In this document: positions 1 through 64,000 of the stretch, in pieces
How the letters are laid out: each line of letters opens with the position of its first letter
Numbering within the stretch: position 1 is the stretch's first letter
NCBI GenBank assembly: GCA_938015875.1
Contig: CALLXE010000058.1
Coordinates: 1-64,000 of the forward strand
Source of the DNA: an uncultured Robiginitomaculum sp.
GTDB lineage: Bacteria > Pseudomonadota > Alphaproteobacteria > Caulobacterales > Maricaulaceae
DNA: 64,000 bases
Direction of reading: 5' to 3'
Made by a program: the position numbers and the translations under genes
The notes under the pieces: model-generated
Told to the model about the DNA's origin: nothing
The model's database searches: none
Seen by the model: the letters and a program-made list of their open reading frames with translations, nothing else

Positions 1-198
1 AGCGATATTGGCATTCATCATAGCGGAATGGGCGTGCACTTCTTCAAGTGATGCGTTTTCAATATCGATGGTGATGTCCTGACCTTTATCGATCTTGGTG
101 CGGGCCGTTTCAATCCGCGTGGACAACTCGCTCATCTTGGCTTGCGCCTCTGCGACTTCGCGTTTGGATTGTTCTATTTGGGTTTCAAAATTAGCCAT
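1..198 (-). CDS. Partial coiled-coil hypothetical protein
   Basis: A minus-strand ATG at 198 opens a frame of 66 codons that runs off the window edge with no stop. A strong GAGGAGGGA ribosome-binding site at 205-213 supports this start. The visible N-terminus is hydrophilic and rich in Glu, Gln, Lys and Ala, with no glycine in its first 38 residues, which suggests a helical or coiled-coil segment. No signal peptide or membrane segment is seen. I do not recognise the family. It could be a short structural protein or the N-terminus of a larger one. Confidence 0.6.
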   Translation of the reverse strand, partial: MANFETQIEQSKREVAEAQAKMSELSTRIETARTKIDKGQDITIDIENASLEEVHAHSAMMNANIA

Positions 199-297
199 GG
201 GTAGTCCCTCCTCGTTATCTTAATGTAAGAAGGCGGGGGGCAAGTTTCAATCGCTAAAGCACGGTAATACGGCGTCCGGAGGCGTTTTTCGACCGGC

Positions 298-2067
298 TTA
301 CGCCTTGCGGGCCCCGGTTTCATTGCCGCTTGCGGCGTCAGCATCGGCCGGTGGTTTGGGCCAATCCGGGGACGGGCTCGGGACGCCGAATAAATAGCCC
401 TGCAAATAATCCACGCCCAGCCGGGTCAACAGATCGGCATCCTCCGGCGTTGTGACAAATTCGGCTACGGTTTTGACGGAAAATGTCTGCGCCAAATCAA
501 CAATCATGCGCACGAAAACCTGTTTGTGACGGGTGACGGAAAGGTCACGAATAAAGCTGCCGTCAATTTTAATCTCGTCGGCTTCGATAACCATGAGGTT
601 TTGAAACGTCGTATAGCCCGCGCCAAAATCATCAATGGCAAATGTGCAGCCGAGCGCGCGCACGGCTGTCGAAAATCCGCCGGCCGTGGCCGGGTCATCC
701 AGGGCTGCCGTCTCCGTTAATTCGACGATCACCCGCTGCGCCATCGGGCCGAGCGCTTTAAGCGCCGCAATATAACCGGCGACCGCGACGTCATTTTTAA
801 GGGTCGCCGCTGATATATTCAGCGCAAGAGTTACGCCGGGCTGCTCGCGCAATGTCACGCTCGCAAGTTCCAGCGCGCGACGATCCAGCAAGTGCACAAG
901 GCCAAGCTTTTCAGCGGCCATAATGAAGGCGCCCGCCGGGACAAGCTGCCCGTCCGGGCGGCGCAGGCGCAAAAGGCATTCGTAATGATGCGGCGTGCGC
1001 GAGCGGCTGTGAACGATGGGTTGATAGGCCAGGGTGATATTGCGGCTGTTCAGCGCCTCTAAAATATCATCGGCCTCGATATCAACCTTGCGCCGGCGCT
1101 CTGTCAGATCATCCAAACCCTCATGCCAAGGCACAAATTTCCCTTCGCGTGCCAAGCTGTGATCAAGGGCGATGCGGGCTCTGTCAAGCGCTTCAAACGC
1201 GCTGTCTGTTTGGCCGGGAATGGTGACGGCGCTCATGGCAAGGCTCGCGTAAAGGTCTCCGAACGGGGATTGATAGGGCGTATCTGTCAGCGCTTCGAGT
1301 AAGCGGTCGGCCAAAGCCGTGTGTCCGCCCTCAACATTGTCGCCGGCGGCCTGCCCGATCGCAACGCCAAACACAACGCCGTCAAAGCCGGATCCGGTCA
1401 GACGGGCGGTATGGTCCGGCGCGCGCACATGCTCGGTCAACCGCTGCGCAATACCCTTTAAAAGCCGGTCACCGGCCTCAAAGCCGTAAGCCTGATTAAT
1501 GTCGTCAATATTGGATACTTGCAGTGTAAACAGCGCGGCCTGCAGATCATAACGCCGGCAAGCTGCGATTTGCCATTTTATGGCCTCAACCATGCGCGTA
1601 TCATTCCATAAGCCCGTCAACAGGTCATGGGAGGCGCGATAGGCAGCGGTATCTTGCTCGCGCATTTCACTGTCAATATCACGCAGGACGCCATTTATCA
1701 AAGTCGGTGTGCGGCCCTCACCGGCAATGCGTTTGCCGCGTTCTTCAACCCAAATGCTGTCACCGTAAAAACTGCGGGCCTGATAGGTCACCCGGTATGG
1801 CGCCCCGTCCCATGTCAGCGCGGCAATCGCTTTGGCGCGTCGCTGCCGACCTTCATCATCGGTAATGCGCGCGATCAGAGATTTCACAGTGCGCGGGATG
1901 TCGTCAGGGCGGCCCTTCATCAGGTCGGCGGCCAGGCCGTCATCCTCCCAGACAAAATGCCCGCCGCTATATGTAAAGGCCGCAGCGCGCAAAAGCGCCA
2001 TAGCGTGGCCGGACTTGTCTGATTTCGGGTCTGATTTCGGACCGGAACCTGAATTTAATTTTGTCAT
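298..2067 (-). CDS. PAS-GGDEF-EAL cyclic-di-GMP signalling protein
   Basis: The 589-residue cytosolic protein has three parts: a PAS-like sensor (about 25-130, ending in a PAC-type GVLRDIDSE), a GGDEF-family domain (about 140-320) and an EAL domain (about 330-575). The cyclase signature is degenerate, GSGFD where GGDEF is expected, so diguanylate cyclase activity is unlikely. The EAL domain keeps most catalytic positions: the Asn of LALNIS, the Glu of VELTET, the Asp pair of IDDFGAG, the Lys of IKIDG, and the Gln of YLQGYLFG. The name motif reads ECL rather than EAL. I infer a c-di-GMP phosphodiesterase, with the degenerate GGDEF perhaps binding GTP as a regulator. No transmembrane helix is visible. 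It stands alone on the minus strand. Confidence 0.88.
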   Translation of the reverse strand: MTKLNSGSGPKSDPKSDKSGHAMALLRAAAFTYSGGHFVWEDDGLAADLMKGRPDDIPRTVKSLIARITDDEGRQRRAKAIAALTWDGAPYRVTYQARSFYGDSIWVEERGKRIAGEGRTPTLINGVLRDIDSEMREQDTAAYRASHDLLTGLWNDTRMVEAIKWQIAACRRYDLQAALFTLQVSNIDDINQAYGFEAGDRLLKGIAQRLTEHVRAPDHTARLTGSGFDGVVFGVAIGQAAGDNVEGGHTALADRLLEALTDTPYQSPFGDLYASLAMSAVTIPGQTDSAFEALDRARIALDHSLAREGKFVPWHEGLDDLTERRRKVDIEADDILEALNSRNITLAYQPIVHSRSRTPHHYECLLRLRRPDGQLVPAGAFIMAAEKLGLVHLLDRRALELASVTLREQPGVTLALNISAATLKNDVAVAGYIAALKALGPMAQRVIVELTETAALDDPATAGGFSTAVRALGCTFAIDDFGAGYTTFQNLMVIEADEIKIDGSFIRDLSVTRHKQVFVRMIVDLAQTFSVKTVAEFVTTPEDADLLTRLGVDYLQGYLFGVPSPSPDWPKPPADADAASGNETGARKA

Positions 2068-2181
2068 GCGCGCACACCTGTATTGTCCGGCTTTCGGAAC
2101 TGTACTGTCGCCGCGCCCAACAGACTATCCGCCTGTATGTAACCGTCAGGTCTTAATAAATTGCAACCATTGAGTGTTATT

Positions 2182-2616
2182 TTAATCACCAAAGCCGTCA
2201 CCGCCGAAATCCCGCCGCGCCGCCGAGATTGTCACCATAAATCCGGCCATAATATCTAAAAGGCTCATGAGCATGATCAGGAAAAACACGGATGTTGCAA
2301 ATGCGCTGAACATCAAAAATTCGATCAGGCAGATAATAAAGACCAGCATAGAAAACGCATGGTTCATGACGGCCGCGCGGTCCGTTCGGGCTGATTTCAG
2401 CATTTCAAAAAACAGCAGCACTAAAGATATGGTCAGCAAAACCGCGCCTTTGGTAATGACCCAATTGGCGCCGGAGGCCATTTTTATGCTGTAAAGCTCC
2501 ATATCCATCATGATACGCACAGCCTCGGCCGTGGAGAATTCTGTCCCGGCCCACGCGATGACGTTATAAATCAGCACCGGGATCAGCAGCAGCGGTATAA
2601 CGGTCAAAATTTTCAC
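2182..2616 (-). CDS. Small four-helix membrane protein, unknown function
   Basis: The 144-residue protein is strongly hydrophobic with about four membrane segments: residues 5-24, about 53-72, about 85-106 and about 108-130. The C-terminus is short, polar and glycine-rich (DFGGDGFGD). It begins with a short basic start (MKIL) and no cleavable signal is obvious. It lies just downstream of pheS on the same strand, about 90 bases away, where pheT would often be found, but it has nothing in common with PheT. I do not recognise a characterised family. Confidence 0.7.
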   Translation of the reverse strand: MKILTVIPLLLIPVLIYNVIAWAGTEFSTAEAVRIMMDMELYSIKMASGANWVITKGAVLLTISLVLLFFEMLKSARTDRAAVMNHAFSMLVFIICLIEFLMFSAFATSVFFLIMLMSLLDIMAGFMVTISAARRDFGGDGFGD

Positions 2617-2706
2617 GCAAGTCTACCTGTGACGAATCAATATCTTAAAAGAATCTAAACGAACGGGGCTGACAAGAGGTTAACGCAAAGCGCTAAATTC
2701 AGGTGC

Positions 2707-3783
2707 TTAGCTTAAACCGGCCGCTAAATTCGCCTGTAGTAGCGGGGAAAACCCGTAATGTGAGAGCCAGCGCGGATCGGCGTTGAACATATCGCGCAAA
2801 TCCGGCATGCCATATTTCAGCATGGCCAGACGATCAACACCCATGCCAAAGGCAAAGCCCTGATAAACGTCCGGGTCGAGGCCGCAGGCGCGCAGCACGT
2901 TCGGGTGCACCATGCCGCAGCCTAAAATTTCCATCCATTTATCGCCGGTGCCAATGGCAATGCTCTCGCCTTTGCGCTCATAGCGGACATCCATTTCCGC
3001 GCTCGGTTCTGTGAACGGAAAATGATGGGGGCGAAACTGCACGTCAACATCGGTTTCAAAGAACGCGCTGATAAACTCCATCAGGCAGCCTTTGAGGTGG
3101 CCCATATTTGTGCCTTTATCGATGACCAAGCCTTCGACCTGATGAAACATCGGCGTGTGGGTTTGATCGGAATCGCAGCGGTATGTCCGGCCCGGTGCAA
3201 TTATACGAATGGGCGGCTCTTGGTTCATCATCGTGCGGATTTGCACAGGGGATGTGTGGGTTCGCAGCACTTTGCGCTCTCCGGACTCGTTCTCAGGAAA
3301 GAAAAACGTATCGTGCATATCGCGCGCCGGATGGCCGGGCGGAAAGTTCAGCGCGGTAAAGTTATGAAAGTCGTCTTCAATGTCCGGGCCCTCTTTGACG
3401 GAAAAGCCCATATCAGCGAAAATCACGGCCATTTCTTCCATGACTTGCGAGACCGGGTGCAAAGCGCCCGTCTTGATATTCACCGGCAGAGAAATGTCGA
3501 TGGACTCGGAGGCAAGGCGTGCTTCAAGGGCGATATGCTCAAGCACGGATTTGCGTGTCTCAACCAGCAGCGCCACATCGTTCTTAAGCCCGTTCAGCGC
3601 CGGCCCCATGACTTTCTTTTCATCCGGCGTCATCTTGCCCAGCGTGCTCATCAGTCCGGAAATTTCACCTTTTTTACCCAAAGCCGAAACGCGCACAGCG
3701 TCGAGCGCGGCGAGGTCAACAGCGTCGTCAATAAGGCCGGAGAATTTAGTTTTCAGAGCAGCAATGTCGTTCATATCAGTCAT
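2707..3783 (-). CDS. pheS: Phenylalanine--tRNA ligase alpha subunit
   Basis: PheS is the catalytic alpha subunit of the alpha2-beta2 phenylalanyl-tRNA synthetase; it charges tRNA-Phe in the cytosol. An N-terminal coiled-coil tRNA-binding region (about 1-85) is followed by a class II synthetase core. The core has motif 2 around [20 protein letters not shown] and motif 3 as [14 protein letters not shown]. The length of about 358 residues suits alphaproteobacteria. An in-frame TTG lies at 3795, but ATG at 3783 (MTDMND) matches family N-termini better; ATG at 3774 is also possible. No clear Shine-Dalgarno sequence precedes it. The usual partner pheT is not adjacent on either side. The 5' side holds a strongly structured repeat (3842-3914). 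Confidence 0.95.
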
Positions 3784-3841
3784 GGAAACAGCCAAGTTAG
3801 AGTTTGCGGTGTTGTGGCGATTTGGGGGCGGGGCGTCAAGT

Positions 3842-3914
3842 GGGGAGAGCGGGCGTCGGATGCCGGTACGACGCCTGACTTCTCCCCCTCATCCCAAATC
3901 AAGTTTGGGATGAG
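3842..3914. repeat. Double palindrome upstream of pheS
   Basis: Two adjacent hairpins fill most of the gap between the ABC ATPase gene and pheS. The first (3842-3887) pairs GGGGAGA with TCTCCCC and, inside it, GGCGTC (3852-3857) with GACGCC (3870-3875). The second (3888-3914) is a perfect 11-bp stem, CTCATCCCAAA against TTTGGGATGAG, around TCAAG. Its right end plus the next bases, GGGATGAGCGG, is identical to the end of the repeats at 28810-28839 and 28930-28959 (inverted). There is no T-run, so it is unlikely to be a terminator. It is probably an extragenic palindromic repeat, though it would lie in the pheS 5' untranslated RNA. Confidence 0.8.
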
Positions 3915-3951
3915 CGGTGGTATAAAATTGCCGCTAAAGCCTTTACCGTTC

Positions 3952-4920
3952 TCAATCCCGGTCATAGGTCAGGGCCATGAAGACGTCTTCCAAATCCGGC
4001 TCTTCGGTTTTCAGATCGGCAATAGACAGGCCGGCGGCTTTGACTTGATTGAGCATGCCGGAAATGGAGTCTTTTCCGCTGCGGTAATTAATGCGCAGCT
4101 GCCCGTCATCGACCGTGGCAGATAAGCCTGACAGGCTCGCCGGGACCCGCGAAATAACCGTGGTCGGCGTGATAACTAGCGTGCGTTTATCAAGCCGTGA
4201 GAGCATGACAGACTTTTCTTCATTGGCGGTAATTTCGCCGTTATGAATAATGGCGATGCGGTCACACAGGCTTTCGGCTTCTTCCAAATAATGCGTGGTC
4301 AGGATGACCGTTGTGCCTTGCTCGTGCAGCGTGCGGACATAGTCCCAGAGTTGTCGGCGCAGTTCGATATCGACGCCTGCGGTCGGCTCGTCCAAAATCA
4401 GAACCGGCGGATTATGCACCAAGGCTTTGCCGATCAGCAGGCGGCGCTTCATCCCGCCGGAGAGCTGGCGCACATACGAATTGCGCTTTTCCCACAGTCC
4501 CAGCGCTTGCAGGATTTCTTCGCTGCGGCGCTCTGCCTTCGGTACGCCGTAATAGCCGGCTTGGATATTGAGCGCTTCGAGCGGCGTGAAAAACACGTCC
4601 ATGGCGATTTCTTGCGGAACAATACCGATGGAAGAGCGCGCTTGGCGGGTTTGCGTGTCGATATCAAAGCCGCAGATTTTTGCGCTGCCTTCGGATTTAC
4701 GGACAAGGCCCGCAAGGATATTAATCAGCGTAGACTTGCCGGCGCCATTGGGACCAAGCAGGCCAAATATTGACCCGCGCGGCACGGTCAAATCTACACC
4801 TTTTAAGGCCGTTTTTGCCTCTGCTTTGCGTGATTTTGCGTATGTTTTTTTCAGGCCCGAAATTTCGACGGCCGGCGCGAGCGAGGGATCAATGGGGTCA
4901 GGCATAAAAACGGCTTTCAT
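3952..4920 (-). CDS. ABC-2 type transporter ATP-binding protein
   Basis: This is a 322-residue ABC ATPase of the drug/polysaccharide-export (CcmA/YadG-like) type. Visible motifs are Walker A GPNGAGKST, signature LSGGMKRR, Walker B VLILDEPTAGVD, and the switch His in LTTHYLEE. A 60-80 residue regulatory tail follows. The frame is open upstream to 5064, but that would overlap the divergent zinc-finger gene starting at 4996. I therefore place the start at ATG 4920 (MKAVFMPDP), with ATG 4905 as an alternative; neither has a convincing ribosome site. No permease gene is adjacent: the next gene downstream is pheS. The membrane partner must be encoded elsewhere. Confidence 0.87.
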   Translation of the reverse strand: MKAVFMPDPIDPSLAPAVEISGLKKTYAKSRKAEAKTALKGVDLTVPRGSIFGLLGPNGAGKSTLINILAGLVRKSEGSAKICGFDIDTQTRQARSSIGIVPQEIAMDVFFTPLEALNIQAGYYGVPKAERRSEEILQALGLWEKRNSYVRQLSGGMKRRLLIGKALVHNPPVLILDEPTAGVDIELRRQLWDYVRTLHEQGTTVILTTHYLEEAESLCDRIAIIHNGEITANEEKSVMLSRLDKRTLVITPTTVISRVPASLSGLSATVDDGQLRINYRSGKDSISGMLNQVKAAGLSIADLKTEEPDLEDVFMALTYDRD

Positions 4921-4995
4921 CTTGGAGCGCAGCGCCTTAAGTATGCCCAAAGCGAGCACATCGCAACCATTGCACACTAATAAATAGGCCCGTCT

Positions 4996-5211
4996 ATGTC
5001 TGCCCATTCTGATCTGACTGATATTTATCCTAACGCGCCGGAAATCGTTGTCGTGACCGGTCATCGCGTGTCATGCGCCGGCGGGCAAGGCGGCGGAGCG
5101 AGCGCGCTCGGTCACCCCAAAGTTTGGATGGATATGGGCCAAGGCACGTCGGTTGAATGTAAATATTGTGACCGCGTCTTTATTATCGCGGATGATACAG
5201 GCGAACATTAG
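4996..5211 (+). CDS. CHCC-type zinc-finger protein
   Basis: This 71-residue protein matches the small alphaproteobacterial zinc-finger family related to the mitochondrial complex I subunit NDUFS6. Probable zinc ligands are the Cys of VSCAGG, the His of LGHPKV and the CxxC pair of ECKYCDR. Mitochondrial relatives sit on NADH dehydrogenase, which suggests a complex I accessory role, but that is not shown here. It is read divergently from the ABC ATPase. Its stop codon overlaps that of the convergent TonB-type gene by 4 bases (5208-5211). Confidence 0.85.
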   Translation: MSAHSDLTDIYPNAPEIVVVTGHRVSCAGGQGGGASALGHPKVWMDMGQGTSVECKYCDRVFIIADDTGEH

Positions 5212-6185
5212 TCCTCAAGTCGAAATTTATAAATCCGCGTAAAGCCATTGGTCGGTGCAGGCTCGCCGTCGATTGTTTTGGGCGAAAACCGCGTGCGCTT
5301 AGCGGCGCGAATGGCGGCTTTACCAAAATCAGAGGCATATTTCCCGGTCGCGGCTTTGACAACGCGCGCATCAATGACTTTGCCGTCAATTCCGATATCC
5401 ATTGAAATCGTGACGTCGCCTTCGTCGCCGCGTCTTTGCGCGCGGCTCGGGTAACTCGGGCGGGAATCTTTGGTGACTTTTGCGTCGATGATTGTCTGCG
5501 CCGGTTTAAGCGGCAGGGTTTCCGCCATCGGAATGGGGTAGGTTTTTGCCATCGGTAAATCGCCGGCCAGCGCATCATCGCTGATCGCGGCGCTTTGAAT
5601 GCGTGAATTTGAGCGGCGCGGTAATTTGATATCAGAGCCGGCAAGGCCGGGCACGGTTCCGGTGGCTTCGTTTAATTTGCGGCTCTTGGGGGTGTCCTGT
5701 TCAAGTTGCTCTTCCATGATCAGGATTTCTTCACTGTAAGAGCCTCCGTCCCATTGCCCTTTAAACGCCTCCAGCACGTCGCGCTTTTGCGCTGCTGATT
5801 TGGTGACGTCATAATAAATCTCAGTCACGCCTGTCCACGCGCTGTGCTCATCGGCTTCAAGGGTCTCAATGCCCTCGCGTGCTGTGTCCGCTTGGGGGCT
5901 GCTTGGGTAGGCGGCTTTAAAATTACGCAGAGCCCGCAGCTTTAGGGTGGGCGTCTCTATTTGCGCGGCTTCATTATAAACCGTTTCCGCCGGGCGAACG
6001 TCTATGTTCAGCCGGGACTGCGCGTCATCGGTTGTGCGGCCAAGCAGGTGATAAAAGACAAAGCCTGCCAACACTATCGACAACACTATCGACAGAGAGA
6101 ACGAATGGCGGGTGCGGCTTCCGTCTCCGGCGGGTGCCTGCGCAGGGCCGCTGTCTGTGCGGTCAATATCGATATCTTTAGCCAT
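5208..6185 (-). CDS. TonB C-terminal domain protein (energy transducer-like)
   Basis: About 325 residues. A cytosolic, charged N-terminus is followed by one membrane segment (about 33-50, SLSIVLSIVLAGFVFYHLL), a periplasmic helical region, a linker and a C-terminal TonB domain (about 235-325). That domain has the typical pattern RPSYPSRAQRRGDEGDV, then IDGKVIDARVV and FSPKTIDGEP. The topology fits an inner-membrane transducer contacting outer-membrane receptors, but no exbB/exbD or receptor gene is near. An upstream in-frame GTG at 6266 exists. I choose ATG 6185 (MAKDIDID) because it is the first ATG and leaves a normal leader; the ribosome site is weak. Confidence 0.78.
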   Translation of the reverse strand: MAKDIDIDRTDSGPAQAPAGDGSRTRHSFSLSIVLSIVLAGFVFYHLLGRTTDDAQSRLNIDVRPAETVYNEAAQIETPTLKLRALRNFKAAYPSSPQADTAREGIETLEADEHSAWTGVTEIYYDVTKSAAQKRDVLEAFKGQWDGGSYSEEILIMEEQLEQDTPKSRKLNEATGTVPGLAGSDIKLPRRSNSRIQSAAISDDALAGDLPMAKTYPIPMAETLPLKPAQTIIDAKVTKDSRPSYPSRAQRRGDEGDVTISMDIGIDGKVIDARVVKAATGKYASDFGKAAIRAAKRTRFSPKTIDGEPAPTNGFTRIYKFRLED

Positions 6186-6346
6186 TGCAGTTACAGTTAG
6201 ACCAAGCGTAGCCGTGAATAAAGGCTGTTCTGTGGCATGGCGCTTGCGGCGCGCAGAATTATGCACGAAAATTAAGGCATACGCTCTTGCCCTGCAGGCC
6301 TTGCGCCCGCAAAAAGGAGGCTCAATTTTACCTGAAAGCCGCTGCT

Positions 6347-9157
6347 ATGCCTCACTCTGCTCCCGTTGATGAAACCTCTCATGTGGTCTTGGTGGATGGC
6401 TCCGGTTACATTTTCCGCGCCTATCATGCGTTGCCGCCGCTGACCCGTAAAACCGATGGCTTGCCGATCGGCGCGGTGGCAGGGTTTTCAAATATGCTGT
6501 TTAAACTTTTGCAGACGCAGACGGACGCAATGCGTCCGACTCATTTTGCGGTCATCTTTGACGCCTCCGGTCATACTTTTCGTAACGAGATTTATGACCT
6601 GTATAAAGCAAACCGCTCTGAAACCCCCGAAGATCTGATCCCGCAATTTCCCTTAACCCGAGACGCGACTGTGGCGTTCGGCGCGCAATCTATTGAGATG
6701 GAAGGGTTTGAGGCCGATGATCTGATTGCGACTTATGCCGATGTGGCTGAGAGCAAAGGCGCGCGGGTTACGATTATATCGTCCGACAAAGACCTGATGC
6801 AGTTGGTCTCGGATAAAGTGTCCATGCTGGACACGATGAAAGACAAACATATCAGCTTTGATCAGGTGTTTGAGAAATTTGGCGTGGCCCCTGATAAAGT
6901 TATCGATATTCAGGCCTTGGCCGGGGACAGCGTTGATAATGTCCCGGGCGTTCCCGGCATTGGCGTGAAAACGGCGGCGCTGCTGATTAATGAATATGGC
7001 GATCTGGATACGCTTTTGGAGCGCGCCGGTGAGATTAAGCAAAAAGGCCGCCGCGAAAAATTGATTGAATTTGCCGATAATGCCCGCCTGTCCCGCGAAC
7101 TGGTGACGCTGAAACGCGATATTGAACTGGAAACGCCCATCGAAGAATTAGCCGTTACGGACCCGGAGCCTTCCGCCTTGTTTGGCTTTTTGGATGACAT
7201 GACATTCCGCACCCTGACGGCGCGTGTGCGCGCGGCCATAGACTCAGGCGATGATGACGGTCTTCGCCGCGCCGACAGCGCCGTGATTGGCGGCGCACCG
7301 GCCGGCCCCAAAGACCTGACATTTGATCACAGCCAATATGACTGCGTTCAGGACATGAATGCGCTGGAGATTTGGATTTCAAAAGCCAAGGCCGCCGGCG
7401 TTGTCGCAGTGGATTTGGAAACCGACAGCCTCGACAGCGCGGCGGCCAATATTGTCGGCGTCTGTTTGGCAACCGGCGTTAATCAGGCGTGTTATATTCC
7501 GCTGGCCCATACCGGCGCCGGCGATCTTTTGGGCGGCGGAGCGCCGAAACAAATCCCGATGCAGGCGGCTTTGGACGCTTTGAAACCGATGCTGGAAGAT
7601 AAGGCCGTTTTAAAGGTCGGGCAAAATTTCAAATATGATCTGGGTGTTTTTCAGCGCTACGGCCTTCGTCCCGCGCCTTATGATGACACAATGCTGATGT
7701 CGTACGCGCTGGAAGGCGGGCTGCACGGACATGGCATGGACGCGATGGCCGAACGGCATTTTGAGCATAAATGTATCAGTTTCAAAGCCGTTGCCGGCAG
7801 CGGAAAGTCCCAAGTTACATTTGATAAAGTGGAGCTTGATAAGGCCGTGCCCTACGCCGCAGAAGATGCCGACGTGACCTTACGTTTGTGGAGTGTCCTG
7901 AAACCGCGTCTTGCCAATGAACAGGTTGCGACCGTCTATGAGACTCTGGAGCGGGGCATGCCAACGGTCTTGGCGAATATGGAAAATGAAGGGATCAAAG
8001 TTGACCGCGCCGTGCTGTCGCGCCTGACCTCAGATTTTGCGCAGAAAATGGCGCAACTCGAAGATGAGGCTTACGAACTGGCAGGCAAGAAATTTAACTT
8101 AGGTAGCCCAAAACAGCTTGGCGAAATCCTGTTTGATGATCTGGGGCTGCCGGGCGGAAAGAAAACCAAGACCGGCGCGTGGCAGACCGGCGCGGGCATA
8201 TTGGAAGATTTGGCAAATGAACACGCCCTGCCGAAATCCGTCCTTGATTGGCGGCATTATGCAAAACTGAAATCAACTTACACCGAGGCCTTGGTTGCGC
8301 AGATAAATTCTGAAACAGGCCGCGTTCACACAAGCTTTGCCCTCGCCGCGACAACAACGGGCCGGCTGTCTTCATCGGATCCGAACCTGCAAAATATTCC
8401 GATCCGCACCGAGGACGGGCGCAAAATCCGCGATGCATTTGTGGCTGAAACCGGTCATGTCTTGGTTGCCGCTGATTACTCACAAATTGAGCTGCGCATT
8501 CTGGCTCATGTGGCCGATTTGAAAACCATGAAGCAGGCCTTTGCCGATGGCGTTGACATTCACGCTTTGACCGCGTCAGAGATGTTTGGCGTCCCGATTG
8601 AGGGCATGGACCCGGCCGTTCGCCGCAATGCCAAAGCGATTAATTTTGGAATTATCTACGGCATTTCTGCCTTTGGTTTGGCTAATAATCTGGGTATCAG
8701 CCGCAGCGAAGCGAAAGATTATATTGATAATTACTTTATCAAGTTTCCGGGTATCAAAGCCTATATGGAAGAGGCCAAAGAAGAAGCGCGCCATTACGGT
8801 TATGTGACGACACTGTTTGGCCGCAAATGCCACATAAAAGGCATTAAGGACCGCAATGCCATGACCCGTCAGTTCGGTGAACGCCAAGCCATTAACGCGC
8901 CGATACAGGGCGCGGCGGCGGATATTATGCGCCGGGCTATGCTGCGTATGCCGGAGGCGATTGCGCCGATTGAAGGCGCGCGTATGCTTCTGCAGGTTCA
9001 TGATGAATTAGTGTTCGAAGTTCCTGAAGGGCACGCCGAGGCGCTGATTAATGTGGCCCGCGCCACTATGGAAGGCGCGGCCATGCCGGCCGTCAACATG
9101 AGCGTTCCTTTGGTGGTAGAAGCAAAAGCCGCCGGCAATTGGAACGCGGCGCATTAG
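6347..9157 (+). CDS. polA: DNA polymerase I
   Basis: This is full-length Pol I of about 936 residues. The 5'-3' exonuclease domain (about 1-300) has VLVDGSGYIFRAY and the helix-hairpin-helix DNVPGVPGIGVKTA. The 3'-5' proofreading domain (about 350-530) looks active: DLETDSLDS, GQNFKYDL and AAEDADVTLRLW. The polymerase domain (about 550-936) has motif A VAADYSQIELR, the O-helix RRNAKAINFGIIYG and motif C QVHDELVFEVP. It functions in Okazaki-fragment maturation and repair synthesis. The frame is open from 6287. ATG 6347 (MPHSAPVDE) aligns best with the family, although the good AAAAAGGAGG (6311-6320) lies unusually far upstream, so a non-ATG start such as CTG at 6332 cannot be excluded. Confidence 0.97.
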   Translation: MPHSAPVDETSHVVLVDGSGYIFRAYHALPPLTRKTDGLPIGAVAGFSNMLFKLLQTQTDAMRPTHFAVIFDASGHTFRNEIYDLYKANRSETPEDLIPQFPLTRDATVAFGAQSIEMEGFEADDLIATYADVAESKGARVTIISSDKDLMQLVSDKVSMLDTMKDKHISFDQVFEKFGVAPDKVIDIQALAGDSVDNVPGVPGIGVKTAALLINEYGDLDTLLERAGEIKQKGRREKLIEFADNARLSRELVTLKRDIELETPIEELAVTDPEPSALFGFLDDMTFRTLTARVRAAIDSGDDDGLRRADSAVIGGAPAGPKDLTFDHSQYDCVQDMNALEIWISKAKAAGVVAVDLETDSLDSAAANIVGVCLATGVNQACYIPLAHTGAGDLLGGGAPKQIPMQAALDALKPMLEDKAVLKVGQNFKYDLGVFQRYGLRPAPYDDTMLMSYALEGGLHGHGMDAMAERHFEHKCISFKAVAGSGKSQVTFDKVELDKAVPYAAEDADVTLRLWSVLKPRLANEQVATVYETLERGMPTVLANMENEGIKVDRAVLSRLTSDFAQKMAQLEDEAYELAGKKFNLGSPKQLGEILFDDLGLPGGKKTKTGAWQTGAGILEDLANEHALPKSVLDWRHYAKLKSTYTEALVAQINSETGRVHTSFALAATTTGRLSSSDPNLQNIPIRTEDGRKIRDAFVAETGHVLVAADYSQIELRILAHVADLKTMKQAFADGVDIHALTASEMFGVPIEGMDPAVRRNAKAINFGIIYGISAFGLANNLGISRSEAKDYIDNYFIKFPGIKAYMEEAKEEARHYGYVTTLFGRKCHIKGIKDRNAMTRQFGERQAINAPIQGAAADIMRRAMLRMPEAIAPIEGARMLLQVHDELVFEVPEGHAEALINVARATMEGAAMPAVNMSVPLVVEAKAAGNWNAAH

Positions 9158-9229
9158 GCATTACGTTTCGCCGCCGGGGCCCGCCGCGTTACCCCTGTAC
9201 AAACTGCACAGACCCGCTATTTAGACGCC

Positions 9230-10294
9230 ATGAAAATACCTGCTGAAAAACTCCGCCAAGTCGTTGACCGTTTTGAACAAATTGAAGCGCGTATGGGCGT
9301 CGCGACAGAGACTGACGAAATTGTCTCCCTTGCCAAGGAGCACGCCGAAATGCGCGACGTTGTTGAAGGCGTGCGCAAATTGCAGGCGCAAATCGCTGAG
9401 ATGGATGATTTGGAAGGCATGCTCGACGACCCTGATATGGGCGCAATGGCAAAAGAAGAACTGCAAGCGCTTAAAGACGGATTGCCGGCGCTTGAACATG
9501 ATGTCGCGATATTGCTGCTGCCGAAAGATAAAGATGACAGTGCCTCGGTCATTATAGAAATTCGCGCCGGCACCGGCGGCGACGAAGCGGCGATTTTTGC
9601 CGGTGATCTGTACCGTATGTATGCGCGCTACGCCCAGCTTCAGGGTTGGAGTGTTGATGTGCAAACGGAATCAGAGGCCGATATGGGCGGCTTTAAAGAA
9701 ATTTCTGCCAGCGTGACAGGCGCAGGCGTGTTCGGGAAAATGAAATTTGAGAGCGGCGTTCACCGCGTGCAGCGCGTTCCTGTCACAGAGACCCAAGGCC
9801 GAATCCATACCTCTGCGGCGACTGTCGCCGTTCTGCCCGAAGTCGAAGATATTGATATTAATTTCTCAATGAACGATGTGCGGGTTGATACGATGCGCGC
9901 GTCCGGCGCGGGCGGGCAGCACGTTAACAAAACTGATTCCGCCGTCCGCATGACCCACGAGCCTTCCGGCATTGTTGTAGTGTGTGACGCGAAATCCCAG
10001 CATCAAAACCGGGCCAATGCAGAGAAAATATTAAAGATGCGCCTCTACGATATGAAGCGCGCGGAGCAGGATGCCGAGCGTTCTGACGCCCGTAAATCGC
10101 AGGTCGGATCCGGCGACCGGTCAGAACGCATTCGCACCTATAATTACCCCCAGGGACGGGTTACCGATCACCGCATAAATTTGACGCTTTATAAGCTTGA
10201 TAAAATCGTCTCCGGCGATGAGCTTTCTGATGTCATCGACAGCCTTCTGGCCGAAGATCAGGCCAACCGTCTGGCTGATCTCGAAAGCGATTAA
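9230..10294 (+). CDS. prfA: Peptide chain release factor 1
   Basis: The 354-residue class I release factor has the catalytic GGQ (228-230, in [10 protein letters not shown]). The tripeptide PVT (184-186) fits the RF1 anticodon-like PxT motif, which reads UAA and UAG, rather than the SPF of RF2. Length and domain order are normal. Its stop overlaps the prmC start by one base (taATG), so translation of the two is probably coupled. This makes functional sense, because PrmC methylates the GGQ glutamine. The ribosome site before ATG 9230 is poor. It follows polA by 72 bases and may share its transcript. Confidence 0.97.
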
Positions 10295-11166
10295 TGAGCG
10301 TTCATCCGCCGTATAGCGGGATTACGATAAATTCTGCGCGCCGGCTTTTAACCCGAAATTTTGAAGCGGCCGGCCTGGAAAGCTCAGTCTCTGATGTGCG
10401 GCTTTTGGTTGAACTTGCCACAGGACTGTCGCGCACAGAGCAGATTGCGCGCGGAACAGAGCTGCTGTCTTCTGAGCATTTCGATGCCATCAGCGTCTAT
10501 GCCGCCCGGCGCATTGCCGGCGAGCCCATTGACGCGATCACCGGCGTACGGCTTTTTTGGAAAGATAAATTTCGGGTCACAAAGGATGTGCTGACGCCGC
10601 GCCCGGAAACCGAAGGTATTATTGAGGCGGCGATGGCTTTGCGCTCCTCTCCGCAATCAATCTTAGACTTAGGCACCGGCAGCGGCGCAATTATTTTGTC
10701 ACTGCTGCGTGAATTTCCGGATGCAGACGCTCTGGCAACGGATGTGTCAGCCGATGCTCTGAGGGTTGCGCGCGGTAATGCCCGCGATATGGGGCTGACA
10801 TGTAACTTTATTGTTTCCGATTGGCTGGGGGCTGTATCCGGAGCCTTTGATTTGATCGTGTCCAACCCGCCTTACATAACGGACGTGGCAATGCAGGCTC
10901 TGCCCACCGAAGTTTTAAACTATGATCCTGATTTGGCGCTGCGGGGCGGCCGTGACGGGCTGGCCCCTTACAGAATTATTGCGGCGCAAGCCCAAGGGTA
11001 TCTAAATCCGGACGGGCATTTGATCTTAGAGATCGGCTATGATCAGGGCGCGGCCGTCGCCGGACTGCTGCGCGATCACGGTTTTGACGCTGTTACGGTT
11101 TTACAGGACTTGGCCGGGCATGACCGAATTGTTTGCGCGCAGACCCCAACCGCAAAAAACCCTTGA
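10294..11166 (+). CDS. prmC: Release factor glutamine methyltransferase
   Basis: This 290-residue SAM-dependent methyltransferase modifies the GGQ glutamine of RF1 and RF2 and raises termination efficiency. An N-terminal helical substrate-binding domain (about 10-85) precedes a Rossmann fold with SAM motif DLGTGSGAI (125-133) and catalytic NPPY (191-194). It overlaps prfA by one base. An imperfect GC-rich hairpin (11160-11182) covers its stop codon but has no T-run behind it. Confidence 0.96.
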   Translation: MSVHPPYSGITINSARRLLTRNFEAAGLESSVSDVRLLVELATGLSRTEQIARGTELLSSEHFDAISVYAARRIAGEPIDAITGVRLFWKDKFRVTKDVLTPRPETEGIIEAAMALRSSPQSILDLGTGSGAIILSLLREFPDADALATDVSADALRVARGNARDMGLTCNFIVSDWLGAVSGAFDLIVSNPPYITDVAMQALPTEVLNYDPDLALRGGRDGLAPYRIIAAQAQGYLNPDGHLILEIGYDQGAAVAGLLRDHGFDAVTVLQDLAGHDRIVCAQTPTAKNP

Positions 11167-11343
11167 CCCTGCGGGGTAAGGGCGTAATGTCTCTTTGTTG
11201 CTGAGGATATTTCTGCTCATTAGAGATTAGAGGCCGAGCACAATCAGACCGATAATTTACGGTATTTGGGAGCGGATGTTAATCCGCGTTTAACCGCGCA
11301 ATGCGCGACGCAGCCGGGCTGCTAATTGACCACAGGATACGCT

Positions 11344-12003
11344 ATGAAGCGCCAACGGGGACGAAATAACCGTCGTAACAATAACAATAATAATAACGGG
11401 AATAATAATAATCCCAATCGCTCGCTGGACAGTAATGGTCCGGATGTGAAAATCCGCGGCTCTGCCGCGACGATCCATGAAAAATACACTAATTTGGCTC
11501 GGGATGCGAAAACGTCCGGAAATCGCGTTAAGGCGGAAAATTACCGTCAACATGCCGAGCATTACTATCGCCTTGTTCAATCCATGCAGGCAAAAGCCGA
11601 GGCCGAAAAAGCCAAGCAGGACGCCGAGCGCGCGAAACGGGATGAAGAGCGCGCGAAACGCGACGCAGAACGAGCCGCCAAATCAGGTGACGAGCCCGGT
11701 AATGAAGACGAGCAGTCGCAAAATTCGCGGCGCAATCAAAACTCGCGCCGTGGCCGTGAACGCGCGCCGCGCGAAGGCGCCTATGAGACGCCAAGGGGCG
11801 AGACTACGGACGCCGGCGTTGAGAGCGCGCCTGACAGTGCATCTGAACCGGCGTCAGAGCCTGTTGCCAAGCCGCCGCGCCGCCGTAAAGCACCCGTCAA
11901 ATCATCAGAGGCAGAGGTTCAGACAGAGGCTGCGCCGCGTAAAAAACGCGCACCGCGCCGTAAGGCCGAGACTAATGATGAAGCGGCGGAGCCCGCAGAA
12001 TAG
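11344..12003 (+). CDS. DUF4167 domain protein, RNA-binding-like
   Basis: About 219 residues. The N-terminus is basic and carries an almost pure asparagine tract (about residues 9-22). The conserved DUF4167 core follows (about 25-80: NGPDVKIRGSA...HAEHYYRL). Next come a charged Glu/Lys/Ala helix of imperfect EERAKRDAE repeats and a long disordered basic tail with RRK clusters. DUF4167 is a hallmark of alphaproteobacteria; its composition suggests nucleic-acid binding, but the function is unknown. A TTG lies in frame at 11326. I use ATG 11344, preceded at proper distance by AGGA (11333-11336). It ends at a strong terminator. Confidence 0.88.
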   Translation: MKRQRGRNNRRNNNNNNNGNNNNPNRSLDSNGPDVKIRGSAATIHEKYTNLARDAKTSGNRVKAENYRQHAEHYYRLVQSMQAKAEAEKAKQDAERAKRDEERAKRDAERAAKSGDEPGNEDEQSQNSRRNQNSRRGRERAPREGAYETPRGETTDAGVESAPDSASEPASEPVAKPPRRRKAPVKSSEAEVQTEAAPRKKRAPRRKAETNDEAAEPAE

Positions 12004-12026
12004 TCGCGGCTCAAAACAAATATTAC

Positions 12027-12064
12027 AAAAAAAGCGCTGCGGTTTCCCGCAGCGCTTTTTTTTT
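12027..12064. terminator. Bidirectional intrinsic terminator
   Basis: A perfect 9-bp stem, GCGCTGCGG (12034-12042) and CCGCAGCGC (12047-12055), closes a TTTC loop. It has seven A on the left and nine T on the right, so it can end both the rightward DUF4167 transcript and the leftward transcript of the convergent DUF4282 gene that stops at 12085. Confidence 0.95.
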
Positions 12065-12084
12065 GTATCTTCAGGTCCCGCTGT

Positions 12085-12654
12085 TTAAGTTTTCGGCGGG
12101 GTCTTCTTAGAGGCCGGTTTCTTTGCGGCCGGCTTCTTCGCTGCAGGCTTTTTAACAGCAGGTTTTTTAACGGTCGCCTTCTTTACGGCCGGGCGCTTTG
12201 GCGGCGCGGCGGCAGGCTTAACCTCAGGCGCAACGTCAGGAGTGTCTTCCTTTTTAAGCTTACTCTTCAGGGACTCAGCCTTTTCAATCGCGGCATTTTT
12301 CGTATTCAGTGCGGCTTCGCGGGCAGCTTTCAGAGCTTCGTCACCCGGAATTTTAGCTTCGACGTTTTTTCCGCCCAGCGTTTTGTTGATGTCGCCGAGA
12401 CGGGCATACATGCGAAACAGGATGATGATGCTTTCGCAAAACACCCGCCACAGTAAAACTGACAGAGCGGCTGCGATGATGCCGACCAAAACCGCAGGCA
12501 AAAACCCGATCAGGCCGGCAGAGAATGACGTGAGTAAGGTTTTAATCAGTCCCAGCGCGATCAGCAGAAGGCCGACATAATATACGATTTTGATGATTTG
12601 TTCTGATATCATTTTGTCAAATGAAAGCAGATTTGAGAGAATTTTGTTGGCCAT
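12085..12654 (-). CDS. DUF4282 membrane protein with lysine-rich tail
   Basis: About 189 residues. The N-terminal half is DUF4282-like (LSFDKMISEQIIKIVYYVGL) with two membrane segments (about 20-40 and 50-75). A charged helix (about 90-150) follows, then a C-terminal tail of about 40 residues built from KKPAxKK repeats, resembling histone H1 or bacterial H1-like proteins. The start is ATG 12654, preceded by AAGGAT at good spacing; an upstream in-frame start at 12699 lacks one. The tail could hold DNA, RNA or acidic lipid at the membrane. That is inference. Confidence 0.8.
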   Translation of the reverse strand: MANKILSNLLSFDKMISEQIIKIVYYVGLLLIALGLIKTLLTSFSAGLIGFLPAVLVGIIAAALSVLLWRVFCESIIILFRMYARLGDINKTLGGKNVEAKIPGDEALKAAREAALNTKNAAIEKAESLKSKLKKEDTPDVAPEVKPAAAPPKRPAVKKATVKKPAVKKPAAKKPAAKKPASKKTPPKT

Positions 12655-12760
12655 GTGGCTATCCTTTAAAGGCGTTAAACAGACGTAACATAGGCGCAAC
12701 CGGGCCGCTCGGCAATGCCGCGCGGTCTGTGAACGTCAATTAAAGGTAAACCGGCCTGTT

Positions 12761-14134
12761 TCAGGGCGCGTCGCCGCCTGTCATGCTTGCCGTTTCAACC
12801 GTGACAGGCCGCAGCGCCGGCGGCGCGTCTTTACGAAGCCTGTTGATTTGTGCGCGGCGCTTATCAAAATCAGCTTTTTCGGTTTTGGGCAGCGGTTTTC
12901 CCGACAGAGTAGACAGTGAATTGGGGTTTATCGGCCGGCCGTTTTTGTGCACTTCATAATGCAAATGCGGGCCTGTCGATGCGCCGGTCGTGCCGACATA
13001 ACCGATAGTTTGACCCTGGCGCACGCGGCTTCCGGCTTTGATGCCGCGGGCAAAGCTTTTCATATGGGCATAAGCCGTTTTGTAACCGTCAGAGTGGCGG
13101 ATGCGAACATAATTGCCGAAGGTCGACCAACGGTTTGCGCGCTCGACCACGCCGACGCCGGCCGCCATAATGGGGGTGCCGCTGCGGGCGGCGAAATCGA
13201 CGCCGTTATGATTTTTACGATAGCCGGAAATCGGATGCTTGCGCCGGCCAAAGCCGGACGACAGGCGCGCGCCGTTAATGGGCGTTCGCATGAGTTTGCG
13301 CTTCGCGCCCTTGCCATCTTGATCGTAATAGTTTTCTTGGCCGGATTTGTTTTCATACAAATAGTATTCTGCCATTTTTCCGCGCGGCGAAAAGCCGGTG
13401 TATAGCAAATCGCCGGCTTTCAGCGGATTGCCCTTGGCATCGCGGTAGAGCTCAAATGCCATTGTAAAGGCGTCGCCCGGCTGTATGTCGCGCTGAAAAT
13501 CGACGCTGTGCTCATAAATTTGGGAAAACTGCACCGTGACTTTATCCGGAACACCTTTACGGGCCGCGTCAAGGTACAGGCTGTTTTCGATAATGCCGGA
13601 AACCTGAACTAATTCTTTGGGGAAGCTTATCGCTAAATCACGGGCGGAAAAGTCACCCGCCGGCGTGCGCGTCACATAGAGCGCGCGCTCAAGATTGGGT
13701 TTCAGGCTGATACCGAAAAGCCCGTCATTATCATCCAAATACAGATTAATGTTCTGGCCGGCGCGCAAATCACGCGGGCTGTAAACGCTCGCAAAAGCTT
13801 GGGTGACGCGGTAGGCCGTTTGGCCGTCAACACCGTTTTTTTGCAAGAGAGGGCCAAGGCTGTCGCCGGATTTCAGTGTGACAGTTTTGGCGACATGGCC
13901 GGTTTCCGACTGCGCGGACAGATCGTCAAATATTTCATCATGAGAAATTGCGATCTCTTGCGGCTCTATGACCGAAGCCTGCACTTCCGTTTGCGGTCCG
14001 TTCAAAAGCGCGCCGATCACCATAATGCCTGCGGTCAAACCGGCACCGGCACCGATAACGGAGCGGGTCAGGCCTAATTTTTGGATTGTCGCAGTCGCCG
14101 CGGTTTCGGCAATAATCATCGGAGAGGTCGGCAT
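12761..14134 (-). CDS. M23 family metallopeptidase (peptidoglycan endopeptidase)
   Basis: The 457-residue envelope protein has an N-terminal membrane anchor (about 23-44, SVIGAGAGLTAGIMVIGALL). A LysM/OapA-like region follows (about 70-120, LKSGDSLGPLLQKNGVD), then a linker, and an M23 (LytM) domain (about 290-405). The zinc motifs are complete: HNGVDF gives the His and Asp, AYAHM and HLHYEV give the remaining His residues. An active endopeptidase cutting peptidoglycan cross-bridges is expected. It is divergent from the ydbH gene, and about 100-200 bases between them must hold both promoters. Confidence 0.93.
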   Translation of the reverse strand: MPTSPMIIAETAATATIQKLGLTRSVIGAGAGLTAGIMVIGALLNGPQTEVQASVIEPQEIAISHDEIFDDLSAQSETGHVAKTVTLKSGDSLGPLLQKNGVDGQTAYRVTQAFASVYSPRDLRAGQNINLYLDDNDGLFGISLKPNLERALYVTRTPAGDFSARDLAISFPKELVQVSGIIENSLYLDAARKGVPDKVTVQFSQIYEHSVDFQRDIQPGDAFTMAFELYRDAKGNPLKAGDLLYTGFSPRGKMAEYYLYENKSGQENYYDQDGKGAKRKLMRTPINGARLSSGFGRRKHPISGYRKNHNGVDFAARSGTPIMAAGVGVVERANRWSTFGNYVRIRHSDGYKTAYAHMKSFARGIKAGSRVRQGQTIGYVGTTGASTGPHLHYEVHKNGRPINPNSLSTLSGKPLPKTEKADFDKRRAQINRLRKDAPPALRPVTVETASMTGGDAP

Positions 14135-14350
14135 AGCGGGGGCTCACGGCGTTGGCGGGCAAGGCCGCAAATCAGTTACAAATAATTATGTCAACAATGG
14201 TGTAATTATTACTTATCATTCGTTAACGTGGCCATGTTTCAGGGTCATAACGGCCTTAAAGTTCATATTAACTCAAGCCGGAAGGTGACGCAAATTACAT
14301 CATCACCCTCATGCGCTGACAAAGCTCCGACCAAAGCCAAAATTAAGGCG

Positions 14351-17300
14351 ATGGACAAGGCTGCCCGGCGACCGGCCCGGCGGCGTATTTTACGCCCGAA
14401 ATGGCAGCGCGTTCTCTGGCGGATTATTTTGGCGCTCCTGCTGTTACTGATTATCACCGGCGTGGCCGGGTTTGTTTTATATCTGAACCGAAACGTCGCT
14501 TATGAAACGGTCATAAAGCGCGCCCTGTCCGAGCGCGGCTATGACGCCGGTCTGACCGTAGAGAGCGCGACTACTGAGCGGGCCGTGATTAAAAATATTA
14601 CGCTGGCAAAAAAAGGCGACCGGTTTGTGGCGGCCGACCGCCTGACCCTGACATATAATTGGAACGAAGTATTTGACGGGAGATTAAAGACGGTCACGCT
14701 GGACGGATTAGACCTGTCCGTTGTGATTGATAAATCCGGAAAAATTATCAGCGATTGGATGCTGCCGCCGTCAGGAAGCCCTTTGATCTTGCCACGCGAA
14801 GGCATCACCGTAAATGACGCAAATCTGAAAGTGGCCTCGCCCTATGGCGCGCTTATCGTGCAGGGAAATGTTTCGGCAAAATCCTTGACCGATTTAACAG
14901 CCAATATTCGATTTGACAGCCAAAGCCTGTCGGTCGGCCCCTACAGCGCCGGCGTGGCCGGTAAGTTGAGCGCAAAGCGTTCGGGCAGCGACGTGACCTT
15001 GTCAGCAAGTGAGATTGACTTGAGCGGGATAACGGGGCCGGACGGCCCGATAGCGAGCGCGAATATCAAAATGACAGGTGATGTTGGCTTGCCGGGCGAT
15101 GATCATATTTTGACCTACGCCGGAAAAGCCAATATTGCCGCGGCGGCGTTTAACGGGCCTTTCTTTAACTCGCGGCGCTCGGTTTTGGGATTTGACGGTG
15201 CCCTTGGCTATAATGTTGAGACACAGAAAATTCTGCCGTCAGCCTTTGATTTGCAGGCAAGTCTCGGTGATCTGTCGCTGACAGATCCAAAGCTGCGCTC
15301 AAATTTGGCGCAGCGGATTACCTTGGAGAAAACCTTGGCAACAACGCCTGTTGCGGGACTTTTCGTCAGCGATATTACGGCAGAGGTTGAAGGCTTGCTC
15401 GCCGGCGCAGATTGGGACGCCGGCGTCTCTGTCGATTATCGTGATAACGGGTACGCCATTAATCTTAAAGGGCCGCTCAGTCTTAAGAATAAAAAGTCAT
15501 CAATTGTTTTGCGCCCCGCCGGATCGGGATCAGAATTTGTTTTCGATAAGCGAACCCGCGCCCTGACCCTTAAAAGCCGGATTGATATATCCGGTGCGCG
15601 CAGTCTGCGTTTAGATAATTTTATCCTGCGCGGCCTGACCGATAACGGTTATCTCTGGACCCAAATTGATGCTGTCACCGGCACGGCGCGCAGCGCGCAG
15701 ACATGGCGGGAAGGCGACAGCGTGCGCCTTGCGCCGTTTAAGGCCGGGATTAATTATCGGGGCGGGACCTATTCTGACCTGTCGATAAAAACGGCGCTGG
15801 ATTATGACGGGCCGCTTCTGGGTAATGATTTTATCGGTCTTGATGCGTCCGGCGTGCTGACTCTGTCCCAAGTGCGCGGCGGCTTTGATCTGTCCTTTGA
15901 CAGCGCGCAGATATTAAAAGCACAAAGCGTCGTGACGCCGTTCGGTTATGCCGCCAAAGATTTGTCGCTTACCCTGCTGCCCGGCGCGCCGCTGCTCAAC
16001 CGCCGGGGCGGCGAGGATAAACTGACGCTGAACACAGCCGGCATCACAGCCGATATTTTCGATACCGGCAGCGAAGCGCGTTACAAAGTCGCCGCGTCTG
16101 AAGCCCGCGTAACAGGCGTCAGGGGCGCAGGGATTGAGACTTACGCCATTGACGCCGGCGATCTGAATGTCACATCGGACACGATGCCCGGACCGGGCAG
16201 CCGCCTGAAAGCGCCGCAATTATCGGCAAAGCTCATCCGCGCGCCGGGCGCTGATCTGCAGTTTTCGGTCAGCAGCCCCGCCGTGCGGGCAAAGGCCGGA
16301 AGCGTGACCCTTAAGGATGTCGGGATAGATGTCTCGGGCACGCCGGATGCCGTTAAATTAGCCTATGAGGGCGGGACGATCATGCTGGACGGGACAAATT
16401 TGCCGCCGCTTCCCGTTAGCGGAAAAGCCGTCTTTGCCGATAAGCGCCTGAGCGGCGAAGCGCAGACAGCTTTACCCGGCGCGCCGCGCTTTCCGATTTA
16501 TTTGGATTACGATTATGCAAACGGGCAGGGCAGCGCCGCGCTCGATATTCCCAAATTTGTCTTTAGCCCCGGCGGTGTACAGCCCCAGAGCCTCGTGCCG
16601 GGGCTCAAGGGTAAAATCGCGGCGGTTGAGGGCGTGGCATCCGTAAAAGCGCAAATCGGCTTTAAGCCCGGACAACCGATCACGTCAAAAGGTACGGTCA
16701 GTATTTCAAGCATGGATATCGGTACGCTGGTCGGACCCTTAACCGGCGTGGCCGCAGATTTGGAATTTGACTCGCTGTATCCGCTGCGCTCCTCCGGAAT
16801 GCAAAGCGTGACAATGGACGGGTTCGATCCGGGCATTCCGCTGGGTGAGGGCAGCGTATCCTTTACCGTTGTCAAAGACGGATTTGATTTGATCGATGCG
16901 CGCTGGCCTATGGGCAGCGGCGAAATCGCTGTGCGTCCCACATTTTGGTCGACGGCCGGGGCGATTAATGAGGTGACGGTTGATGTGCGTGATATTTCTC
17001 TGGGGGATTTGATCGCCCGGTTCGGGAATAAAGATCTGTCCGCAACAGGGAAAATTAACGGCACGCTGCCGGTTATTATTGATGGCGTAAATTTGAAAGT
17101 CAGCGGCGGTACTTTGGCGATCAAAGAGGGCGGCGTAATCTCCGTTAAAACCAAGCAGCTTGACCGGGCCGGCGAGTTGAACGAGACCGCAAAAATTGCA
17201 GTCGATGCGCTGAAGAACTTTAACTATGAGGAATTGTCCTTGTCTCTGGACGGCCCCCTTGACGGGGATATGAAGCTGGGGGCGATCTTTACCGGCAGTA

Positions 17301-17464
17301 ATCCTAAAGTTCTGGGCGGGGCCGATTTTCTGTTTCGCACCAATATAGAAGGCGAGCTTGCCAATATTGCGCGTAATTTGGCCTCGGCGACGCAAATGCA
17401 AAATATCAAAAAGTCTATCACGCAAAAGGTCGAGGCCCAAAAGAAGGCCGAGGCAGCCGAATAA
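14351..17464 (+). CDS. ydbH: YdbH-family intermembrane lipid transport protein
   Basis: About 1037 residues. A basic start is followed by one membrane helix (about 20-42, WRIILALLLLLIITGVAGFVLYL) and a very long periplasmic region dominated by beta-strand repeats. The C-terminus is of the YdbH/AsmA-like type. E. coli YdbH is a bridge-like phospholipid transporter acting with YnbE and YdbL; the same two genes follow here in the same order, which strongly supports the call. The start is uncertain: the frame is open from GTG 14228 and ATG 14234. ATG 14351 gives the shortest leader but has a poorly spaced AAGG. Confidence 0.87.
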   Translation: MDKAARRPARRRILRPKWQRVLWRIILALLLLLIITGVAGFVLYLNRNVAYETVIKRALSERGYDAGLTVESATTERAVIKNITLAKKGDRFVAADRLTLTYNWNEVFDGRLKTVTLDGLDLSVVIDKSGKIISDWMLPPSGSPLILPREGITVNDANLKVASPYGALIVQGNVSAKSLTDLTANIRFDSQSLSVGPYSAGVAGKLSAKRSGSDVTLSASEIDLSGITGPDGPIASANIKMTGDVGLPGDDHILTYAGKANIAAAAFNGPFFNSRRSVLGFDGALGYNVETQKILPSAFDLQASLGDLSLTDPKLRSNLAQRITLEKTLATTPVAGLFVSDITAEVEGLLAGADWDAGVSVDYRDNGYAINLKGPLSLKNKKSSIVLRPAGSGSEFVFDKRTRALTLKSRIDISGARSLRLDNFILRGLTDNGYLWTQIDAVTGTARSAQTWREGDSVRLAPFKAGINYRGGTYSDLSIKTALDYDGPLLGNDFIGLDASGVLTLSQVRGGFDLSFDSAQILKAQSVVTPFGYAAKDLSLTLLPGAPLLNRRGGEDKLTLNTAGITADIFDTGSEARYKVAASEARVTGVRGAGIETYAIDAGDLNVTSDTMPGPGSRLKAPQLSAKLIRAPGADLQFSVSSPAVRAKAGSVTLKDVGIDVSGTPDAVKLAYEGGTIMLDGTNLPPLPVSGKAVFADKRLSGEAQTALPGAPRFPIYLDYDYANGQGSAALDIPKFVFSPGGVQPQSLVPGLKGKIAAVEGVASVKAQIGFKPGQPITSKGTVSISSMDIGTLVGPLTGVAADLEFDSLYPLRSSGMQSVTMDGFDPGIPLGEGSVSFTVVKDGFDLIDARWPMGSGEIAVRPTFWSTAGAINEVTVDVRDISLGDLIARFGNKDLSATGKINGTLPVIIDGVNLKVSGGTLAIKEGGVISVKTKQLDRAGELNETAKIAVDALKNFNYEELSLSLDGPLDGDMKLGAIFTGSNPKVLGGADFLFRTNIEGELANIARNLASATQMQNIKKSITQKVEAQKKAEAAE

Positions 17465-17551
17465 ATTTGCTCAAATGGCCGGCCGGTTACGCTCTTGTTT
17501 CACGGTCTTGTTAATGGCAGGTTCAGACCCACATATGTAAAGGATATGAAT

Positions 17552-17740
17552 ATGATGAAGTTATCTGTGACGGGATTAGGTTTGATGCTCTTAGCCGGCG
17601 GCTGCGCCCCTAAAGTTCAAATCATGGCTCCGGATAAACCGATTGAGATCAATTTAAATATCAAAATTGATCAGGAAGTGCGGGTACGGCTTGAAAAAGA
17701 CGTCGAAGACTTTATCGCGAACAACCCTGATATCTTTTAG
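17552..17740 (+). CDS. ynbE: YnbE-family lipoprotein
   Basis: This 62-residue lipoprotein has a signal peptide ending in LLAGGC (lipobox) and a mature part whose core PIEINLNIKIDQEVRVRLE is characteristic of YnbE. In E. coli, YnbE multimerises at the outer membrane and pairs with the C-terminus of YdbH to complete a lipid bridge. The start at ATG 17552 is set by AGGA at 17541-17544; ATG 17546 is too close and ATG 17555 is also possible. It lies between ydbH and ydbL in one operon. Confidence 0.92.
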   Translation: MMKLSVTGLGLMLLAGGCAPKVQIMAPDKPIEINLNIKIDQEVRVRLEKDVEDFIANNPDIF

Positions 17741-17749
17741 GAGGATATT

Positions 17750-18145
17750 ATGACACGTAAAATCAAATTGCTCTCATTTGTCGGCGGCGCAGCCATGCTG
17801 GCTGTGGCGACGATGGCGCTGCCGTCTTTGGCCCCGTCTTTCAGTGTTCCGACCGCAGAGGCCCGCGCCAGTTCAAAAGCTGTTGTCGATCAGGCCAAAG
17901 CCGCCGGTACAGTCGGCGAGCAAGCCGACGGATATTTGGGTTTGGTGAGCGGATCGGTATCTGCCGAAGTTCGCGCTGCCGTAAACGACATTAATATTCA
18001 ACGGAAGCAGGCCTATACAAATATGGCCCGTCAAAAAGGCGAGTCCGTCGATAATGTTGCAAAGGTCTTTGCAATTGAAATTATCGGCCGCGTCCCGTCC
18101 GGCCAAATGGTCAAAGATGCAAGCGGAAATTGGCAGCGGAAATAA
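17750..18145 (+). CDS. ydbL: YdbL-family periplasmic protein (DUF1318)
   Basis: The 131-residue exported protein has an N-terminal signal peptide (about 1-38, cut near TAEARA) and a DUF1318 domain. Family features are GEQADGYLGLV, DINIQRKQAYTNMA and the C-terminal DASGNWQRK. YdbL is reported to modulate YnbE assembly with YdbH. A textbook AGGAGG precedes ATG 17750, nine bases after ynbE. A terminator follows at 18174. Confidence 0.94.
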   Translation: MTRKIKLLSFVGGAAMLAVATMALPSLAPSFSVPTAEARASSKAVVDQAKAAGTVGEQADGYLGLVSGSVSAEVRAAVNDINIQRKQAYTNMARQKGESVDNVAKVFAIEIIGRVPSGQMVKDASGNWQRK

Positions 18146-18173
18146 CCCCGCCGCGATTTCTTTGTAATACAGG

Positions 18174-18204
18174 CCGCGCTCTGTTTTTCAGGGCGCGGTT
18201 TTTT
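18174..18204 (+). terminator. Intrinsic terminator of the ydbH-ynbE-ydbL operon
   Basis: CCGCGC (18174-18179) pairs with GCGCGG (18193-18198), extended by TCTG/CAGG with one wobble. The loop is TTTTT and six T follow. It is placed 28 bases after ydbL. Confidence 0.9.
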
Positions 18205-18301
18205 ATGTCGGGCAATCTGCCCTTTTATGCACGCGGCTTTCGCGCTATGCAAAATTAAACGCGCGACTCGCCGCAAATCCACAATCGTTTGAAAGCCTGA
18301 C

Positions 18302-18988
18302 ATGAGCGACCCTAAAAAACTCACCCCCGCCTCTTTGGCCGCGCTTTTGTGCGCGCGTATTTGTCATGATCTGGTCAGCCCGGTCAGCGCTCTTGGCGCG
18401 GCGATTGAAGTGCTCGATGACCCTGATAATTTGGACATGCGCGACGATGCGCTTGACCTTATCCGCAGCAGCTCAAAAGCGGCCGCCGCCAAGCTACAGT
18501 TTCTGCGCCTTGCATTCGGGGCCGGCGGATCTGCGCCGGGCGTTATCGGCACGGCGGCCCTTAAAGGGTTGGTTGAAGGCGTTTACGGTGAAGCCAAAGC
18601 GGATTTGGTGTGGAAGGTGGCCCCGGACGGCCTTGATAAACCCTCAGCGCGGCTTTTGCTGAATTTGACCATGCTCGCCTATCAAGCCGTTCCGCGCGGA
18701 GGCAGCGTGACAATCGGCGCGACAGATCAGGGCGGAGTAACCCGGCTTCAATTTATCTGCGAGGGGCCCAAAGCCCGCCTGGAAGACGCCGTTGCGATTG
18801 CCCTGTCCGGAAAAGCGCCGGAGCAGGGATGGGACGGGCGCACTGTGCAGCCGTTCTATACCGGTATGATTGCCCGCGAGGCCAAAGGCCGCGTTGACGC
18901 GCAAGCGTACCCTGATGATCCGCGTGTTGAGTTTTCTGCGCTGATCCCCGGCGCAGCATCCGCGCATGCGCCAAGCGTCGAGCTTTAA
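18302..18988 (+). CDS. chpT: Histidine phosphotransferase ChpT
   Basis: The 228-residue protein matches ChpT, the dimeric phosphotransferase that passes phosphate from the hybrid kinase CckA to CtrA and CpdR. The helical hairpin starts LCARICHDLVSPVSALGAA with the phosphorylatable His at position 22, followed by a second helix (SSSKAAAAKLQFLRLAFG). The C-terminal half is a degenerate Bergerat-type (HATPase-like) fold without ATP-binding boxes, as in known ChpT. It heads a codirectional group that ends beside ctrA, its likely phosphorylation target. Confidence 0.93.
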   Translation: MSDPKKLTPASLAALLCARICHDLVSPVSALGAAIEVLDDPDNLDMRDDALDLIRSSSKAAAAKLQFLRLAFGAGGSAPGVIGTAALKGLVEGVYGEAKADLVWKVAPDGLDKPSARLLLNLTMLAYQAVPRGGSVTIGATDQGGVTRLQFICEGPKARLEDAVAIALSGKAPEQGWDGRTVQPFYTGMIAREAKGRVDAQAYPDDPRVEFSALIPGAASAHAPSVEL

Positions 18989-19116
18989 TCAGAGGCAATA
19001 ATAATTGCAGCATTTTAGCTGCGTCTTAACCAATTTCGATAAGATTTGCGATGTGTGCCAAGGCCCGCGCAAATCTGCGCGCCTTCTGAGCGCATTGATG
19101 TGAAATTGGACGGCGC

Positions 19117-20124
19117 ATGTTTCAACTTGAACGCGATTTTGTAAAGACAGCCAAAGCGTGCCTGCACGCTTTAAGCGCGCCTGTCGCTGCGGGCGACGAC
19201 GCCTGTGCGGTGACTGTTGATACCCTTGAAACGCTTATGACCTCGGCCCAAACGGTGCAGGCCCGCGCCGTGCGACTTGCCGCCGCGCGCTGCCTCGTCC
19301 CCGCCAAAGACGGATCCCTGAGCGGCGCATTTGAGCTGCGCACCCTGTCGCGTCTGGTTGATCAATTTGAAGCCGGGCTTTTGGAAATTGATACGGAACG
19401 TGCCGATGCATCTGCGCCGGTTGCCGAGCCGGTTGATGAGTTGCAAAGCGCTCCGGTCCCAAATTATAATGCCGCCGCTTTGACTGCCGCGCAAACTTTG
19501 GAAACTGTTATGGCCTTTGCGCCGGATGGTAATGCGCAGGGCCTGTCTTCGCTCATCCGTTTCGCTAAAGGCGAGCGCGCGGAACTTGCGGCTGAAATGC
19601 CGGCTGCAAAAATCACCGCGCCGAAGACTGTTTTTTTGGAAAGCTTAATCGCGCCGGTCACAAGTCAAGCTTTGGTCAGCGCCCACCGCGCCCACAAACA
19701 GGTCAGCCTGTCATATGCTTGTGAGCATATTGCCGTGGACAGCGCCGTTGCGCCGGCGCTGCAATCTTTGCTGGTTTCGGTCTGCGATAATCTGGTCGAT
19801 CTGAGTGTGCGTCATCCGGCAGCGCGCGAAGCGGCAGGTCTGCCTGCGACCGGGCAAATCGCACTGACTGCGACGCAGACGGCGCGCGGCCTGACCTTGG
19901 ATGTCTATTGTGATGATCGGACGGTTGACCGCGATGATCTGTTTACAGGCGCCGCGCAATCCGCGCTTGCAGCCTATCAGGCAAGGGGCGGAGATATTGA
20001 GTTTAAACCCGGCCGTGCTTCCGGCGTTATGTTGGCGGTCACCCATGCAGGCGCGCCGCAAACATTGCGCGCCTCTTTAAGGTCTGAGCCAAACGCTGTG
20101 GTCCGAATGGAGGCAATCGCATGA
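19117..20124 (+). CDS. Degenerate CheA-like protein
   Basis: I do not know a characterised homologue of this 335-residue protein. Residues 1-95 are helical and could be a diverged HPt-like bundle, but no clear phosphorylatable His is seen. Residues 175-310 resemble the CheA kinase domain: VCDNLVDLSVRHPAAREAAG (223-242) lines up with the N-box NAxDHGIExPEER, and VYCDDRTVD with the DDGxGxD box. A final segment around RGGDIEFKPGRASG matches the last CheA strand and G-box. The key Asn-His pair and glycines are lost, so ATP binding and kinase activity are unlikely. It overlaps the receiver gene (ATGA), so the two are probably translated together. I infer a scaffold or pseudokinase. Confidence 0.65.
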   Translation: MFQLERDFVKTAKACLHALSAPVAAGDDACAVTVDTLETLMTSAQTVQARAVRLAAARCLVPAKDGSLSGAFELRTLSRLVDQFEAGLLEIDTERADASAPVAEPVDELQSAPVPNYNAAALTAAQTLETVMAFAPDGNAQGLSSLIRFAKGERAELAAEMPAAKITAPKTVFLESLIAPVTSQALVSAHRAHKQVSLSYACEHIAVDSAVAPALQSLLVSVCDNLVDLSVRHPAAREAAGLPATGQIALTATQTARGLTLDVYCDDRTVDRDDLFTGAAQSALAAYQARGGDIEFKPGRASGVMLAVTHAGAPQTLRASLRSEPNAVVRMEAIA

Positions 20125-20486
20125 AAAGCTGCTTAATTGTTGATGACAGCAAAATGATCCGCCGCGTCGCCGGCCGTATTTTAAAAGATTTAAACTTCAC
20201 GACCGGTGAGGCGGAAAACGGTTCTCAAGCGATGAGCGTTTGTAAATCTACCATGCCTGATGCCATTTTACTCGACTGGAATATGCCGGTCATGGACGGG
20301 TTGTCGTTTTTAAAATCTTTGCGGCAAATGCCCGGGGGGCAAAACCCGGTGGTCGTGTTTTGCACGGCCGAGCGCAATATTGAACGTATCAGTGAAGCCT
20401 TGGACGCCGGCGCCGACGAATATGTCATGAAGCCGTTTGACAGCGACATCATTGAGAGCAAGTTCATCGAAGCCGGCTTGATTTGA
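20121..20486 (+). CDS. CheY-like single-domain response regulator
   Basis: The 121-residue receiver domain keeps all switch residues: the acidic pair Asp8-Asp9, phosphoacceptor Asp52 (LLDWNMP), Thr82 and Lys104 (MKPFD). It has no output domain, so it should act by protein contact. Its start overlaps the CheA-like gene by four bases and it is separated from the CheR-like gene by one base. Possible phosphate donors are CckA/ChpT or an unlinked kinase, because the adjacent CheA-like protein looks inactive. Confidence 0.92.
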   Translation: MKSCLIVDDSKMIRRVAGRILKDLNFTTGEAENGSQAMSVCKSTMPDAILLDWNMPVMDGLSFLKSLRQMPGGQNPVVVFCTAERNIERISEALDAGADEYVMKPFDSDIIESKFIEAGLI

Positions 20487-20487
20487 T

Positions 20488-21390
20488 ATGGGCAGCGTAC
20501 GGTCCCTGGAATCCGGTTATTACGAAGCCCTTCGCCGCCTGACCCTTGAGATTGCGGGCGTAAAGCTCGGCAGCAATACTGACTTTTTGGTGGAAACCCG
20601 TCTGTCAGCATTGGCACGGCAGCAAGGCTATAGCAGTCTTGAGGCGTTGATCTCTGAATTGTTTACCGATGGAAATACCCGCCTCGCCGTGCAGGTTGTC
20701 TCGGCTTTGCTTGAGCGTGACCTGCGCTTTTTTGATGACAAGGCAGGGTTTGCCTCATTGTCTAAAATCATTTGGCCGCGCATCAGCGCTGCTTTTGCCG
20801 GCGATAAAATCAAAATCCTAAGCTATGGCTGCGCTACCGGACAGGATGCCTATTCACTGGCAATGACGCTGTCTGACATTGAAGATGCCTTTCCCGATCT
20901 GGCGCCGCAGGCCGGGTTTGAGGTTACGGCCGTGGATTATCCCAGCCGGGCGCTCGCCCGCGCGACGGCCGGACGGTTTACCCATTTTGATGTGCAACGC
21001 GGATTGCCGGCGCGCAGCCTTGTGAAGCATTTTACCCGGGACGGTGAAGATTGGGTTATTTCAGACCGCTTGCGTAAACGCATCACGTTTCAGGAATTCC
21101 ACCTTTTATCGAACCCGGAGCCGCTCGGGCAATACCATCTGGTGGTCATGCGTAATGCGCTAGCCAGATATGCACCAAGCGCCCAGATGCGGATTTTGCG
21201 GTCCTTGGCTCCGGCGCTGGAAACCGGCGGTTACCTGATGCTTGGCAGCCGCGAAGGCTTGGGCGATTTAAATTTTGGCCTTGATCCTGTTGAAAATTGT
21301 CCCGGCTTTTATAAACGCCGCGCCACGCGTTATTCCGAAGACGAGCCGACTTTGTCAGGCGCGGTCTCCCCGGCGCGCGAGGCGGGTTAA
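20488..21390 (+). CDS. CheR-like methyltransferase, divergent
   Basis: The 300-residue protein has the CheR layout: an N-terminal helical domain (about 1-85) and a SAM-binding Rossmann domain (about 105-290). The SAM loop reads YGCATGQDAYSLA where canonical CheR has GCSTGEEPYS; the arginine-rich TTxFFR region is replaced by LERDLRFFDD; and the RNVLIYF signature reads MRNALARY. SAM binding is plausible, but activity on receptor glutamates is uncertain. No methyl-accepting receptor, CheW or CheB lies in the window. It ends shortly before the ctrA terminator and converges on ctrA. Confidence 0.8.
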   Translation: MGSVRSLESGYYEALRRLTLEIAGVKLGSNTDFLVETRLSALARQQGYSSLEALISELFTDGNTRLAVQVVSALLERDLRFFDDKAGFASLSKIIWPRISAAFAGDKIKILSYGCATGQDAYSLAMTLSDIEDAFPDLAPQAGFEVTAVDYPSRALARATAGRFTHFDVQRGLPARSLVKHFTRDGEDWVISDRLRKRITFQEFHLLSNPEPLGQYHLVVMRNALARYAPSAQMRILRSLAPALETGGYLMLGSREGLGDLNFGLDPVENCPGFYKRRATRYSEDEPTLSGAVSPAREAG

Positions 21391-21451
21391 GGCAAGCCAA
21401 TAACACGCCTGATCGGCTTTGCTGCATATTTCAAGCCCAAGCCCAAGACAT

Positions 21452-21478
21452 AAAAAAACCCGCGTCATGCGCGGGTTT
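21452..21478 (-). terminator. Intrinsic terminator after ctrA
   Basis: CCCGCG (21459-21464) and CGCGGG (21470-21475) form the stem around TCATG, extended by A-T pairs. Read on the minus strand the stem is followed by seven T, so it ends the ctrA transcript. The short T-tract on the plus side could also weakly stop the convergent CheR-like transcript. Confidence 0.9.
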
Positions 21479-21500
21479 CCTAATATATGTATCGCTCAGA

Positions 21501-22196
21501 CTATGCGGTGAGGCGATCTCTTGCCGGTTCGCGAAGCACGTAGCCGCGTCCCCATACCGTTTCGATGTAATGCTCGCCGCCTGTGGCTGCGGCCAGTTTC
21601 TTGCGCAGCTTGCAGATAAACACGTCGATGATTTTAAGCTCAGGCTCGTCCATGCCGCCATAAAGGTGGTTCAGGAACATCTCTTTGGTCAATGTCGTGC
21701 CTTTACGGAGGGATAAAAGCTCCAGCATTTGATATTCTTTGCCGGTCAGGTGAACGCGATGCTCTGCAACTTCAACAGTTTTTGCGTCGAGGTTAACGTC
21801 AATCTCGCCTGTATTGATAATAGATTGGGAATGGCCTTTGGAACGGCGCACAACAGCGTGGATACGCGCGATCAGCTCATCTTTGTGGAAAGGCTTGGTC
21901 ATGTAATCGTCTGCGCCGGTGCCCAGACCGCGAACCTTGGTATCAATGTCGTTTGTTCCCGACAGAATAAAGATCGGCGTGTTGACTTTGGACATACGCA
22001 GCGTTTTCAGCACGTCAAAGCCCGGCATGTCCGGAAGGTTAAGGTCAAGCAGGATGATGTCGTAATCATATAGCTTGCCAAGATCGACGCCTTCTTCCCC
22101 AAGGTCAGTCGTATAAACATTGAAACCTTCAGACTTAAGCATCAATTCGATGCTTTGTGCTGTGGCCATGTCGTCTTCGATAAGAAGTACCCGCAT
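21501..22196 (-). CDS. ctrA: Cell-cycle master response regulator CtrA
   Basis: The 231-residue OmpR-type regulator has the same length as Caulobacter CtrA. The receiver starts MRVLLIEDD with phosphoacceptor Asp51 (LLDLNLP) and Lys in TKPFHKDEL. The winged-helix DNA-binding domain contains [21 protein letters not shown]-type and VWGRGYVL motifs. CtrA represses replication initiation and drives flagellar, division and DNA-methylation genes. Start ATG 22196 is fixed by GGGAGGG six bases upstream; an in-frame extension to 22241 is not needed. The protein ends Leu-Thr-Ala, whereas Caulobacter CtrA ends in two alanines used for ClpXP turnover, so the degron may be slightly altered. Confidence 0.98.
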
Positions 22197-22448
22197 AAAT
22201 GCCCTCCCAGGCGAATCACTTTCACTTTTGTGTCGTGACATCGTTAATGGAAATTTATGTCTACGTGAATCCCGTAAATCAAATGTTAACGCTGTTTAAA
22301 GAAATCGGGCTGTTTCTGCGTTAAAATGGGACTTACACTTCGTTAAGCATGTAAATTTACGGCAATTAAACGTAATTGTCCTAATTATCTTACCAAAGGC
22401 GATAACGCCGCGCGGAATATTTCGCATAATGTTGGTAAGGTGAGTAAT
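22197..22448. promoter_or_regulatory. Divergent ctrA / FliJ-like promoter region
   Basis: This AT-rich gap of about 250 bases carries two GANTC sites (GAATC at 22213-22217 and 22267-22271), the CcrM methylation sequence that tunes ctrA P1 in Caulobacter. It also has CtrA-like half sites: TTAA at 22244-22247 followed seven bases later by TTAT; TTAA at 22286-22289 with a second TTAA after six bases rather than seven; and TTAAGCAT at 22343-22350. These suggest autoregulation and methylation control. Exact -35/-10 boxes are not assigned. Confidence 0.55.
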
Positions 22449-22817
22449 ATGTCTTCAATGGATAGAAGTGTACGGCAAACGCGCTTTGAGATCGCTGATT
22501 TGCAAAAGCGGATCGCCGTTTTGGAATCAACCCGCAACGATTTGGAGCGCCAGATCAGCAAGCTGAACGACAGTGTCCCTGAAGAAAAGATTGAGGCCAA
22601 TGCTGAACGTGAAGGGTATATTGCCTACGGGTCTTACGCCAAGTCGGTCATTGCCCGTAAAGAAAACATTCGCACGACCCTCGACGATATTAACGCCCAA
22701 ACAGGAACCCTTGCCGCGGATTTGCGTCTTGCTCTTGAGGCGCTGGACAGTTTTGAGCGTGTTCGCGCCCGTCAATTGGCGGCAAAGGCAGAAAAGGCGC
22801 TTAAGCGCCGGGCCTAA
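22449..22817 (+). CDS. FliJ-like flagellar export chaperone
   Basis: The 122-residue, almost wholly helical protein is rich in heptad-like Leu/Ile spacing from residue 8 to 60 and again from 70 to 120. It resembles FliJ, the coiled-coil stalk of the flagellar export ATPase FliI. No fliI is present in the window, so the assignment rests on size, coiled-coil pattern and position beside ctrA, which controls flagellar genes. The start is ATG 22449, with GGTAAGG about nine bases upstream; GTG 22440 is an alternative. Confidence 0.6.
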   Translation: MSSMDRSVRQTRFEIADLQKRIAVLESTRNDLERQISKLNDSVPEEKIEANAEREGYIAYGSYAKSVIARKENIRTTLDDINAQTGTLAADLRLALEALDSFERVRARQLAAKAEKALKRRA

Positions 22818-22847
22818 TCCAATTCAATCACGCATATTGAATCTTTG

Positions 22848-22884
22848 AGCGGCGGACCTGAGCAATCAGGGCCGCCGCTTTTTT
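22848..22884 (+). terminator. Intrinsic terminator after the FliJ-like gene
   Basis: AGCGGCGG (22848-22855) pairs with CCGCCGCT (22872-22879), with an inner stem CCTGA/TCAGG around GCAA. Six T close it (22879-22884). Confidence 0.93.
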
Positions 22885-22898
22885 AATGCATGACCGCT

Positions 22899-23498
22899 TT
22901 ATTGCGCGAGGCTTTTTGCGGTGACCCGTGAAAAGCGTTTGATCGCTCTGCGGGCATCGGACCATGTCGATGATCCTATATTGTCGCCGAACCGGGTTTC
23001 GTACCAGTCATATTCTGACCTGCTCACGACATTTCCGCTTGCATCGATGATCTGCGCTTCGAAGGTCGCGCCGCCATTGCCCAGGCTTTGAAATGACAGG
23101 CCCGGCTGTTTACTCATCTGCTTAAAGGTCGGGCGCGTGGGCTTGGCATCTACCAAAGTTACGCGCAATTCATAGGCGGCCGTATCAGACACTGTGATGT
23201 TGGCTTTGGCGAAATCCTCAGATAATTCTTCGGCAACATCGTCTTTTAAGGCGTTTAAGTCGCGCAGGCCGTAATACCCATTGCCGCTCCATCCATCATT
23301 GCGGCTGCGCGCTTGTCCGCGATCTCTGAATTTTTCAGGCAGGTTATCCGCGCGGTGCAAAAGATCGTCGCTGATCGTGACTGTAATTTTTACCGGCTGC
23401 AATCCCGGAAGATGCAGATCGCCCGGAGCGCCGGATTTAGCGGTCGCCAGCGCGGCGGTCAGGGCCATAAGGGCCGCGGCTAAAATGAGTTTGCGCAT
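22899..23498 (-). CDS. Exported protein of unknown function
   Basis: About 199 residues with a clear signal peptide (MRKLILAAALMALTAALATA). The mature part begins with a strand VKITVTISDDLL, has a Gly/Asn/Tyr-rich loop, and continues with mixed alpha/beta structure ending in a basic helix. The layout loosely recalls periplasmic DUF3313/DUF4410-like proteins, but I cannot confirm a family. The start at 23498 is supported by AAGGAG six bases upstream. Confidence 0.75.
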   Translation of the reverse strand: MRKLILAAALMALTAALATAKSGAPGDLHLPGLQPVKITVTISDDLLHRADNLPEKFRDRGQARSRNDGWSGNGYYGLRDLNALKDDVAEELSEDFAKANITVSDTAAYELRVTLVDAKPTRPTFKQMSKQPGLSFQSLGNGGATFEAQIIDASGNVVSRSEYDWYETRFGDNIGSSTWSDARRAIKRFSRVTAKSLAQ

Positions 23499-23600
23499 GG
23501 GAGGCTCCTTCTGAATATGAAGAAAGCTCATACCACATTTTCATGTCTGCGTCCACGCAGGGCCGCAGCCTGCTGATTTCAGAGCGCCGGCGCCGGACGG

Positions 23601-24149
23601 TTAAATCTTTGCGGCGTCGACCAAAACGCTGACAACTTTCGCGGACTGCTTCGCAGCTTTGAGGGTCGCTTCCAGTTCAGACAGCGGAATCTCTTTGCTG
23701 AGCGTGACAATTTTTCCGGACATATCAATGACCTGGGTTGTGACAAGCAGGAGTTTTGATGTCGTGTCCAGCGCGCCATTGGCGACGTGAATGGCGGTCT
23801 CACCGGTTTTGATAAAGCCTTTACCGGTCCAGATAACAGAATTTGCGGCCATCTTTGTTCCGCCAATAACGCCCTTGCCGGTATATTTTCCGGTATTATA
23901 GACGCCTTTGCCCGCAAATTTTCCGGTGCCGATAAGACCTTTGCCTGTATATTTCCCGGTATTGTAAACGCCCTTACCGACCATTTTTGTCGCGCCGATA
24001 GCGCCTTTTCCGGCATATTTTCCGGTGTAGTAAACGCCTTTAACAGGCAGGGCGGCAACTTTGCCGGCGCCTTTGGCCACGGACGCGCAGCCCGAAAGCA
24101 TTGATCCGGCCATGACGCAGGTAAGTGCAAGTTTTAAAGACGTATTCAT
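23601..24149 (-). CDS. Lipoprotein with 22-residue Gly/Lys/Tyr repeats
   Basis: The 182-residue lipoprotein has its lipobox LSGC at 18-21. Residues 36-101 are three near-identical 22-residue repeats of the form GKGVYNTGKYTGKG[L/V]IGxxKxx, followed by a decayed fourth copy (102-122). An amphipathic C-terminal helix follows (about 128-182). The repeats alternate small, aromatic and basic residues, as in glycine-rich surface or amyloid-like fibres. The family is not recognised. ATG 24149 is chosen because it starts the signal peptide and has GGGGAA five bases upstream. Confidence 0.82.
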   Translation of the reverse strand: MNTSLKLALTCVMAGSMLSGCASVAKGAGKVAALPVKGVYYTGKYAGKGAIGATKMVGKGVYNTGKYTGKGLIGTGKFAGKGVYNTGKYTGKGVIGGTKMAANSVIWTGKGFIKTGETAIHVANGALDTTSKLLLVTTQVIDMSGKIVTLSKEIPLSELEATLKAAKQSAKVVSVLVDAAKI

Positions 24150-24248
24150 GGTAATTCCCCAAGGCATTTGCTTAATTACCCGGTTTATAACGCAACACTG
24201 CAAATATGGGTTTAAAAATTACAGTTAGCGAAGGATGAATTTTTCCCG

Positions 24249-24701
24249 CTAATTTCGCAGCCGGTCGAGCACGCCTTGCAATATATATGCGGCGGCCAGT
24301 TTATCGACGGCCTCGGCCCGTTTCGCGCGGCTGTGATCGGCTTCAATCATGTTGCGGGTGACCGCCGCCGTAGACAGACGTTCGTCCCAAAACAAAATCG
24401 GCAGGTCGCGCAGGTTACAAAGGTTGACCGCAAAATCTTTGACCGATTGCACGCGCGGCCCGTCGCTGCCGTCCATATTCATGGGCAGGCCGATGACGAT
24501 CCCCGTGCAATTGCGATTGTCATAAAGATCAAAAATGCGCTGCGCGTCCGGCGTAAACTTTTTGCGTTTAATCGTTTCTACCGGGGATGCAATCAGGCGG
24601 GTGACGTCACTGACCGCAAGGCCGAATGTTTTTGTGCCGGGGTCAATGCCCAAAAGCGCGCCTGTTGTAGCCGCCATGTCGCCAAGTGTGATAATGCTCA
24701 T
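24249..24701 (-). CDS. ruvX: Holliday junction resolvase-like / pre-16S rRNA nuclease
   Basis: The 150-residue protein of the YqgF/RuvX family has an RNase H fold. Motifs are GIDPGTKTFGLAV with the first catalytic Asp, GLPMNMDGSDGPR, and DERLSTAAVTR with Glu, plus a final Asp in AEAVDKLAA. E. coli YqgF processes the 5' end of 16S rRNA. The start is ATG 24701; ATG 24677 (MAATTG) is a possible alternative that would remove a short extension. It is eight bases downstream of the membrane protein gene and likely in one operon with it. Confidence 0.95.
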   Translation of the reverse strand: MSIITLGDMAATTGALLGIDPGTKTFGLAVSDVTRLIASPVETIKRKKFTPDAQRIFDLYDNRNCTGIVIGLPMNMDGSDGPRVQSVKDFAVNLCNLRDLPILFWDERLSTAAVTRNMIEADHSRAKRAEAVDKLAAAYILQGVLDRLRN

Positions 24702-24709
24702 AGCGCGCT

Positions 24710-25294
24710 CTATACGGCGCTCATCAGGCTAAGTCCGGTGAAGAGTGCGTAAAACCCGATAAGAAACCCAAGGACAATCCGCACCCGAAGCCGCGCAAAT
24801 CGCCGCCATAAAATCAGCGCGCAAATCACGCCCAGCAGCGCGTCGAGCGGAGCGGCAATCCGCCCGTAATGCGCCGGGTCCCAATAACTGACCGGCGAGA
24901 CAAACCGATAATCGCTCAGCGGCCAAAAATGACGGTGGGCATCATCGGCGTGCACCGGCAGATCAATAAGGGATTGCGTAAACGCCGCGAGGGCAAATAT
25001 CAAAAGCGCGGCACCAAACTTGTTTTTGCGCAGCGTGACCCCGGCGGCCATCAGCGCGGCCCAAAGGGGCAGGGAATTAGACAGGGCGCTCCAAAACTGC
25101 ATCAGCGGATCAAAATAAGTTTCGCGAAAAAACAGCGTCGCGCTTTGTCCCTCAAGACCGACATACCACGCAAAACCAATATAGATAAAAGCGTCCGTCG
25201 CAAGCGCGCCGGTAAATGCTGCCCAATTGCGCAGCGGGGCGTCTTTTTTGGAAAAAAGCGCTAAGGCCAACAAGACGTGGGTTTGGGATTGCAC
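24710..25294 (-). CDS. Membrane-bound hydrolase-like protein (DUF457/YdjM type)
   Basis: The 194-residue integral membrane protein has about five hydrophobic segments and starts MQSQTHVLLALALF. Conserved polar residues on one face, the His of QTHVLLA, an Asp in ALATDAFIY, and VHADDAHRHFW, resemble the metal-binding DUF457/YdjM family. The start is GTG 25294, which directly abuts the stop codon of the upstream acyltransferase gene (TAG-GTG) and implies translational coupling. Substrate unknown. Confidence 0.72.
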   Translation of the reverse strand: MQSQTHVLLALALFSKKDAPLRNWAAFTGALATDAFIYIGFAWYVGLEGQSATLFFRETYFDPLMQFWSALSNSLPLWAALMAAGVTLRKNKFGAALLIFALAAFTQSLIDLPVHADDAHRHFWPLSDYRFVSPVSYWDPAHYGRIAAPLDALLGVICALILWRRFARLRVRIVLGFLIGFYALFTGLSLMSAV

Positions 25295-25888
25295 CTATTG
25301 TTTTTCCGGACGCACACCTGTCCATGTTGCGTCTATATAGGTCTTAATCGCGAGATTATCGGCTTTGATATCGCCGGTCAGCGGGAACAGCCTGTCGAGG
25401 ACGACTTCTTTTTTAGGTCCGTCAAAGGCACAGATAAACACCGGCACATCAGCCGCATAGGCAACGCGCAAATATCCGGTTTTATATTTGTCGACTTTGG
25501 AACGCGTGCCTTCCGGCGGAAAGCCGATACAGACTTTGTCTTGGGATTTGAAATAATCTGCCAATTGGTCGGGCACATTGGCCCCATTGCTGCGGTCAAC
25601 GGCGTACCCGCCCAGGGCGCGCAAAAACGGACCCATCGGCCAAAAGAACCATTCTTTCTTGATTAAAAATGTATATTTAAAACCGGATGCCAGCATGGCC
25701 AGGGTTGCGGCAATCGCATCCCAATTGGATGTGTGCGGAACGCCGATAATAACAAATTTCGGCTCATCCGGCATTTTGCCGACCAATGTCCATCCGATAA
25801 GTTTCAGGCCGAAAGATCCAATGCCGCGGGTGACGGCATTGCCCATGCGCGGGGAGTGCGCGCTCATATGCGGGTTATCGAATTTCAT
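25295..25888 (-). CDS. PlsC-like acyltransferase, copy 2
   Basis: About 197 residues of lysophospholipid acyltransferase type. The catalytic HX4D is present (HTSNWD), as are a glycerol-phosphate loop GGYAVDRS and the motif III variant PPEGTRSK. It is clearly paralogous to the next gene upstream: both begin KFDNP and share PRMGNxVTRxIG. The frame is open from 25990; ATG 25888 (MKFDNPHMSA) has GGAG upstream and matches the paralogue's start. It probably acylates a phospholipid or related acceptor at the inner membrane. Confidence 0.87.
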   Translation of the reverse strand: MKFDNPHMSAHSPRMGNAVTRGIGSFGLKLIGWTLVGKMPDEPKFVIIGVPHTSNWDAIAATLAMLASGFKYTFLIKKEWFFWPMGPFLRALGGYAVDRSNGANVPDQLADYFKSQDKVCIGFPPEGTRSKVDKYKTGYLRVAYAADVPVFICAFDGPKKEVVLDRLFPLTGDIKADNLAIKTYIDATWTGVRPEKQ

Positions 25889-25910
25889 GGTCAGCTCCGG
25901 AAAGAAAACC

Positions 25911-26507
25911 CTAGCCAAGCTCGGGCTTAACCCCTTTATAGTTTTTGTCATAATAGGCTTTGATTTTACGGTTATCCGTTTCCGTATCAAAGGTCAGCGG
26001 AAAAAGTTTATCCAGCACGACATGTTTATTTTCGCCGTCCAGAGCGATAATGAAGACCGGGACGCCGGCCGCATAGGCCATGCGCAGATAGCCTTTTTTA
26101 AATTTGTCGACTTTACTGCGGGTTCCCTCAGGCGTGAGGCCAAGCCAAGCAGTTTCGTGTGAATTGAACCACTGCGTTGTTTGCCCGACAATGTCGTTTT
26201 TGGATTGTCGGTCAATAGGTATGCCGCCAAGAGCTTTCCACAGCCCGCCCAGCGGCCAAAAGAAGGCTTCTTTTTTCATCATCCAGGAAAACTTCAGGCC
26301 GACGGATAAAACTGATCCCATAGCAATAATTAAATCCCAATTGGATGTATGCGGCGCGCCGATGATGATGATTTTTTTCTCGCGGGGTAATTCCCCGACG
26401 ATTTTCCAGCCGATCATTTTTAAGATTAAATCACCGATGGCCCGTGTGACCCGGTTGCCCATGCGCGGGGTGAATTCAGAAACAAATGGGTTGTCAAACT
26501 TCGCCAT
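25911..26507 (-). CDS. PlsC-like acyltransferase, copy 1
   Basis: This 198-residue acyltransferase heads the leftward operon. It has HX4D (HTSNWD), the GGIPIDRQ loop and TPEGTRSK. It is a tandem duplicate of the downstream gene but differs at the residue before PEGTR (Thr in place of Pro) and in the acyl pocket region, so the pair may use different acyl donors or acceptors. ATG 26507 has GAGGG about eight bases upstream. The two genes are separated by 22 bases. Confidence 0.87.
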   Translation of the reverse strand: MAKFDNPFVSEFTPRMGNRVTRAIGDLILKMIGWKIVGELPREKKIIIIGAPHTSNWDLIIAMGSVLSVGLKFSWMMKKEAFFWPLGGLWKALGGIPIDRQSKNDIVGQTTQWFNSHETAWLGLTPEGTRSKVDKFKKGYLRMAYAAGVPVFIIALDGENKHVVLDKLFPLTFDTETDNRKIKAYYDKNYKGVKPELG

Positions 26508-26695
26508 ATCAGGCCCTCAAACTTTATTTGTCGCAGACCTAGCCCAAGCGGACGCGGCGGGCAATGGGCGGCCAAGGGGCAAGCCTGCATAAGCTGTGTT
26601 CATTTATGGGCTATTTGCGCCACAAACCCCGCTTGCGCCTTGCCCGCGCGCCGCGCCGGTGCTAGTTCGGGCGCTGATATAAACAGGGAGTCATT

Positions 26696-27013
26696 ATGAC
26701 TGACCAAACCCCGTCCGGCGCCCAAACAGGGGTCAGTGCCGCAGACGTTAAAAAAATCGCCCGCCTGTCGCGCTTGCATGTCGATGAGGCGCAGCTTGAA
26801 CCATTGGCCGAAGACCTGAGCGGCATCCTGAAATGGATAGAACAGCTCGGCGAGGTTGATGTTGAGGGCGCAGAGCCGATGACGTCCGCCGTCGATATGG
26901 CCGCCCCGCTTCGCAAGGATGACATCACCGATGGCGGTGTGCGCGACCAAGTGCTCGCCAATGCGCCGAAATCCGATGACGGCTTTTTTGTCGTCCCAAG
27001 AAGTGTGGAGTAG
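26696..27013 (+). CDS. gatC: Asp/Glu-tRNA amidotransferase subunit C
   Basis: GatC is the 105-residue linker subunit of the GatCAB amidotransferase. Family features are VSAADVKKIARLSRLHVDE near residue 15, the middle helix LSGILKWIEQLGEVD, and the C-terminal FVVPRSVE. It wraps around GatA and GatB. The gene starts 188 bases after the divergent acyltransferase and is followed by gatA after three bases. Confidence 0.96.
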   Translation: MTDQTPSGAQTGVSAADVKKIARLSRLHVDEAQLEPLAEDLSGILKWIEQLGEVDVEGAEPMTSAVDMAAPLRKDDITDGGVRDQVLANAPKSDDGFFVVPRSVE

Positions 27014-27016
27014 GCC

Positions 27017-28483
27017 ATGTCTGACCTTACAAAATTGACCCTAGACGCCGCATTGACCGGCATGGCGAACGGCGAGTTTTCCTCTGTGGAAATTACCAAG
27101 GCGCATATCGATGCCATCAAAGACGCCGGCAAGCTGAATGCCTTTATTACGGACACGCATGACTTGGCGCTTGAGCAAGCCGCAGCGTCTGATGCACGGC
27201 GGGCCAAAGGCGAAGCCGGCCTTCTTGAAGGTGCGCCTTTGGGCGTGAAAGATTTGTTCTGCACGACCGGCGTTCGCACCACGGCATGTTCTAAAATCCT
27301 CGGCGATTTCACCCCGACATATGAAAGCTCTGTCACGGCGAATATGAAAGCCGACGGCATGGTCATGCTCGGTAAGCTAAACCTCGATGAATTTGCCATG
27401 GGCAGTTCAAACGAGACCTCGTTTTACGGCCCTGTGATTAATCCGTGGCGCAAGGATGCTGATTTGGTTCCCGGCGGTTCCTCCGGCGGATCAGCCTCTG
27501 CTGTGGCGGCGGATTTATGCCTTGGCGCAACGGCGACCGATACCGGCGGGTCCATCCGCCAACCGGCGGCTTTTACCGGCACAGTCGGAATTAAGCCGAC
27601 TTACGGACGGTGTTCGCGGTGGGGCACCGTGGCGTTTGCGTCTTCGCTGGACCAAGCCGGCCCGATTGCCAAGACGGTCAAAGACAGCGCGATCTTGCTG
27701 CAATCTATGGCCGGATATGATGCCAAGGATTCCACATCCTTAAATCTGCCTGTCCCTGATTGGGTGTCCGCCTGCGGCGCGTCCATTAAAGGTATGAAGA
27801 TCGGTATTCCCAAGGAATATACGATCGATGGCATGCCAAAAGAGATTGAAGATTTATGGCAGCAAGGCATGAAGTGGCTGGAAGCTGCCGGCGCGGAAAT
27901 CGTGCATATTTCCCTGCCGCATACCAAATACGCATTGCCTGCATACTACGTTGTGGCCCCGGCCGAGGCGTCTTCAAACCTCGCCCGTTATGATGGCATG
28001 CGCTACGGCCTGCGGGTCGAAGGTGAGAATTTGAACGACACTTATGAGCGTACCCGAACTGAGGGCTTTGGTGATGAGGTGCGCCGCCGCATCATGATCG
28101 GGACTTACGTACTATCCTCCGGTTATTACGACGCCTATTATCTGCGCGCGCAAAAGGTCCGCACAAAAATCGCTGACGATTTCAAAGCCGCATGGGAAAA
28201 ATGCGACGCGATACTGACCCCCACATGCCCAAGCGGCCCGTTTCCCGTCGGCCATAAATTTAATGACCCCGTGAAAATGTATTTGAACGACATTTTCACG
28301 GTCACAGCAAATTTGGCCGGTCTTCCCGGAATTTCTGTTCCTGCGGGCCTCGACGCAAACGGCCTCCCGCTCGGCCTGCAAATCATCGGCCGGGCGCTTG
28401 ATGAAGAGACTGTGTTTAAGGCGGCGAGCGCGCTGGAGGATGCGGCCGGGTTTAGTGCCAAGCCATTGAAGTGGTGGGGGTAG
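27017..28483 (+). CDS. gatA: Asp/Glu-tRNA amidotransferase subunit A
   Basis: This 488-residue amidase releases ammonia from glutamine for transamidation of misacylated Glu-tRNA(Gln) or Asp-tRNA(Asn). The catalytic Ser-cisSer-Lys set is visible: Lys78 (GVKDLF), cis-Ser155 in PGGSSGGSA, and nucleophile Ser179 in [10 protein letters not shown]. Length is normal. In this window gatA and gatB are not adjacent: about 960 bases holding two extra genes and three repeats lie between them. Confidence 0.97.
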
Positions 28484-28489
28484 GTTTTT

Positions 28490-28759
28490 GTGGACGATTA
28501 TGATGTCTCTGAATGGTCTGATATCGGCGGGAGTGTATTAGGGGGCTTGTCCGGAATATGCGTCTTTCTGATTACATGGTTTTTAGTCGCATCATCATTC
28601 GGAGCCTTGGGTTTTCTACTTGGATGGTTTCCCGCTTTTTTTGCAGGAGCGTTCTTTGCAATAATTTTGAAGTTTCTGTTTCAGCTTATGATTTGGTTGT
28701 TTTTGGAGGTTTCTCTACTTATTCTGGAGCTACTTAATCCTCATAATTGGCGCAATTAA
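28490..28759 (+). CDS. Small hydrophobic membrane protein in gatA-gatB gap
   Basis: The 89-residue protein has an acidic N-terminus (MDDYDVSEWSD) and two or three long hydrophobic stretches (about 14-34, 36-60 and 62-82) rich in Phe, Leu and Trp. It starts at GTG 28490, three bases after gatA, with GGGGGTAGG upstream. Codon use is AT-richer than in its neighbours, which suggests a recent arrival. No family recognised; it is not part of known GatCAB complexes. Confidence 0.55.
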   Translation: MDDYDVSEWSDIGGSVLGGLSGICVFLITWFLVASSFGALGFLLGWFPAFFAGAFFAIILKFLFQLMIWLFLEVSLLILELLNPHNWRN

Positions 28760-28809
28760 TCATAGTGAGCCTATTAAAAATAAGCCGATACTTTTATGAG
28801 TAAATAACC

Positions 28810-28959
28810 CTGGTTCCCGACTTTCGTCGGGATGAGCGGAAAATAAAGAGAGAGATTGTAGTTTTGACGATTGTCGTTTTGGGAATAAAGTTTGCGAACA
28901 ATGCTTCCTGCGCAAACAAACCCCACCTCCCGCTCATCCCGACGAAAGTCGGGAACCAG
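28810..28959. repeat. 150-bp inverted-repeat unit (MITE-like)
   Basis: Two 30-base arms, 28810-28839 and 28930-28959, are perfect inverted copies of each other around 90 bases without a gene. Each arm is itself a hairpin: TCCCGAC, loop TTTC, GTCGGGA, followed by TGAGCGG. The right arm also serves as the left boundary of the GIY-YIG gene. Arms of this kind resemble the widespread proteobacterial palindromes that are often mistranslated as FPTFVGM. Confidence 0.92.
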
Positions 28960-28973
28960 AGTTTGGAAAAGCG

Positions 28974-29357
28974 ATGATTGACCGCGCGTTTTATGTTTAC
29001 ATTATCACGAACAAACGCAACGGAACGCTGTATATCGGACACACGGATGACCTCGGGATTAGAATGGAAGAGCATATTCAGGGCCGTTACGCCGGGTTTT
29101 CAAAACGGCACGGCCTGAAATATCTGGTCTGGTATGAAGGATTTGAAACACGCGACGCGGCTTTTAAAAAGGAACGGCAGTTAAAAGAATGGCGACGCGA
29201 TTGGAAATTGGAATTGATAGAGCGGGATAACCCTCACTGGATAGATATTTATAAAACGCCGCAATGGCCTTTGCCGGATGAAAATATATATCCGGAAGTT
29301 TGGGCGCGGTGTATGGACTGTAGGATTGACCCAAGTTTTGTTGTTGGTGACAAATAA
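28974..29357 (+). CDS. GIY-YIG domain nuclease
   Basis: The 127-residue protein contains a compact GIY-YIG domain (about 4-85). Its defining residues are visible: FYVYIITN, then GTLYIGHTDDLGIRMEEH with catalytic Tyr and Arg, and the Glu in KKERQLKEWRR. The C-terminal 40 residues are extra and include a CMDC pair. Single-domain proteins of this class (UPF0213-like) are common but have no known role. The start is ATG 28974. The stop TAA lies within the AAATAAC stretch that precedes the downstream repeat, a stretch also found before the first repeat copy. Confidence 0.9.
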   Translation: MIDRAFYVYIITNKRNGTLYIGHTDDLGIRMEEHIQGRYAGFSKRHGLKYLVWYEGFETRDAAFKKERQLKEWRRDWKLELIERDNPHWIDIYKTPQWPLPDENIYPEVWARCMDCRIDPSFVVGDK

Positions 29358-29359
29358 CT

Positions 29360-29389
29360 CTGGGCCCCGATTTTCATCGGGGTGAGCGG
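29360..29389. repeat. Third hairpin repeat copy, with compensatory changes
   Basis: The hairpin stem is CCCCGAT (29365-29371), loop TTTC, ATCGGGG (29376-29382), then TGAGCGG. Compared with the copies at 28810 and 28930, two base pairs differ on both sides (T-A to C-G and C-G to T-A), so the stem is preserved while loop and tail are identical. Confidence 0.9.
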
Positions 29390-29445
29390 AAATAAAAATC
29401 AGGCCTTTTACGAAGGCGAAAAAACGAGAATAAGGTTTTTGCATT

Positions 29446-30939
29446 ATGTTTATAGCACCACGCGTCGCGGACGCTAAAGATTGGATTACTACGGAGACCG
29501 GGGATTGGGAAATTATCCTGGGCCTTGAGGTTCATGCGCAGGTCGCGTCTAATTCCAAATTGTTCTCCGGCGCGGCGACGGAATATGGCGCGGAGCCGAA
29601 CAGTCAAGTGTCCCTCGTTGATGCGGGCATGCCCGGCATGCTGCCTGTGGTGAATGAGTTTTGTCTGGAGCAAGCGGTAAAAACCGGCATTGGCCTGAAC
29701 GCGCAGATTAATCTTTTTTCGCGCTTTGACCGCAAAAACTATTTTTATGTCGATCTGCCCCAAGGTTATCAAATCAGCCAATTTGAGTTTCCGATTGTCG
29801 GCGAAGGCGAAATTGATATTGTCCCGATTGACGCCGATGGCAAAGTCGGCGAGCAAGTGTCTGTCGGTATTGAGCGTCTGCATCTCGAGCAAGACGCCGG
29901 CAAATCTATTCATGATTTATCGCCGGACGAAACTTATGTCGATTTAAACCGCTCCGGCGTTTGCCTGATGGAAATTGTGTCCAAGCCCGATATGCGCTCC
30001 CCTGACGAGGCGTCAGCCTATGTTGAAAAATTGCGCGGCATTGTACGCGCCCTTGGGACGTGTGACGGGGATATGGAAAAGGGTAATTTGCGGGCTGATG
30101 TTAACGTGTCCGTGCGCCGTCCGGGCGGAGAGCTGGGGACGCGCTGCGAGATTAAAAACGTCAACTCTATGCGTTTCATCCGTCAGGCCATCAATTATGA
30201 GGCCCGCCGGCAAATTGAAATTATCGAGAGCGGTAATGAAGTCGACCAAGAGACCCGCCTGTTTGACAGCGTGAAGGGCGAAACCCGCACCATGCGCTCT
30301 AAAGAAGACGCCCATGATTACCGCTATTTCCCGGACCCGGACCTGCTGCCGATTAAATTAGAGCAAAGCTTTGTCGACCGCATCCGGTCCGAAATGCCCG
30401 AAATGCCGGACGCCCGTAAGGCGCGGTTTATGGAGGCCTATGGCTTGTCCGAATATGACGCGCGGCTACTCTCCGGTGATATAGACATGTCAAATTTTTA
30501 CGAGACTTTGGCCAAAGGCCGCGACGCAAAAATTGCCGCGAACTGGATGCTGGGTGATTTCGCCGGCGCGCTGAATAAGGGCGGGATTGAACTTACCGAT
30601 AGTCCCGTTGACGCGGACGCACTGGGCGGTCTGATCGACCGGATTTCTGATGATACGATTTCCGGTAAAATCGCCAAAGGCGTGTTTGAAAAAATGTTTG
30701 AAAGCGGCGACAGCGCGGACACGATTATTGAGCGCGACGGATTAAAGCAGGTCACAGACACCGGCGCGATTGAAAAAATCGTCGATGAAGTGATTGCGGC
30801 AAACAGCGATCAAGCGGCCAAGGTTGCGGACAATCCGCGTCTTATCGGCTTCTTTGTCGGGCAGGTGATGAAAGCCTCCGGCGGTAAAGCCAATCCCAAA
30901 GCGGTCAATGAAATTCTCAAGGCGAAATTGGGGCTTTAA
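29446..30939 (+). CDS. gatB: Asp/Glu-tRNA amidotransferase subunit B
   Basis: GatB, 497 residues, is the kinase and tRNA-binding subunit that activates the misacylated residue. Family features include [13 protein letters not shown] near residue 22, [34 protein letters not shown] and [15 protein letters not shown], then the helical and YqeY-like tail domains (about 300-497). ATG 29446 has a loosely spaced AATAAGG upstream, so a slightly later start is possible. It needs its own promoter, or read-through across the repeats that separate it from gatA. Confidence 0.96.
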
Positions 30940-31002
30940 TAAAGCCGCCGTAATTGTGCCCGATTTGCGGATTTATATCCCAATATTGAAACGGAGCCGA
31001 TT

Positions 31003-31521
31003 ATGACGAGCATAGCTTTAAAGCTTACCCGCCGCGTCCTTATAATGGCGGGTATAGCCACCATGACCGCTGCGCCGGCTATGGCGTGCCGGATGACCAA
31101 ACCTTATGACGCGCAGGCCGCTGATTTCGTGTTTATCGGCAAGGCGATTGATATTGATGTGCAATATAATGATGTGCAGTATAAAGACGCGCCGAAAACG
31201 TGGAAGACAAAGCGATATGCCACGTCGTCAACCGTGACCTTTGAAATCATCGAGGTGCTTAAAGGCGAATATGACGGGCAGACCATAGACGCGCAATTTG
31301 GGTTTAACTGGTTTGCCGGACCGGCGACAAAGCTGGGTGATTTGCAGCGCGGAGAGGACAAAGAGGCCGTGGTCGGCGTTCGCTTCGGCACGAGCGCACT
31401 GATGCCGACGCAAGTTATTGGCGGCATTTGCAGTGCTGATTATTTTATTCCAAAACCGAAACCTGACAGTCCCGGCGTGAAATATTGGGGCAAGGTAGAT
31501 ATGCCTGCCCTGCCTTTTTAG
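31003..31521 (+). CDS. Secreted protein, possibly NTR/TIMP-like
   Basis: The 172-residue protein has a signal peptide ending AMA before Cys29. The mature N-terminal Cys followed by ADFVFIGKAIDI and the strand TVTFEIIEVLKGEYDG resembles bacterial netrin/TIMP-like domains, where the first cysteine is structural. A second Cys lies near the C-terminus (GGICSADYF). The family call is tentative. Its last four bases overlap the convergent membrane protein gene. Confidence 0.6.
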   Translation: MTSIALKLTRRVLIMAGIATMTAAPAMACRMTKPYDAQAADFVFIGKAIDIDVQYNDVQYKDAPKTWKTKRYATSSTVTFEIIEVLKGEYDGQTIDAQFGFNWFAGPATKLGDLQRGEDKEAVVGVRFGTSALMPTQVIGGICSADYFIPKPKPDSPGVKYWGKVDMPALPF

Positions 31522-32306
31522 AGCGTGGTCAATCTTGCGCGGCGACCCGCCATAAGCGCGCTGCCGATTAAAACAATCGCGCCGATACCGGCGGCGACAG
31601 CAATCGTCATATTGGGCGCGTCCGCAGACAGACGCGTGGCAGCTAAAAAGGCCAACCCCCAAACCGGCGCGAATGTATAGGCGCGATTGCCGCCGGTTTT
31701 ATGGATGATAAACGTAATCCACGCGAGCGCTGCGGCAAGGGTTAACAGGCAAACCATTGTCTCGCTCATACCAAACCCGATGGGGCCATGCACGCCCAGC
31801 TGCGCCCAGTTTAAAAATACTGCAATTGAGCACCAACCGGCCAAAAGCGAAAGCGGGATGTAAATCATAACGCCTTCCGGCGCGGACAACTCTGCTTTGC
31901 GCGCCGTCAATTTCACGACGGCCGCGCAAATTAAAAGCATGGCCGGAATAAAGACCAAGGCCGTTCCCCATGCCGACACTGCCGGTGGCGGGAAGGCAGC
32001 CATATAGCCCCAAAGCGTAATCAGGGCAAAACTGCCGGCGGTCAGCCAACCGACGTCCCGAAAGATTGCGCGGCTTTTATTGGCGGGCAGCATTTGAATA
32101 ATGCCGTAAGCAATGCAGCCGACAAAAATCGGAAACCAGATGGAAAAGGCAATACCGGCCGGAACAAGCAATGTGTCGTTATAATCTGACTGTTCGGATA
32201 TGGACCGGCCGACGTCGAAAATCATCGGTACAGACGATGAAATCCACATGGCGGGTGCCAATAAAAGGTTGGAAACTTGGCGGGCAGTGTCAGATGAATT
32301 GGCCAT
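31518..32306 (-). CDS. Polytopic membrane protein, TspO-like
   Basis: The 262-residue protein has about seven membrane segments and an N-terminal polar cap. Segments such as FSIWFPIFVGCIAYGIIQ and SLLAGWCSIAVFLNWAQL recall TspO/MBR-related proteins, but the usual Trp-rich signature is not complete. It stands alone on the minus strand, convergent with the secreted protein. Function unknown. Confidence 0.65.
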   Translation of the reverse strand: MANSSDTARQVSNLLLAPAMWISSSVPMIFDVGRSISEQSDYNDTLLVPAGIAFSIWFPIFVGCIAYGIIQMLPANKSRAIFRDVGWLTAGSFALITLWGYMAAFPPPAVSAWGTALVFIPAMLLICAAVVKLTARKAELSAPEGVMIYIPLSLLAGWCSIAVFLNWAQLGVHGPIGFGMSETMVCLLTLAAALAWITFIIHKTGGNRAYTFAPVWGLAFLAATRLSADAPNMTIAVAAGIGAIVLIGSALMAGRRARLTTL

Positions 32307-32439
32307 TAGGGTCCTGATTTTGTTTTTATTTTAGGGCTTATACGCCCTGATTATAGACTTGGTTGCATGACCTGTCTCAAATTTTTGGTATGTGTCATTG
32401 AAACTCGCAATCCGTTGCAGGCGTAGTAAGGTAATGATT

Positions 32440-33234
32440 ATGAAATTGAAGGCCTTCATTTTATCAGTCGCTATTGCGATAATGACGACCGCGCTGACGC
32501 CTGTCGGGCCGGATCAGCAGGCCGAATATGCCCGCGCTGACCTCGCCTCGGGCTTTTATGATAAGGCTATAGAGGGCGGGCTTTTGGCCGGCTATCCGCC
32601 CGGCTATATCGTGGCGGCTGAAGCCCTGAGCGCAAAGGTGATGCTTAATTTAGTGCCGGACGTGAACGTTTCGGCTAAGGCTGCAAAGCTCTACGCGCAG
32701 AAAGCGCTGGATTCTGAGCCGCAAAATACCGAAGCTCTGATTCAATACGCGCTGGCCCTTGGATTTGAAACGCGCAGCAGCGGCATTATGAAAGCGTGGC
32801 TCGGAAAGATGCCGCAAAAAAGCAAGGCCGCGATTGATGCTGCCTACGCCGCTGCGCCGGATGATGCGCGGACATCAGCGCTGATCGGTGCATGGCATTT
32901 GGGCATTGTGCGTAAGGCCGGCGACAAACGGGCGATGAAAATGTACGGTGCCGGGGTGGAGCAGGGCATTGCGTCTTATGACGCCGCCGTCACGCGCGCG
33001 CCCGGCGATATTGTGATTGCCGGCAATTACGCCATATCGCTTTTAGGTATAGATCCGGTCGCTTATAAAGACCGCGCGCAGACTTTGCTGGTATCTATCA
33101 AAAACACCGCGCCGAAAAATGCGGTGGAGCGCGAAGTGCAAGCGCGCATGGTGCCGTTAATTGAGTTTTTGGAATATCCCGACGGGATGACTGAGGCGGT
33201 CAATAATTTGATGAACGACCCTATCGAAGAATAG
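32440..33234 (+). CDS. Exported TPR-like protein
   Basis: About 264 residues. A signal-type hydrophobic start (MKLKAFILSVAIAIMTTAL) is followed by an all-helical region with tetratricopeptide-like pairs (ALDSEPQNTEALIQYALALG, AVTRAPGDIVIAGNYAISL). It probably acts as a periplasmic scaffold. ATG 32440 is preferred over ATG 32434 because TAAGG (32427-32431) is properly spaced from it. It converges on the repressor gene with only three bases between the stops. Confidence 0.75.
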   Translation: MKLKAFILSVAIAIMTTALTPVGPDQQAEYARADLASGFYDKAIEGGLLAGYPPGYIVAAEALSAKVMLNLVPDVNVSAKAAKLYAQKALDSEPQNTEALIQYALALGFETRSSGIMKAWLGKMPQKSKAAIDAAYAAAPDDARTSALIGAWHLGIVRKAGDKRAMKMYGAGVEQGIASYDAAVTRAPGDIVIAGNYAISLLGIDPVAYKDRAQTLLVSIKNTAPKNAVEREVQARMVPLIEFLEYPDGMTEAVNNLMNDPIEE

Positions 33235-33237
33235 GCG

Positions 33238-33870
33238 TTATTGCGTGACCCAGACAATACGCGCAATCCACAAAACCTCGAGCCGGTCCAGCGTGCGATC
33301 ATCATAGTCAGGATTGAGCGAGATAAGCTCGACAACCTGATCATTCATGCGCCGCAGCTCTTTGGCCATAACTTCGCCGCCGATTGTTTTGACCACAACA
33401 CGGTCACCGCGCCGCACATCTTCATTGGGCGCGATCAGGACTTTGTCGCCCTCGCGCAAAACGGGGCTCATGGAATCGCCTGAGATTTCCAGCGCGTAGA
33501 CATTTTCATCGGCCACACCCGGCACGCGAACTTCTTCCCATGACGCGCCGACCGGAAATCCGGCATCGTCGAAAAACCCTTCATTACCGGCTTGGGCCAA
33601 CCCGATGACCGGGACGTTCATCCCGGCCGGGCGTTTGCCGCCGGATGTGACCATCATGGCAAAATCTTCAAAATTTACGCCCATAACAAGCAGGACTTTT
33701 GACAGGCTTTCCGTGGACGGCCAGCGCGGATTGCCGTCGCGGCTGTGGCGTTTCGATTTGTTAAAGGTTGTCGGGTCAAGGCCGGCGTGTTTCGCGAGGC
33801 CTGACGTGCTCATGCCGAATCGTGAAGCTAAGGCGTCCAAGGCGGACCAAATATCGCGATGTTCAAACAT
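33238..33870 (-). CDS. HTH / S24 LexA-like transcriptional regulator
   Basis: The 210-residue protein has an N-terminal helix-turn-helix (about 15-65, GLAKHAGLDPTTFNKSKR) and a C-terminal S24 peptidase fold (about 85-210). The catalytic Ser is in GDSMSPVL and the Lys in EVMAKEL, so RecA-stimulated self-cleavage is possible. No clear Ala-Gly cleavage site was identified. It resembles the CI-like regulator common on alphaproteobacterial chromosomes; no prophage genes are nearby. Targets unknown. Confidence 0.85.
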   Translation of the reverse strand: MFEHRDIWSALDALASRFGMSTSGLAKHAGLDPTTFNKSKRHSRDGNPRWPSTESLSKVLLVMGVNFEDFAMMVTSGGKRPAGMNVPVIGLAQAGNEGFFDDAGFPVGASWEEVRVPGVADENVYALEISGDSMSPVLREGDKVLIAPNEDVRRGDRVVVKTIGGEVMAKELRRMNDQVVELISLNPDYDDRTLDRLEVLWIARIVWVTQ

Positions 33871-33947
33871 AAGGGCTCAAAGTCGGCATAATCGTAAAAT
33901 CGCATTAATAAGAATAAATTCCTATTCGTCAAGGCGCAAATCAGGCA

Positions 33948-33983
33948 TAAAAAAGCCCCGCGCGGACTGTCCGGCGGGGCTTT
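33948..33983 (-). terminator. Intrinsic terminator of the first ammonium transporter gene
   Basis: GCCCCGC (33955-33961) pairs with GCGGGGC (33974-33980) around an inner CGGA/TCCG stem. On the minus strand the stem is followed by seven T (33954 to 33948). It lies 21 bases after the stop of the transporter gene. Confidence 0.9.
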
Positions 33984-34003
33984 GTTGTCTTGTTTAAAGG
34001 CCT

Positions 34004-35287
34004 TTAGTCGTTATAGGCGTTTTCACCGTGAAGACCATAATCCAGACCTTCGACTTCTGTCTGGTTATCAACCCGCAGGCCAAGCGTTGCTTTGAGTATG
34101 CCCAAGATAATAACACTGGCAATGGCTGACCATGCAATGACGGCCACTGTGCCGGTCAACTGCACGATGAAGTCACCGTCACCGGTTCCGCCCAGCGCTT
34201 TGGCTGACAGAAACGGAAGGGCCAAAATACCAAGGATACCGCCGACGCCGTGAACAGCAAAGACGTCAAGGCTGTCATCCACTTTCAGTTTCACGCGGAC
34301 AAGGCTGACAGCGTAGTAACAAACAACGCCGCCCAAAAGACCGATCAGCATTGCGCCTGCGGGGCCAAGCACGCCGGCCGCCGGTGTCACTGTGGCAAGG
34401 CCTGCAATCGTGCCGGTAACGGCGCCGACCAATGTAGCTTTTTTGTTTTTAATGGCTTCCAGAACAATCCAGCTCAGCGTTCCCATAGAGGCTGCCAAAT
34501 GGGTGGACAAGAGAGCATAGCCCGCGCCGCTGTCGGCCGCGAGTTGAGAGCCGCCGTTAAAGCCGAACCAACCGACCCAGAGCATGGACGCGCCGATCAT
34601 GACCATGCCGGGGCGATGCGGCGGGGAAATTTCATGGGGAAAGCCTTTGCGCTTGCCCAGCATGAAAACATAAACCAGAGCGGAAATGCCGGCCGTAGCA
34701 TGAACAACAAGGCCGCCGGCAAAGTCGATAAGACCGCGCTCTGCGAGCCAGCCGCCGCCCCAAATCCAATTTGTAACGGGGGCGTAAACAACCAAAAGCC
34801 AAGCAGCCGTAAAGATCATAACAGGCAAAAATTTCACCCGCTCGACAAAGGCACCGACAATCAACGCCGGCGTAATAATCGCAAACGTCATCTGGAAGGC
34901 AAGGAAGACGACTTCGGGGATAGAGCCGGAAACACTGCCCCGCGTCAGGTTTTTAAGGAAAAGATTGTCAAGACCGCCCCAAAGTCCGGTGCTGTCACCA
35001 AAGGCGATGGAGTAACCGGCGATAACCCAAACAATAGAGGCCAGCGCCGCAATTGCGTAAACTTTCATCAGAACGGACAAAAAGTTCTTCGCGCGGACAA
35101 GGCCGCCGTAAAACAGAGCCAGGCCGGGCAATGACATAAACAGCACAAGCGCTGTAGCGGTTAAAATCCAGGCTGTATCGCCGGAATTAACGGTGGCTGC
35201 GTCTTGGGCGAGCGCTGCGCCGGGAAGTGCGAGGCCGGTCGTGACTGCGCCTCCGATTGCCGCTGCGCGGCTGTATAAATGTGACAT
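34004..35287 (-). CDS. Ammonium transporter, Amt family (copy A)
   Basis: This 427-residue Amt/MEP channel has a cleavable signal peptide ending near GAALA and about eleven membrane segments. The twin pore histidines are in VVHATAG and FAVHGVGG; the gate region is WGGGWLAERG. It conducts ammonium across the inner membrane. ATG 35287 has GAGGGGACAG upstream. A second Amt gene lies upstream on the same strand, but a terminator separates the two, so they are probably independent units. No glnK, the usual PII partner gene, is in the window. Confidence 0.93.
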   Translation of the reverse strand: MSHLYSRAAAIGGAVTTGLALPGAALAQDAATVNSGDTAWILTATALVLFMSLPGLALFYGGLVRAKNFLSVLMKVYAIAALASIVWVIAGYSIAFGDSTGLWGGLDNLFLKNLTRGSVSGSIPEVVFLAFQMTFAIITPALIVGAFVERVKFLPVMIFTAAWLLVVYAPVTNWIWGGGWLAERGLIDFAGGLVVHATAGISALVYVFMLGKRKGFPHEISPPHRPGMVMIGASMLWVGWFGFNGGSQLAADSGAGYALLSTHLAASMGTLSWIVLEAIKNKKATLVGAVTGTIAGLATVTPAAGVLGPAGAMLIGLLGGVVCYYAVSLVRVKLKVDDSLDVFAVHGVGGILGILALPFLSAKALGGTGDGDFIVQLTGTVAVIAWSAIASVIILGILKATLGLRVDNQTEVEGLDYGLHGENAYND

Positions 35288-35427
35288 GATCTGTCCCCTC
35301 AATGTGTGTAGCATAATGCGGGGTGACCCCGTCTGTGCCGAAAACCGATAGCAAGCGGGCTTCGCGGCGCGCAGGACGGGATTAATTTCGGCGTCATGAT
35401 TCTGATCTGCGCCTAAATTTTAAACGC

Positions 35428-35468
35428 AAAAACGCCCGGATCGCACAATTAACGTGCGCCGGGCGTTT
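35428..35468 (-). terminator. Intrinsic terminator after ammonium transporter copy B
   Basis: AAACGCCCGG (35430-35439) and CCGGGCGTTT (35459-35468) form the stem, with an inner CGCAC/GTGCG arm. Read leftward it is followed by five T. Confidence 0.85.
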
Positions 35469-35475
35469 GAGACTG

Positions 35476-35508
35476 TTTCACCGCCTGCGAGGGCCGCAAG
35501 CGGTGAAA
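35476..35508. repeat. Stem-loop directly after ammonium transporter copy B
   Basis: A perfect 9-bp stem, TTTCACCGC (35476-35484) with GCGGTGAAA (35500-35508), lies ten bases after the stop codon and just before the terminator on the minus strand. It has no T-run. It may protect the mRNA 3' end. Confidence 0.6.
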
Positions 35509-35518
35509 GCTTTCAGGC

Positions 35519-36847
35519 TTAGCCTTTGACGAATTCCGGGTAGGAAGACACGCCGGTCTCTGCCTGGTCCAGGCCGACATATTCAACTTCATCGGAAACC
35601 CGCAGACCGATTGTCAGTTTCAGCGCCGTCCAGATGATGGCAGATGCGGCGGATACGAAGACCCCAACAGAGATGACGCCGATAAGTTGTGGCATAAAGC
35701 TGACGTCCGGATTTGTGAACGCGACGGCGAGTGTGCCGAAGATGCCGGCAACCAAGTGAACCGGGATTGCACCGACCACATCGTCGATTTTCAACTTATC
35801 AAGAAGCGGAACAGTCAGACAGGCCAGAAGGGAGCCGAGGCCACCGACAAGCATAGCAACCGGGACAGAAGGGGTCAGCGGCTCAGCCGTGATGGCGACC
35901 AGACCGGCCAGCGCGCCATTGAGCGCAAAGGTCAGATCCATTTTGCCGTAACGCAGGCGGGTATAAAGAACCGCGACAACGACGCCGGCAGCAGCGGCCA
36001 TATTGGTGTTCACGAAGATGCGGGCAATGGAGTCAGCATCTGTGATGGTGCCCATCGCGAGTTGTGATGCGCCATTAAAGCCGAACCAACCGAGCCACAG
36101 AATGAATACACCCAATGTCGCGAGCGGCATAGATGAGCCTTGGATCGGATTGACTTTACCGTCGACATATTTCCCTTTGCGGGCACCGACCATCAGCGCG
36201 CCGATTAAAGCTGCCCAGCCGCCTGTGGAATGAACCAGAGTAGAGCCGGCAAAATCTGAGAAGCCCATACGGTCAAGGAAGCCTGTACCCCATTCCCATG
36301 ACCCGACAACCGGATAGATAATCGCGGTCAGGAACAGAACAAAGATCATAAATGGCCAGAACTTCATACGCTCGGCCACTGTGCCGGACACGATAGAGGC
36401 CGTGGTCGCGCAGAAGACCATTTGGAAGAACCAATCGGAATAAGACGAATAGCCTGTACCGACATCTTCTTGCGCGAACTGATAGCCTTGCAGCGGATTA
36501 AAGCTGCCAAAGAAACCGGCACCTTCAGCGGATACGCCGTACATAAGGTCATAACCGACCCACCAGAACATAATACCGGCAACGGAATAGAGCGAAATAT
36601 TCTTAAGACACTGCATGGACACATTCTTTGTGCGCACGAGGCCTGCCTCGAGCATGGCGAAGCCTGCGGCCATCCACATGACCAGAAAGCCGCCGATTAA
36701 AAACAGCAGCGTGTTAAAGACAAAAGCCGTTTGAGCCTCATTGGCCGCAATTTGATCGGCCAGACTTACGTCTTGGGCCATGGCGCTCGCCGGGAGCGCC
36801 AGAAGCAGCGCGAGGGCGGCTCCTGATTTTTTAATAGATCCGCGCAT
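35519..36847 (-). CDS. Ammonium transporter, Amt family (copy B)
   Basis: The 442-residue Amt protein has a signal peptide ending SAMAQ and eleven membrane segments. Pore histidines are in TLVHSTGGWAALIG and IPVHLVAGIFG. The sequence is quite distinct from copy A (for instance an extra GSFNPLQGYQFAQEDVG loop), so the pair is not a recent duplication. ATG 36847 has AGGAGA upstream. The two copies may work at different ammonium levels or one may act as a sensor; this is inference. Confidence 0.93.
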   Translation of the reverse strand: MRGSIKKSGAALALLLALPASAMAQDVSLADQIAANEAQTAFVFNTLLFLIGGFLVMWMAAGFAMLEAGLVRTKNVSMQCLKNISLYSVAGIMFWWVGYDLMYGVSAEGAGFFGSFNPLQGYQFAQEDVGTGYSSYSDWFFQMVFCATTASIVSGTVAERMKFWPFMIFVLFLTAIIYPVVGSWEWGTGFLDRMGFSDFAGSTLVHSTGGWAALIGALMVGARKGKYVDGKVNPIQGSSMPLATLGVFILWLGWFGFNGASQLAMGTITDADSIARIFVNTNMAAAAGVVVAVLYTRLRYGKMDLTFALNGALAGLVAITAEPLTPSVPVAMLVGGLGSLLACLTVPLLDKLKIDDVVGAIPVHLVAGIFGTLAVAFTNPDVSFMPQLIGVISVGVFVSAASAIIWTALKLTIGLRVSDEVEYVGLDQAETGVSSYPEFVKG

Positions 36848-37028
36848 AATTATCTCCTGAAAGCGGGATTGAAACATGAAGATGTGTTAGGGTGATAAGA
36901 CAGCGCGCTCTATTGCATCGGGCGAGTCCGGATGGCTTGACGGACTTGTGATGTAAAAACGGGCGTTGAATCGTAAAATTCGTCGCTTTTATGTGCGCGG
37001 CCCAAATTATTTGCTAAGAGACTCGTCT

Positions 37029-37379
37029 ATGACTAAAATTTATAAAATCTTTTTACCCGAGCAATGGGCAGAGTTTCAGGCGCGCGGCTTGTTCATGGGC
37101 GCGCCGATTGATCTCGAGGACGGCTATATTCATCTTTCGACCCGCGAGCAGGTTGTTGAGACGGCTGCCAAGCATTTTTCCGAACATGCCAAAATCGGGC
37201 TCGCGCGAATTGAGTCGGCCAAATTGCCCGCCGCCATTCGCCCGGCCCTGAAATGGGAGCCGTCTCGGGGCGGTGAGGACTTTCCGCATCTCTACGCTCC
37301 GCTTCCTATTGGCGTTATTGAAGCGTATTGGGAGGTGAGAAATCGCGATGCAGGATTTGCGTTTCCGAAAATCTACTAA
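37029..37379 (+). CDS. DUF952 family protein
   Basis: The 116-residue cytosolic protein matches DUF952: it begins IYKIFLPEQWAEFQARG, has the conserved DGYIHLSTREQVVETAAKHF, and ends LYAPLPIGVIEAYWEV. The domain is related in fold to ADP-ribosyltransferase-like proteins, but no activity is established. The frame is open from 36966; ATG 37029 has AAGAGA upstream and matches family length. It is 44 bases upstream of pyrD and probably cotranscribed with it. Confidence 0.85.
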   Translation: MTKIYKIFLPEQWAEFQARGLFMGAPIDLEDGYIHLSTREQVVETAAKHFSEHAKIGLARIESAKLPAAIRPALKWEPSRGGEDFPHLYAPLPIGVIEAYWEVRNRDAGFAFPKIY

Positions 37380-37423
37380 ACCCGAAATTGATTCAACCTG
37401 AATTCTGTTAAAAAAGGCCCGAT

Positions 37424-38482
37424 ATGTCCTTAATTCAATCTGCGGGCATGCGCCTGATGCAGGCCCTGCCGCCGGAGCCGGCGCATAACGCGGCTATTCG
37501 CGCCTTATCGATGGGGCTGGGCAGCAAGTCTGCTGCCGACCGTCATGCGGTTTTGAAAACTAATCTTTGTGGCCTTGATCTGCCTAACCCGGTCGGTCTT
37601 GCGGCGGGTTTCGATAAGGATGCCAAAGTACCGGACGCGATTTTGGCGGCCGGCTTCGGATTTACGGAATGCGGCACGGTGACGCCCAAACCGCAGGCAG
37701 GCAATCCCAAACCCCGCCTGTTTCGCCTGAAAGAAGACGGCGCGGTTATTAACCGGATGGGCTTTAATAATGGCGGGCTTGATGCTTATACGGATCGCCT
37801 CAAGGCCCGCGCCGGGAAACCCGGCGTGGTGGGCGCGAATATCGGGGCCAATAAGCTGACCGAGGATAAAGTCGAAGATTACATTACCGGCCTGAAGGCT
37901 GTGTGGGGGCTTTGCGATTATGTGACAATCAATATCTCATCGCCCAATACGCCGGGGCTTCGTGACCTTCAGGGAGAGCAGGCGATGGAAGATCTGCTTG
38001 GCAGGCTTCAGGACGCGCGGCAAGAACTGGCCAAAGACGGGCCCGCTGCGCCGATGTTTTTAAAAGTCGCGCCGGACATTGCGATGAGCGCCGTTGACCG
38101 CATGGTCGAGCAGGCCCGCACATATGGCCTGTCCGCGATTATTGTTTCCAACACCACGCTTGACCGTCCCGAAAGTTTGCAGAGCGCGCATAAAGGCGAG
38201 AGCGGCGGACTGTCCGGGAAACCGCTTTTGACCCGGTCCAATGCCATGCTCCATGAATTTGCAGGCGCAGCGGCCGGACGTATTCCGCTCATCGGGGTCG
38301 GCGGCATTTCATCGGGCGCGGATGCTTATGAAAAAATCCGCCTCGGCGCGAGCGCTGTGCAGCTCTACTCCGCGCTGGTTTACGGCGGGCCGCAGCTTGT
38401 TACGCAAATCTGTGATGATCTGGCGGCGCGGCTTTTGGCGGACGGATTTACATCAGTCAAAGACGCGGTCGGCGCGGCTTAA
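37424..38482 (+). CDS. pyrD: Dihydroorotate dehydrogenase (quinone), class 2
   Basis: The 352-residue membrane-associated flavoenzyme of pyrimidine synthesis transfers electrons to quinone. Class 2 features are the N-terminal helical extension and the FMN/orotate motifs GLAAGFDKDAKVP, FGFTECGTVTPKPQAGNPKPR and NRMGFNN. The catalytic Ser lies in NISSPNTPGLR, and SGGLSGKPL follows. The last 30 bases overlap the convergent MATE gene. Confidence 0.96.
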   Translation: MSLIQSAGMRLMQALPPEPAHNAAIRALSMGLGSKSAADRHAVLKTNLCGLDLPNPVGLAAGFDKDAKVPDAILAAGFGFTECGTVTPKPQAGNPKPRLFRLKEDGAVINRMGFNNGGLDAYTDRLKARAGKPGVVGANIGANKLTEDKVEDYITGLKAVWGLCDYVTINISSPNTPGLRDLQGEQAMEDLLGRLQDARQELAKDGPAAPMFLKVAPDIAMSAVDRMVEQARTYGLSAIIVSNTTLDRPESLQSAHKGESGGLSGKPLLTRSNAMLHEFAGAAAGRIPLIGVGGISSGADAYEKIRLGASAVQLYSALVYGGPQLVTQICDDLAARLLADGFTSVKDAVGAA

Positions 38483-39820
38483 ATCAATGGCTTTGATTAT
38501 CTTCGGATAAGCGACCGCCAGCGTGACCGCCCGGGCCATGTAGTAAACCAAAAATGCCATCCAAATTCCGTGCGCGCCAAATACCGGATAGAGTATAAAA
38601 TGCGATCCGATATAAACGGCGAGCGCGACAATCCCGGCATTGCGCATGGCGGCCGTATGGGTGACGCCGATAAAAATACCGTCAAGCTGCCATGCGGCCA
38701 AACCGATAATCGGAGTCAGGGCGCAATAGGGCAAAAAGGTCTTGGCGGTTTCACGCACACCGGCATCCGTGGTCATCAGGTCTATGATGACGGGACCGAT
38801 TGCAAAAATTATCAGGCAGGACGCGATGGCGGCAAAGAAAGCAAATTCGCTCGTCAAGCGCACAGCGCGGGTAAAGCGGGTTTTACTTTTTGCGCCATAG
38901 GCGCTGCCGACGGCGGCTTCGGCGACATGGGCAAAACTGTCGAGGACCAGCGCGACCATATTAATGAACTGCAAAAGGATGTGGTTGCTTGCCAGAAAGT
39001 CTGCGCCCTGATTGGCCGCTTGCCAGCCGAAAAAACTAAAGCCCGTGGTCAGGCACAGTGTGCGGATAAAAATATTACTGTTGGTCACGCCGAGCTTTGA
39101 CAGCGCCGCTTTATCGAGCAGCGCATCTTTCGTCAGGGCCGCATTGCGCCATCCGCCGCGGGCTTTGATCTCCCGGCTTGCCATATAAAGCCCCATAATC
39201 AGGCCGCAAATTTCTGCAATCGCAGAGCCTGCCGCCACGCCGGCCACGCCCATATTCAGGTGCAAAACAAAAAATACGGACAGCACGGCGTTTATGACAT
39301 TAAGCACAATCTGCATATACAGCGCGCGGCGCGGGCGGCCGATCCCGATAAACCAGCCCATCAGCGCAATTCCGCCAAGGGTGGCGGGCAGGCCCCAAAG
39401 GCGAATGGAGATATAAGTGCGCGCGGCAGATTCAACGCCCGGCTCTCCCGGAAAAATTGCAAAGGCGGCAATCATCAGCGGAATTTGCAGGGCGAAGATA
39501 AGCAGTCCGATGGCAATGCCTAAGGGCACGGCGCGTACCAAATGGGCTTGCACAGCGCCTTGATCATCGGCTCCGTCCGCCTGCGCGGCCAAGCCGGCCG
39601 TGCTCATACGCAGAAAGCCAAAGCCCCAATAAAATATTGCGTAAATGACGGCGCCCAGACCGATGCCGGCGAGCAGCAGCGGATTGCCCATACGGCCAAT
39701 GACGGTGGCGTCGACAATGCCGACAACCGGTCCGGCGGCATTGGCAATCATAATCGGCCAAGCTTGCTGCGCGACGGCGCTGCGGGTCAGGTGCGGGGCT
39801 TTGGCCGCTGTGTTTGTCAC
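38453..39820 (-). CDS. MATE family efflux transporter (DinF/NorM-like)
   Basis: The 455-residue protein has twelve membrane segments in two homologous halves. Signature stretches are WPIMIANAAGPVVGIVDATVIGRMG at the start and GAKSKTRFTRAVRL after the seventh helix. It probably exports cationic drugs or metabolites using a Na+ or H+ gradient; the substrate cannot be read from sequence. It is cotranscribed with two thioesterase genes upstream (gap 3 bases), and its 3' end overlaps pyrD by 30 bases. Confidence 0.9.
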   Translation of the reverse strand: MTNTAAKAPHLTRSAVAQQAWPIMIANAAGPVVGIVDATVIGRMGNPLLLAGIGLGAVIYAIFYWGFGFLRMSTAGLAAQADGADDQGAVQAHLVRAVPLGIAIGLLIFALQIPLMIAAFAIFPGEPGVESAARTYISIRLWGLPATLGGIALMGWFIGIGRPRRALYMQIVLNVINAVLSVFFVLHLNMGVAGVAAGSAIAEICGLIMGLYMASREIKARGGWRNAALTKDALLDKAALSKLGVTNSNIFIRTLCLTTGFSFFGWQAANQGADFLASNHILLQFINMVALVLDSFAHVAEAAVGSAYGAKSKTRFTRAVRLTSEFAFFAAIASCLIIFAIGPVIIDLMTTDAGVRETAKTFLPYCALTPIIGLAAWQLDGIFIGVTHTAAMRNAGIVALAVYIGSHFILYPVFGAHGIWMAFLVYYMARAVTLAVAYPKIIKAIDLSRADRVFD

Positions 39821-39823
39821 GTC

Positions 39824-40246
39824 TTACTTATCACGGGTCAGCATGAAGTGTCCGTGCAGCACCGTAATCGGCGTGTCGAAACTGTCCTGCCAGGCGCGCA
39901 CCTGCACATTCGATACACGGGACCCTTGGCGCATTATGACGGCGCGGGCATATGTGTCTTTGGGCCGGCCGCGCCGAAGATAGTCAATATTGACGCCGAC
40001 AGGTTTGGCAAACCGCGCAGATTTATTTTCAAGGGACAGTTGAACAATCGCAGTCACTTCCATAAACGCGCTGACCGCGCCGCCGTGAAGGGCCTTTAAA
40101 ACCGGATTGCCGATAATATCATCGGCGTAGGGCATAACCATTGTCAGTTCATTGCCCATCAGAAGCGGGCGTATGCCTAAGAATTTTGCGTAAGGGATTT
40201 TATCCAACTGCGCGGCTATGGCCGCTTCATTTATCTCGGGACTCAT
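39824..40246 (-). CDS. PaaI-type hotdog thioesterase, copy 2
   Basis: The 140-residue hotdog-fold protein is of PaaI/YigI type. The acyl-CoA thioesterase motif LHGGAVSAFMEVTAIVQL carries the conserved HGG, followed by VNIDYLRRGRPKDTYARA. It probably hydrolyses acyl- or aryl-CoA. Its start overlaps the preceding thioesterase gene by four bases (ATGA), so the two may form a heteromer or at least be made together. Confidence 0.88.
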   Translation of the reverse strand: MSPEINEAAIAAQLDKIPYAKFLGIRPLLMGNELTMVMPYADDIIGNPVLKALHGGAVSAFMEVTAIVQLSLENKSARFAKPVGVNIDYLRRGRPKDTYARAVIMRQGSRVSNVQVRAWQDSFDTPITVLHGHFMLTRDK

Positions 40247-40767
40247 TGGCCGGTCTCTTTTGTATCAGCCGTTAAGGCGTCCGGCGTCAGGTCCGGTTTG
40301 CGCGACCCTCCGCCTGTCGTCATGAACACAGCTTGGGAACTGGCGACGGGATTATCCGGGTCGCCGTCATGGGCAATGGCGCGCACAAAGGCAACATTGC
40401 GCGTTGTCTTATAGCAGCGCGCCTCAGCAATGATGTTTTTACCGGGCTCAGCCGCGCGCATATAATCAATGCGCAAATCCAAAGTCGCCACCGGGACGGT
40501 TTGCTCAAACGCGCTCATCGCGGCAAGCCCTGAGGTTTGATCAAGCAGGGCTGTCACAGCGCCGCCGGCCATAACCCGGGTTTCCGTATCCCCGATAAGT
40601 TTGGGATTGTAATCCATAGCGATTGTTGCCGAGCCAATGTCAATGGCGACAAACCGAAAGCCAAGGGCTATCCCGTGAGGCGTTCCGCCGACCATCATCG
40701 GTCCGAGCTCCCACAGCCATGTCAGGCGTTCTTCTTTGGTCTTTTTTTTGGGCTGTGTATCGGTCAT
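40243..40767 (-). CDS. PaaI-type hotdog thioesterase, copy 1
   Basis: The 174-residue hotdog-fold protein has a charged N-terminal tail (PKKKTKEERLTW). The core has VMAGGAVTALLDQTSGLAAM (GG with Asp rather than HGG) and DLRIDYMRAAEPGKNIIAEA. The missing His suggests altered chemistry compared with copy 2. The C-terminal 25 residues look disordered. It heads the operon with the second thioesterase and the MATE transporter. Confidence 0.86.
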   Translation of the reverse strand: MTDTQPKKKTKEERLTWLWELGPMMVGGTPHGIALGFRFVAIDIGSATIAMDYNPKLIGDTETRVMAGGAVTALLDQTSGLAAMSAFEQTVPVATLDLRIDYMRAAEPGKNIIAEARCYKTTRNVAFVRAIAHDGDPDNPVASSQAVFMTTGGGSRKPDLTPDALTADTKETGQ

Positions 40768-40810
40768 GACGATGAGTTTAGTCTGCGCCGCGACCGGGCG
40801 CGAGTAAAAC

Positions 40811-43324
40811 TTACGCTCCGGCCACGTCTTTTAAAGTTTGAATAATGATATCGTCGACGCGGCCGGTTTCAGGCAGGCCATTGGCCCGTTCAAAGGCTTT
40901 GATCGCTTCGCGGGTTTTCGGGCCCATAGCGCCGTCCGCTACGCCGGCGTCATAGCCTATATCCAGAAGCAAACGCTGCACTGTGGCGACGCCGGAATTA
41001 CCCCGGCCTTTTTGGTTCCACGGCATGTTTTTAAAAATACCGTTTGTCTCAGGATCAAATTCTGACGGTCTGAAACGGGCGACTTTACTTTGGGCACGTT
41101 TTAAGGTTTCTGCCGGCAACTCTGATTTTAATTGTGCGGCCCGACGTTCTGCATCCTGATCGCCTTGGGATCCCGCGATCGCATACCAGCTGAAGGCTTC
41201 GGCCGGGTCCGGCGTCACGCCGGTGCCGCGTTCGTACAAGACCGCCAGATTATACTGCGCGTCCGTCATGCCAAATTCGGCTGCCTTACGAAACCACTGA
41301 GCGGCAACGGACATGTCAGCCTGAACGCCGCCCTTGCCTTCAATATAATAAAGCGCCAGATCATACATGGCGATGCGGTGGCCGGCGCGGGCTGCGCGCT
41401 CGGTCAGCATACGGGCCTGGGCAGCATCAACCGGCAAGCCTTGACCGTTTTCATACATATTGCCCAAATAATACTGAGCGGCCGGAAGGCCCTGATTGGC
41501 AGCAGCGCGAATAAACGGCGCAGCATCTTTTTCCTGTCCGCCCTGAAGCAGGGTTAAGCCCTTTTGCAATTGCGCAACCGGATTGCCGGCGGCAACGGCG
41601 GCGTCCAAAGAGGCAAAGTTGTCAATGCGCGGTTTTGACGGATCAATGTCGCCTGCGCCGTCCGGCGATGACATCTTACCTGTTGCGGCTGTGATATTCA
41701 CCGGCAGCATTTTCGGTGCTGCATTGCGCTCCGGTTGCGCGGCAGCAGGGCGGCTGTTGATCGTATCGGAAGCCGCCATTTGAGGCGCGCCGCCGGGCAG
41801 GCGGTCTTTGACGACCCAAGCGCCGGCGGCGACAACAGCGACCAAGGCGGCTGCGCCGGCGGCGGTGCGCAATGTGCGCGGGGTCAAACCCGCGGTCAGG
41901 CCCGCAACAGGGTTTTTGGATTTATCCTTGGGCGCGCGTGTCTTGCGGCTCTGTTTTTCATCACCCCCCGGACGGGCGGCAGCCATAGACAGGTCCGCGC
42001 CCGGATCAAGCGGCGCTTGTTGATAGGCCGGCGGCGCATAAGGATCCCCTGTCGCCGGGAGACCGCCCGCATAGGGATTTTGCGCGTAGGGGTTCTCGCT
42101 GTAGGCAGAGCCGGAAGAGGCGCCTGCCGGCATTAAAGGTTGCAGGCCGGCGTAATCCGGCGCTTCGGGCGCGCCGTATGGATCGAAATCCGCGGGCGCA
42201 TCATAATCATGCAGCGCCATTTGCGCCTCTGCGTGACCGGCATGATCAGTATAAGGATTGCTCTCATATGGGTTTTGCGCTGCAGTGGCGGCCGGCGCGG
42301 CGATCGGGGCAGGCTGCGGCGCGGCCATGTCGTAGCGCACGGTTTCATATTCGGACGGATTAAATTCCGCCGGCCCGTCTTGGATTTCGGCGGGGGGTAT
42401 CGGTAAAGGCAAAGGCGGTGCCGAGACGTCCTGAACAAAAGGCGGCGGGGTTTGATCAGTTGCGGGCGCAAAGCTGTCAGCGGCATTGGCGCTGATTGTG
42501 CCTGAATTGCCTGCGCCGATGCGCGTTTCGAGATTGTCAAGCCGGGCGGCCAAAGCGGCTACCGAGCGCTGCACAGGCGTAATATCAACAAAGGGCTGCG
42601 CCGAGGAGACGGTTTCAAGCCGGGCGTTAATATCAGCTTTCAGACTTTCGATTTCATGTTGGCTGTCCAGTGCGGCCTCATAAATGCGGCCTTCCGTGCG
42701 GTGCTCGATGGCGCTGCGGGCTTGGGTGAGGTCCGTAGATAATTGCGCGACCTGCGTGCCGATTTTGCGCAGGGCGGCGGCGCTGTTGTCTTCAACGCCG
42801 GTAATGCGGGCTTCTGTCTGTGCTTCTTGCGTTTCAAACCGGCGGGTGACGCGGTGCTCTAAGGCTTCGCGTTCGCGGGTTTCATTGCGGACGCGATTAT
42901 CAATGGCGGTCGCCAAACGAATAATCTGTGCATTGACTTTTTGGATGCTCTCGGCCTGGCGCAACTCTGTCTGGGACAGGCGCGCTGTGGCCCGCGATAA
43001 GGCTTCGCGGACATGGTCAATATCGGGGTTTGTCAAAGCGGACTGCAGCTCGCCTTTAATCTGCGCGCGACTCTCATCCAAGCGGCGGTTTAAATGGCTC
43101 GCCAATTCGTCAATATGGGTTTTAAGATCGCCGGTTTCATCAGCGTCAACTTTACTTTTCAGGGCACTGAAAGCGGTCTCAAGCGCGACCACAGACCGGG
43201 CCGTGTTCTTATCAGCAGATTTCAGGCGGCGTTCCACATCGCTGACATGCGCGCGGACTTTTGCCAAAGTATCACGGGCTGTCTTTGTTTGGGTCGGTGT
43301 TTTGCCCGCCATGGCGTATTCCAT
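40811..43324 (-). CDS. podJ: PodJ-like polar localisation protein
   Basis: About 837 residues in PodJ architecture. A long cytosolic coiled coil (about 10-275) is followed by a Pro/Ala-rich disordered region (about 285-470), one membrane helix (about 486-506), periplasmic Sel1 repeats (about 575-725, e.g. AAQYYLGNMYENGQGLPVD) and a C-terminal peptidoglycan-binding domain (about 766-837, LLLDIGYDAGVADGAMG). In Caulobacter, PodJ organises the new pole and binds other polarity factors. Unusual here are NPY motifs, repeated in pairs in the disordered part. Start choice lies between ATG 43324 and ATG 43312; neither ribosome site is decisive. Another Sel1-coiled-coil envelope protein remains possible. 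Confidence 0.72.
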   Translation of the reverse strand: MEYAMAGKTPTQTKTARDTLAKVRAHVSDVERRLKSADKNTARSVVALETAFSALKSKVDADETGDLKTHIDELASHLNRRLDESRAQIKGELQSALTNPDIDHVREALSRATARLSQTELRQAESIQKVNAQIIRLATAIDNRVRNETREREALEHRVTRRFETQEAQTEARITGVEDNSAAALRKIGTQVAQLSTDLTQARSAIEHRTEGRIYEAALDSQHEIESLKADINARLETVSSAQPFVDITPVQRSVAALAARLDNLETRIGAGNSGTISANAADSFAPATDQTPPPFVQDVSAPPLPLPIPPAEIQDGPAEFNPSEYETVRYDMAAPQPAPIAAPAATAAQNPYESNPYTDHAGHAEAQMALHDYDAPADFDPYGAPEAPDYAGLQPLMPAGASSGSAYSENPYAQNPYAGGLPATGDPYAPPAYQQAPLDPGADLSMAAARPGGDEKQSRKTRAPKDKSKNPVAGLTAGLTPRTLRTAAGAAALVAVVAAGAWVVKDRLPGGAPQMAASDTINSRPAAAQPERNAAPKMLPVNITAATGKMSSPDGAGDIDPSKPRIDNFASLDAAVAAGNPVAQLQKGLTLLQGGQEKDAAPFIRAAANQGLPAAQYYLGNMYENGQGLPVDAAQARMLTERAARAGHRIAMYDLALYYIEGKGGVQADMSVAAQWFRKAAEFGMTDAQYNLAVLYERGTGVTPDPAEAFSWYAIAGSQGDQDAERRAAQLKSELPAETLKRAQSKVARFRPSEFDPETNGIFKNMPWNQKGRGNSGVATVQRLLLDIGYDAGVADGAMGPKTREAIKAFERANGLPETGRVDDIIIQTLKDVAGA

Positions 43325-43497
43325 ATCTGCTTTGCGGCCCGCGCAGCCGTATATTCGGCGCGGCAAGCCTGCTTAAAATGCAGTTAGGCTGATTTGTGGT
43401 TAACGTCTTGTTAAAATCACGCAAATTTTAACCTTTTGCCCCTGTTTTAATGGGATTTTGAGATAAAATGCACCGGGTGATCCCTGCGCGGCGGTCC

Positions 43498-45531
43498 TCA
43501 ACGTTCAGCCATTACGGCCGGCGCAAAATATCCCGGTGCGCGATCCTGCAAGCCGCGCTCAACTTTATCGACGGTAAATTTTTCCTTGCGGTCTTGGGAG
43601 ATTGAGCTGCGCAACGTGTCGAACACATTCCACGCCTCATCATATGATCGGCTTGCGGCGTAATATTGCGCCATCGCTAAATAGGCCTGCGGGTTATACG
43701 GGTCTTTCATAAGGGCTGATTGCAGCAGCGGGCGGGCCTTTATCGCGTCAACCCCCGCAACCTTAGCCGTGCCGGTATCAATTTTCGCGCGCATAACGCC
43801 GGCCAGCCGCAATATATCCGCCGGCACGTCGTCTTTCATCAACCAAGGCTTAAGGGCTTGCAGGGCTTTCACCCGTTTGGCGCTGTCTTCAGAATCCTCA
43901 TAAGCTTGCAGGAGACTATCCAGGCTTTCGGGTTTTTTGCGCATGTCTTCAATGTCGCGCAGCACTTTGCAGGCTTTGCGAATATTGTTTTTCTTACACG
44001 GCCGAGAGAATGTCTCATAACGTTTGGCGGCAAGCCATGCGCCCTCGTAATCATCTGCGTTCATAGCGGTTATCACGGCGTCTGCCAGATCGTCATATTG
44101 GGGCGGCCCCGATAGGGCGAGCCCCCGCGCCGCGCGGTTCATGACAAAGGCAATGGGATTGGCCTTGCCGCCGGATAAAGTGTTCACTGCGTTTTGCGGG
44201 AGGGGAAAGACGGCGTCTGACGTATCCGTCGATTTCAGCGTCCAAACCTGGCTTTGCCCGTCCGGTGCGCCGGGAGATTTTGAAACGATTGTCATCGTCT
44301 CAACAGGAGCGGCGGCATAAAGCTGTTTCAGTCCGGTCGGGTGAATGGGCAGGTCCCAATGGGCAAAGGCCAGCATGGCGTCGGATTGATCCGGATCGGC
44401 ATAATCTTCGCCGCTTAAAGTGACATTGAAAACAGGTTGATCCTTATAGGTCAGGGACGCGCCCTCGATATCAGACGTCAGCACAATATCGGATGCCCGG
44501 TCCGTCATGGCCCAACTCATAGCGCTTTCGATCCAAAATGCGTCCAGCGTCACGCCTCCGGGGAGGTCAAGCGTTTCGAGCTTTCCGTTTTGTGTAGAGC
44601 CTGCAACCATTGATGTATTGCTATGGGCGCGGGCATAAAGCGGCGCGTTTTGAAAAACAGACGGCGCGTCGTCATCTGCGCCCGGCGTAACGGTCAACAG
44701 GCGATTATATCTGAAATCATAAATGCGCAGGCCGGATCCCGGCGCTGTGGATTGCCGCGCCACATAATCTTTACCGATGGCCAGGGCCACGTCAAAAGTC
44801 TTGGTCGTCTCATCATCGCCGGCTTCGGTTTGCGCGACGGAATAAATCAGGCGGGTCTGAATTTGCGGCGCGTCTCCGCGCAATTTCAGATAAGCTTTGG
44901 CGGACAGGAAATACGGCGCGATGTCGGCGCGGTTCATAATGGCAGTGTCCACGGTATTTTGATCTTGGTCATCAAAAGCGGGCAGGGCTGCGGGCGCATC
45001 GGTTTTCGGCGCGGCCTGCGCTGTGCTTGTTTCTGTCTCCGGCTCGGGAGTCTCTTCGGACTCAACCGTTTCATCAGCCGGCGGCGCAAGGTCATCTTCT
45101 GAGGGCGCCGCGTCCGATGCATCGGTGTCAGTATCACCGACGTCAAGCTCTGCGGGCTTAATATCAATCTGTAACCCGTCCGCTGCTTTTATATCAATTT
45201 CAGGCTTTCGTGAGTCAAGGCCCTCAAGGTTGACAGCTTGCGGATCTGTCTCCGTCGGGGGAGCGCCGGCCTCAATGCGTGGGGCGTCGGTGAGAGGGAT
45301 GTCAGGGCGAGGGGCGTTAGCCTGTTCTTCGGCGGGCATTTCGCCGCGTTCCCCGCCGGCGCCGGCCATTGGGGTATCAACCGGAGCCTTTGCGGGAGGC
45401 GTCTCAAGCTCAAGCTCGCCGGATTTCACAGCCTCATACAGGGCGTAAGGGTCAATGTCCTGCGCGCCGGCCGGCAGGCAAAGCGACAGCGCAGCGAAAG
45501 CAGTGAAGGAGGTTCGGGATAAAAAATTCAT
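43498..45531 (-). CDS. Large exported protein of unknown function
   Basis: The 677-residue protein has a signal peptide (about 1-23, cut at PAGAQ). A disordered, acidic Pro/Glu/Asp-rich region of about 150 residues follows. A globular domain (about 200-440) has beta-rich segments such as GLRIYDFRYNRLLTVTPG and DAFWIESAMSWAMTD. The C-terminal region (about 450-677) is helical and TPR-like (NPQAYLAMAQYYAASRSYDEAWNVF). No family recognised. It is divergent from the MerR-type regulator, about 85 bases apart, so the operator at 45587 could influence both. Confidence 0.75.
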   Translation of the reverse strand: MNFLSRTSFTAFAALSLCLPAGAQDIDPYALYEAVKSGELELETPPAKAPVDTPMAGAGGERGEMPAEEQANAPRPDIPLTDAPRIEAGAPPTETDPQAVNLEGLDSRKPEIDIKAADGLQIDIKPAELDVGDTDTDASDAAPSEDDLAPPADETVESEETPEPETETSTAQAAPKTDAPAALPAFDDQDQNTVDTAIMNRADIAPYFLSAKAYLKLRGDAPQIQTRLIYSVAQTEAGDDETTKTFDVALAIGKDYVARQSTAPGSGLRIYDFRYNRLLTVTPGADDDAPSVFQNAPLYARAHSNTSMVAGSTQNGKLETLDLPGGVTLDAFWIESAMSWAMTDRASDIVLTSDIEGASLTYKDQPVFNVTLSGEDYADPDQSDAMLAFAHWDLPIHPTGLKQLYAAAPVETMTIVSKSPGAPDGQSQVWTLKSTDTSDAVFPLPQNAVNTLSGGKANPIAFVMNRAARGLALSGPPQYDDLADAVITAMNADDYEGAWLAAKRYETFSRPCKKNNIRKACKVLRDIEDMRKKPESLDSLLQAYEDSEDSAKRVKALQALKPWLMKDDVPADILRLAGVMRAKIDTGTAKVAGVDAIKARPLLQSALMKDPYNPQAYLAMAQYYAASRSYDEAWNVFDTLRSSISQDRKEKFTVDKVERGLQDRAPGYFAPAVMAER

Positions 45532-45586
45532 ATCAGGCTTATCCCGTCTGCGACATTTATGGTCAAGACGCTAAAACATCTTGCAG

Positions 45587-45602
45587 TTGACGTTAACGTA
45601 AG
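45587..45602. promoter_or_regulatory. Palindromic operator, LiuR/MerR-type
   Basis: TTGACGTTAACGTAAG contains a perfect 10-base palindrome, ACGTTAACGT (45590-45599). It lies 14 bases before the regulator's ATG. It resembles the ACGT-rich palindromes reported for LiuR-type MerR regulators of acyl-CoA catabolism. Autoregulation is likely by position; binding is not shown. Confidence 0.6.
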
Positions 45603-45615
45603 GCATATATGCATA

Positions 45616-46152
45616 ATGTTGCATATAGAAACAGATGCGCCTGCGCCCCAAAATGATCGCACTCCGCCGGCCGGCGGCTTTGTGAGTATTCGCGAGATTG
45701 CGGCCCAATATAATGTGACGCCCCGCACGCTTCGATTTTACGAAGATAAAGGCTTGTTGTCACCGGGTCGTGAAGGCGGAGGCCGGGTTTACAGTCCCAG
45801 GGATCGCGCCAAATTAGAGCAAATCCTGCGGGCCAAACGGCTTGGGTTTTCTTTGGACGATATTGCGGATTTTCATGATGTCATTGAGGGGCGGGTGCTT
45901 GACCGCGCCGAGCTTCTGAAGCGAAAAAAAGCCTATATGCGCATGACCGAACGCCTTGCGCAGCAGCGCCGTGATATTGACGTTGTCACCAAGGGGCTGG
46001 CGCGCACTGCAGCACGTATTCAAACTTTTGTTGATGACCCGGCGCGTGACGCCGCCATCTTAAATTATGCCGAAGCCTATGAGGCCGCCTTTAAGCAGCA
46101 CATGGACGACGACTTTTCAGACGAAACCGCCGGTTATCCCGGCACATTATAA
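45616..46152 (+). CDS. MerR family regulator of acyl-CoA oxidation operon
   Basis: About 178 residues. After a polar N-terminus comes a MerR winged helix (about 23-90: VSIREIAAQYNVTPRTLRFYEDKGLLSP, then RVYSPRDRAKLEQI). A dimerisation helix and a short effector region follow. There are no metal-binding cysteines, which fits the LiuR-like branch that senses acyl-CoA. The frame is open from 45559; ATG 45616 lies after the operator and is the sensible start. It is 22 bases upstream of the acyl-CoA dehydrogenase gene. Confidence 0.87.
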   Translation: MLHIETDAPAPQNDRTPPAGGFVSIREIAAQYNVTPRTLRFYEDKGLLSPGREGGGRVYSPRDRAKLEQILRAKRLGFSLDDIADFHDVIEGRVLDRAELLKRKKAYMRMTERLAQQRRDIDVVTKGLARTAARIQTFVDDPARDAAILNYAEAYEAAFKQHMDDDFSDETAGYPGTL

Positions 46153-46174
46153 ACACACCTAACGGAGATTTCCT

Positions 46175-47965
46175 ATGCCCGTCTATAACGCCCCAATTCG
46201 CGACATGCAGTTTTTGATGCACGAAATGCTCAACGCATCCTCGCTTAATCAGTATAAAAAATTCGAAGACGTAGATGTCGATTTCATGGACGCCGTTTTG
46301 GAAGAGAGCGGAAAGTTTGCGACCAATGTGCTGACGCCGCTAAATGTTGTGGGCGACCACGAAGGCTGCACGCGTAATGCTGACGGCAGTGTCACGGTCC
46401 CGACCGGCTTTACCGAAGCGTTTAAGCAAATGTCAGAAAACGGCTGGACGGCTTTGGGACATGACCCGGAATATGGCGGCCAAGGCTTGCCGGGCATTAT
46501 GGCGATTGCCACCGGCGAAATGCAGTCTTCGGCCAATATGGCCTTTGCCATGTATCCCGGCCTGACAAACGGCGCGATCAAAGCGATTGAAATCGGTGGC
46601 AGCGAAGCGCAGAAGAAAACATTCTTGCCAAAAATGATTTCCTGTGAATGGACCGGCACAATGAACCTGACCGAGCCCCATTGCGGGACGGATTTGGGCA
46701 TGCTGAAAACCAAAGCGGTTCTGAACCCCGATGGCAGCTATAAAATTACCGGCCAGAAGATTTTCATCTCTGCCGGTGAGCATGACATGTCCGGCAATAT
46801 TATTCATTTGGTCTTGGCCCGTATTGAAGGTGCGCCGGACGGCGTAAAAGGAATTTCCCTCTTTATCGTGCCGAAATTTAAGCTCGACGCAGACGGTAAT
46901 CCCGGTGAGAAAAACGGCGTGTCTTGCGGCTCCATTGAAGAAAAAATGGGCATTCACGGCAATTGTACCTGCGTCATGAATTATGACGACGCAGAAGGCT
47001 ATTTGATCGGCGCAGAGAATAAAGGCCTGAAAGTTATGTTCGTCATGATGAACCGGGCGCGCCTTGACGTTGGTATGCAAGGCCTCGCGCAATCTGAGGT
47101 CGCTTACCAAAATGCTGTCGCTTATGCCACGGATCGCTTGCAAGGCCGTAGCCTGACCGGCGTAAAAAACGAAAGCGGCCCGGCGGATCCGATTATTGTG
47201 CATCCGGATGTGCGCCGCATGCTGATGGAGACCAAAGCGTTCAACGAAGGGTCTCGCGCCCTTATTATGTGGGCGACATTGTTGGAGGATATGGAAGGCG
47301 TTCACGCCGATGAGAAATTCCGCGAAAAAGCTGATGACTATCTCGGCCTGCTGACCCCCGTCATTAAAGGCTACATGACGGACAAAGCCATGCAGACCAC
47401 AATTGATTGCCAGCAAATTTTCGGCGGTCACGGCTTTATCGAAGAATGGGGCATGAGCCAGTTCGTGCGCGATACCCGCATCGCCTTGATCTATGAAGGC
47501 GCAAACGGCGTGCAGGCCCTCGATTTGGTTGGCCGTAAGCTTGCCCGTAATGGCGGCCGCGCCTTGATGACATTGTCAAAAGAAATTGACGATTTCATCG
47601 CTGAGCATTCCGGCAATGAAAAAACGGCTGAGTTCACAACCGGCCTGAAAGACGCCAAAGATAAACTCCAGGAAGCAACCATGTGGATTATGCAAAACGG
47701 CATGACCAATCCGGACAATGCCGGCGCCGGCTCTGTCGATTATATGCACATGATGGGCCTGACAACTTTGGCCTATATGTGGGCAAAAATGGCGATCACG
47801 GCTCAAGTGGCCATTGATGGCGGCAGCAATGAAGAGTTTTATCCCAATAAGATTAAAACCGGCCGCTATTTCGTTCTGCGCATGCTCCCGATGATGGACT
47901 CCCATCTGGCCAAAATCAAAACCGGCGCAGAGCCTCTGATGGCCCTCGAAGCGGCTGCGTTTTAA
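46175..47965 (+). CDS. Acyl-CoA dehydrogenase, long (DmdC-like) type
   Basis: This 596-residue FAD enzyme catalyses alpha-beta dehydrogenation of an acyl-CoA. It has the N-terminal extension, the middle FAD-binding strand domain (MNLTEPHCGTDLGMLKTKA), the helical domain with catalytic Glu in IYEGANGVQALD, and an extra C-terminal domain typical of the DmdC/FadE-long group. Substrate length cannot be told. ATG 46175 has ACGGAG upstream. It is the first enzyme gene behind the MerR regulator. Confidence 0.93.
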   Translation: MPVYNAPIRDMQFLMHEMLNASSLNQYKKFEDVDVDFMDAVLEESGKFATNVLTPLNVVGDHEGCTRNADGSVTVPTGFTEAFKQMSENGWTALGHDPEYGGQGLPGIMAIATGEMQSSANMAFAMYPGLTNGAIKAIEIGGSEAQKKTFLPKMISCEWTGTMNLTEPHCGTDLGMLKTKAVLNPDGSYKITGQKIFISAGEHDMSGNIIHLVLARIEGAPDGVKGISLFIVPKFKLDADGNPGEKNGVSCGSIEEKMGIHGNCTCVMNYDDAEGYLIGAENKGLKVMFVMMNRARLDVGMQGLAQSEVAYQNAVAYATDRLQGRSLTGVKNESGPADPIIVHPDVRRMLMETKAFNEGSRALIMWATLLEDMEGVHADEKFREKADDYLGLLTPVIKGYMTDKAMQTTIDCQQIFGGHGFIEEWGMSQFVRDTRIALIYEGANGVQALDLVGRKLARNGGRALMTLSKEIDDFIAEHSGNEKTAEFTTGLKDAKDKLQEATMWIMQNGMTNPDNAGAGSVDYMHMMGLTTLAYMWAKMAITAQVAIDGGSNEEFYPNKIKTGRYFVLRMLPMMDSHLAKIKTGAEPLMALEAAAF

Positions 47966-47987
47966 GCGGCGCCGTAAAATTTATTTG

Positions 47988-48017
47988 GCGCTCCGGTTCT
48001 GACCGGGGCGCATTTTT
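47988..48017 (+). terminator. Intercistronic hairpin between dehydrogenase genes
   Basis: GCGCTCCGG (47988-47996) pairs with CCGGGGCGC (48003-48011) with one T-G wobble, followed by A and five T. It looks like a leaky terminator or processing site that would lower expression of the downstream genes relative to the first dehydrogenase. Confidence 0.65.
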
Positions 48018-48044
48018 AATTTAAATGTTTAAAGAGGCCCCTCT

Positions 48045-49202
48045 ATGTCCGCAATAGATTTCAAAAACCCTGATTGGTATGATGAAGAAGATATCAATAT
48101 TTTCCGCGAAGCTGTTTACGGGTTTTACGACCGCGAAATGGCACCTCACTCTGAGAGCTTTCGCAAAAACAAAGTGGTCGATCGCAAATATTGGAATCAG
48201 GCGGGCAGTATGGGCTTGCTCAATTGCGCCATCCCTGAAGAATATGGCGGCGGCGGCGGTGACTATCGCCATGAAATGATCATTATGGAAGAGCTGGTTA
48301 AGGCCAATGTAGACGGCTTTGGTCTGTCGCTTCATAATGCGATCGTTGCGCCATATATCCTGCATTACGGCACAGAAGAGCAAAAGCAAAAATGGTTGCC
48401 GAAAATGGCGTCCGGCGAGCTTGTCGGTGCAATTGCTATGTCAGAGCCGGGTACCGGATCGGACCTGCAAAACGTGCGCACCAATGCCAAGCAAGAGGGC
48501 AATGGCTGGGTCATTAACGGCTCAAAGACTTTTATCACAAATGGCGGGACGGCGAATTTGATTATTGTCGTTGCTGATACCGGCGGTGACGGTAAGTTTT
48601 CCAAATCATTATTTGTTGTCGAAACTGACGACCTGGAGGGTTTTCGCCGCGGCCGGATTTTAGACAAAGTCGGCATGGACGCCCAAGATACAGCCGAGCT
48701 GTTTTTTGATAATATGAAAGTCCCCGCTGACGCGCTCCTCGGTCCGGAGCCGGGCCACGGCTTTATTCAGCTGATGCAGGAACTGCCGCAAGAGCGGCTG
48801 AACATTGCCGTTCAAGGCGTCGCGCAAATGGAAGCGGCTTTGGCTGAAACCATTGAATACGTCAAAGACCGTAAGGCGTTCGGTAAATCGATTATGAGTT
48901 TTCAGAACACACAGTTTGAACTCGCGGAATGTAAAACCATCGTCACAATCGCCAAGACCTTTGTGTATGATTGCGCCGAGAAACATCTTCGCGGCGAGCT
49001 TGATACGGTGACTGCATCTATGGCCAAATACTGGGTCACGGACAAAGAATGCGAAGTCATAGACCGCTGCCTGCAACTGTTTGGCGGCTACGGCTTTATG
49101 AACGAATACCGCATTGGCCGTATGTACCGTGACAGCCGCGTGCAGAAGATTTATGGCGGCACCAATGAGATCATGAAAATGGTCATTGCGCGGAGTCTGT
49201 AA
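48045..49202 (+). CDS. Acyl-CoA dehydrogenase, LCAD/IVD-like
   Basis: The 385-residue FAD acyl-CoA dehydrogenase has the motif AIAMSEPGTGSDLQNVRT and the C-terminal IYGGTNEIMKMVIARSL. The usual catalytic Glu before GGTNEI is replaced by Gly, as in long-chain and isovaleryl-CoA dehydrogenases. There the base sits about 130 residues earlier, and a Glu is present at the matching place (MEAALAETIEYVKDRKAFG). ATG 48045 has GAGG upstream. Its stop is followed within three bases by the left repeat of the nuclease cassette. Confidence 0.93.
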   Translation: MSAIDFKNPDWYDEEDINIFREAVYGFYDREMAPHSESFRKNKVVDRKYWNQAGSMGLLNCAIPEEYGGGGGDYRHEMIIMEELVKANVDGFGLSLHNAIVAPYILHYGTEEQKQKWLPKMASGELVGAIAMSEPGTGSDLQNVRTNAKQEGNGWVINGSKTFITNGGTANLIIVVADTGGDGKFSKSLFVVETDDLEGFRRGRILDKVGMDAQDTAELFFDNMKVPADALLGPEPGHGFIQLMQELPQERLNIAVQGVAQMEAALAETIEYVKDRKAFGKSIMSFQNTQFELAECKTIVTIAKTFVYDCAEKHLRGELDTVTASMAKYWVTDKECEVIDRCLQLFGGYGFMNEYRIGRMYRDSRVQKIYGGTNEIMKMVIARSL

Positions 49203-49204
49203 GA

Positions 49205-49710
49205 TTGGTCAAAGCCCCCTCAGTCTCGCTACGCTCGACAGCTCCCCCAAAGGTGGGGGGGCGGGAGCGAGGCTTGGGACCGGTGCAAAAAGCGACGCCT
49301 GACGCCAAACAATATGCTAAGAAGTTGCGCAGCGAGCTTACGCCTGCTGAAACTAAGTTATGGTATCAACTGCGCGCTAAGCGATTGGGCGGTTATCAGT
49401 TTCGCCGGCAACATCCCGTTGGTCCCTACATTGCAGACTTTGCCTGTGTGAAATCAAAGGTCATTATCGAAGTCGATGGTGATTCCCATTTTACTGATGC
49501 CGGCGAAGCTAAGGACAAAATTCGATCTGAATTTATATCCTCTCAAAACCGGAACATATTCCGCTGCACAAATCTCGATATTTACAACAACTTATCCGGC
49601 ACTTTGGATTCCTTATTTGCGGCACTCATCCGCTCCCCCGCCCTTGCGTTTGAGGGCAAACGCTGGGGGGGAGCGGATGAGCGTAGCGAGACTGAGGGGG
49701 CCTTGCCCAA
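49205..49710. mobile_element. Putative repeat-bounded DUF559 nuclease cassette
   Basis: Terminal inverted repeats of 32 bases, 49205-49236 and 49679-49710, match at 30 positions; the inner 22 bases are identical. A long hairpin (13-bp stem 49627-49639/49667-49679 with an inner 7-bp stem) abuts the right repeat. The unit starts two bases after the dehydrogenase stop codon and ends 18 bases before the hydratase start. No target duplication is evident. Mobility is inferred. Confidence 0.55.
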
Positions 49711-49732
49711 CCAACAGAGAGAATCCCTATGA
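49283..49732 (+). CDS. DUF559 (VSR-like) nuclease domain protein
   Basis: About 149 residues. The core (about 15-115) is DUF559, a small PD-(D/E)xK fold related to very-short-patch repair nucleases: ELTPAETKLWYQLRAKRLGG, FRRQHPVGPYIADFAC and VIIEVDGDSH carry the expected Asp and Glu. The frame is open from TTG 49205, but residues before GTG 49283 and after about codon 120 simply translate the flanking repeats, so both ends are uncertain. The stop overlaps the hydratase start (ATGA). Function unknown; many bacteria carry such genes singly. Confidence 0.78.
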   Translation: MQKATPDAKQYAKKLRSELTPAETKLWYQLRAKRLGGYQFRRQHPVGPYIADFACVKSKVIIEVDGDSHFTDAGEAKDKIRSEFISSQNRNIFRCTNLDIYNNLSGTLDSLFAALIRSPALAFEGKRWGGADERSETEGALPNQQRESL

Positions 49733-50430
49733 CAAACCTCGTAACCTATACCCTCGCCGGCAATGTCGCGACTATCGCGATGGATGACGGCAAAGCTAAT
49801 GTCCTGTCTACCGACATGATCGCGCAGCTTAACGCCGCGTTCGACAGCGCAGAAAAAGACAAAGCAATCGTCGTCTTGACGGGGCGCAGCGGCATGTTTT
49901 CCGGTGGGTTTAACCTCAAAGAAATGCAGGCCGGGCCGAGCGAGGCGATGATCCTGACATCCAAAGGCTCCAAACTGGCGCGGCGCATTATGGCGTTCCC
50001 GACGCCGGTCATTATGGCGTCAACCGGGCATACAATTGCTATGGGCGCGTTTTTGGCGCTGGCCTGTGATTACCGTATGATCTGTGACGGCGACTTTAAG
50101 GTCGGCCTGAACGAAACCATGATCGGTATGACCATGCATAATTTCGGCATCGAGTTGGCGCGCTATCGCCTGCCGCTGCATTACTTTAATCGTTGCTGCA
50201 TTAACGCTGAGATTTTTAACCCCAAAGGCGCAATGCATGCCGGGTTCTTTGACCGGGTTGTCCCGGCAGAGCAATTCCCGATGGCGGGCGCTATGGCCGG
50301 GCAAATGTTTGGGCAATTGGATATGACGGCGTTTCGCAATACCAAGCTGCGCTCGCGCAAAGCCGCCTTTGCCATTCTTGATCAAGCCATTGAGGATGAT
50401 TTAGATCCGGAAAAAATCCACGCCGTTTAA
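49729..50430 (+). CDS. Enoyl-CoA hydratase/isomerase family protein
   Basis: The 233-residue crotonase-fold protein has the oxyanion-hole segments FSGGFNLKEM and HTIAMGAFLALACDYR and a Glu in VGLNETMIGM at a catalytic position. It is shorter than typical hydratases (about 260). It probably acts after the acyl-CoA dehydrogenases in the same operon. It overlaps the next gene by one base (taATG). Confidence 0.9.
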   Translation: MTNLVTYTLAGNVATIAMDDGKANVLSTDMIAQLNAAFDSAEKDKAIVVLTGRSGMFSGGFNLKEMQAGPSEAMILTSKGSKLARRIMAFPTPVIMASTGHTIAMGAFLALACDYRMICDGDFKVGLNETMIGMTMHNFGIELARYRLPLHYFNRCCINAEIFNPKGAMHAGFFDRVVPAEQFPMAGAMAGQMFGQLDMTAFRNTKLRSRKAAFAILDQAIEDDLDPEKIHAV

Positions 50431-51311
50431 TGATAGTTTCGCGCCGTTTTTACCCGCTGACGGACGGTGATATTTCTGCTGTGCATTTCGGCGATATGTC
50501 AAAACCGGCGGCTATGGTGTTTCTCCACGCGACCGGGTTTAATGCGCTTGCCTATTCAAGCCTTCTGTCTCCGCTTGCCCAAGACACCGGCACGCATATT
50601 ATTGCCCTTGATTTGCGCGGGCATGGCCTGAGCCGCCTGCCGGCAGAGCCTGAGGAGTTGAAAAACTGGACTGTTATCCGCGATGACATTGTGGCGTTTT
50701 TGGATTTGCATATAAGCGCGCCGGTCGCATTGGCAGGCCACAGTTTCGGCGCGGGGCTAAGCCTTATGACCGGCGCGGCCGGCAGCGATAAGATTAAATC
50801 TGTTACGGCGCTGGACCCGGTGACTTTGCCGTTTTTTGTGCGCAGTTTCATGACGCTGCGCGCCGGGCGAAATTTTTCCAAAACCCGGTTCTCACTGGCT
50901 AAAAATGCAGGAAGGCGCCGCGCTGTGTTTGACAGTAAAGACGCCGTCTTTGCCCGTTATCAGGGGCGCGGCCCGTTCACAAACACACCGGACCGTGTCC
51001 TGCGCGATTATATTGACGGCGGATTTAAAGATGCGGCAGGCGGCGTAGAGTTGACGTGTAAACCTTTATGGGAGCAAGCGGTCTTTGTCGCCCAAGGCCA
51101 AAACATATTTCGCGCGGCCAAAGCCTGCCCGCCTGACACACAAATCATTTACGCCGTCAAAGGCTCGCCCAGCGATAAAATTATGCGCGCCCGCATGCAA
51201 AGCGTATTAGGAAAAGATAAAGTTCAAACCCTGAAAGATCGCGCGCATTTCTTCCCGCTTGAAGACCCGAATTTTACCGCAGGGTTTCTGCGCAAGGCTT
51301 TAGACGACTAA
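50430..51311 (+). CDS. Alpha/beta hydrolase
   Basis: The 293-residue alpha/beta hydrolase has the oxyanion segment FLHATGFNALAY, the nucleophile elbow GHSFGAG, and the C-terminal His in DRAHFFPLEDP. The acid is probably an Asp in the strand before. As last gene of the acyl-CoA operon it may hydrolyse an acyl-CoA or ester intermediate. Substrate unknown. Its 3' end overlaps the convergent thioesterase gene by four bases. Confidence 0.88.
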   Translation: MIVSRRFYPLTDGDISAVHFGDMSKPAAMVFLHATGFNALAYSSLLSPLAQDTGTHIIALDLRGHGLSRLPAEPEELKNWTVIRDDIVAFLDLHISAPVALAGHSFGAGLSLMTGAAGSDKIKSVTALDPVTLPFFVRSFMTLRAGRNFSKTRFSLAKNAGRRRAVFDSKDAVFARYQGRGPFTNTPDRVLRDYIDGGFKDAAGGVELTCKPLWEQAVFVAQGQNIFRAAKACPPDTQIIYAVKGSPSDKIMRARMQSVLGKDKVQTLKDRAHFFPLEDPNFTAGFLRKALDD

Positions 51312-52237
51312 AGTCTCAAACCGTCAATTGCGGCCGCGTTCAGTGCCGCGACGGTTTCCATCGGTGTTTTAACATGCTTGCGGGCGTTTAAATCCATCAG
51401 GCAGCCCACGCCCTCCATAGACATAATTAAGTCGCCGCTGACACAATTATAAATTTTGTGAATCAGCGTTCTGACATTGGGCGTCGCGCCTGAAATGCCG
51501 GAGTAAAAATTATAACCGTCACCCGGAACCGGCGGGCGGCCCAGCACAACCCGCCCCTCCAAAAGCGCGCCATGAATTCGGCTGTCGCCGGATGTAAAGG
51601 CGTCGCTGAACATTTCCGGCCATGCACCGGAGAATTGCCCGACAGTTTCGGTGACCCGGCCCAGCAGGGCCTGCGCCGTGACCCGCCCGAAAATATTGGC
51701 ATCGACGGGCTCGAACACGCCGCGCCCGATCAGATGCATGCCGGCGTCTGTGGCCGCTTTTTCGCTCATGCCGGAGGGGGCTTGCCCAAGGTCTATGCCT
51801 TTTGACCGGGCAATATCAGGGACGGCAATTGTGAAAGGGGCCGCGGCGGCGATAACGCGGCTTGGCCATTTGAAATCTTTGAATGTGCGCAAAGATATAT
51901 GGGACAGGCGCTCGCTGACCATGCAGGCCGGGCGACCATCCGGATGGGACATAACATGCACCAGATCCATTTCACTTTCGCGAAGATCAGTAATGGCGCT
52001 TTTTATGGAGATCGGTCCGCCGGGACGCACTTCGCCTAAATAGCGAATATGAAATTCGCGTACTTTCAGGGTGGAGTAAGCGCCTTTTTTAAAACTGCCG
52101 GACAGGCCAAGCATGAGCCCGAGCATTTGCCGGGCTTGCGCAGTTTTATAAAGATAGCGGCGCATGTTTAAATGACCAAGCTCGTCACATTCCCAATCAG
52201 AGGCCTCACCGGACCATGTATGCACAAAATTACCCAT
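51308..52237 (-). CDS. Double-hotdog acyl thioesterase-like protein
   Basis: The 309-residue protein appears to be two hotdog folds in tandem. The first has WECDELGHLNMRRYLYKTAQA, as in 4HBT-type thioesterases with an Asp-Asn pair. The second spans about 165-300. It resembles acyl-ACP/acyl-CoA thioesterases of the acyl-carnitine or FatA-like groups. It is followed upstream by zur on the same strand (6-base gap), so the two may be cotranscribed. Confidence 0.82.
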   Translation of the reverse strand: MGNFVHTWSGEASDWECDELGHLNMRRYLYKTAQARQMLGLMLGLSGSFKKGAYSTLKVREFHIRYLGEVRPGGPISIKSAITDLRESEMDLVHVMSHPDGRPACMVSERLSHISLRTFKDFKWPSRVIAAAAPFTIAVPDIARSKGIDLGQAPSGMSEKAATDAGMHLIGRGVFEPVDANIFGRVTAQALLGRVTETVGQFSGAWPEMFSDAFTSGDSRIHGALLEGRVVLGRPPVPGDGYNFYSGISGATPNVRTLIHKIYNCVSGDLIMSMEGVGCLMDLNARKHVKTPMETVAALNAAAIDGLRL

Positions 52238-52243
52238 GCAAAA

Positions 52244-52717
52244 TTACGCCGCGCCGCAATTGGCGCACTCACCGTAATGCTCAATCACAGATCGGGCGAC
52301 GGTAAAGCCTTCGGGGGCGCAATCTCGATGATCGGCGGCGCTGCGTTCTGTGACATCGCTGCATTTTTCGCAAATGAAGAACTCGGCGACATGGCCCATA
52401 TGCGTATGGTCACAGGCAACATAGGCGTTCAGGGCTTCAACGCGGTGCACCAAACCCAAACGGGATAAAAACTCAAGGGCGCGGTAAACCGTCGGCGGTT
52501 TAGGCGAGCCATGTTCCGGCTCTAACTGATCCAGCAAATCATAGGCTTTGACCGGACCTTCATGGCGTAAGACCAGCTCAAATATATGGGCGCGCAGCTT
52601 GGTGAAACGCTCGCCCGCACTATCGCAAACCTGCCGGGCCAGAGCCAAATGATGGGCGACATCGCCGGGCGCGCAGGCGTCATTATGGGCGTGAATATGC
52701 GGAGCAGTATCTGTCAT
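52244..52717 (-). CDS. zur: Zinc uptake regulator, Fur family
   Basis: The 157-residue Fur-family repressor has a His-rich N-terminus (HIHAHNDAC), a winged helix (about 45-95, PKPPTVYRALEFLSRLGLVHR) and a dimerisation domain with two CxxC zinc sites (CEKC and CANC). Lack of the Fur-typical HHDH segment and the overall pattern favour Zur over Fur. No znu uptake genes are adjacent. It is divergent from sapC. Confidence 0.85.
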   Translation of the reverse strand: MTDTAPHIHAHNDACAPGDVAHHLALARQVCDSAGERFTKLRAHIFELVLRHEGPVKAYDLLDQLEPEHGSPKPPTVYRALEFLSRLGLVHRVEALNAYVACDHTHMGHVAEFFICEKCSDVTERSAADHRDCAPEGFTVARSVIEHYGECANCGAA

Positions 52718-52888
52718 GCGTACTGACTAACACAGCGATGAGAGCTTTGCACCTGTTTGCCGCTGAATACGGCGTATTCATCCTGTAAGGGTCTGCTGCG
52801 GCGGATTTTAATCAGGTATTGAGGCGCGGGTCATTTTCCGTTAAGAGCGCGCAAGCTTAAATATACACACAATTACGAGGGACCAATT

Positions 52889-53674
52889 ATGGCCAAGAAA
52901 CCCGAAAAAAACGGCGAAGTCAGCGGCAATGTCATGCTTTATGAAAACCCTGTTCCGCTTGCAAAAAATACCCATGCCGGCATGGGCGTTTCGCCTGTCA
53001 AAAACCCGTTTACCTTCATGGCAAAAAGCCATTTCCTGCCGTTGACTGCGCCTGAATTCGGCTCCGCTGCCAGCAGCTACCCGATTATCTTTGCCGGCGA
53101 CGCGCGCAGCCCTTTGGCGGTCATGGGTATTCGCTCTGAAGAAAACCTGCTGGTTGACGGCGAAGGCCAGTTTAACAGCGATTTCTACATGCCGGCATTT
53201 GCCCGCCGCTATCCGTTTGTTCTGGCCGGCGACGACAAAAACGATCGTTTTGTTGTTTGCGTTGACGAGAAAGCCGATTGTGTTGTTAAAAAGAACCCGC
53301 AGCGCGCTTTCTTTGACGGCGAAGAGCTGTCTCAGTTTACCAAAGAAGCGTTCGAGTTTTTGCAGTCATTTGAAAATGACCGCCGCGCAACGGAAGTTAT
53401 GATTACCCGCTTTAAAGAGCTGGATTTGTTTGAGCCGAAAGACATGCATTTCCAAGGCAACAACCCTGACGGCTCTCCTGCTGAGCGCCAGAAGATTGCG
53501 GATTACTTTGCGATCTCCGAAGAAAAGCTGAAAGCTTTGCCGGATGAAACGCTCCGCGAATTTGCCGATAAAGGCTATATGGCCGTTGCTTACGCCCACA
53601 TCCTGTCTTTGAATAACTGGCAGCGCCTGGTCAACATGACCCTGCGCCGCGCCGCAGACGAGCAAGCCGCTTAA
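52889..53674 (+). CDS. SapC family protein
   Basis: The 261-residue protein matches the SapC family named after a Campylobacter S-layer locus: SHFLPLTAPEFGSAASSYPIIFAGD near residue 47, NSDFYMPAFARRYPFVLAGDD, and NDRRATEVMITRFKELDLFEP. No signal peptide is seen. Its role is unproven; S-layer biogenesis or a 2OG-oxygenase link has been suggested for relatives. It has its own terminator at 53700. Confidence 0.9.
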   Translation: MAKKPEKNGEVSGNVMLYENPVPLAKNTHAGMGVSPVKNPFTFMAKSHFLPLTAPEFGSAASSYPIIFAGDARSPLAVMGIRSEENLLVDGEGQFNSDFYMPAFARRYPFVLAGDDKNDRFVVCVDEKADCVVKKNPQRAFFDGEELSQFTKEAFEFLQSFENDRRATEVMITRFKELDLFEPKDMHFQGNNPDGSPAERQKIADYFAISEEKLKALPDETLREFADKGYMAVAYAHILSLNNWQRLVNMTLRRAADEQAA

Positions 53675-53699
53675 GCCGCTTTCTCAAATCTGATTATTA

Positions 53700-53729
53700 A
53701 AAGCCCGGTTGTCACAGCCGGGCTTTTTT
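53700..53729 (+). terminator. Intrinsic terminator after sapC-family gene
   Basis: AAAGCCCGG (53700-53708) and CCGGGCTTT (53718-53726) form the stem around a nine-base loop, and a run of six T follows (53724-53729). Confidence 0.93.
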
Positions 53730-53839
53730 AATGCCGGCGGCCGGTTCACATTATCGCCGGCTCGCCGCTTTGGCTCTGTCCTAATGCCCGTCGATTGCTT
53801 AAAGTCTGACTTGATCGTCACTAAAGACGCGGAGCCCAC

Positions 53840-55930
53840 ATGAGACTTTTACTGTCGCTGATTGCCATATTATTATGCGCTTTTCCTGCTTACGCCGCGG
53901 AAACGACCCCGGTCGATACCGGCGAGGTTTTAGGGCAGGTCGTCAGCTCCCATGACGTGGTGACGCCGGGGCAGGACTTTCATATCGCACTCTCCACGGT
54001 CTTGAATGAGGGGTGGCATACCTATTGGCGCAATCCGGGCGACAGCGGAGAGCCGGTTGATTTTCAAATAAACCCGGTTCCGAATGTGACCCTCGGCGAC
54101 ATTATTTGGCCGCTGCCTAAGCCTGTGCCGACCGGCCCGATCATGAATTATGGTTTTGAAGGCGAGCCACTTTTCCCGGTACCTGTCCGTGTCAGCAGCG
54201 ACGCGACACCGGGTGATGTTTTGACCTTCTCAGGCAAAGCTTATTATCTGGTTTGCCGCGAGATCTGTATTCCCGAAGGCTTTGACTACGCGCTGGACGT
54301 GACAGTCGGCGAAACGGCGCAGACAGATCGCCGCCGGAGCCGCAACATCAAAAAAGCGATCGCAGCAGGCCCAAGGCCTGCAGATATTAACGCCGGCGCG
54401 CGGATGGAAAACGGCCGGCTGCTCATCGATGTTGCTATGAAAACGGCGGGCATAACGGACGTTTATATTTTTCCTGTTGATCCGGGGACAACCCTTCACA
54501 GCGACCCGCAATCCGCCGCCACCGGGCCGCGAGGCGTCAGCTTTAACCTGTCGCCGGGTTTTGGCCTGACAGACGGTATCAAAGCTCCGCCGGAGGCGCT
54601 GATTACCTATGAAAAGGGCGGCGTCTACACCGGGCATTATATAACCGCGGTTCCGGGCACAGCCCTTGATACGGGCGCAGTAAATTCGGCGAAGATTAAG
54701 CCTTCGGGCGCATCCGGATTGACCTTATGGCCGGCGCTGATCGCGGCCTTTATCGGTGGTTTGATTTTAAATTTAATGCCCTGCGTTTTTCCGATTATCT
54801 CTATCAAAGCACTCGGCTTTGTTAATCATGCCCATGGCAGCGCAAAGGCATTGCGCGCGCAGGGTTGGATTTATACCGCCGGCGTTTTTGCTACCTTTGC
54901 TGTCCTGACCGCGGTCTTACTCACGTTGAAAGCCGGCGGCTCGCAAATTGGCTGGGGCTTTCAATTGCAATCACCGTGGCTTGTGGGCCTGCTCGCGCTT
55001 TTGCTGTTTGCGATCGGTTTAAATCTGCTGGGCGCGTTTGAATTTGGCAGCCGGCTGACAAATATCGGCAGCGCAAAAACCGGCGGCGGAAATGCAGGCG
55101 CGTTTTGGACCGGCGCTTTGGCGGTCATCGTGGCCACGCCTTGCACGGCCCCGTTTATGGCGGGCGCAATCGGTTTTGCGCTCGCGCAGCCGGCCATTGT
55201 CACGATCCTGATTTTTACAGGACTGGCCGCCGGCTTTGCTCTGCCGGTTTTGGCACTGTCTTACGCGCCGGGCCTGTTGTCAAAATTGCCAAAGCCCGGG
55301 CCTTGGATGGAACGCTTTAAAGAAGTCCTCGCCTTTCCGATGTTTGCCGCTGCAGTTTGGCTTATCTGGGTTTTAAGCCTGCAAGCGGGTTCACTTGGCC
55401 TGCTTAAAATTCTCGCGTCTATGGTGATACTGGGCTTGGCAATTTGGCTGCTCGCGCGCAGAGGCGCGTTTGCTAAAGGGTTGGGAATAGCCGCGCTTGC
55501 CGGCGCTTTGATATTGCCGTTGACAATAAGCGCTTCGCCGCTTCGCACGGCAGTAGAGGCCGAATCCGCCGCCTATACAACGGATGTTTGGTCAGCAGAA
55601 AACGTCCGGGAATATCAGGCTCAGGGCCGCGCGGTCTTTGTTGATTTTACGGCGGCCTGGTGCGTCACCTGTAAAGTCAACGAGCTTGGCGCGCTGTCGG
55701 ATAAAGACGTGAAGGCGGCCTTTGCCGATACAAACACGGTCAAATTAATTGCCGATTGGACAAACAAAAATGACGTCATTGCCGCCGAGCTTGAGCGCTT
55801 TGGGCGGGCCGGCGTGCCGCTCTATCTTTATTATGGCCCGAATAACAATGGCGTGAACGCGCAGATTTTACCTCAGATTCTGACTGAAAATATGCTAATC
55901 TCTTTACTCAGAGAGGCCGTAGATAAATAA
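53840..55930 (+). CDS. DsbD/ScsB-type protein-disulfide reductase
   Basis: The 696-residue inner-membrane protein begins with a signal peptide. An N-terminal periplasmic immunoglobulin-like domain of ScsB type follows (about 25-285), with the redox pair in CREICIPE. The transmembrane core has Cys in LMPCVFP and ATPCTAPF (about 295-590). The C-terminal thioredoxin domain has WCVTCK (about 600-696). It carries electrons from cytosolic thioredoxin to periplasmic targets. The exported redoxin gene 48 bases downstream may be such a target. Confidence 0.92.
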   Translation: MRLLLSLIAILLCAFPAYAAETTPVDTGEVLGQVVSSHDVVTPGQDFHIALSTVLNEGWHTYWRNPGDSGEPVDFQINPVPNVTLGDIIWPLPKPVPTGPIMNYGFEGEPLFPVPVRVSSDATPGDVLTFSGKAYYLVCREICIPEGFDYALDVTVGETAQTDRRRSRNIKKAIAAGPRPADINAGARMENGRLLIDVAMKTAGITDVYIFPVDPGTTLHSDPQSAATGPRGVSFNLSPGFGLTDGIKAPPEALITYEKGGVYTGHYITAVPGTALDTGAVNSAKIKPSGASGLTLWPALIAAFIGGLILNLMPCVFPIISIKALGFVNHAHGSAKALRAQGWIYTAGVFATFAVLTAVLLTLKAGGSQIGWGFQLQSPWLVGLLALLLFAIGLNLLGAFEFGSRLTNIGSAKTGGGNAGAFWTGALAVIVATPCTAPFMAGAIGFALAQPAIVTILIFTGLAAGFALPVLALSYAPGLLSKLPKPGPWMERFKEVLAFPMFAAAVWLIWVLSLQAGSLGLLKILASMVILGLAIWLLARRGAFAKGLGIAALAGALILPLTISASPLRTAVEAESAAYTTDVWSAENVREYQAQGRAVFVDFTAAWCVTCKVNELGALSDKDVKAAFADTNTVKLIADWTNKNDVIAAELERFGRAGVPLYLYYGPNNNGVNAQILPQILTENMLISLLREAVDK

Positions 55931-55978
55931 ACGCGGGATAAAAAACTCAATCCCGCCACATTAATAAAGGATTTTCGC

Positions 55979-56584
55979 ATGACGTTTTTTAAATCACTTT
56001 TAGCCGCCGCAGCGCTCGCGGCCTTTGCAATGCCCGCTTTGGCTAAGACGCCGACCGGCAGCCCCGCCCCGGATTTTAACGTGGTCGATACTTATGGCAA
56101 TGCCCATTCATTGTCAGCCCTGCGCGGTAAAAACGTTATTTTAGAATGGACTAATGATCAATGCCCCTATGTTAAGAAACATTACGGCGCGGACAATATG
56201 CAGCAAACGCAAAAGCAGCTCGCCGGTGAGGATACGGTCTGGGTCACGGTGATTTCTTCCGCCCCAGGCAAGCAAGGCTATGTGGACGCAGCGGCCGCAA
56301 ATGCGCTGACGACCTCGCGCAATGCTGCGCCGAGCGCCGTCGTTCTTGACCCGTCAGGTGATTTGGGCCGTGCCTATGACGCAAAGACAACGCCGCATAT
56401 GTACATTATCGATCCCGAAGGCACGCTTGTTTACCAAGGCGCTATTGACAGCAATCGCAGCGCGAGCGCATCGACAATTCCCGGCGCTGCCAATTACGTC
56501 AAAGCGGCCATGGCCGATCTGGACGCCGGCCGCGACGTAGTGATTAATGATACTCAAGCCTATGGATGCCCCATTAAATATTAA
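55979..56584 (+). CDS. Exported thioredoxin/peroxiredoxin-like protein
   Basis: The 201-residue protein has a signal peptide ending ALA. Its AhpC/TSA-redoxin fold begins GSPAPDFNVVDTYGNAHSL. The active-site region is WTNDQCPYVKKHYG, with one cysteine where CxxC is common, and a second Cys occurs near the C-terminus (YGCPIKY). It may use these two cysteines like an atypical 2-Cys peroxiredoxin. Its position after the DsbD/ScsB homologue suggests that it is kept reduced by it. Confidence 0.87.
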   Translation: MTFFKSLLAAAALAAFAMPALAKTPTGSPAPDFNVVDTYGNAHSLSALRGKNVILEWTNDQCPYVKKHYGADNMQQTQKQLAGEDTVWVTVISSAPGKQGYVDAAAANALTTSRNAAPSAVVLDPSGDLGRAYDAKTTPHMYIIDPEGTLVYQGAIDSNRSASASTIPGAANYVKAAMADLDAGRDVVINDTQAYGCPIKY

Positions 56585-56618
56585 ATGCGGCTGACAGGTA
56601 TAAATGACAGGATTTAAC

Positions 56619-57779
56619 ATGACGGTTTTTAACAGTGCACGCCTTGTGGCCGGCGCGGCGCTCGCTCTGGTGTTTTGCACCCCGGCGCTCGCCGATGATT
56701 TCTCAGTTAAAAGCGATAAGGGCGCACAGCTCTCTGCTGATATTTTAGAAACATTTGATGCCGCCTGGGCGATGACATTCCTGCCGGATGGCCGCGCCGT
56801 TGTAACGGAGAAGACCGGCGAGATTTGGCTGCTGGATGATGCCGGCAAAAAATCCGGGAAAATCGGTAACGCGCCAAAAGTTCAGGCGCGCGGGCAAGGT
56901 GGCATGGGTGATTTTATTGCTCATCCGGAATTTGCAAAAAACCGCACTGTGTTTTTATCCTATGTGGAGCGGGACGCCGCAGATCATAAGAGCTCCGGCG
57001 CTGTGGTCGAGCGTGCAACGCTGACTTTGGGGGCCAAAAGCGGCACATTGACGGGCCGGAAAATTATCTGGCGACAATCGCCGAAAGTGACCGGCAACGG
57101 TCATTACGGGCACCGCCTTGCGATTGCGCCGTCGGGACATTTATTCATTACCTCCGGTGAGCGGCAGAAATTTAATCCGGCGCAAAACATGGATTCAAAT
57201 CTGGGTAAAGTCCTGCGCATTAATCAAGACGGCAGCATACCGACTGATAATCCGTTTTATGGCAGCGGCGGCGTCACCGATGAGATTTGGACGCTGGGTC
57301 ACAGAAATCCGTTGGGCATAGACTTTGATGCGAGCGGAAATCTTTGGGTTCATGAAATGGGCCCGCGAGACGGCGATGAGTTAAATCTGATCGTGCGCTC
57401 GGCCAATTATGGCTATCCTGAAGTATCCAACGGCAAACATTATTCCGGCGTGGACATTCCCGACCACGACACCAATCCGATTTATGAAAAACCAAAAGCC
57501 TACTGGGTTCCCGCTATCAGCCCGGCCGGATTTGCAATCTATGACGGTGATTTGCTCACTGATTTTAAAGGCAGCGGGTTTATTGGCGGGCTGTCATCTG
57601 AGGCCCTTATCCGCGTGACGTTTGACAGCGATAAAAAAGGTCGACCGCGGGCCAAAGAGGCGGAGCGCTTTAGCTGGGATCGCCGCATTCGCGAGGTCGA
57701 GCAAGGCCCTGACGGCGCGCTTTACGTGCTGGAAGACAGCGATGACGGACGGCTGCTCAGGTTAAGTCCGGCCCAATAG
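56619..57779 (+). CDS. PQQ-dependent sugar dehydrogenase family (YliI-like)
   Basis: The exported protein of about 386 residues has a signal peptide ending PALA and a six-bladed beta-propeller. Motifs of the soluble glucose/aldose dehydrogenase family include AMTFLPDGRAVVTEKTG, HYGHRLAIAPSGHLFIT, TLGHRNPLGIDF and HEMGPRDGDELN. It likely oxidises periplasmic sugars with PQQ; PQQ synthesis genes are not in the window. ATG 56619 has CAGGA seven bases upstream; ATG 56604 is in frame but less well placed. Confidence 0.9.
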   Translation: MTVFNSARLVAGAALALVFCTPALADDFSVKSDKGAQLSADILETFDAAWAMTFLPDGRAVVTEKTGEIWLLDDAGKKSGKIGNAPKVQARGQGGMGDFIAHPEFAKNRTVFLSYVERDAADHKSSGAVVERATLTLGAKSGTLTGRKIIWRQSPKVTGNGHYGHRLAIAPSGHLFITSGERQKFNPAQNMDSNLGKVLRINQDGSIPTDNPFYGSGGVTDEIWTLGHRNPLGIDFDASGNLWVHEMGPRDGDELNLIVRSANYGYPEVSNGKHYSGVDIPDHDTNPIYEKPKAYWVPAISPAGFAIYDGDLLTDFKGSGFIGGLSSEALIRVTFDSDKKGRPRAKEAERFSWDRRIREVEQGPDGALYVLEDSDDGRLLRLSPAQ

Positions 57780-57840
57780 ACTCTCGACATATCAGCCCTA
57801 TGCGCTAAACCCTTGGCAAATTTGCAAAGGGAATATTGAT

Positions 57841-59397
57841 ATGCGCGACACGGCTTTTAAAGACATGCAGGATTTAGCGGCAGGCTCGCCCTTAGTGCTG
57901 TCTGATCTGTTTGATAAAGACGCGTCTCGGGCACAAAAACTGACTCTCGAGCAAGGCGGCATTATTGCTGATTTTTCAAAGCAGCGCGTCGATGATGCCG
58001 CGCTGGACGCGCTGTTTAATTTAGCCAAAGCGTGTGATCTATCCGGATGGCGCGACAAGCTTTTCTCCGGCGCAAAGATTAATACGTCCGAAGACCGCGC
58101 CGTGCTCCACCCGGCGCTGCGCGGGGTTGGCGGTGACGATGCGGTTAAAGCTGCGGTCAAAGCCATGCGCGCCCGCATGCGAGATTACGCAGATAAAATT
58201 CGCAGCGATGGCACGTTTAAAGCCATTGTACATGTTGGCATTGGCGGTTCTGATCTGGGCCCGCGCCTGATCGCTGATGCGTTTTTAGCCGCCGCCCCCC
58301 AAGCGCTCGAGCTGCGCTTTGCAGAAAATGTAGACGGCGCGTCGGTCAATGACGCACTGGACGGCCTTGATCCGAAAACCACTCTGGTCATCGTCGTGTC
58401 CAAATCTTTCGGTACGCAAGAGACGAAAATGAACGGCGACGCGGCCCGTGACTGGCTCGGCGAATATGGTGCATCAAACATGATTGCCGTCTCGGCCAAT
58501 AATGAAGGCGCGCAGGCATTCGGCATTGCGCCTGAAAACATATTTGATTTTTGGGACTGGGTCGGCGGACGTTATTCCGTCTGGAGCGCGGTCGGCCTGT
58601 CTTTGCAAATCGCTTACGGGCCAAAATTATTTGACGAATTTTTAGCCGGCGCTGCCGATATGGATGTCCATTTCCGTGACGCCGATTTTAACCAAAATAT
58701 GCCTGTGATGATGGCGTTGATCGGTATTTGGAACCGAAATGCGCTCGGATATGGCAACCAAGCCGTCATCCCCTATGCGCGCCGCATTCGGAAATTGTCG
58801 GCCTTCCTTCAGCAGCTGGAAATGGAATCAAACGGTAAATCCAAAGGCCGCGACGGCACGGATGCCGGCGTTACCTGTCCCGTCATTTGGGGCGATGAAG
58901 GCACAAACGGACAGCACGCTTTTTTCCAATGGTTGCACCAAGGCACGCCGGGCGCGCCGGTGGATTTTGTGGCTGTCCTTAAAGACCATTCCGGCCGCCC
59001 TGATCATCACCGGGCATTGCTCGCCAATTGCTTTGCCCAATCCGAAGCCTTGATGGTGGGCAAGACTGAGGCTGTTGTTCGTGCAGAGATGAAAGGTGAT
59101 CCCGATATTGATGCGCTTGCGCCGCAAAAGGCTTTCCCGGGAAACCGCCCGTCAACAACATTACTTTTGAACGATTTATCCCCGCATACGGTCGGCAGTC
59201 TGATTGCCCTTTATGAGCACAAGACCTTTGTCCAAGGCGTTATCTGGGGCGTAAACAGTTTTGATCAATGGGGCGTGCAATTGGGCAAAGTCCTTGCCGG
59301 CACAATCCTGAGTGAACTGGCCGGCGGCCCGGCGCAGACCCATGACAGCAGCACGGCTGCGTTAATTAAGCGGGCGACGCAAAAGTTCGCCGACTAA
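57841..59397 (+). CDS. pgi: Glucose-6-phosphate isomerase
   Basis: The 518-residue isomerase converts glucose-6-phosphate to fructose-6-phosphate. Signature regions are HVGIGGSDLGPRL, VVSKSFGTQETKMN, WGDEGTNGQHAFFQWLHQG with catalytic Glu and His, and NSFDQWGVQLGK with Lys. The length is a little under the E. coli enzyme (549). AAAGGG precedes ATG 57841. It borders the restriction-modification island. Confidence 0.96.
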   Translation: MRDTAFKDMQDLAAGSPLVLSDLFDKDASRAQKLTLEQGGIIADFSKQRVDDAALDALFNLAKACDLSGWRDKLFSGAKINTSEDRAVLHPALRGVGGDDAVKAAVKAMRARMRDYADKIRSDGTFKAIVHVGIGGSDLGPRLIADAFLAAAPQALELRFAENVDGASVNDALDGLDPKTTLVIVVSKSFGTQETKMNGDAARDWLGEYGASNMIAVSANNEGAQAFGIAPENIFDFWDWVGGRYSVWSAVGLSLQIAYGPKLFDEFLAGAADMDVHFRDADFNQNMPVMMALIGIWNRNALGYGNQAVIPYARRIRKLSAFLQQLEMESNGKSKGRDGTDAGVTCPVIWGDEGTNGQHAFFQWLHQGTPGAPVDFVAVLKDHSGRPDHHRALLANCFAQSEALMVGKTEAVVRAEMKGDPDIDALAPQKAFPGNRPSTTLLLNDLSPHTVGSLIALYEHKTFVQGVIWGVNSFDQWGVQLGKVLAGTILSELAGGPAQTHDSSTAALIKRATQKFAD

Positions 59398-59433
59398 ACT
59401 GAGCTTGCGATGTTTTACCGGAGAGAATAAAGA

Positions 59434-60237
59434 ATGAGCATGTTCACATTTAAACAGTTTAATGACGAGAATGTTGCGGGTAAAAAACGCTTAATAACCG
59501 AACAAGCGTTAAGAGAGACATTTCCCGAAGGCTTAGCTTTGCAACTTCAGTTTCCATTCCGTGCATCAAAGGTCATTAACCGAATAATAGAAGAATATAT
59601 TGCAACCCAAGTGACGATGAATGTTACTGATATAACGTACCGCACTTTGAAACAGGACGTCTTAACTGAAAGAATCAATGAAATTTTTAATGAGTTTAGA
59701 CCGGGTGCACTTCAGAAAATTGCTCAATTAAGACCTACAATTGATGCACTAAGGTCCAATCCGCAGAATTTATATGCACTGGCTGGTGCGACTGAATTGA
59801 CCTTTGCAAATAAGGTAAGCCGTACCTTGAGTACAACAATGGGGCCGCTATGGGAAAAAATAGCTAAAATCAGTCCTCATGTTGTAGACCCTGAGACGGA
59901 TTTTGGAATCAGAATTCCAGGTGTAGACATCATTTATAAAAATATAGAAACAGGCGTCGTTGAGTATGCGCAACTTAAGACTCAACGAAATACTTTAACT
60001 GGGGGTCAGAGTGGTAGGGTTGATGCAGAATTGAGTTTGCATGACAATCCAGTGTTCTGTGCCTGTTTTTTGACATCACCAGGTTGGACTTATAATACGA
60101 AACGAAATATATCTCGACTTGCTGGGGCCGAGTTTTGGAGTAGGGTCGGTATTGACTATGATGTCGTCGTTGAAAGATTGACAGGTCTCATTCTCTCGTT
60201 GGAAGACGGGTTTGTCGATATGCTAACAGACAGCTAA
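59434..60237 (+). CDS. Probable type II restriction endonuclease
   Basis: The 267-residue protein has no family I can name, but residues 156-185 fit a PD-(D/E)xK nuclease core: PGVDII (Asp165) followed by VEYAQLKTQ (Gln180, Lys182, or Glu178). Residues 1-150 are helical. The gene is AT-richer than its neighbours and lies tail to tail with a cytosine-5 methyltransferase gene, overlapping it by 15 bases; that arrangement is typical of restriction-modification pairs. GGAGAG precedes ATG 59434. Recognition site unknown. Confidence 0.72.
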   Translation: MSMFTFKQFNDENVAGKKRLITEQALRETFPEGLALQLQFPFRASKVINRIIEEYIATQVTMNVTDITYRTLKQDVLTERINEIFNEFRPGALQKIAQLRPTIDALRSNPQNLYALAGATELTFANKVSRTLSTTMGPLWEKIAKISPHVVDPETDFGIRIPGVDIIYKNIETGVVEYAQLKTQRNTLTGGQSGRVDAELSLHDNPVFCACFLTSPGWTYNTKRNISRLAGAEFWSRVGIDYDVVVERLTGLILSLEDGFVDMLTDS

Positions 60238-61632
60238 TTGACGTTGTGGAATTTTGCTTAGTTGTAAGACGTACTCCTTCTCCCATTCATCATCTTTAGT
60301 ATTTCTGTATCTTGAGAATTTAAAATCAGCAGGTGGGGTTTTTACCTCAGATTTCATTACATCGACAATTAATTGCCCCGCTGCTTTACCTAAGGAGACA
60401 GGAACCGCGTTCCCTATTTGCTTGTACTGATCAATCAAGCCACCGCATATCTTCCAGCTATCAGGAAACTCTTGTATGCGTTTGTACTCCTGCACACTTA
60501 GGGGCCGAAGTTCTGTTGGGTGGCACAAATCTGTTGCCGGCATAGCAGGGTGTGTCACGAGTGTCGGAGCAGGTTTGTCCCAAGCCAGTCTGCGCAGGAA
60601 GCCAGTTTTACCCCCACCGGAATAGTAAGAATTCCCCAAGGCTTTTTTTTGTAGATCTTCGGGCAGGTTACGCCAGTTTTGACCATCTTTTAAGATACGA
60701 TAAAATCTCAGCCTTTTTTCCGGAAACTTTACAAAGTTGTGCTCTGTGTTTCGCATGTCTCCAATGGCCTCTTCTAAGGTTCGCCACTTTTGCAAACCGT
60801 AAGTGCCTGTTTCTGAATGCGTTGGATTTAGGTTGGGGAGCCTTTTGCCATCACGACTGCAAATCATCACCACTCGTTCACGCTTTTGTGGAGACCCGAA
60901 ATTAGCTGAGTTGTATAAATTAAACGAAACACCGTATCCTGCGTCTCTAAGGCGATTAAGAATGGACATCAATGCGCTTCCGCGAAGTTCTTCGCTTGAA
61001 GTATTGCTGCTATAGGTGCGTAACTTATGTGGTGTGTGAACTAGCGCCGCAGATAAAAGTCCTCTCACGTTTTCAATTATAGCAAACCTAGGCCGAATAT
61101 CTAAAATTCTGTCTATAAAGGTTAGAAATACGTTGCCTCTTTCATCGTTGAAACCCTGCCTCTTACCTGCTGAGCTAAATGCTTGGCAAGGAGGCCCTCC
61201 TGCCATCAGGTCGACTTGATGTTTTTTTAATCCGGAAGCCTTAAGGATTTCACTTGATGAATAATTCCGTATATCCCCGATCAGCGCTACGTCAGGGCGG
61301 TTTTCCTCAATCGTCCGCCTGCTTGCTTTGTCGACTTCGCATGCGAGATGAGTTGTAATGCCAACCTGCTCTAAGCCAATATCCAAACCCATAGCTCCTG
61401 AAAAAAAACTCAGGCAATTTATGTTACTGTGAGCACTGTCTCTACGTGGGTGATCAAAAACATCTAAATCTACTAATTCATTTTTTCCATCATACCGTAA
61501 AACGGTGTCCCATGATAATACCCATGTGCTGCCAATTCGCTCGGCCGGAATTTTCCCATCACGTATTAGCTTGCGAATATATTGCTCTGATAATCTCAAA
61601 AATACGGAGGCCTCTTTAACTGATACATTCAT
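60223..61632 (-). CDS. DNA cytosine-5 methyltransferase with N-terminal HTH
   Basis: This 469-residue modification enzyme begins with an excisionase/MerR-like HTH (about 1-46, SVKEASVFLRLSEQYIRKLI). A complete m5C methyltransferase follows: motif I LSFFSGAMGLD (74-84), motif IV GGPPCQAFSS with catalytic Cys149, motif VI ENV (187-189), motif VIII SPQKRERVV, a target recognition region (about 290-380) and motif X QIGNAVPVSLGKA. The HTH could repress its own promoter and time restriction expression. ATG 61632 has AAGGAAA six bases upstream; the open frame to 61731 lacks this. It is AT-rich and probably acquired. Confidence 0.93.
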   Translation of the reverse strand: MNVSVKEASVFLRLSEQYIRKLIRDGKIPAERIGSTWVLSWDTVLRYDGKNELVDLDVFDHPRRDSAHSNINCLSFFSGAMGLDIGLEQVGITTHLACEVDKASRRTIEENRPDVALIGDIRNYSSSEILKASGLKKHQVDLMAGGPPCQAFSSAGKRQGFNDERGNVFLTFIDRILDIRPRFAIIENVRGLLSAALVHTPHKLRTYSSNTSSEELRGSALMSILNRLRDAGYGVSFNLYNSANFGSPQKRERVVMICSRDGKRLPNLNPTHSETGTYGLQKWRTLEEAIGDMRNTEHNFVKFPEKRLRFYRILKDGQNWRNLPEDLQKKALGNSYYSGGGKTGFLRRLAWDKPAPTLVTHPAMPATDLCHPTELRPLSVQEYKRIQEFPDSWKICGGLIDQYKQIGNAVPVSLGKAAGQLIVDVMKSEVKTPPADFKFSRYRNTKDDEWEKEYVLQLSKIPQRQLAVC

Positions 61633-61723
61633 AGATTTCCTTGGCGAAACTAAATATAGGTACCCGTTATGTGGTTCCGGTAGGGCAGTCAAGGCGAAAA
61701 TGTATTTCAGAATCGCATTTTTA

Positions 61724-62551
61724 CTAAACAACCTTCTTCGGCAAATCTTTGTAATTGCCCGGCCGCTTTTGGGCTGCTGATTGCATGGCTTCCATCATTT
61801 CTGTGGGCAGAAGCATGGACATGTTCCACACGGCGATATTATCGAGCGCGTCAGCCGTGCTGTGGTCGCGGCCATAGGTAATGGCGCGTTTGCAGCCATA
61901 GACAGCCAGAGGCGGCTTGGTCGCAATCTGTGTGGCCATAGCCATAACGGCGTCCATCATGGCGGCGTGATCAGCATAAACCTCGTTATACAGTCCGCGG
62001 GATTTACATTCTTCGGCATGCATTTTGCGGCCGGTATAGGCGAGCTCGCGCACAATGCCTTCCGGCATGTGGTTGAGTATGCGCGGGAAGGTGCCGACAT
62101 CTGCGGTCATGCCGACATTAATCTCGTAAATGGTGATAAAGCTGTCGGCTGTGCCATAGCGCATATCGCAGGCGGTGATCAGGTCAACCCCACCGCCAAA
62201 GCACCCGCCCTGAATAGCGACCAGCACCGGGATGCGGCACTGCTCTATGGATGTGAACGCGTCTTGTAGGCGCATCACATTTTGATAAAAGTTCGCGCCA
62301 TATTCCGGCTTATTTTTATCCCCGTCTCCGCCAATGCCGGCAAACATGGCCAGATCGATTCCGGCCGAAAATACCGGTCCTTCGCTTGAGATAACAATGC
62401 AGCGCGCGCGGGCATTATCGTCAATGTCGCGAATAATGGCCGGAAGCTCTGACCAGAACGCTTCGTTCATGGCATTGCGCTTTTCCGGCCGTGACATCAC
62501 GATATGCGCGATGTGATTATCTATGGAAACGTCAAAACATTCATGCGTCAT
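61724..62551 (-). CDS. Dienoyl-CoA isomerase-like crotonase
   Basis: The 275-residue crotonase-fold enzyme closely follows the mitochondrial delta3,5-delta2,4-dienoyl-CoA isomerase (ECH1) pattern: GGVDLITACDMRY, then YEINVGMTADVGTFPRI. These supply the two Asp and one Glu used by that enzyme. It would help break down unsaturated fatty acids with odd-position double bonds. The stop lies about 90 bases from the methyltransferase start, at the edge of the AT-rich island. Upstream it is nine bases from the DUF2855 gene. Confidence 0.9.
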   Translation of the reverse strand: MTHECFDVSIDNHIAHIVMSRPEKRNAMNEAFWSELPAIIRDIDDNARARCIVISSEGPVFSAGIDLAMFAGIGGDGDKNKPEYGANFYQNVMRLQDAFTSIEQCRIPVLVAIQGGCFGGGVDLITACDMRYGTADSFITIYEINVGMTADVGTFPRILNHMPEGIVRELAYTGRKMHAEECKSRGLYNEVYADHAAMMDAVMAMATQIATKPPLAVYGCKRAITYGRDHSTADALDNIAVWNMSMLLPTEMMEAMQSAAQKRPGNYKDLPKKVV

Positions 62552-62560
62552 GGGTAGCCC

Positions 62561-63652
62561 CTAAAGTGTAAACAAATAGCCTTTGTTCGGCGCGCTTTGG
62601 CCGTTCAAAAGGTCTTTATAATTTTCCAAAACGGCCTCAATGCCGGTCCGGTTTTCGATCTCCAGCCAATCGCTCGCACTGTCTAAGAACGGTATCCAGC
62701 GCTCGGCCAGTTTCACGTCAAAGCCTTCGCGGCCCCAATCCGTAATGCGCTGCTTGGCATGATCCGGAGCAAAGAAAAAGGCTGTCGGGGTTGCCGTGCG
62801 TTTCGGCGGACGCTTGGTTGCGTCTTGCCAATGGGACATGCCAACCCGGCAGATATAGGTAATGTTTTCTTCAAAATGCGCTTCCAGCGTATCAATGACG
62901 GCGGCATTGCCGGACATGTCGACGACGACGGTTTTGACGTCCGGATCCATATCCGTAATGGCATCGTAAGTGTGCACGTCATGATAAAATCCGGTCGCTT
63001 CCGTGAAGGCTTTATTGCCTTCAGAGGTGAGCGCCGCGACTTTGATATTGCCGCGCGCTTTCAGGCAATAGGCCGTGCCCAGCGCCGTTTTAGACGACGC
63101 GCTCAGCAGCAGAACTTGCTCTGCGCCAAAGAAGTTTTCCGTTGCCAAAAAATCATCGATTAAAAAACTTGTGGTAAATAATGGCCGCAGCACCGGCTGC
63201 AAATCTTTATGCGCGCCGTAAGACGGGTCGGACGCCGTGAACGTGTAGCCGTTATAAAGGGCGTGCAGCTTGGCCCGGTGATCGGCTGTGTCAGCAAAGC
63301 CGAACGGGTTGACCTTGCCCGGCTTCATATCGAAAGATTTGGTAATCGGGAAAAATCCGTAAATTTCTTGGCCGGCGGTAATGTTCTCGCAATTGGATTG
63401 CGTGACGGTGGCGTAACCCCAAACCGGCATGCGGCCGCTTCCGGCCCGGTCTATGCCGTAAGCTTTGGGATCAAAGAACCCCCAATAGCCGATCTGATCG
63501 CCGGTCACCATATAGGTCACATTGTTTGCCGTCAGCGCCCAAGGGCCGACAGAGACCCGAATGTGTTCGGCGGCAAGCTCGGCCTCGCCGGCTTTAAGAT
63601 ATGTGACATCGGCAAAATCGGTCTTGTTGACCAAAAGTGTTTCGTTACTCAT
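62561..63652 (-). CDS. DUF2855 family protein (MDR-like)
   Basis: The 363-residue protein matches DUF2855, a divergent relative of medium-chain dehydrogenases: an N-terminal GroES-like part (VSVGPWALTANNVTYMVTGDQIGYWGF-type region), then QVLLLSASSKTALGTAYCL in the nucleotide-binding half. The classical zinc ligands are absent. Function not established. Its start overlaps the stop of the DUF1330 gene (ATGA), and the isomerase gene follows, suggesting a small lipid or aldehyde metabolism operon. Confidence 0.85.
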   Translation of the reverse strand: MSNETLLVNKTDFADVTYLKAGEAELAAEHIRVSVGPWALTANNVTYMVTGDQIGYWGFFDPKAYGIDRAGSGRMPVWGYATVTQSNCENITAGQEIYGFFPITKSFDMKPGKVNPFGFADTADHRAKLHALYNGYTFTASDPSYGAHKDLQPVLRPLFTTSFLIDDFLATENFFGAEQVLLLSASSKTALGTAYCLKARGNIKVAALTSEGNKAFTEATGFYHDVHTYDAITDMDPDVKTVVVDMSGNAAVIDTLEAHFEENITYICRVGMSHWQDATKRPPKRTATPTAFFFAPDHAKQRITDWGREGFDVKLAERWIPFLDSASDWLEIENRTGIEAVLENYKDLLNGQSAPNKGYLFTL

Positions 63653-64000
63653 TTAAAAACCTTTTCATTATCGCAGGCAATCAGAAGCTGGCCGGCCAAT
63701 CCGGCGCGGCGGTGGTAGTGAATCGCCTTGTAATCATCATTGGACACGGCTTCAAACATAGCGCTCGCATTGGCATAGCGCACAATGGCGACGGCGTCCC
63801 ATTCCTGCCCGTCGACCTTGGCTCCTTGGCCGCCGCCGATCAAAAACGCATTGGCATTACCGCCAAATACCGTTTCTACTCCGTCAATATTGCGCGATTT
63901 CAGCATAGCGCCAAACCCTTTGGCGTAGCGGGCATAGGCGGCGCGACCGGATAAAGTCTCGGACGCTTCGGGCCTGTCCTCTTTATACGTCGCCTTATCT
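63649..64000 (-). CDS. DUF1330 family protein, partial
   Basis: The frame is open from the window edge to a TGA at 63649-63651, 116 codons without its own start. Sequence such as YAKGFGAMLKSRNIDG, VETVFGGNANAFLIGGG, DAVAIVRYANASAMFEAV and YKAIHYHRRAGLAGQLLIAC fits the DUF1330 ferredoxin-like dimer fold. An internal ATG at 63906 exists, but the frame clearly continues upstream, so the start lies beyond the window. It is translationally coupled to the DUF2855 gene. Confidence 0.85.
   Translation of the reverse strand, partial: DKATYKEDRPEASETLSGRAAYARYAKGFGAMLKSRNIDGVETVFGGNANAFLIGGGQGAKVDGQEWDAVAIVRYANASAMFEAVSNDDYKAIHYHRRAGLAGQLLIACDNEKVFK

Follow-up and report, generated by a model that had tools for sequence, protein, structure and literature searches.

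A stand-alone GIY-YIG nuclease gene between inverted CGTC-type REP hairpins as a candidate minimal REP-bounded element

Introduction

CGTC-tagged REPs, as portrayed in the sections cited here of the 2013 study by Di Nocera (PMC3733652), have a stem of 8-9, a loop of 4-5 and a CCA tail, with TGTC and CCTC as tag variants, and form dimers in which the tag-outward (HH) arrangement prevails and the TT arrangement is rare. They are described there as mostly alphaproteobacterial but known from five phyla, and they include Neisseria dRS3 (the Neisseria CGTC-1 REPs) as well as Rickettsia RPE-6/RPE-4. According to the same sections, these REPs “apparently lack a dedicated transposase”, and in 2013 their mobiliser was left open. 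The system with which the present locus is most readily compared is that of REPs and RAYTs, for which we draw on parts of two papers (PMC3116915, PMC8266576). Among the open-access matches listed, no paper linked GIY-YIG nucleases to REPs in its title or abstract opening, and a term search of two REP papers (PMC12306157, PMC6006769) did not return GIY. Here we describe a GIY-YIG nuclease gene framed by inverted REPs in an uncultured Robiginitomaculum sp. and compare it with its homologues, their flanks and the sites that they occupy.

Results

A nuclease gene framed by inverted REPs

The window, by which we mean the whole 64,000-nucleotide stretch analysed (contig CALLXE010000058.1, positions 1 to 64,000), carries at 28930..29389 (+ strand) an element made up of a REP, a GIY-YIG gene and an inverted REP (inverted repeat I2), with the ends and order of short doublets found elsewhere in the same genome. 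The left REP hairpin (28930..28959, - strand; located by repeat search) has its GCTC tag facing outward, a GAAA loop and a CCAG tail facing the gene, and it folds as single-stranded DNA with a z of -3.3. The right REP hairpin (29360..29389, + strand) is an inverted copy, also tag outward, that folds with a z of -2.7. Between them lies the gene for a stand-alone nuclease of 127 aa (28974..29357, + strand), the left REP ending 14 bases before the ATG and the right REP beginning 2 bases past the stop. A preliminary description of this DNA, made from the letters alone, had reported inverted 30-base hairpins at these distances from the gene and no other cargo, and both statements hold, as the pair encloses the GIY-YIG gene only.

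Read with its tag outward, the left REP consists of GCTC, (A)TCCCGAC, GAAA, GTCGGGA and (A)CCAG, and the window copies in general have 7-8 stem pairs. Left and right REPs differ by 5 mismatches over 30 nt, and their extended 34-nt arms are 85% complementary. A third copy lies outside the element (28810..28839, + strand; inverted repeat I1), identical to the left REP across 30 nt and 97% complementary to the second copy over 34 nt. The left neighbour is gatA (27017..28483, + strand), a name that comes from the preliminary description and sequence recognition rather than from a family scan, and the right neighbour is gatB (29446..30939, + strand), which has matches in 27 other genomes and whose name was likewise not taken from a family scan. 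The unit does split gatA from gatB, as the preliminary description states, and the gap additionally holds an 89-aa ORF 3' of gatA (28490..28759, + strand; no Pfam match, given as context only) and the third REP, which had gone unmentioned.

The flanks of the GIY-YIG gene had an inverted-repeat score of 19, and none of the 57 other ORFs of the window that were tested exceeded 13. The hairpin core CCCGACNNNNGTCGGG alone, counted at 2 mismatches, occurs 4 times in the window against 2.7 expected, a number that is not unusual. A promoter and terminator scan gave nothing informative, and an Rfam scan of 28400-29600 returned no match at gathering score and no group I intron. Elsewhere in the window, positions 3888-3914 form a perfect palindrome with an 11-bp stem, CTCATCCC..GGGATGAG, and a tag-like end on each side, which resembles minimal palindromes at unit sites of another genus.

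The window genome is a MAG of 1.83 Mb, 68% complete, in which the 20-base repeat has 33 matches when up to 3 mismatches are allowed, the reversed control pattern having 4. The 16 matches with 0-1 mismatch divide into 12 in six inverted doublets, the 3 of the window and 1 on contig C54. All six doublets are nuclease-less, measure 56-58 bases start to start and have their tags outward; because their ends are those of the gene-bearing unit, the gene occupies the position of the doublets' short spacer. Their copies mostly have a stem of 8, a loop of 4 and a CCA or CCG tail, and two doublets folded as single strands formed long hairpins (z -6.7 and -8.1). By analogy, such short REP doublets may be nuclease-less relatives of the unit, as REPINs are to RAYT loci.

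The nuclease is closest to the Slx1 cluster

GIY-YIG (PF01541) was the sole Pfam family found in the protein, at 59.8 bits against a cut-off of 22.6, and Pfam gave no NUMOD or other recognised specificity domain. Residues Y9, Y20, R30 and E67, which we take to be the catalytic positions, are invariant in a 27-row alignment. A dN/dS analysis yielded dN only (0.22-0.34; dS not estimable). Foldseek placed the AlphaFold2 model (pLDDT 93.6) nearest to the solved fold of UPF0213 protein 1zg2 (E 1.6e-4), with ranks 1-9 taken by UPF0213 and Slx1 or Slx1-Slx4 and with UvrC at rank 10; the Slx1 matches were weak (E 0.015-0.06), and 1zg2 alone fell below 0.001. Sequence comparison agreed with this ranking in placing UPF0213 ahead of UvrC, and the NCBIfam intron-endonuclease model reached 21.6 bits, far under its 56.05 cut-off. 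With its domain over the curated cut-off and the Tyr, Arg and Glu residues kept, the protein is a member of the GIY-YIG superfamily, and by fold it is closest to UPF0213 and Slx1 of the Slx1 cluster. Slx1 processes branched DNA, which would make hairpins or cruciforms plausible substrates of the window nuclease. In the portion of PMC1564403 cited here, a Methylococcus HsdR gene is described with a recent GIY-YIG domain insertion that is absent from an 80% identical homologue; this could be an in-frame unit of the hairpin-framed kind.

REPs flank homologous nuclease genes in many lineages

Homologues were chosen by protein similarity alone, and 7 of the 80 named loci lay too close to a contig end at 200 bp, leaving 73 scorable. 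By record title, the named loci come from alpha-, beta-, gamma- and deltaproteobacteria, with some from Planctomycetes, Omnitrophus, Elusimicrobia, Moranbacteria and others, and many are MAGs. A CGTC-type REP was present within 200 bp, on either side, at 62 of 73 GIY-YIG genes and at 35 of the 737 ORFs that served as controls in these loci (Fisher p 1e-55), and on both sides within this distance at 40 of 73 genes and 6 of 737 controls. Tag-outward pairs framed 31 of the 73 genes (3/737 controls) and tag-inward pairs 9 (3/737 controls), the orientation around the gene thus not being uniform. REP density fell sharply with distance, from 148 in 38.9 kb of flank to 104 in the 1.10 Mb beyond. Spacing was often narrow, with 23-46 bases between the tag-outward REP and the start of the protein match in 33 of 43 cases and 4-13 bases between the stop and the right tag-outward REP in 18 of 37.

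A stricter survey, in which a matched inverted hairpin pair had to reach at least 70% identity, scored 195 GIY-YIG genes (214 hits less 14 near ends and 5 duplicates), a set that includes the named loci and whose core genes take in the rows of the profile's source alignment (A1). Of the 171 core-subfamily genes, 78 had such a pair, compared with none of the 20 divergent GIY-YIG genes, 1 of the 4 GIY-YIG genes scoring 80-100 bits and 4 of the 884 controls. More than half of the core genes (93) had no matched pair by this strict test; the detector passes over loops of more than 6 nt, which leaves the long-loop REPs of one alphaproteobacterial genus uncounted. Less demanding measures kept the same order, with a CGTC-type REP on either side of 114/171 core genes, 2/20 divergent genes and 41/884 controls, and with an inverted-repeat score of at least 15, set with no hairpin condition, at 98/171, 4/20 and 9/849, respectively. 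On these comparisons of sequence, an association between the nuclease and REPs is shown in many lineages, with matching REPs at both ends.

Two loci each hold a pair of closely similar GIY-YIG genes near each other with the same REP (L156:1121 and 1985; L116:9588 and 9994), which suggests local duplication. In Neisseria gonorrhoeae (NZ_CP119140; L226:1609-3182), a GIY-YIG gene is situated within a cluster of 16 dRS3-like REPs.

REP abundance was also compared across 398 genomes of the phylum, 101 of which have a strong nuclease match (best E ≤3.4e-18). Of these 101 genomes, 54 had at least three CGTC-1-like REPs, as did 31 of the remaining 297, giving an odds ratio of 9.9 (p 9e-18) that is per genome and phylogenetically uncorrected and that comes from a REP pattern blind to 5-base and long loops, with counts transcribed by hand and genomes without an entered count of at least three treated as having fewer. 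A generic pattern, TCAYNCC...CCA, also matched a recurring non-palindromic sequence, so the tighter pattern was used for this survey; by this narrow pattern, 47 of the 101 nuclease genomes have fewer than three REPs. Seventeen genomes have at least 10 REPs and no strong nuclease, and a small GIY-YIG gene with a weaker score was found in 6 of them but not in the other 11. Among these 11 genomes, the GIY-YIG matches are confined to frames of 570-714 aa in nine (taken for UvrC by length) and to a weak match in a 250-aa frame in one, with none in the last, and six of the genomes are at least 94% complete; REPs can thus persist without the nuclease. Y1 transposases were considered as the REP mover in these 11 genomes and set aside: matches occur in 9 of the 11 genomes, with 8 above the cut-off and some broken, but in all 11 fetched loci the stretch examined is free of CGTC-type REPs.

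REP type tends to follow nuclease lineage

Among relatives with a cognate REP, the tag is GTC in 83 of 125. The two ends of a unit resemble each other in their inner stems (identity 0.93 vs 0.78 when permuted; n=42), and flank REPs resemble the other REPs of their own locus (0.87 vs 0.67; n=26), a match between REPs that common genome composition may explain in part. On a tree of 125 nucleases, which is weakly resolved and on which kinship inflates change-count tests, loop class requires 16 changes (23.0 when shuffled, with 0 of 500 shuffles reaching so low a value) and the inner stem triplet 56 (73.8 when shuffled). Within the order, GCTC and GTC tags are separated by a single change on the nuclease tree (support 85), against 8.8 when shuffled, the labels covering 26 of 78 genes (14 GCTC, 12 GTC; the other 52 without a readable GCTC or GTC tag). 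In two genomes (G029 and G052), both tag classes are present, next to their respective nuclease lineages. CTTT-tag REPs occur at 6 genes, 4 of them in one clade, and two genomes, G018 and G019, combine them with GTC-tag REPs that adjoin other lineages. Taken together, these sequence patterns show that REP loop and, where readable, tag tend to follow the nuclease lineage. Neighbouring distant REPs in relatives are arranged tag outward in 27 cases, tag inward in 17 and on the same strand in 2, which makes the TT arrangement commoner than the cited sections of PMC3733652 state.

Copies at unrelated sites and at homologous sites

One genome (G114) carries three units at unrelated sites, with 75-87% DNA identity. 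Their homology starts at CTTCGTCAT in all three and stops at ATGACGAAG in two, which are the outer REP edges, and the right REP of the third unit is degraded. G227 has two copies at a distance of 55 kb, whose 743-bp stretch of 91% identity extends past the REPs into a larger repeat. At L293:2715-3453 and L294:2721-3451, the GIY-YIG unit is nested in a larger repeated element with inverted ends of its own, of the TCCCCCACTCCGTC type. G333 was considered as a further case of duplicate units on account of two equal-scoring proteins, but was rejected because their loci do not match at the DNA level.

One of the G114 units occupies a site whose upstream flank is common to 60 of 61 congeneric genomes. 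The 30 loci fetched for the first G114 site comprise 4 with a full-length unit, 2 with a partial gene, 4 with a REP or palindrome only, 11 that are empty (gaps of at most 33 bases), 8 with other sequence and 1 that is truncated; among the 4 full-length units, one has its frame broken near the end and one has its gene inverted between the REPs. In L326 (G468), whose unit is at the L291 site, the nuclease gene lies between the same two REPs as in its congeners but in inverted orientation, through either REP-mediated inversion or independent entry. The second site, followed in 20 genomes, holds a unit with a reading frame in 3, a rearranged unit in 1, a minimal palindrome tagged at both ends in 2 and no unit in 13, with 1 genome lacking the far flank. 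At the third, where the far flank is unusable because the G114 contig ends, 4 of 20 genomes carry the gene, 2 a broken gene and 14 none. The homologous sites inspected contain no target-site duplication or exact pre-insertion site, and empty sites additionally miss some flanking bases. These alignments show discrete copies at unrelated sites that end at the tag, with homologous sites found full, broken, inverted, minimal or absent.

Among 28 genomes with gatB, the unit precedes this gene only in the window genome (G000) and G010, with gatA lying beyond the 1.5 kb examined at 6 loci. In the window's genus, the four relatives in which gatB was found (G001, G002, G004 and G005) have no GIY-YIG unit before it. 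Among relatives, the gatA-gatB interval can be as short as 6 bases or as long as 1.3 kb, which renders the exact empty site of the window unit unreadable. In G005, a GIY-YIG gene is located on the opposite strand just past gatB (L201:3107-3370), so the gat locus has been struck more than once in the window's genus. The preliminary description had proposed a repeat-plus-nuclease unit analogous to RAYT/REP, and this proposal is supported, as neither of the two outcomes that it named as refuting was obtained: homologues show a strong excess of flanking inverted hairpins in both surveys, and the position of the gene varies between relatives.

DUF559 nucleases with similar framing

The gatA-gatB gap of G005, in the window's genus, carries a DUF559 gene (L201:1061-1402; 128.6 bits), which in this one instance occupies the same slot as the GIY-YIG unit and is framed by a different inverted hairpin pair, 97% matched. 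In the loci examined, a motif search found only one other DUF559-like frame (L141:11955-12374; pair 0.81). Twelve further DUF559 loci, drawn from 34 plasmid-collection records, divide evenly between six with a matched inverted pair of at least 0.7 (L391, L392, L394, L396, L398 and L400) and six with none (L389, L390, L393, L395, L397 and L399), scored over a flank window slightly wider than that behind the 4/884 control figure. The DUF559 hairpins are of other classes than those of the GIY-YIG genes, for example of the CCTTCTCCC or CCCTCTCCC type.

Discussion

We consider it probable that the segment is a minimal REP-bounded element, with CGTC-type REP ends whose tags point outward and a sole gene encoding a Slx1-like GIY-YIG nuclease that acts on its own REPs. 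The nuclease would recognise its REP, folded into a hairpin or cruciform while replication or repair leaves the DNA single-stranded, and would cut at or near the base of the hairpin. Host repair or replication could then either copy the REP pair elsewhere, the gene included or left behind, or delete, invert or convert it. Unlike a Y1 transposase, a GIY-YIG enzyme is not known to form a covalent intermediate, and joining would therefore fall to the host. A broader proposal, to which we give somewhat less than even weight, is that stand-alone GIY-YIG nucleases are the dedicated mobilisers of CGTC-type REPs, constituting a transposase-free class of element based on hydrolytic cutting and host repair; as matched inverted hairpins of a different class enclose some DUF559 nuclease genes, the same plan may have evolved at least twice.

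Both the REP-element reading and its most serious, if unlikely, competitor require nuclease action on REPs. In the latter, a free-standing homing endonuclease cuts REP doublets and its gene is copied in by repair through REP homology, REPs themselves being spread by something else. The GIY-YIG fold is one used by homing endonucleases (PMC1564403, in the part cited), the inverted gene of L326 is what a symmetric target would yield, and prior sharing of the REPs alone would likewise give copy homology that ends at REP edges, so that the site comparisons would appear to fit homing and transposition equally well. In a Legionella evolution experiment, the sections cited of PMC12308824 report mutation hotspots, possibly also of recombination, at 11 intergenic regions beside GIY-YIG genes and 3 segments with DUF559, although its authors caution that these may be artefacts. 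Against homing, the spread of the REPs is left unexplained, many homologous sites have neither REP nor gene, and the nearest relatives of the nuclease, which Pfam finds to be free of NUMOD, are UPF0213 and Slx1 of the Slx1 cluster rather than homing endonucleases.

That the gene instead serves the host as a repair enzyme, whether as a UvrC back-up or in an Slx1-like role, with REPs gathering as terminators or through the tolerance of the locus, seems to us very unlikely. Caulobacter COG2827 paralogues, one with an SOS box, have been proposed as repair back-ups (PMC1839093, as far as the part cited goes), but control genes in the same loci show no REP excess, and no matched pair was seen at the divergent GIY-YIG genes. 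In many loci the REPs also keep a nearly constant spacing from the start and the stop, and several paralogous units at unrelated sites share the REP-to-REP segment only. We find it scarcely credible that the nuclease removes REP hairpins, trimming cruciforms as a silencer or as a domesticated control on REPs; its relatives are structure-selective and broken and minimal palindromes do occur at homologous sites, yet REP-rich genomes tend to have the nuclease, where a remover should give the opposite.

On the preferred reading of a REP-bounded element, the nuclease is the best candidate spreader of a common hairpin family without a known mover, and a specific enzyme candidate in tractable bacteria makes the question of the CGTC REP mobiliser directly testable. 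If correct, this reading would supply a function for a widespread family annotated “GIY-YIG nuclease family protein” or “UvrC-like”, and would suggest that hairpin repeats and small nucleases have been paired more than once, with unrelated enzymes.

Comparison with known systems

The window nuclease shares with the stand-alone nucleases of the Slx1 cluster (COG2827; UPF0213, 1zg2 and 1ywl) a single GIY-YIG domain, and these are its nearest PDB relatives; it differs in that the literature on them, in the parts considered, does not mention a REP association, and divergent GIY-YIG genes in our survey lack matched REP pairs. GIY-YIG homing endonucleases have the same catalytic fold, and a comparable selfish behaviour is conceivable, but the window nuclease is without NUMOD, its locus is without an Rfam match and it is bounded by inverted REPs. 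The CGTC-tagged REPs, going by the cited sections of the 2013 paper, are alike in loop, CCA tail and tag-outward dimers, with a stem of 8-9 there against 7-8 in the window genome. They differ in that the window's REP dimer contains a nuclease gene, while those sections report no dedicated transposase, and in that the window clade has a GCTC tag, most of the relatives listed in our own comparison having CGTC or TGTC. With the REP/RAYT system (REPtron) and its REPINs, the unit has in common a single nuclease gene between inverted REP hairpins, accompanying inverted doublets in the genome that lack the nuclease gene (six here) and several lineages each with its own REP class. The enzyme there is an HUH/Y1 transposase and here a GIY-YIG nuclease, so the chemistry must presumably differ, and the tag there is GTAG in place of GCTC (window) or CGTC. 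As the defining enzyme and tag of REP/RAYT are both absent, the window unit would work like this system without being a member of it.
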